Part shown: piece by piece, positions 1-22,864 of the stretch
Position numbering within the stretch: position 1 is the first letter of the stretch
Layout: the number at the start of each line of letters is the position of its first letter
IMG/VR virus record: IMGVR_UViG_3300020159_003558
Coordinates: 1 to 22,864 of that record
Strand: one strand, 5' to 3'
DNA from: a virus
DNA length: 22,864 nucleotides
Made by a program: the position numbers and the translations under genes
The notes under the pieces: generated by a model
Seen by the model: only the letters and a program-made list of their open reading frames with translations
Database searches by the model: none
Told to the model about the DNA's origin: nothing

Positions 1-1880
1 CCTTTACCAGATTGATAACGGAAGTATTTCTTTGTTTGACGCACAGCACTGGCACCACGTGTGGGTGTTCCTGGGCCAAGAATAACACCGCCGTCAAACG
101 GTCGGGGCAAGAACACAGCATTACTGCGCACGTTCACTGTTCCTGCAATTGTGCCACTTACGGCTGCGCCTGGTTTGGCTGTGTACGTGAATGTAGTTGT
201 GCTTGGAATTTCTGTAGCAAAGAAACTGCCTGTGGCATAAGATATATTTGTTCCTGCTGTCAATGCTACAATTATTGGGGTTCCGGGCACAAGGCCGTGA
301 GCATAGCGTGTGGTCACTGTGATTGTGCTTGGGGTTGCGCCATCACTGGTAATGCTAGTCACATCAAGGTCAGCACCTGTATACTGGAAGGCTTGACGCA
401 CAATTGAGTCAATTTGGTTGAGTGGATATCCCACTGCTGTACCTGTGGTTCTTGGTGGATAGTACGCAAAGTTGTTGTCGTTGGCGTAGTACACATAACT
501 CACACCTTCAGCATTGCTGTTGGCTTGATTTTGATTGCTCACATAGTCTGTGGCAACTAAACCATGATCGGTGGCGTTCACCGCAATTTGTGGAATGTCA
601 GCATTGCCTGTAGCATTGAAAATACCAGTCATGCGTATCACTGGAGATCCTGCGCCAGCTGCTGTGAGTGCTGTAGTATTAAATTGTCCGCGAGCAATGG
701 TCTGTGTGCCATTGACTGCGGTGTTAATTGCACTCATGTTAACTAGCTCAACGTTGCCACTGAGCTTTTGGAACACTGATCCTGTAACAAATGCATTAGC
801 TGGAGTGGTATTGTACCAACCTCGAGTTAGTTGCAATGTAGTACCGTTAGTGACTTCATAGATTTGCGCAATTTCAAGATTGTTTACAGCAAACACGTCA
901 TTGCCAATTGTGATGTTGGCGCTGCTGGCATTTGTGTTGTTGACTTGGCGAGTAACTGTCAGAGCGTTGGTTGAAACGTTGGTCACTGCCATGACTTCAA
1001 ATACGTTGGCTGTGTCCGTTTCAACAATGATATAGCTACCGTCACTAATGCCTGCGGCTGCAACGTTGGCGCAATTAACTGTGGTTGTACCTGTACTGGT
1101 AATGTTGGCCACAGCAAGTGTTGTACCACCTGTGCCTGGATTGCCAATAATAACAATGTTGTCACCAGCACTAAAGTTTGTGGTACTTGCAACGGTAAAT
1201 GTTCGTTCAGCTGAGCTATTAATATTAGCAGTTAGATAGTTACTGAAAAAAGCTGTTGTGTTACCTTGTGTTTGACTGACAATCAACGCAAAGTCGTCTA
1301 CATGCCATTGAGGTGTGCCTGGGTTTTGTAATTTAAGACTAGTGTCAACGTTGCTGGTAATCACATCATCACCTGCAATCAGGCTAGCATAACCATTAGT
1401 ATTGATTGTGATGTCTGCACCAATATCTTCATAAAACGTAGGAATATTTTGAATAGTACTTACGTTCTGCCACTTGGTGTTTTGCAAGCCGTATTCAAAG
1501 TCAGCGTCAATCAAGGACTGTGGGTTTGATACTCGGGCACGTCCAATTGCATCTGTGCCAAATGCCCAGGGTATTGTTTCTAAATTGGTACTTTCAACAT
1601 AGATTGCCAGCAGGTCGTTGGCATTCATTGACACTGTGTTAGCATCCAGACTCAGTGTTGTTACACCAGCATAAGCTGTGGGGAAATCTGCTGTGGTTCC
1701 AGCAGTAAAGGCCACTATGCCGCCTTGAGTTGTGTCGCCAAAGTTGTAGATCGAAATCTGGTCTGTTGTGTTGTAAATGGCCAAAAAGTCCTCTAGGTTA
1801 TAACGTCCAGGAACTTTAATTGTGCCACTACCTGCAACTCCTGGTGTGAACACATAATTACTTAATCTTTGTCTTGCCAT
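1..1880 (-). CDS. Large virion structural protein (partial, C-terminus beyond the window)
   Basis: An uninterrupted minus-strand frame runs from an ATG at 1880 to the left edge, giving at least 626 residues with no stop. It begins MARQRLSNYVFTPGVAGSGT. A stretch near residues 125-150 reads SLIDADFEYGLQNTKWQN, and the last visible part reads RGASAVRQTKKYFRYQSGKG. From memory, both motifs recur in large structural or fibre-like proteins of marine T4-like phages. The middle is rich in Thr, Asn, Val and Gly with beta-type spacing and has no catalytic motif that I recognise. A GGAG ribosome binding site overlaps the end of the upstream gene, whose stop lies 3 nt before this start, so the two are probably co-translated. 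It is the last visible gene of the fibre cluster. Virion structural protein is fairly secure; whether it is fibre, baseplate or neck is unknown. Confidence 0.75.
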   Translation of the reverse strand, partial: MARQRLSNYVFTPGVAGSGTIKVPGRYNLEDFLAIYNTTDQISIYNFGDTTQGGIVAFTAGTTADFPTAYAGVTTLSLDANTVSMNANDLLAIYVESTNLETIPWAFGTDAIGRARVSNPQSLIDADFEYGLQNTKWQNVSTIQNIPTFYEDIGADITINTNGYASLIAGDDVITSNVDTSLKLQNPGTPQWHVDDFALIVSQTQGNTTAFFSNYLTANINSSAERTFTVASTTNFSAGDNIVIIGNPGTGGTTLAVANITSTGTTTVNCANVAAAGISDGSYIIVETDTANVFEVMAVTNVSTNALTVTRQVNNTNASSANITIGNDVFAVNNLEIAQIYEVTNGTTLQLTRGWYNTTPANAFVTGSVFQKLSGNVELVNMSAINTAVNGTQTIARGQFNTTALTAAGAGSPVIRMTGIFNATGNADIPQIAVNATDHGLVATDYVSNQNQANSNAEGVSYVYYANDNNFAYYPPRTTGTAVGYPLNQIDSIVRQAFQYTGADLDVTSITSDGATPSTITVTTRYAHGLVPGTPIIVALTAGTNISYATGSFFATEIPSTTTFTYTAKPGAAVSGTIAGTVNVRSNAVFLPRPFDGGVILGPGTPTRGASAVRQTKKYFRYQSGK

Positions 1881-1883
1881 TTT

Positions 1884-2276
1884 TTAAACTCCAAATATAA
1901 TTTGATTAGCTGTCAACGTAGCTTGTGTGTTAGTTGAAAACTTATTGTAACTGATAGTACCAACAGCAATTTTGCTGTCGGTCACTGTGCCATCGCTTGG
2001 CGTTCCAGTATATAGTGTGTCTCCGAAGATGAGGCCAAAGAACGGAGTAAGCGCAGCCGGTGGGCTAACAAAACTTATGTTTGGTCCACTGATACTGAAC
2101 CCTACACCAGGATTCAAAATTACGTTATTGAGACTTACCATCATTGCGTAAGAAGTTGGTGGCGAAAATGCCGTACCGTCAATTGTGATTGGGAATGTGC
2201 TGGTAGTACCATCAAATGACGGCGTATCCATTTTTCTATATTGTCCAATCTGCGGTGTATTACCTAAGTAAGCCAT
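1884..2276 (-). CDS. Small tail-fibre-type protein, single anchor module
   Basis: This 130-residue protein begins MAYLGNTPQIGQYRKMDTPS and continues with a DGTTSTFPI strand, an LNNVILNPGVGFSI segment and an ISFVSPPAA segment. The layout (MxYxG start, 'sequence-gap-TxF', 'VxxNNVxxxPGxxYxxxG', 'IxFxxPP') matches the first ~85 residues of the 1244-aa fibre upstream, so the two appear to share an N-terminal module. Proteins of this type are common in T4-like phages of aquatic bacteria, usually at the N-terminus of fibres. Here it stands alone with only a short tail. An AAGGAA ribosome binding site precedes the start, which lies 9 nt after the previous stop. It could be an adaptor or attachment protein or a stripped-down fibre; the role is inferred from the shared module only. 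Confidence 0.75.
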   Translation of the reverse strand: MAYLGNTPQIGQYRKMDTPSFDGTTSTFPITIDGTAFSPPTSYAMMVSLNNVILNPGVGFSISGPNISFVSPPAALTPFFGLIFGDTLYTGTPSDGTVTDSKIAVGTISYNKFSTNTQATLTANQIIFGV

Positions 2277-2285
2277 TTATTTTCC

Positions 2286-5200
2286 TTAAATTTTGCCTAT
2301 TACAACTTCAATCACGCCTTCGTTGCCGTCAAAGTTTTCTAATGCTTTTCCTATCACAGTGCCAACCCCAGGATTCATGTTTGATCGTGCTCGGCCATTG
2401 CCTGCACTCACCATCAAATCTCCTTTGACCACTGGACCTCGTACTTTACAAGGAACACGACCAACCAGTGCAACGCTAGCAACGTATTCAGCATCCAGGT
2501 GGCTGTTCATCAAGTAAGCTGGGCTTGTAGAAACCACACCAGCAACTCTTGGACTACCGTCCCATTGAGCAATGGTAACTTCTTTTTCGCCGCCAAATTC
2601 TAACACTGTGCCTGGCTCGTATTCAGCATCTGCCTCGTAGTTCTCTGCCAAGTCAGCGTATTGTGCTGTGGTTGCTTTGGCAAACACAGTGTTGAATGTA
2701 GTAGTTGAACTACCAATGTTACCAACACCAGTTGAGCCACCGTTGACAATGGCTGTAACTGCACCACCTGAGTTCACAGTAATTGCACCACTGACTGCCA
2801 AGCTAGTTAATGTGCCAACTGAGGTAATGTTACCTTGTGCTGCTGTAGTTACTGTGCCTGCTGTAGTTGCCGAAGTTGCTGTTGGAACTGTACCAGTAAC
2901 GCTAACAGTAACTGCACCAGTTGCACCACTAACTGCAATGTTTGTGCCTGCAACAACACTAGTAACACCGGAGTTAGTAATAGTAACTGCACCAGTTGCT
3001 CCGCTTACTGAAATACCTGTACCAGCTACAGCTGAACCAACGCCACCGTGTGTGTGATCTTCACGAGCATATTTTAAACTTGTGCCAACTGCGGCTGTTC
3101 CGATTGTGTTTGGACTCAAAGCACCTGCTTGCCCAACAACGAATGCTGTACTAGCTGCTTGTGTTGTGTTAGTATTTGCTGTAGCAGTTGGAATAGAAAC
3201 GTTACCAGTAGTAACAGTAATGTTATTTGTAGTGTTGATTGCACTTACAACGTTACCGCTCAAACTTAATCCAACAGCATTTACGTTACCGCCATTGATG
3301 TTACCAGTAGCTGATACTAAACCAGCTGTGTTAAAGTTACCAGCTGAAGCATTACCCGAAACTGTTAGACTTGACAAAGTACCAACTGATGTAATATTGC
3401 CTTGAGCACCATTAGTTACTGTTGCGGCTGTTGTAGCACCACCACTCAATGTTGCAGTAATTGTACCAGCTGAGAAATTTCCCGAACCATCTCGAGCAAC
3501 AATTGCACTAGCTGTATTTGCATTAGTAGCGTTACTTGTTAAAGTGATACCGCCTGTGGTTGAGTTAACACTAATACCTGTACCAGACGTTGTTAAGCTG
3601 GCAACACCTTGGTGAGTGTGATCAGATCTTGCCCAGCGTGTACTTGTGCCTGCGGCTGCTGTTGCACTGATAGCAGCAGGTGCAGTTGAGCTTGCTTGGC
3701 CAATAACATACGCAGTGGTTGCCAGTTGTGTTGTGTTTGTGTCTACCGCGGCATTTGCTGCTGTTGCAATGTTTGTAAAGCTGGCATTGTTGGCCACAAT
3801 GTTACCACTTGCACTTACACTTGCACCGTTGATTGCAGCACTTGATAATACGTTGCCACCACTAATGTTAGCTGTAGCATTAATGTTACCAGTTGCAGTA
3901 ATCAATCCAGCAGTAATAAAATTTCCACCAGTTACGTTGCCAGTTGCACTGATTGTGCTACCTGTTGTAATTGTACCGTTGGTTGCTAGGTTGCCACCAG
4001 TTACTGTACCGCTGGCACTGATTGTAGTTGCACCGGTAATTGTACCTGTTAGTACCAAGCTAGCTGCATTAACTGCGCCAACGGCTGTAATTAGGCCGCC
4101 TGTGATAATGTTTCCGCCTTGGATATTACCAGTTGCAGTGATCAATCCAGCTGTGCTTACATTGCCGCCGTTGACGTTGCCAGTGGCACTGATGTTGCCA
4201 GTAGCACTTAGTGTAGTTGCAGCAATTACGTTGGCCCCAGTGATGTTGCCTGTGGCTGAAATTAATCCGCCAGTGTTAATATTACCGCCAGTGATGTTAC
4301 CAGTTGCACTTACATCGCCAGTAACATAAGCACCGTCCGATGCTAGCACCAAAACGTTGGCTGTGCTGTTTACTTGCACTGTTACGTTGGAGTTGGCAAT
4401 TACACGAACATTTGATGTTCCGTTAGTGAGTTGAGTCGTGCTCAACCCAGACAACAAACTACCATTACCTAAAATGTAGTTGCCGGTAATGTTGCCAGTT
4501 GCTGAAACTAATCCACCTGTAACAATATTGCCACCTGTGATGTTGCCAGTAACTGAAACTGTAGTACCTGTGTGTGTTGTTGCATTGACATTGGCACCAC
4601 CCAAGATGTTGCCACCAGTGATGTTGCCTGTGGCTGAAATTAATCCGCCAGTGTTAATATTACCGCCAGTGATGTTACCAGTTGCTGAAACTAAACCACC
4701 TGTGTCTACGTTTGCACCTGTTACGTTGCCCGAGCCGCTGATAGTTGTGCCAGAAATAGCAGCACCTGTTACAGCACCAACTGCATTGATTGCTCCCCCA
4801 GATGAGATATTACCACCTGAAATGTTAGCAGCTGACGTAATATTACCTGTAGCAGTAATCAATCCGCCTGTTTGTACGTTAGCACCTAGCACGTTGCCAG
4901 TAGCACTGATGTTACCAGAGGCAGTAATTACGCCGGTAACTGCTACACCAGTTGAACTAACTGTGGCAATTGTTGTACCGTTTACGTTTTGTACAATGCT
5001 TCCATTAGGACTAGAAATAATAACTTTAGAGTTAGAATTAAAAATTTGCGTTGAATCAACAGCAATACCAGTCAGTTGACTACCGTTACCAATAAAGTAT
5101 GTGCTAACAACGTTGCCTGTTGCTGATAAATTTGCTGCTACTACGTTGGCATATCTAAAACTTGCATCACCTGTGGCCACAGTGGTTGTTGGCGGAACTA

Positions 5201-6020
5201 GTAAGTTACCAAAAAACTTGTATTGACCGTCTGTTACATCGCGGAAGTAGCCACTGTAACGAGTGTTAGCGCCATCATAAAATTGTGTAACCACACCAGA
5301 ATCATATGTGTCACCAGGATTGTTGTTGGCTAAAAAGATAAACGGATCTGTCACGTCCAAACTGTCTGTGCCAGTTGTGGTAAATGTACCGTTAACAGTA
5401 AAATCGCCAACGCAGGTGATATTACCACCAATGTTCAAGTTGGCTGCAACCCCCATGCCGCCAGATACAACTACTGCACCTGTGCCAATGTTGCCACTTT
5501 GTGTAGCGTCAGTTACTCGAACAATACCACTAGTAGTAATGTTACCTGTTGCTCCAATACCACCTGCTACAGTCAGTGCTCCAGTTACGTTACTAGAGCT
5601 TGCTACGTTAGCATTAAATGTTACTTTGTCTGTGCCAGCAATAGACACTGTCATTGAAGTAGCATTACCCCAATACAGACCAGAGTTATTTGCTGCCAAA
5701 CTATACACGCCAGGTGCACCTTCTGTCCCGGCCGGGAAAGCAGTTGCTTGAAGATCTAGTGTGTTAAGTGCGCCGCCACGAAATGTAACAGTGATGTTAT
5801 TGGTGCCCGCACCTGGAGCGGTTGTAAATATTAAACTAGTACCTTCAGCATCGTAGTCAACGCCGGGTCTTTGCGAAGTATTGCTAATTAAAACGTCAAG
5901 GTCACTAGCCGAAGCAACATTTCGTTGTAGGAAAAATTGCGTAGACGAGCCGTTACCACTGAAATATTCAGTGCTGCTATTCAGTAGCGGTACATTAGGA
6001 TTAAGACCAATATAACTCAT
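2286..6020 (-). CDS. Repeat-rich tail fibre protein (1244 aa) with C-terminal chaperone-like domain
   Basis: Residues 1-85 form a module (MSYIGLNPNVPLL..., FSGNGSSTQFFLQRN, ISNTSQRPGVDYDAEG) that is shared with the 130-aa downstream protein. Residues ~205-285 form a globular insert (SLDVTDPFIFLANNNPGD, YSGYFRDVTDGQYKFFG) of a type I remember from aquatic phage fibres. Residues ~290-1110 are mostly a degenerate repeat of about 17 residues such as SATGNITGGNINTGGLI, mixed with 'GNGSxLTGI' joints and two WARSDHTHQG/YAREDHTHGG-like elements. The last ~130 residues (QYADLAENYEADAEYEPGTV ... GRVPCKVRGPVVKGDLMVSA ... IGKALENF) are homologous to the end of the 936-aa fibre. They recall Peptidase_G2-type intramolecular chaperone domains, which promote trimerisation and may self-cleave. 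The start follows the upstream stop by 1 nt, which suggests translational coupling. Fibre assignment is strong; receptor and exact position on the virion are unknown. Confidence 0.85.
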   Translation of the reverse strand: MSYIGLNPNVPLLNSSTEYFSGNGSSTQFFLQRNVASASDLDVLISNTSQRPGVDYDAEGTSLIFTTAPGAGTNNITVTFRGGALNTLDLQATAFPAGTEGAPGVYSLAANNSGLYWGNATSMTVSIAGTDKVTFNANVASSSNVTGALTVAGGIGATGNITTSGIVRVTDATQSGNIGTGAVVVSGGMGVAANLNIGGNITCVGDFTVNGTFTTTGTDSLDVTDPFIFLANNNPGDTYDSGVVTQFYDGANTRYSGYFRDVTDGQYKFFGNLLVPPTTTVATGDASFRYANVVAANLSATGNVVSTYFIGNGSQLTGIAVDSTQIFNSNSKVIISSPNGSIVQNVNGTTIATVSSTGVAVTGVITASGNISATGNVLGANVQTGGLITATGNITSAANISGGNISSGGAINAVGAVTGAAISGTTISGSGNVTGANVDTGGLVSATGNITGGNINTGGLISATGNITGGNILGGANVNATTHTGTTVSVTGNITGGNIVTGGLVSATGNITGNYILGNGSLLSGLSTTQLTNGTSNVRVIANSNVTVQVNSTANVLVLASDGAYVTGDVSATGNITGGNINTGGLISATGNITGANVIAATTLSATGNISATGNVNGGNVSTAGLITATGNIQGGNIITGGLITAVGAVNAASLVLTGTITGATTISASGTVTGGNLATNGTITTGSTISATGNVTGGNFITAGLITATGNINATANISGGNVLSSAAINGASVSASGNIVANNASFTNIATAANAAVDTNTTQLATTAYVIGQASSTAPAAISATAAAGTSTRWARSDHTHQGVASLTTSGTGISVNSTTGGITLTSNATNANTASAIVARDGSGNFSAGTITATLSGGATTAATVTNGAQGNITSVGTLSSLTVSGNASAGNFNTAGLVSATGNINGGNVNAVGLSLSGNVVSAINTTNNITVTTGNVSIPTATANTNTTQAASTAFVVGQAGALSPNTIGTAAVGTSLKYAREDHTHGGVGSAVAGTGISVSGATGAVTITNSGVTSVVAGTNIAVSGATGAVTVSVTGTVPTATSATTAGTVTTAAQGNITSVGTLTSLAVSGAITVNSGGAVTAIVNGGSTGVGNIGSSTTTFNTVFAKATTAQYADLAENYEADAEYEPGTVLEFGGEKEVTIAQWDGSPRVAGVVSTSPAYLMNSHLDAEYVASVALVGRVPCKVRGPVVKGDLMVSAGNGRARSNMNPGVGTVIGKALENFDGNEGVIEVVIGKI

Positions 6021-6021
6021 A

Positions 6022-6354
6022 TTATGTAATTTCCAAAATACTTAAAACAGCATCAATTGAACTGGCTGCACTACTTTCAATGTAAATCTTATCTCCTGTT
6101 AACAAAACAACTTTTTGGTCTCCGCCAACTGCTACCAAACTGGCGCCAGACGAGATTGGTGCATTTGCAGTAACAAAAGTATTTGCTGCTCCATCGTTGA
6201 TAAAAACATTGGCAGTGATAGAACTTCCTGTTTTATTTGTAACAGTCAGACCAACTACTACAACTGTAGTATTTGCAGCCACAGTATAGGCACCAATGGC
6301 TATGGCCGTGGTTCCTATGTTCTGACTCAGTTTTCTTGAAAAAGTATTTGCCAT
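6022..6354 (-). CDS. Small conserved virion-type beta protein (110 aa)
   Basis: The protein begins MANTFSRKLSQNIGTTAIAI and contains TVAANTTVVVVGLTVTNKTG, a VFINDGAANTFV strand, LVAVGGDQKVVL and a terminal AASSIDAVLSILEIT. This alternating hydrophobic pattern suggests a compact beta-sandwich. I recall close relatives as small conserved proteins beside fibre genes in marine T4-like phages, where they are annotated as hypothetical or virion structural. It lies between two giant fibre genes, 6 nt after one and 1 nt before the next. The AGGA ribosome binding site is made by the last codons of the upstream gene (…TTA GGA TAA), so translation is probably coupled. It could be a fibre cofactor, a capping protein or a decoration protein; no specific function can be read from the sequence. 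Confidence 0.75.
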   Translation of the reverse strand: MANTFSRKLSQNIGTTAIAIGAYTVAANTTVVVVGLTVTNKTGSSITANVFINDGAANTFVTANAPISSGASLVAVGGDQKVVLLTGDKIYIESSAASSIDAVLSILEIT

Positions 6355-6360
6355 TTCGTT

Positions 6361-9300
6361 TTATCCTAAAGCTATTGATAATGCTATTGCATCATTTACT
6401 GTTGCCACTGGGGCACCATTGATATTTATGACCCCAGAAACTGCTACGTTTCCAGCAGTGATGTTGCCTGTTGCGCTAACTTGGCCACCAGTTGTGATGT
6501 TTCCACCACGAACGTTACCGGTAGCTGATACTAGACCAGCAGTGTTGACATTACCACCAACTACGTTACCAGTTGCACTTACAGTAGCACCTTGCACCAG
6601 TGCTACTGCAATTACATTACCACCAGTGATGTTACCTGTTGCAGTGATCAGTCCAGCTGTGCCAACATTACCACCTGTGATATTACCTGTAACAATTGCT
6701 GTTGTTGGTACCACTAGAGCGTTGACATTACCAGTGCTAGTTACTAGCAAGTTACCGCTGGCAACATTACCAGTTGCGCTCACGTTACCAGTTGAGCTCA
6801 ATACGGCAGCAGTTACGCTACCATCAACACCAAGGTTGCCAAGTACGTTACCGCTCAAGCTCAATGTAGAGCTAATCAAGTTACCGCCAGTTACGTTACC
6901 TGCTGCACTGAATCTACCAGCAGTAGCAAAGTTGCCACCAGTTACGTTACCAACAGCAGATACAAATCCACCTGTTGTAATATTACCACCTGCAACGTTA
7001 CCTGTTGCAGTAATTAACCCACCTGTTGTAATATTACCACCTGTGACATTACCTGTGGCTACAACTGCACCGGTTGTGTTCAAGTTTCCGCCAGCTACAT
7101 TTGCACCAGTTATATTACCAACTGCGCTAATAATACCACTTGCAGTAATGTTACCGCCTGCAATATTTCCAGAGTTGGTAGTAATGTTGCCTGTTGCACT
7201 GAGTGCACCAGCTGCTGTGATATTGCCACCGTTGGCTGTGCTAATTGGGCCGCCAACTGTAAACACATTACCAACACTGTCAAACACCAGGCCAGTTGAT
7301 CCAACAGTTGCGCCGCTATTGCTGAATAGAATTTGTGTGTTAGCAACAGATACAACAATGTTACCAATAAAGTTTGCACCACTAACATTACCAGTTGCTA
7401 CCACATTACCAGCTGTGGTTAAATTACCACCAATGATATTACCAGTTGCACTTATTAATCCACCTGTTAGTAAATTGCCGCCTGCTACGTTAGCAGTAGA
7501 TGTTACGTTACCAGTTGCAGTTATAAATCCGCTGGTTAAGAAGTTTCCGCCAATTATGTTTCCAGCAGCAGTTACAAGACCAGTTGTACGCAAGTTGCCG
7601 CCAGTTAAACTGGCTGTCACAACTGTGTTACCAGTAACATCAAATGATCCTAGAACAACACCGTTTCCAGATGCTGTAATACTACCAGCTGATACTAAGT
7701 TACCGCCTCTAATATTGCCAGTAGCTGACATCAAGCCAGCGGTGTTGATATTACCGCCTGTTACGTTGCCAGTTGATTGTATTGTACCAGTTGCAGTTAC
7801 TAAGCCGCCTGTGACTACGTTACCACCTGTTACGTTGCCTGTTGCAGTTACTAAGCCGCCTGTGATTAAATTGCCACTGGTAGTGTTACCAGTTACACTC
7901 AGTGTGGCCAGTGTGCCAATTCCTGTTGCCACAACATCTGTCAACTGACTACCGTTACCAATGAAGAATGGAGCAGTGACGTTGCCAGTTACGTTCAACG
8001 CACTAATAACATTGCCAGCCAAGCTAACATTTGTTGTGTTAACATTGCCGCTGATTACGTTGCCAGTAGCAGATACAAATCCACTTGTGAGTACGTTGCC
8101 AGCAATCACATTGCCAACAGCGCTTATGCTAGAACCAGAACTTTGACCATTTGCTCTCAATACAACTGCATTAACCGCGTTAGCAAAATCTGCTTGTCCA
8201 GTAACACCCAACGTGCCCAAGGCTGTTAACGCTGTGCTAGCAATAATATTAGTTGCAGTAACATTTGCGCCAGTGACATTGGCCACAGCAATTACGTTGC
8301 CGCCAGTAATGTTGGCCGTTGCATTAAGAGCACCAATAACGTTACCACTTACACTTAATCCGGTTACATTTAAGTTACCGCCACCAATGTTACCAGTAAC
8401 TGCTAGACTACCTAATGTGCCAACTGCTGTAATGTTTGTTTGACTTGCTGTGAGCAATGTACCAACAATGCCTGTTGCGGTTAAGTTACCGCCTGTGATG
8501 TTGCCAAACGCACTAACTTGACCTAGTGTTGTGATGTTGCCGCCATCAACGTTACCGGCTGCTAGTACTGCACCTTGAGCGCTTACTTGTCCGGTAGTGT
8601 TGATGTTACCACCAGTTACATTACCTACTGCACTTGCTGCTCCAGCTGAGTTAACTGTACCTGCTGTTACTGTGCTAGTAATGTTCAATGCACTAACAAC
8701 GTTACCACTTAGGCTCAAACCTGCAGCATTTAAGTTACCACTAGTAATGTTACCAGTGGCAGTAATCAACCCACCTGTTGAAATGTTACCACCAGTGATG
8801 TTGCCAGTTGCTGTTGCACTTGCAGCAAGTACAGCACCAGTTGCACTCACAATACCTGCGTTAACATTACCACCAATAATGTTACCAATTGAACTTACTA
8901 AGCCAGCTGTGTTGATATTACCACCAACTACGTTACCAGTGGCACTTACAGTAGCACCTTGTACCAATACTGTAGCAACTACATTACTTGCTGCAACGTT
9001 TGCAGAAAGTTGTGCACCGGTACCCACAAAATTAACACCTGCAATGTTAGCAGCACTTGTTATATTGCCAGTTGACCCAATGGATCCAGTTGTGAGTAGA
9101 TTGCCACCAGTGATATTACCTGTTGCAGTGATAGTTCCAGCATTTAATATTCCAGCTGTGAACAAATTGCCACCGTTGATGTTACCAGTTACGTCCAATG
9201 GACTCAGCACGTTACCAGTCAGGCTCAATCCTGCGGCATTTAGGTTGCCACCAGTGATATTACCTGTTGCACTAATACTTCCAGCATTTAATATGCCAGC

Positions 9301-12300
9301 TGTAAACAAGTTACCACTGGAGATATTACCAGTTACGTTCAATGGACTCAGCACGTTACCAGTCAGGCTCAATCCGTTGGCATTTAGATTACCACCAGTT
9401 ACATTGCCGCTTACACTTAAGGTAGTACCTTCAAGTGTACCAACAACAAATGTACCATAGCTGTTGACTGTTACTATTTCGTTGGCTATACTAACATCAC
9501 TGGCAGCAAATAGTTTACCAGTCAAGTCATCCCATCCAACAAACGCTTGTTTTTCTGTAGTATTAAAGTACCACATGTCCACGCCACGATCTTTTCCATC
9601 GTCGGCTACCAACGGAGTATTGTTTGGGCCTCGGCCCAATCCAATAATTGGATCTTCAATGCTAAGTGTTGACACGTTAATATAACTAATATTACCGTTT
9701 ATTGTTAAGTCTCCGCCAATTACAGCATTGCCAGTAGTGGTCAATGTTGTAGAATTTACACCGCCACTAGTATTGATATTACCAACTGCGGTAACAATTC
9801 CGCCAGTGATTAAATTGCCACTGGTAGTGTTACCAGTTACACTCAGTGTGGCCAATGTACCAATGCCTGTGGCAACTACACCTGTCAACTGAGAGCCGTT
9901 GCCAAAGTAGTAGGGTGCTGTAACGTTACCAGTTACATTCAATGCACTGATTACGTTGCCTGACAAACTAACGTTTGTGGTGTTAACATTGCCACCAGTT
10001 ATGTTACCTGTAGCTGATACTAAGCCAGCTGTGTTGACGTTGCCACCTGTTATGTTACCAATACCAGATACTGTTGATCCAGAAATAATAGCACCAGTCG
10101 CTGATACCAGACCAGCTGTGTTGATGTTGCCACCGTTGATGTTGCCACTTGCCGTGACAAGACCAGTACTGACGTTTCCACCACTGACATTTCCTGTAAC
10201 TGCAAGGCTTCCCAAAGTACCAATTGTTGTAATGTTAGGCTGGCTTGCTGTAAGAACCGTACCAATTACGTTGGCAGTAACGTTACCAGCTACGCTCAAA
10301 CCAACAGTACTAAATGTAGCCACACCGCCTGTACCAGCAACACCAACAGTGACGTTGCCCGAGCTTGCTACAGAAACATTTGATGTTCCATTAACAATTG
10401 ATGTTGGTGTGCCGCCTGCTGCAATACCAGTTAATTGAGATCCGTTACCAATGAAGAATCCACCAGTGATGTTGCCAGATGTGGATATTGGATTAGTTGC
10501 AAAAGCAGCCAAATTGGCTGCTACGTTGGCATTGCCATATGTTGCTGCCAGACCTGTTAGCAACGAACCGTTGCCAATGAAGAAATTACCAGAAACGTTT
10601 GCAGATGAAATAATATTACCAGCTGCTGATACTAGCCCGGCTGTTGTGACATTGCCACCAATCACATTGCCGGTGGCGCTCAATATTACAGAAGTAATTA
10701 CGTTAGCACCACTGATGTTGCCCAGAGAGCCAAGGGTTGTGATATTGCCAGCAGTGATGTTAGCAGTGGTTGTAATATTTGATGTGGTGTTGATTGCACT
10801 CACAACATTGCCACTCAGGCTCAATCCAATGGAATTTAGGTTGCCACCAGTGATATTGCCAGTAGTTGAAATTGGATTTGATCCAAGTGCAGCCAAATTA
10901 GCAACAACGTTGGCATTGCCGTATGTCGCCGCTAACCCAGTTAATAAGCTACCGTTACCAATGAAGAACCCACCAGCAACGTTGGCTGTGGTTGTGATGT
11001 TGGCTGCTGATACTAAAGCTGATACAACGTTGCCACTCAAACTCAATCCTGCGGCATTTATATTACCGCTTGTGACGTTACCTGTAACACCCAATGATGT
11101 TAATGTACCAACGCTAGTGATGTTAGTTTGAGCCGCAGTTGCTAAAGTACCAACAATGTTAGTACCACTTAGGTTGCCACCAGCAATGTTGCCTGTTGCA
11201 CTAATCAATCCTGCAGTATTAATGTTTCCACCAGTGACATTGCCAGTGGACGATACTAATCCACTTGTGTTGATATTTCCACCAACAACGTTGGCACTGG
11301 CACTGACTGTGGCACCTTGTACCAGTGAAGTAACAACCAAGTTACCTGCTAGAACGTTGCCAACTGTAACCACATTGCCTGACAAAACGTTGCCTTGAGC
11401 ACTAAGGTTGCCTAGTACTGCTAATACATTTGAATCTTTGTTGTAGGTCAATCCGCCTACAGCATCTGCATTGCCATTGGTATTGAATAGAACTTGTGTG
11501 TTTGAACCAGGAACAACAATGTTACCTGTGATGTTACCGGCAAAGTTACCAACAAAGTATCCAGCAGTGGTAATGTTACCTGTTGCCGACACTTGGCCTT
11601 GTGTGGTCAAATTGCCACCAGCTACGTTGCCTGTGGCTGCAACACTGGCAGGAGCAAATGCACCTGTTACTGATAAGTTGCCACCTGAAATGTTAGCAGT
11701 GGTAACAATATTGCCTGTAGCACTTACAATACCTGTGTTGACATTTCCACCTGTAATATTTGCCGTGGTTGTGATTGTACTTGTGGTATTGACTGCACTA
11801 ACAACGTTACCACTCAGACTCAAGCCTGTGGCATTCAAGTTACCACCTGCAATGTTAGCAGTGGTTGTGATTGCACTTGTGGTATTAATTGCGCTTAACA
11901 CGTTTCCACTCAAGCTCAACCCTGCAGTATTAACATTACCAGCAGTGATATTACCAGTTGCACTGACTCTAGCACTGTTGACATCGCCTGTGACATTAGC
12001 ATTGCCACTAGTTGATATGTTGGTCAATGTACCCACACTTGTGATTGCTGATTGAGTGCCTGTGGTTAATGTGCCAGCAATGTTGCCACCGCTGATGTTG
12101 CCAGTTGTGATAATGTTAGCTGTGTCTGTTCCAGAAGCTAGATAGTTTGCTACATCAGCATTGCCATAACTTGAAGCAACACCTGTTAAGAAAGCACCAT
12201 TACCTAAAATGTAATTACCGCTAACGTTGGCACCACTGACAATGTTACCCGACGCACTGATTACGCCTGTTACATATTCGCCTGTCGCAGCAAATGTAGC

Positions 12301-13104
12301 AACACTTGTACCAGCCGCACCCACAGTAACGTTGCCTGAAGCGGCTGCTACCACATTAGATGTGCCATTCACAATTGAACTTGGTGTTCCACCGCCGCCA
12401 GATATACCAGTCAGCAAACTACCATTACCAATAAAGAAGTTACCAGAAATATTTGCTGTGGTTGTGACATTGCCTTGTAGTGCTACCAAGTTGCCTGTGT
12501 ATGTAGGCAAGTATGTGGCCACATTAGAATTGCTGTAGTTTGCTGTGATACCTGATAATTGGCTACCATTACCAAGGAAGAATCCTGCTGTGACATTGCC
12601 TGTGGTCAAAATAGGATTTGAACCAAATGCTGCCAGGTTGGCTGCTACGTTAGCGTTACCATAAGCAGTAACCGTACCCGAGCCGGTCAACACTGTGGTT
12701 TGACCAGACTCGTTGGTCATTATGATTGAAGTTGCATTGGCGCTGATCGAAGCATTGCCAAGGAAGATAGTACCATTGGCCAAGAACAAGTCATTGAACG
12801 CATTAGTTGCACTACCAATGTTCTTTAATACGTTTCCAGCAGGCAACAAGTTACCTGAAATTGTTAAATCTGTACTGGAGAATACCGCAACGTTGCCTAC
12901 ACCAGCAACTGATACTGTTACGTTTGCACCCGACCCACTGATGCTTACATTAGAAGTTCCGTTAGTAATTGCAGCGCCGCCAGATGCCACAATGCCAGTA
13001 AGGGCAGCACCGTTACCAACGAAATATGTGGCTAGAACATTTCCAGCTGATTGGATATTGCCCGATGCGCTTATGCCTGTGGTGCCGTCTAGTTCGATTG
13101 CCAT
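6361..13104 (-). CDS. Giant tandem-repeat tail fibre protein (2247 aa)
   Basis: This 6.7-kb frame begins MAIELDGTTGISASGNIQSA, a typical phage fibre opening. Nearly all of it is a degenerate repeat of about 17 residues (SATGNITGGNINTAGLV type), with variants 'SLSGNVVSAINTTS', 'FFIGNGSLLTGLAATYGNAN' and 'GTLTTASQTNITSVGTL'. One globular insert near residues 1135-1215 (INVSTLSIEDPIIGLGRG, DRGVDMWYFNTTEKQAFVGW) resembles an insert class known in aquatic T4-like fibres. It ends in ...ININGAPVATVNDAIALSIA and LG. It therefore lacks the C-terminal domain of the 936- and 1244-aa fibres and may rely on a neighbour for folding. An AAAGGA site lies 8 nt before the ATG, with a late-promoter-like ATAAATA 21 nt before it. 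The composition (Gly, Asn, Thr, Ser, Ala, Val, Ile; few charged residues and almost no Cys) suggests a long beta-solenoid-like shaft. It exceeds T4 gp34 (about 1290 aa). A misassembly across repeats is possible. Confidence 0.85.
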   Translation of the reverse strand: MAIELDGTTGISASGNIQSAGNVLATYFVGNGAALTGIVASGGAAITNGTSNVSISGSGANVTVSVAGVGNVAVFSSTDLTISGNLLPAGNVLKNIGSATNAFNDLFLANGTIFLGNASISANATSIIMTNESGQTTVLTGSGTVTAYGNANVAANLAAFGSNPILTTGNVTAGFFLGNGSQLSGITANYSNSNVATYLPTYTGNLVALQGNVTTTANISGNFFIGNGSLLTGISGGGGTPSSIVNGTSNVVAAASGNVTVGAAGTSVATFAATGEYVTGVISASGNIVSGANVSGNYILGNGAFLTGVASSYGNADVANYLASGTDTANIITTGNISGGNIAGTLTTGTQSAITSVGTLTNISTSGNANVTGDVNSARVSATGNITAGNVNTAGLSLSGNVLSAINTTSAITTTANIAGGNLNATGLSLSGNVVSAVNTTSTITTTANITGGNVNTGIVSATGNIVTTANISGGNLSVTGAFAPASVAATGNVAGGNLTTQGQVSATGNITTAGYFVGNFAGNITGNIVVPGSNTQVLFNTNGNADAVGGLTYNKDSNVLAVLGNLSAQGNVLSGNVVTVGNVLAGNLVVTSLVQGATVSASANVVGGNINTSGLVSSTGNVTGGNINTAGLISATGNIAGGNLSGTNIVGTLATAAQTNITSVGTLTSLGVTGNVTSGNINAAGLSLSGNVVSALVSAANITTTANVAGGFFIGNGSLLTGLAATYGNANVVANLAALGSNPISTTGNITGGNLNSIGLSLSGNVVSAINTTSNITTTANITAGNITTLGSLGNISGANVITSVILSATGNVIGGNVTTAGLVSAAGNIISSANVSGNFFIGNGSLLTGLAATYGNANVAANLAAFATNPISTSGNITGGFFIGNGSQLTGIAAGGTPTSIVNGTSNVSVASSGNVTVGVAGTGGVATFSTVGLSVAGNVTANVIGTVLTASQPNITTIGTLGSLAVTGNVSGGNVSTGLVTASGNINGGNINTAGLVSATGAIISGSTVSGIGNITGGNVNTAGLVSATGNITGGNVNTTNVSLSGNVISALNVTGNVTAPYYFGNGSQLTGVVATGIGTLATLSVTGNTTSGNLITGGIVTAVGNINTSGGVNSTTLTTTGNAVIGGDLTINGNISYINVSTLSIEDPIIGLGRGPNNTPLVADDGKDRGVDMWYFNTTEKQAFVGWDDLTGKLFAASDVSIANEIVTVNSYGTFVVGTLEGTTLSVSGNVTGGNLNANGLSLTGNVLSPLNVTGNISSGNLFTAGILNAGSISATGNITGGNLNAAGLSLTGNVLSPLDVTGNINGGNLFTAGILNAGTITATGNITGGNLLTTGSIGSTGNITSAANIAGVNFVGTGAQLSANVAASNVVATVLVQGATVSATGNVVGGNINTAGLVSSIGNIIGGNVNAGIVSATGAVLAASATATGNITGGNISTGGLITATGNITSGNLNAAGLSLSGNVVSALNITSTVTAGTVNSAGAASAVGNVTGGNINTTGQVSAQGAVLAAGNVDGGNITTLGQVSAFGNITGGNLTATGIVGTLLTASQTNITAVGTLGSLAVTGNIGGGNLNVTGLSVSGNVIGALNATANITGGNVIAVANVTGANVTATNIIASTALTALGTLGVTGQADFANAVNAVVLRANGQSSGSSISAVGNVIAGNVLTSGFVSATGNVISGNVNTTNVSLAGNVISALNVTGNVTAPFFIGNGSQLTDVVATGIGTLATLSVTGNTTSGNLITGGLVTATGNVTGGNVVTGGLVTATGTIQSTGNVTGGNINTAGLMSATGNIRGGNLVSAGSITASGNGVVLGSFDVTGNTVVTASLTGGNLRTTGLVTAAGNIIGGNFLTSGFITATGNVTSTANVAGGNLLTGGLISATGNIIGGNLTTAGNVVATGNVSGANFIGNIVVSVANTQILFSNSGATVGSTGLVFDSVGNVFTVGGPISTANGGNITAAGALSATGNITTNSGNIAGGNITASGIISAVGNITGANVAGGNLNTTGAVVATGNVTGGNITTGGLITATGNVAGGNITTGGFVSAVGNVTGGNFATAGRFSAAGNVTGGNLISSTLSLSGNVLGNLGVDGSVTAAVLSSTGNVSATGNVASGNLLVTSTGNVNALVVPTTAIVTGNITGGNVGTAGLITATGNITGGNVIAVALVQGATVSATGNVVGGNVNTAGLVSATGNVRGGNITTGGQVSATGNITAGNVAVSGVININGAPVATVNDAIALSIALG
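6423..6429 (-). promoter_or_regulatory. Possible late promoter inside the end of the giant fibre gene
   Basis: The minus strand reads GTCATAAATATC, with ATAAATA at 6429-6423, about 68 nt before the 110-aa gene. It could serve the 110-aa, 1244-aa and later genes, but a 7-nt match inside coding DNA may be chance. Confidence 0.35.
7862..8076 (-). repeat. Displaced duplication, copy 1 of 2 (about 215 bp)
   Basis: This segment is collinear, without gaps, with 9806-10020, 1944 bp away in the same gene. The first 49 bp are identical between copies. It encodes the stretch NVISALNVTGNVTAP...FFIGNGSQLT...ATLSVTGNTTSGNL. Confidence 0.88.
9104..9391 (-). repeat. Direct tandem duplication, two units of 144 bp
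   Basis: Units 9104-9247 and 9248-9391 both begin CCACCAGTGATATTACCTGT on the plus strand. They share an exact 36-bp block (starting at 9196 and 9340). They encode 48 residues around NVLSPLNVTGN and FTAGILNAG in the 2247-aa fibre. Confidence 0.9.
9806..10020 (-). repeat. Displaced duplication, copy 2 of 2 (about 215 bp)
   Basis: Partner of 7862-8076. It encodes NVISALNVTGNVTAP...YYFGNGSQLT...ATLSVTGNTTSGNL. The first part is identical and the GNGS joint region has diverged (PYYFGNGS against PFFIGNGS). Confidence 0.88.
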
Positions 13105-13125
13105 TTATTCAGTCCTTTAATCTTA

Positions 13126-13132
13126 TATTTAT
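13126..13132 (-). promoter_or_regulatory. Late-promoter-like box before the giant fibre gene
   Basis: The minus strand reads CATAAATATAA, seven of eight to TATAAATA. It overlaps the stop codon of the 205-aa gene and lies 21 nt before the ATG of the 2247-aa gene, with AAAGGA at 13118-13113. Confidence 0.65.
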
Positions 13133-13746
13133 GGTACCACATTGAATGTTGATGAGGTAGGTACAGTAATAGACAAGCCACTTGGGATTGTCAATGGGCT
13201 AACCATCATTGCCGAGACATTGGCCTGGACTGTGATGTTAGCTGAGAGTGTTCTTGGAGTGGCAATAACGCCGTTTACAAATAGAGAAGTTCGACTTACA
13301 GTAACAACGTTACCGGTACCGTTGATACCAATAGTTACGTTGCCACCTGATGTTGAGATTGCTACGTTGGAGTTACCGTTAACAATTGCTTGGCCGTTGC
13401 CAGAGCCACCACTAATGCCAGTAAGCAAGGAACCATTACCAACAAAGAAGCCAGCATAAACAGTGTCAAAGCGTAAAGCTGTGCTACCTAGGTCGTACAC
13501 ATTATCAATGCTGGGAATAATTGCAGCATTGGCCTGAATACTCCCAACGCCATTGGGCTTGAGCACAATGTTTGTGTTTGTGGTAGTAGTTGTGATGGTG
13601 TTATTAGCAATTTGTATGTTGCTATTAACAGGACCGCTGGTCCAAATCTGCGTAAAGTTTTCGTTTACCGCATTAAACGCATCACGTAACGGTTCACCAG
13701 TTCCGTCATTTGCCGCTGCGCCAATATCAATGATCTGTTGTGTCAT
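13129..13746 (-). CDS. Short tail fibre module protein (205 aa)
   Basis: The N-terminus MTQQIIDIGAAANDGTGEPL followed by RDAFNAVNENFTQIW is a well-known phage fibre opening (compare 'INLGTAPNDGTGDPLRTAFxKINxNFTELY'). Next come a repeat-like stretch (NTITTTTTNTNIVLKPNGVG), 'YDLGSTALRFDTVYAGFFVG', the joint GNGSLLTGISGGSGNG and a compact beta end (GLSITVPTSSTFNVVP). Its 'NGNSNVAISTSGGNVTIGIN' segment matches the same module near the start of the 2247-aa fibre, so the two are probably related. The gene lies 69 nt after the 936-aa gene. Its GAGGA ribosome binding site lies in a hairpin with a late-promoter-like loop. Its stop codon overlaps the late-promoter-like box of the next gene. It is probably an accessory or proximal fibre part; the exact role is inferred. 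Confidence 0.8.
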   Translation of the reverse strand: MTQQIIDIGAAANDGTGEPLRDAFNAVNENFTQIWTSGPVNSNIQIANNTITTTTTNTNIVLKPNGVGSIQANAAIIPSIDNVYDLGSTALRFDTVYAGFFVGNGSLLTGISGGSGNGQAIVNGNSNVAISTSGGNVTIGINGTGNVVTVSRTSLFVNGVIATPRTLSANITVQANVSAMMVSPLTIPSGLSITVPTSSTFNVVP

Positions 13747-13756
13747 GTAGAATCAA

Positions 13757-13783
13757 GTCCTCTGGTTGTATTTACCAAAGGAC
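13757..13783 (-). promoter_or_regulatory. Hairpin masking a ribosome binding site, with a late-promoter-like loop
   Basis: On the minus strand GTCCTTTGG (13783-13775) pairs with CCAGAGGAC (13765-13757): nine pairs including one G-U. The loop is TAAATACAA, and GGTAAATA across its edge matches six of eight bases of TATAAATA. GAGGA in the 3' arm is the ribosome binding site of the 205-aa gene, 11 nt before its ATG. Confidence 0.6.
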
Positions 13784-13815
13784 GTTGATTGGGGATTTGC
13801 GGTGGGAGTTAGGTG

Positions 13816-16626
13816 TTAGACGCGGCCAACAACCATTTCGATTGTGCCAGAATTGCCAGTGAAATCTTGTAGTGATTTACCAATTATTGATCCTGGTTTA
13901 GGGTCTTGATCTGCTCTAGCTGTGCCATTCCCAGCACTTACTAGCATGTCACCTTTGACAATGTTGCCAGTGACGCTGACAGGCACACGACCTTGAAGTG
14001 CTACAACAGCAATATGTTCAGCATCCAGGCCACCATTCATCAAGTAACTAGGATTGGCACTAATTACACCTGCAATCTTGCGATCAGCATCTGTTGAACT
14101 ACGTGTAACTTCAGCTGATCCACCAAAGCTCACAACAGTACCAGGTGCATAATCAGCATCAGCTACATATTTTTCAGCCAAGTCAGCATATAGTGCTGTG
14201 GTTGCTGTGGCAAATAATCGGTTAAAGTAGTTTGAACTAGATCCAATATTACCAACTGCGTTGCCTGCACCATTAACAATAGCTGTGGCAGCAGCGCCAG
14301 AGTTGACTGTGAGTACGCCTGCTGTGGTCAAGTTACCACCAGTAATGTTTGCTGTGACTGCTAGACTACCAAGCGTACCAACACTAGTGATGTTAGTCTG
14401 AGCCGCTGTTGTTAGGGTACCAACAATGCTTGTGCCTTGCAAGTTACCAGAAGTTACGTTGCCGGTTACTGCTAAACTTGTTAGTGTACCAACACTCGTA
14501 ACATTATTTTGAGCGGCAGTAGTTAGGGTACCAACAATGCTTGTGCCTTGCAAGTTACCCGAGGTAATGTTGCCAGTGACTGCCAATGAACCAAGTGTGC
14601 CAACTGATGTAATATTGGTCTGGGACGCTGTTGTTAATGTACCAACAATACTTGTTCCTTGCAAGTTACCCGAGGTAATGTTGCCAGTGACTGCTAATGA
14701 ACCAAGTGTGCCAACACTTGTGATGTTTGTTTGAGAAGCAGTAATTAACGTACCAGCAATACTAGTACCATTTAAATTGCCGCCATTAATGTTACCTGTA
14801 GCTGATACTAAGCCAGCTGTATTGATGTTGCCACCGGTAATGTTACCACTTGCACTAATTGTAGTGCTACTAATATTACCAATCACAGTACCAATCAGAT
14901 TGCCACCTTGAATGTTGCCACTCGATGTAACATTGCCAGTAACTGCTAGACTAGTCAAAGTACCTACACTAGTAATGCTATTTTGTGTGGCAGTTGTTAT
15001 GGTACCAGCTAAACTAGTTCCGCTGACATTACCGTTGATGTTTATAGTGTATGTTCCAGACAAACGGTCAGAACTTACTGTGCCAGATGTGAGCGCTGTG
15101 GCGTTAATGTTGGTAGTAAGCAATGTACCAATGTTGGCAGTACCAGCAGTGGTAATATTGCCAGCTGTTACATTACCTGTTATACTTGCTAATCCGGTTA
15201 CATTTACGTTGGCTGCATTTACGTTACCTGTTGCACTAACTCTACCAACGAAGTCAGCACCCAGAGTGGACAGAACAATGATGTTACCAATACCGCCAAT
15301 ATCTGAATATATGTTGCCGCCAGAGCTTGCAACAGTCATTACTGATGTGCCGTTTGAAATTTGGTTAACCGCTGCATTTGAGAAAGCAGTAACGTTGGTA
15401 AGGAATGTACCATCACCAATGAAAAATCTATTGGTAGAAATATTGCCAGATGCACTGATAATTCCAGCGTTGCCATTGTTAATTGAAATGCTACCAGCAT
15501 TCAACACACCCGTTACAAATGCGCTGCCTCCAGTTACTAAGTTAGAGCCAGTTACGTTGCCCGCAGCACTAACGTTGCTTGATGCGTTCAAGATGCCTGT
15601 TGATATTACGTTACCAACACTGACATTGTTACCAGAGATGTTACCAGTCGCTGATACTATACCTTGTGTAATTAAATTATCACCAGTGATGTTACCAACT
15701 GCTGTGATTTGAGCATCACTAACAATGTTACCACCTCGTACATTTCCAGTCACAGTAATACCATCAGCACCACCTTGGAATCCACCTATAACATTTACGT
15801 TACCCCCGTTGATGTTGCCGCTTGCGCTAACAATAGCTGTATTAACATTACCACCGTTGATGTTGCCTGTGGCTGTTACTACGCCAGAAGATACTAAATT
15901 TCCGCTTGCCACGTTTGCAGCCGAGGTAATGTTTCCACTGACATATGCAGTACCTGTTACACCAAATGTGGTAGTTGGATTTACGTTAGCAATACCAACG
16001 TTGCCTGTTGGTAGAATTGTTACCACAACACCAGGTGATGCAGTTTGTCCAGTTAAAAATTCAATCTTGCTGTTACCAGCAGCATCTGTGTACGTGGCTC
16101 TAATAGCTGTGCTTACTCGTGCGCCTGGAGTTGATGTATCACCGGAAAACCATTCAACAGCACCAATTACAGTATTTGCAGTACCGGTTGTATCTGTATC
16201 TGTAAAACGTATAGTTGGTTGTGTTACACTTGAATCTCTTGTGATAAACACATTACCAGAGGTGTTGATATTTCCACCATTGACGTTGCCTGTAGCCGAT
16301 ACCACGCCAGCTGTGTTAACGTTACCGCCGGTTACGTTACCACTTACACTAGTTACACCAGTAATATATGCACCAGTATTAGCAAATACCAACACGTTAG
16401 CAACGCCTGTAACGCCTACCGTGACGTTTGAACCTGGTGTTGTAATATCAACGTTGGAGTTACCACTAAAAATTCTACTAACTGTCAAGTTACCACTTAG
16501 ACTAGTGTTACCAGTAACAGTAAGGTCGCCTATGATGTCAACACTTGTAGTTTGTAATGTGATACTGTCGTTGCCCGTGAGGGTTTGAACAATATAGTCG
16601 CCGTTGACACGTTTATAAGTAGACAT
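13816..16626 (-). CDS. Repeat-rich tail fibre protein (936 aa) with C-terminal chaperone-like domain
   Basis: The protein begins MSTYKRVNGDYIVQTLTGND and enters the same ~17-residue repeat as its neighbours (SATGNVNGGNINTSGNV). A globular insert near residues 122-232 carries TIRFTDTDTTGTANTVIGAV, EWFSGDTSTPGARVS and ILPTGNVGIANVNPTT, typical of phage fibre heads. Before the C-terminus there are four 37-residue repeats of the type GTSIVGTLTTASQTNITSVG. The last ~130 residues (LYADLAEKYVADADYAPGTV ... GRVPVSVTGNIVKGDMLVSA ... IGKSLQDF) match the end of the 1244-aa fibre and look like an intramolecular chaperone domain, possibly of the Peptidase_G2 type. The ATG follows the upstream TAA with no gap, an AAAGGA site lies in the upstream coding end, and a perfect T4 late promoter lies 17 nt before the start. 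This makes it the best-supported late fibre gene here. Confidence 0.87.
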   Translation of the reverse strand: MSTYKRVNGDYIVQTLTGNDSITLQTTSVDIIGDLTVTGNTSLSGNLTVSRIFSGNSNVDITTPGSNVTVGVTGVANVLVFANTGAYITGVTSVSGNVTGGNVNTAGVVSATGNVNGGNINTSGNVFITRDSSVTQPTIRFTDTDTTGTANTVIGAVEWFSGDTSTPGARVSTAIRATYTDAAGNSKIEFLTGQTASPGVVVTILPTGNVGIANVNPTTTFGVTGTAYVSGNITSAANVASGNLVSSGVVTATGNINGGNVNTAIVSASGNINGGNVNVIGGFQGGADGITVTGNVRGGNIVSDAQITAVGNITGDNLITQGIVSATGNISGNNVSVGNVISTGILNASSNVSAAGNVTGSNLVTGGSAFVTGVLNAGSISINNGNAGIISASGNISTNRFFIGDGTFLTNVTAFSNAAVNQISNGTSVMTVASSGGNIYSDIGGIGNIIVLSTLGADFVGRVSATGNVNAANVNVTGLASITGNVTAGNITTAGTANIGTLLTTNINATALTSGTVSSDRLSGTYTININGNVSGTSLAGTITTATQNSITSVGTLTSLAVTGNVTSSGNIQGGNLIGTVIGNISSTTISASGNITGGNINTAGLVSATGNINGGNLNGTSIAGTLITASQTNITSVGTLGSLAVTGNITSGNLQGTSIVGTLTTASQTNITSVGTLGSLAVTGNITSGNLQGTSIVGTLTTAAQNNVTSVGTLTSLAVTGNVTSGNLQGTSIVGTLTTAAQTNITSVGTLGSLAVTANITGGNLTTAGVLTVNSGAAATAIVNGAGNAVGNIGSSSNYFNRLFATATTALYADLAEKYVADADYAPGTVVSFGGSAEVTRSSTDADRKIAGVISANPSYLMNGGLDAEHIAVVALQGRVPVSVTGNIVKGDMLVSAGNGTARADQDPKPGSIIGKSLQDFTGNSGTIEMVVGRV
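14329..14772 (-). repeat. Tandem repeat, four units of 111 bp
   Basis: Units start at 14329, 14440, 14551 and 14662, each marked on the plus strand by CAAGTTACC, with a diverged continuation at 14773. Each unit encodes 37 residues of the type VGTLTTASQTNITSVGTLGS. The period is exact, with no indels, inside the 936-aa fibre gene. Confidence 0.92.
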
Positions 16627-17211
16627 TTAGAGATCCTTTGTGTTATTTATACGGTCTAAGAACTCTACCATGGGCATGGTCTGCATATTTGGTACTTTTG
16701 TAAATTCTGCAATTTCAGCAGTGGTATTACCATGCACTCTAATAAAGCGTACCAGCGGAAAATCTTTGGCCACTTGCACTAGTTGTCGTGCCCAATTACC
16801 AGTAAAAGTAGGAGTTGTTGCACTTTTTTTATAAAACTCAGTGTCTGCATACACATTGTTAAAATTATTGTTTACAGGTCCCATATCAAACCCCACAAGA
16901 TAAACAGATATAGCTCCATCAAATGCAGCGATACTAGCTGCAATAGGACCAGAGCTGTAGCCATAATATTTTTGAGGTACTGGATGGGCACCGTTACCTG
17001 CTATGGGTCGTCTTGTGTAGAATCTATTTTTTGCTGGATATCCAGAATCTTGTATTCTGGTACTGATTGGACGATCTGTGCTTACTAGTACCGTGGGCGT
17101 AAAATCTCTATACAGAGCATTACAGCCGTAGACTGGCCCACAATGTCTTAAATTTTCTAAATCTACCTGTTGTCGGCTTACGCCATTGCCTAATACAAAT
17201 GCTCTACTCAT
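16627..17211 (-). CDS. Rossmann-like phage protein, DUF115/MptE-like (194 aa)
   Basis: The N-terminus MSRAFVLGNGVSRQQVDLEN has a glycine-rich LGNG turn after a beta strand. It is followed by VYGCNALYRDFTPTVLVSTD, SSGPIAASIAAFDGAISVYL with VGFDMG, and NNVYADTEFYKKS...GNW. I recall this set in a conserved hypothetical family of marine T4-like phages. It recalls DUF115 or MptE-like proteins, some of which act in surface-glycan modification. A nucleotide or nucleotide-sugar function is plausible but no catalytic residue can be assigned. The start codon directly follows the T-run of a terminator, and its G-rich ribosome binding site is that hairpin's 3' arm. The stop directly abuts the next start. 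It sits next to a glycosyltransferase and upstream of the fibres, which fits a role in modifying glycans or virion proteins, by context only. Confidence 0.7.
   Translation of the reverse strand: MSRAFVLGNGVSRQQVDLENLRHCGPVYGCNALYRDFTPTVLVSTDRPISTRIQDSGYPAKNRFYTRRPIAGNGAHPVPQKYYGYSSGPIAASIAAFDGAISVYLVGFDMGPVNNNFNNVYADTEFYKKSATTPTFTGNWARQLVQVAKDFPLVRFIRVHGNTTAEIAEFTKVPNMQTMPMVEFLDRINNTKDL
16644..16651 (-). promoter_or_regulatory. T4-type late promoter TATAAATA
   Basis: The minus strand reads CCGTATAAATAACA, a perfect match to the T4 late -10 element. It lies 17 nt before the ATG of the 936-aa fibre gene, inside the end of the 194-aa gene, with AAAGGA between box and start. Confidence 0.8.
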
Positions 17212-17243
17212 AAAAAATCCCCCCAGTAATTAGCTGAGGGGAT
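17212..17243 (-). terminator. Intrinsic terminator whose 3' arm doubles as a ribosome binding site
   Basis: On the minus strand, 17243-17217 folds as ATCCCCTCAG, loop CTAATTA, CTGGGGGGAT: nine pairs with one C/A mismatch, followed by a run of Ts down to 17212. It lies 16 nt after the stop of the 256-aa gene. The T-run ends exactly at the ATG of the 194-aa gene, and GGGGGGA in the 3' arm is that gene's only good ribosome binding site. Confidence 0.75.
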
Positions 17244-17259
17244 CCCGGTGTTAAATCAA

Positions 17260-18030
17260 TTAGGAAGTAACGTTGTCAACAATAACCACATCAACCAAGT
17301 TCTGTTGTCCAGAAACGTTGGCAGCAGCGGTTGTGCCAGACTTGATAACTGTGCCTTCGTCTGTGAAGAAGTTGGCAGAAAATCGAACATCATTTACAAC
17401 TTGATCAGCAGCGTATGTTGATCCTCCAGCCCAGTCCAACAAGAACTTGTTGGTCAACTTGCTGATTGGAGTAGCTGTAGAGTCGTTGTTGGTGTATGTG
17501 ATAGCCATCAACCCGGCTGCAGGAGTCACATCGTTGTCAAGCACACAAACACCTACAGAATTTGCTGTGCCCGATCCTGCTCCGCCAACTGAAGTTGCTG
17601 TGAAAATTGTACCTACACCATAGTTGCTAGGTGCGCCATACAAGTTCCAAGTTGTGGTTCCAACTGAAGTGATCTGATATGCTTGGCCAACCAAAAGGCT
17701 GCCATCATTGACAGCAGTAACAGAACCAACTAGATATTTGTGTGACCCTTTTTGGCGTATAATGTATCCTTGAGCAACACCAAGGCCTGTACCCGAAGGG
17801 TTGGCAATGTTAACAATTACGTCCACACGAGGATTAGTTGCACTGGGAGTGTCTGTAGCGGCTGCGCCACCTACCACACCTAGATACTGAGCATTGGTCA
17901 TATTACCAACTGAGTTTTTAACTGGATTGGTTAAACTGCCAAAGTCTGGAAAACCTAGATCGATGCCTACGCTGGCACCATCATTACCGGAACCGGTAGA
18001 TAATTTTTGAATTTTTAGAGGACGACCCAT
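17260..18030 (-). CDS. Conserved virion-type protein of T4-like phages (256 aa)
   Basis: The protein begins MGRPLKIQKLSTGSGNDGAS and has GIDLGFPDFG, NAQYLGVVGGAAATD, a QGYIIRQKGSHKYLVGSV strand pair, and near residues 112-157 the segment LLVGQAYQITSVGTTTWNLY...GTIFTAT, which ends in a Gly-rich loop. The last is a widespread beta motif of phage and host surface proteins. From memory, the N-terminal half resembles conserved proteins of unknown role in marine T4-like phages, usually taken as virion components. A strong AAGGAG site lies 9 nt before the ATG, a late-promoter-like CATAAATAC lies about 91 nt before it, and a terminator follows, so it may be expressed as a single-gene late unit at high level. 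A head decoration, fibre or collar role is possible; I cannot choose between them. Confidence 0.7.
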   Translation of the reverse strand: MGRPLKIQKLSTGSGNDGASVGIDLGFPDFGSLTNPVKNSVGNMTNAQYLGVVGGAAATDTPSATNPRVDVIVNIANPSGTGLGVAQGYIIRQKGSHKYLVGSVTAVNDGSLLVGQAYQITSVGTTTWNLYGAPSNYGVGTIFTATSVGGAGSGTANSVGVCVLDNDVTPAAGLMAITYTNNDSTATPISKLTNKFLLDWAGGSTYAADQVVNDVRFSANFFTDEGTVIKSGTTAAANVSGQQNLVDVVIVDNVTS

Positions 18031-18114
18031 TTTGATTTCTCCTTATAGAAGCCCAATGCGGGTTCTAGCCGCTACGCTGTGGGTATTAATCTCAGCATAA
18101 AACACCGTATTGTG

Positions 18115-18143
18115 TTGACAAGTATTTATGGAAAATGTAAAAT
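18115..18143 (+). promoter_or_regulatory. Host-type sigma70 promoter for the glycosyltransferase gene
   Basis: TTGACA (18115-18120, perfect -35) and TAAAAT (18138-18143, five of six for -10) are separated by exactly 17 bp. Transcription would start near 18150, about 20 nt before the ATG at 18171, with GGAG at 18155-18158 as ribosome binding site. It reads away from the minus-strand virion genes. Confidence 0.8.
18122..18130 (-). promoter_or_regulatory. Late-promoter-like box CATAAATAC
   Basis: On the minus strand this reads CATAAATAC, seven of eight matches to the T4 late element TATAAATA. It lies about 91 nt upstream of the 256-aa gene and wholly inside the 17-bp spacer of the opposing sigma70 promoter. 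Confidence 0.6.
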
Positions 18144-18170
18144 AGTACCATACTGGAGTGTAAATACCCG

Positions 18171-19319
18171 ATGGATATCAATCAAATTATAGAGCAAGGC
18201 AATCAATACCGTGCCAACAATCAGCCCGAAGCAGCTTTACAGTGCTATGCCGAGGCCATGCGCATGGATCGTAATAGTTCTGCGGCGTTCAACAACTACG
18301 GCAATGTACTACGAGAAGTAGGCGAGCCCAAAGGTGCTGTACCTTTCTTAACAAGGGCAATGCAACTTGAACCTAAAAATGTTACTGCAAAATTTAATCT
18401 AGCAATTGCATACCTGTTGGATGGCAACTACGAACAAGGCTGGCCAGCTTATGAAACTCGCTGGGACTACGAGCATTTGGCTGGAACAATGCCTCCATTT
18501 TCCCAGCCGCGTTGGAAAGGTGAGGATCTTCGAGGCAAGACTATCTTGGTAGTTGGTGAACAAGGTCATGGAGATAACATACAATTTGTACGCTTCCTGT
18601 ACAACTTACATGTGATGGGCGCTGAAATTATTTTACAAGTAACTGATGGACTTGTGCCATTGTTAAGTGCAAGTAACATCATCAAACGGGTAAGTGGATA
18701 CGACTATACTGTAACAGATTTTGATTACTGGGTACCGATCATGAGTATTCCTGGAATCATTGGTGTCACTGCCACAAACTTGCCGCGGCCAGTTAACTAT
18801 CTTAATCCTGATGCAGCTTTGCAAAAGCACTGGCAAGATTACTTTGGATCAAAGACCAAAATGCGTGTGGGATTCAGCTGGAGTGGACGGCGAGACAACT
18901 GGCTCAACAAGCACAAGGGTATGCCTTTTGAAGACATGGTTGCTATGATTCAGGCTAACCCTGAGTATGAATGGGTAAACTTTCAAGCTGATTGCACACC
19001 AGAAGAAGAAGCCAAGCTACAAGAAATTGGTGTACACTGTTTGCCAGCCAACCCCAATATGTGGGCAGATGCAGCGGCACAAATGATGCATATGGATGTG
19101 ATTGTTAGTGTTGATACTGCTGTTGCACATCTTGCTGGCAGCTTAGGGCGGCCCACCTGGATCATGTTGAACTGGTTTGCTACAGACTGGCGCTGGATGT
19201 TGAATCGTGATGACTGTATCTGGTATTCAACTGCTAGATTGTTTAGACAGCCCAAGATGGATGACTGGGCAAGTGTAACCAAAAAAGTTAGTCAGTATCT
19301 TTCATGGTTCAAAGTGTAA
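18171..19319 (+). CDS. TPR-containing glycosyltransferase, GT9/heptosyltransferase-like
   Basis: Residues 1-100 form about three tetratricopeptide repeats (for example AALQCYAEAMRMDRNSSAAF and GAVPFLTRAMQLEPKN). A GT-B-type glycosyltransferase part follows: GKTILVVGEQGHGDNIQFVR near 122-141, RVGFSWSGR at 232-240, and the conserved acceptor/donor region VSVDTAVAHLAGSLGRPTWI at 312-331. It ends with DWRWMLNRDD...WY..ARLFRQP. This layout is standard in proteobacterial 'TPR-containing glycosyltransferase' proteins and suggests acquisition from a bacterium. It should transfer a sugar in the cytoplasm; acceptor and sugar are unknown, with host surface glycan or phage virion proteins as candidates. 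It is the only plus-strand gene here, with its own sigma70 promoter and terminator, so it is probably expressed earlier than its virion neighbours. Length (382 aa) is normal and the frame looks intact. Confidence 0.87.
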   Translation: MDINQIIEQGNQYRANNQPEAALQCYAEAMRMDRNSSAAFNNYGNVLREVGEPKGAVPFLTRAMQLEPKNVTAKFNLAIAYLLDGNYEQGWPAYETRWDYEHLAGTMPPFSQPRWKGEDLRGKTILVVGEQGHGDNIQFVRFLYNLHVMGAEIILQVTDGLVPLLSASNIIKRVSGYDYTVTDFDYWVPIMSIPGIIGVTATNLPRPVNYLNPDAALQKHWQDYFGSKTKMRVGFSWSGRRDNWLNKHKGMPFEDMVAMIQANPEYEWVNFQADCTPEEEAKLQEIGVHCLPANPNMWADAAAQMMHMDVIVSVDTAVAHLAGSLGRPTWIMLNWFATDWRWMLNRDDCIWYSTARLFRQPKMDDWASVTKKVSQYLSWFKV

Positions 19320-19335
19320 ACTATAGACGCTCATT

Positions 19336-19360
19336 AAAAAACCCGCCGAAGCGGGTTTTT
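19336..19360. terminator. Bidirectional intrinsic terminator between convergent genes
   Basis: AAAAACCCGC (19337-19346), loop CGAA, and GCGGGTTTTT (19351-19360) form a perfect 10-bp stem with T-runs on both strands. Read on the minus strand the loop is C(UUCG)G, an exceptionally stable tetraloop, with six Ts following. It lies 17 nt after the glycosyltransferase stop and 20 nt after the gp23 stop, so it should end both transcripts. Confidence 0.92.
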
Positions 19361-19379
19361 CTTTGGGTGCAATCTCTGA

Positions 19380-20576
19380 TTAAGAGAAAGACAAGTTAGA
19401 TACAGCAATCTCACCAACATAGTCACCAGCATTACCAAAAGATGATGCAGTGTTTGTCAATTCGATGTAGCCATAACGTGTCATGAATGACACGACTGGT
19501 TCGAATGTTGTTGGGTCAAGAACAACACCAGAGCTCATCAACGGAATGTATGGGCAATAGAACGCAGGAGCGTCAGCTTCTGAAGAACCTTTGTAACCAA
19601 CCAATACTGGTGTAGTGTCAGCAGCATAGCTATCAACAAACACACGCATTGCGCCGTTCAATGTACCAACAAACTTGGTGTTTGTAGGAGCTTCGAATGT
19701 ACCTTCTGTAGTGCGAGCAAAAGCAGAAGTTGTTGCAGATTGCAATACTGTCAATGCAGCAGAGCTAACAACAGCGTAGTTACCAGCGCCACGACGTGTA
19801 CGTTGGGCGATCAAGTTAGCAACACGGTTGATCAAAACAGCTAGAGCAGCGTGTTCATCACCAACGAATGTAGCTGTACCTGAAACGGTAGCTTGGTTGT
19901 ATGTAAACTCAGTAGAAGCCAAGCTGCGTAGAGACAAGAGAATCTCTTGGTCAATTTCAGCTGTAATTTCTTGAGCCAATGCTGCCATGATTTCGGCTTC
20001 AACGTCGATACCATGCATAGCTTGTGCGTCTTGAGCAGATTCAAAAGTCCAACGAGCTTGCAACTTACGAGTCTTAGCTTCAACAGCTTGCTTCAAGATT
20101 TGGACGGAAATTTGCTTACCGCCGTTACCTTCCATAACTGCTGTAGAACCACCAGTGTAAGATGTAGCTGTAGCTGTGTCTCTTGGTACTGTAGAGTATG
20201 CAGTAGCAATAGTGAATGGGCTCAATGCTTCTTGACCAGCGGATACAGAAGTAGCTGCTGCTGAAGAGTCAGTCAAGCTCTGTGCGTAACGAACACGCAG
20301 AGTGTGGATTTGGCCAACTGGACCTGTCATTGGCTGAACGCCTACCAATTCGTTAGCGATAACGGTTGGCATAACACGACGGATAACTGGAAGGATAACG
20401 CGGTTCAAGGTAGCGATGTTACCTGCTGCTGTAGATCCAGCAGATGCGTTTTCTTTCAAGTACTTGCGAGTGTTCTCTAAGATAACACTCATGGAATTGC
20501 GACGGGTACCGTTCAAACCTTCGAGCAATGCTTCTTTGGTTTCGCCCCAGCGACTTTCTAACAATGGTTCTGACAT
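19380..20576 (-). CDS. 23: Major capsid protein, T4 gp23-like, short form
   Basis: This protein builds the hexamers of the capsid shell. Residues 62-96 contain LPVIRRVMPTVIANELVGVQ followed by PMTGPVGQIHTLRVR, the hallmark of gp23-type proteins. Residues 160-220 carry LKQAVEAKTRKLQARWTFES and AMHGIDVEAEI...LAQEITAEIDQEIL, the matching gp23 core. At 398 residues it is much shorter than T4 gp23 (521). The stretch between the LRVRYA and ILKQAVEAK motifs is only about 60 residues, so the T4 insertion domain seems absent or much reduced. Candidate gp21 cleavage sites of L/I-x-E type lie at E19, E34 and E42; cleavage at E42 would leave a mature N-terminus before the conserved core. AGGAG lies 6 nt before the ATG. 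It follows gp22 directly and ends at a strong terminator, as expected for an abundant protein. Confidence 0.95.
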   Translation of the reverse strand: MSEPLLESRWGETKEALLEGLNGTRRNSMSVILENTRKYLKENASAGSTAAGNIATLNRVILPVIRRVMPTVIANELVGVQPMTGPVGQIHTLRVRYAQSLTDSSAAATSVSAGQEALSPFTIATAYSTVPRDTATATSYTGGSTAVMEGNGGKQISVQILKQAVEAKTRKLQARWTFESAQDAQAMHGIDVEAEIMAALAQEITAEIDQEILLSLRSLASTEFTYNQATVSGTATFVGDEHAALAVLINRVANLIAQRTRRGAGNYAVVSSAALTVLQSATTSAFARTTEGTFEAPTNTKFVGTLNGAMRVFVDSYAADTTPVLVGYKGSSEADAPAFYCPYIPLMSSGVVLDPTTFEPVVSFMTRYGYIELTNTASSFGNAGDYVGEIAVSNLSFS

Positions 20577-20598
20577 TTAAGTCTCCTAAAAATTTAAA

Positions 20599-21693
20599 TT
20601 ACAGTCCAGCCAGACGCTTGAGGTCAATCACATTGCTGCGATCTTCTTGATCAACGTTTTGGGTAGGAACAGTCTTATCACCAGTAACTGCGGACACGGA
20701 TTCTGTGATTACTTTTGAGGCTTTCACTGAACGGTCTTCCAACACTGCTGGTAGATATTTTTCGAAGGCGTTTTTCAAACGAGGTGTTTGAACGCTCTCC
20801 AGCAAATTACGCATGACATCTTGTTTGTCCTTGTTCAAGGGAGCTAACAACATATCCATTGTGCTTTCACGCTCATTGGATTCTTTGATCATACGCAGTT
20901 CGCGTTCTTTACTCTCCACAACGACTTTCGCACGTTGTGTGAGTTTGATGGCCTCAGCCAATTGCTTGTCTTTATTTTCTAACATGCTATACAACTTGCG
21001 AACTTCGGCTTTCTCATTGAGATGAGTAGCACCAAATTCACTAGCGTATGCTTCAAAAATACGACGACCAAAATTGTTCTCACGAGCAACTTTGATATCT
21101 TCTTGCAACTGATTAAGTTCAGCCTTCAAGTGACGGCTAACAGCTTGGCTCATTTTATCAGCACTTTCGCGAACGAAACGTGACTTCAATGTTTCAAGTT
21201 TTGCACGGGCTTCACGGACTAGACGTACTTTGGTTTCCACCACATCACGCTTGTCAGCTGCGAATTCTTGGATTTCGCGGGCCAATGCATGCACCATAAA
21301 GTTCTCAAGTTTATTGAGACCTTCGGTGTGCATTTTGCGGTCTTTACGCAGTTCGCTAATTTCTTCAGCAAGTTTGGTCACTAAAAAGCTATTAAACTTT
21401 GTAGCTGACTCATTCATCTTGTGTTGAAATTTAACGCGGTCTTCAGCAAGTTGTTGCTTTTCAGCTGCAACTGCTTGGATCTCTGCGGCAAGGCCTTCTG
21501 TTACCATCTTGTCAAGGGCTTCCACCATTACTGACTTATCGTGCTCATAGCGGTGTGCGAACTCTTCACGTAGTTCTGCACGAGCTTGTTCACGAGCTTC
21601 ACTTAGCTTGGTTTCCCAGGCTTCGTTAATCTCTGTACGAGTTTCCTCGGTGATCAAGTTGCTATCTAGCAATGGTTTGATTGCATCTAACAT
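20599..21693 (-). CDS. 22: Prohead core scaffolding protein, T4 gp22-like
   Basis: This is the internal scaffold on which the capsid assembles; gp21 later degrades it. Its 364 residues are strongly charged and almost wholly alpha-helical, with long Glu/Lys/Arg/Ala heptad-like stretches from residue 20 to 300 typical of a coiled coil. ENNFGRRIFEAYASEF at 205-220 is the conserved gp22 motif. Several L-x-E sites (SMLEN, NLLES, AVLED) could serve as gp21 cleavage sites. A short conserved C-terminus reads NVIDLKRLAGL. It is longer than T4 gp22 (269 aa). It has a strong AAGGAGAA ribosome binding site, lies 13 nt after gp21 and 22 nt before gp23, in the standard T4 order. Confidence 0.92.
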   Translation of the reverse strand: MLDAIKPLLDSNLITEETRTEINEAWETKLSEAREQARAELREEFAHRYEHDKSVMVEALDKMVTEGLAAEIQAVAAEKQQLAEDRVKFQHKMNESATKFNSFLVTKLAEEISELRKDRKMHTEGLNKLENFMVHALAREIQEFAADKRDVVETKVRLVREARAKLETLKSRFVRESADKMSQAVSRHLKAELNQLQEDIKVARENNFGRRIFEAYASEFGATHLNEKAEVRKLYSMLENKDKQLAEAIKLTQRAKVVVESKERELRMIKESNERESTMDMLLAPLNKDKQDVMRNLLESVQTPRLKNAFEKYLPAVLEDRSVKASKVITESVSAVTGDKTVPTQNVDQEDRSNVIDLKRLAGL

Positions 21694-21706
21694 TAGTAGA
21701 TTCTCC

Positions 21707-22342
21707 TTAGATTTTAAGTTCTCTGATGAGTTTTACAACTTCATTCTTGAGATACTTTTGCACTTTGTTGTCTTGCCCAGCTTCTTTTGCTACTTCTAGT
21801 AATCTGTGACCGTATTTCATATTCATCATACTTTCATAGATCGCCTTTGGATAAGCGTTTGGAGCGCTAGGTTGTGCAACTACATCGATAGTGACTATTT
21901 CAAAGTCACTTACATGTCCTGTTCTATCGTCAACGTTTCCAGAACCGCGGCTTGATACACCTAACTTAACACCAGATTGCAGGAGAGTTTTAATTAACTC
22001 TCCCATTGGTGTTGGTAAGATCTTGAGCTTGCCGCAGCCTGCTTCGCCATCCATCCACATGTTTTCAACGCTGTGGCACACACGATCCAGATTGATCTTT
22101 AAATCATCTGGATGGTCAACTTCACCTAACACTGAGTTACCTTCTCGGATTTGCTCATTGATTGTGTTAACAGCTTTGCTAATTTCATGCAATGGATAGA
22201 TTCGTTCATTTGCATTGCGCTTGTTGCCTTCAATACAAATGCCCTTAAGATAGAGATTCTTACCATTGCCATCAGGACGCGATTCCTCGAGCACCTCAAT
22301 ATTGGCTTGATTAAAGGTAAGTTGTTCTCTTAGAGTTTTCAT
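21707..22342 (-). CDS. 21: Prohead maturation protease, T4 gp21-like
   Basis: This serine protease cuts scaffold, core and capsid proteins inside the prohead before DNA packaging. The 211-residue length equals T4 gp21 (212). GEVDHPDD around His77 and KLGVSSRGSG around Ser130/131 are the likely catalytic His and Ser motifs. IVTIDVVAQPSAPNAYPKAI is a conserved block of the family. The N-terminal LYLKGICIEGNKRNANERIY block is also typical. The third catalytic residue cannot be fixed by eye. A weak AAGAG site lies before the ATG, which is 6 nt after the upstream stop. The last ~35 residues are charged and helical, and may be removed by self-cleavage during activation, as in T4. Confidence 0.93.
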   Translation of the reverse strand: MKTLREQLTFNQANIEVLEESRPDGNGKNLYLKGICIEGNKRNANERIYPLHEISKAVNTINEQIREGNSVLGEVDHPDDLKINLDRVCHSVENMWMDGEAGCGKLKILPTPMGELIKTLLQSGVKLGVSSRGSGNVDDRTGHVSDFEIVTIDVVAQPSAPNAYPKAIYESMMNMKYGHRLLEVAKEAGQDNKVQKYLKNEVVKLIRELKI

Positions 22343-22348
22343 TGCTGA

Positions 22349-22864
22349 TTAGCTCTTAGCAACTGGCGATTTAGTGTTAACACCAGAGGCTTGGCCTAGG
22401 TGTGGCTTGGTAGCAGGCTTTTGGCCTTTCATGCTAGCACCAGCTTTGTTTTGGAAATCACCAATAAGGTCTTTAGTAGTGTTGCTGTATGCACTAGTAT
22501 CGTGCTTACCGCCCATTTCACCACCTGCGTGTACTGGCTTAACGCTATTGCCAATTGGGCCTTTTGCGCCTGCATTGGCTGCTACTGGGCTTTTGGAATA
22601 TGCGCCTTGCTCACTAGTAACTGGCTTTGGTGCTGCTTTTAAGCTCACAGCTTCCATCATACCCATCTCTTCTGTGTCGTCCATTTCAATAGCGTCGCCG
22701 CCTTCGTCTGGACCCATCATGTCGCCATTTCCGCCCATGTCGTCGTTGCCACCCATTAGGTCTTCAAATTCGGCCATTAACTGGTCAAGTTTGTCTTCCA
22801 AATTAAGAATGTCATCTTTGGTAGCTGCTTCGTCGCTGCCGCCCATGTCGTCGCCCATGTCGTC
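22349..22864 (-). CDS. Acidic prohead-core-type protein in the gp67/gp68 slot (partial)
   Basis: The frame remains open to the right edge, so the true N-terminus is probably outside; an internal ATG at 22858 would give 169 residues. The visible N-terminal part is acidic and rich in Asp, Gly and Met (DDMGDDMGGSDEAATKDDIL, then GGNDDMGGNGDMMGPDEGGD). One short coiled-coil-like helix, ILNLEDKLDQLMAEFEDLMG, lies between these. The C-terminal half is basic and low complexity (KAAPKPVTSEQGAYSKSPVA, TKPHLGQASGVNTKSPVAKS). In T4 the genes 67 and 68 for prohead core proteins lie just before 21, so position suggests a core or internal protein that gp21 processes. No sequence match to T4 gp67 or gp68 is evident to me. 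The assignment is by position and composition. Confidence 0.65.
   Translation of the reverse strand, partial: DDMGDDMGGSDEAATKDDILNLEDKLDQLMAEFEDLMGGNDDMGGNGDMMGPDEGGDAIEMDDTEEMGMMEAVSLKAAPKPVTSEQGAYSKSPVAANAGAKGPIGNSVKPVHAGGEMGGKHDTSAYSNTTKDLIGDFQNKAGASMKGQKPATKPHLGQASGVNTKSPVAKS

Follow-up and report, generated by a model that had tools for sequence, protein, structure and literature searches.

A hairpin in front of a phage tail gene carries a late-promoter-like box in its loop and the ribosome binding site in its stem. This raises the question of whether it serves as a translation lock, closed in RNA that reads through from upstream and absent from RNA that starts at the box. In our estimate, the probability is about 85% that this is a promoter-in-hairpin lock of the kind found at T4 genes e and I-TevII, placed here on a tail-fibre/baseplate gene.

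Anatomy of the hairpin and gene context

The window, i.e., the whole stretch of DNA studied, comprises 22,864 bases of the IMG/VR virus record IMGVR_UViG_3300020159_003558 and is a fragment of a virus genome. Its minus strand encodes T4-type head genes (Peptidase_S77/gp21-like and gp23), followed by tail-fibre genes. A DNA similarity search of the window against sequenced phages returned no match. The source is probably a freshwater relative of phage T4; here and below, the labels "freshwater" and "marine-like" are based on similarity rank and on which Rfam families turned up, and sample records played no part in them. At 6419-12055, the plus strand has long open frames (up to 509 aa) opposite the repetitive tail-fibre genes; they look like mirror artefacts of repeat composition rather than genes. 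The features of the locus are as follows.

13816..16626, minus strand: upstream 936-aa tail-fibre-like gene (phrog_22593)
13751..13790, minus strand: RNA hairpin of 16 bp, recognized by folding against shuffles and by conservation and covariation in relatives
13768..13774, minus strand: late-promoter-like box TAAATAC with GG before it, in the hairpin loop and closing pair
13763, minus strand: predicted late transcription start, the 6th base after the box, inside the 3' arm, giving a 17-nt leader
13758..13762, minus strand: Shine-Dalgarno sequence GAGGA, wholly within the 3' arm and paired in the long RNA
13129..13746, minus strand: putatively controlled gene for a 205-aa protein (phrog_677, E 5e-9)

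The phrog_677 match identifies the 205-aa protein as the N-terminal domain of T4-type baseplate wedge / tail fibre connector proteins. Its ATG at 13746 is separated by 69 bases from the stop codon of the 936-aa gene (13818-13816), the presumed origin of read-through RNA, and the hairpin begins 25 nt after this stop codon.

The stem consists of 10 + 6 bp around a single bulged base (5' arm 13790-13785 and 13783-13774, bulge 13784, loop 13773-13767 with the sequence AAAUACA, 3' arm 13766-13751). Its minimum free energy (MFE) is -19.8 kcal/mol versus -6.8 +/- 2.1 kcal/mol for shuffled sequences (z -6.24), and none of 200 shuffles folded as well. The sequence-only reading had described a hairpin of 9 bp; the hairpin itself stands, while its size had to be revised to 16 bp, only the inner part having been seen. 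The same reading had rightly put a late-promoter-like box in the loop and a ribosome binding site in the stem: TAAATAC at 13774-13768 occupies the loop and the closing pair, and GAGGA at 13762-13758 lies fully inside the 3' arm. Re-measurement also reproduced its spacings, namely 22 nt from the hairpin box to the ATG of the 205-aa gene and 17 and 21 nt for the other two boxes.

The bare TAAATAC motif is not rare in the window (3 found versus 4.2 expected). What makes it significant is where it is placed and that relatives conserve it. The window box reads GGTAAATA and differs from the T4 consensus TATAAATA; further box sites, too, have GG in front of TAAATA. No Rfam family matched the hairpin, even at a relaxed threshold. 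In a 17-mer scan, every hairpin-bearing match preceded the same gene, and no match in an unrelated context had this stem with a Shine-Dalgarno sequence and start codon behind it. A first, permissive scan for boxes in loops was uninformative because control hexamers scored alike, and a stricter scan was substituted. It ranked the hairpin as the top TAAATA site in the window and in the related contigs G001, G006, and G008; this was not the case in G007, where the loop exceeds the size allowed by the scan. A few control hexamers elsewhere scored similarly, and stem strength alone is not unique genome-wide.

Late boxes in the window and in related phages

The sequence-only reading had called the box late-promoter-like. 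For the relatives, such a role of TAAATA is supported both by its enrichment upstream of genes and by the presence of a late sigma factor. In G001, a 300-kb relative with a gp23 98% identical to that of the window, TAAATA is the most enriched upstream hexamer (37 versus 11.2 expected), and it ranks near the top among the upstream hexamers in G006, G007, and G008. Among the proteins of G001 is a match to phrog_12791, "sigma factor for late transcription" (E 4.8e-74); a query with T4 gp55 found this protein together with counterparts in G002, G006, and G008. Sigma-70-like matches were at chance level. In T4 late promoters, the box lies about one turn before the start (PMC2988020). With this geometry, the predicted late start falls at about 13763, a position within the 3' arm that fits both the peak at 5 nt of the box-to-ATG distances and the 5' end of the freshwater-2 RNA described below. 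Further box-associated features of the window were identified.

16644..16651, minus strand: late box TATAAATA, 17 nt before the 936-aa gene, no comparable hairpin
13126..13132, minus strand: late box ATAAATA, 21 nt before a 2247-aa gene, no comparable hairpin
18117-18028, minus strand: Rfam freshwater-2 RNA (RF02980), with a box at 18128-18123
18161-18173, plus strand: box site of the short-distance class (4-8 nt)

The freshwater-2 RNA extends from the predicted late start, 6 nt after its TAAATA box, to the ATG of a 256-aa gene. The layout is the same in L117 and L143; in L140 the gap is longer. Freshwater-2 RNA may be the leader of a late phage mRNA. Another Rfam family, the Polynucleobacter-1 RNA (RF01718), was found at L116:5569-5704 and L139:8051-8186, on contigs of T4-like phages.

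The box-to-ATG distances are bimodal, with a sharp peak at 4-8 nt (mode 5), a second one at 16-26 nt, and almost nothing between. The short-distance class comprises 68 sites in G001 (L115-L129), G006 (L130-L138), G007 (L143-L147), G008 (L139-L142), and the window. At the modal distance, the predicted start falls on the ATG. A Shine-Dalgarno sequence is present at 2 of the 68 sites of this class versus 48 of 61 in the second class; of all box-bearing genes in these phages, about half combine a box-to-ATG distance of 4-8 nt with the absence of a Shine-Dalgarno sequence. The layout is kept by homologous genes across four contigs, and the 4-8 nt peak was absent in the T4 and S-CAM8 stretches checked. 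These observations suggest that the short-distance class represents leaderless late mRNAs; box geometry thereby points to a probable set of late genes without leaders in these phages. Late genes near 28744 in G001 and near 11985 in G008 may have another lock design, as their Shine-Dalgarno region (TATAGG or TATGGG) is able to pair directly with the box (CCTATAAATA).

Conservation and covariation of the hairpin

In relatives of the 205-aa protein (44-88% protein identity), a box lies 18-24 nt before the ATG within a hairpin covering the Shine-Dalgarno sequence; the distance is 22 nt in about half of the closer, mostly freshwater-type relatives. The sequence-only reading had named a stem not conserved in related phages as one refuting outcome, and the hairpin is kept despite very different stems: AATCAACGTCCTTTGG in the window, TAATTCCTGAGTTATGG in L153, CCTTTGGGTTCTGG in L167, GTTTTCCCGC in L031, and ATCCTGG with a 14-nt loop in L026. 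Folding was weak in L175 and L033. The only invariant block in an alignment of 24 sequences is GGTAAATA. The loop length ranges from 4 to 15 nt across relatives and the box-ATG distance hardly varies, which fits a box that is read at the DNA level and spaced fixedly from the start.

Covariation of the stem, which the earlier reading had proposed to check, was found in both alignable classes of relatives. In the first one, 89.8% of the cells are paired, four pairs have two-sided changes, and the score was reached by none of 500 shuffles; in the second, 83.8% are paired, five pairs have two-sided changes, and 1 of 500 shuffles reached the score. In both classes, the compensatory changes exceeded both controls. 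An alignment-free test, in which 5' arms were swapped between relatives, gave the same picture: across 31 clusters, own arms folded at -13.35 kcal/mol versus -8.63 +/- 0.49 kcal/mol for swapped arms (z -9.6, 0 of 5000), an average cost of ~5 kcal/mol. With the strictest redundancy cut (<50% identity, 16 clusters), z was -6.3. The test at first included L196 and L200, added by eye, and a rerun without both gave the same result. For 62 control late boxes from four contigs, swapping had little effect (own -6.21, swapped -5.78, 82 of 2000). The median MFE z score was -2.04 in the family versus -0.13 for these controls, and the unpaired probability of the Shine-Dalgarno sequence rose from 0.24 in long to 0.75 in short RNAs versus 0.49 to 0.55 in controls. 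Judged by these comparisons, the hairpin structure is kept by natural selection in the relatives.

The more distant, marine-like relatives have the box and mostly lack the hairpin (swap test, 293 of 2000); therefore, the lock is confined to some lineages. Where present, the hairpin is kept beside differing upstream genes (tail fibre, IscA-like, and sugar-transferase-like) that lie 33-94 nt away, which indicates that the element belongs to the downstream gene. In L045, L047, L200, and L067-L081, the upstream gene product resembles A-type iron-sulphur carrier (IscA-like) proteins in its ending, CGCGSSF or similar. G001 contains another, weaker copy of the hairpin (197431-197480, plus strand), again with a box in the loop; the 871-aa gene behind it encodes an N-terminal domain of the same kind (MVQQVINIG). 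This paralogue, at 197458, adjoins a divergent gene, so read-through is less likely there.

Proposed mechanism, alternatives, and the T4 systems

From these computed features we infer how the lock would work. Read-through RNA from upstream, carrying both arms, would fold and bury GAGGA, leaving the 205-aa gene silent. Because the 936-aa gene ends 25 nt before the hairpin, ribosomes finishing it should leave the stem unmelted. Late RNA polymerase with the phage gp55-type sigma factor would read the box in the loop and start at about 13763 within the 3' arm. The resulting short RNA, with the 17-nt leader and the Shine-Dalgarno sequence at its very start, would be translated. The earlier proposal that GAGGA is hidden in read-through RNA and free in the short RNA agrees with predicted folding: the unpaired probability is 0.00 in the long RNA, where opening the region from the Shine-Dalgarno sequence to the AUG would cost 14.8 kcal/mol, and 0.68 in RNA from 13763, with an opening cost of 2.3 kcal/mol. 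Predicted folding repeated this contrast in twelve relatives. That a transcript started at the loop would lack the 5' arm likewise follows from the box position and the predicted start.

The purpose is less obvious. The 936-aa gene carries its own late box upstream, so the T4 rationale of blocking early read-through does not apply in a straightforward way; the anatomy suggested by the sequence-only reading for read-through from this gene holds, while the temporal purpose borrowed from T4 is not automatically transferable. The lock may keep out early read-through that comes from further upstream, or it may shield the gene from late read-through. A late-against-late insulator, by which the tail-fibre gene would not be translated off late polycistronic read-through RNA and would take its dose from its own promoter only, with no role in timing early against late expression, is a tentative idea that we hold to be somewhat doubtful. 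If true, it would mean that many freshwater T4-like lineages have retained such an insulator even as a different gene came to lie upstream.

Other explanations of the hairpin were weighed against the same data. A phage or host protein could bind the loop and stem as a translational operator, as T4 gp43 does on its own leader, with TAAATA as an RNA recognition motif; the box is invariant in the loop, and some gp43 operators have UAAC or UAAA loops (PMC3014915). This is improbable, since neither the loop length (4-15 nt) nor the place of the box in the loop is constant, in contrast to a largely conserved distance to the ATG, and TAAATA also occurs at similar spacing before hairpin-less genes and 4-8 nt before many ATGs. 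We give the same low credence to an RNA-processing site, at which an endonuclease would cut the A/U-rich loop of read-through RNA and free the Shine-Dalgarno sequence. A/U-rich single-stranded loops are typical RNase E targets, and a cut in the loop would yield the identical short RNA. However, processing leaves the recurrence of TAAATA upstream of hairpin-less genes unexplained, and the 4-nt loops of L153, L167, and L179 offer little single-stranded target.

An intrinsic terminator or attenuator between the 936-aa and 205-aa genes was rejected as highly unlikely. A consensus scan lists 13783-13757 as terminator-like, but it gives 5 sites in all versus 5.0 expected. No U tract directly follows the stem: the U-rich tail UUGAUU is the outer 3' arm, and L153 and L167 continue as AACCCAC and GGGACTTC, respectively. 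Equally unlikely is a hairpin that is a by-product of the sequence with no regulatory role, the box alone being important. Marine-like relatives and other late genes do manage without the hairpin, but the two-sided compensatory changes and the swap test argue against this explanation.

The promoter-in-hairpin lock can be compared with its T4 counterparts; reviews describe how the locks of e and I-TevII work (PMC3014915, PMC2988022). As in the window, T4 e, refolded here, has a TAAATA late box in the hairpin loop and the Shine-Dalgarno sequence in the 3' arm; its early long RNA is locked and its late RNA is free (PMC3014915). The late boxes of T4 e are two in number and lie 26 and 13 nt before the ATG, whereas the window hairpin has one at 22 nt. 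Moreover, the e lock stops early lysis, while the window lock would act on a virion tail gene whose upstream gene has a late box. The closest geometry is that of T4 I-TevII, with the box in the loop, the Shine-Dalgarno sequence in the 3' arm, and 18 nt to the ATG (refolded MFE -26.4 for a 90-nt segment). I-TevII, I-TevI, and mobE are homing endonuclease genes inside early/middle transcription units (PMC2988022), unlike the tail-fibre/baseplate gene of the window. Reviews also count T4 soc, 49, 25, and 26 among the late genes whose translation start regions are structured (PMC3014915, PMC2988022). In refolded gene 49, the box lies 5' of the main stem and not in the loop, unlike in the window. 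Of the T4 precedents given earlier (e, soc, 49, and I-TevI), refolding showed the box-in-loop layout for e, with I-TevII in addition, and not for 49. On the points that sequence can address, the window element appears to match T4 e and I-TevII, with a predicted start; the exception is the origin of its long RNA, which may be early or late.

A search in a library of non-subscription papers found no report of such an element at tail-fibre genes. The window lock is a new and well-supported case of a device that T4 is known to use. The good covariation evidence across freshwater phages makes conservation of the lock measurable. In T4, the promoter-inside-hairpin lock has been described for a handful of genes; here, it would occur in many diverged freshwater phages and at a virion gene.
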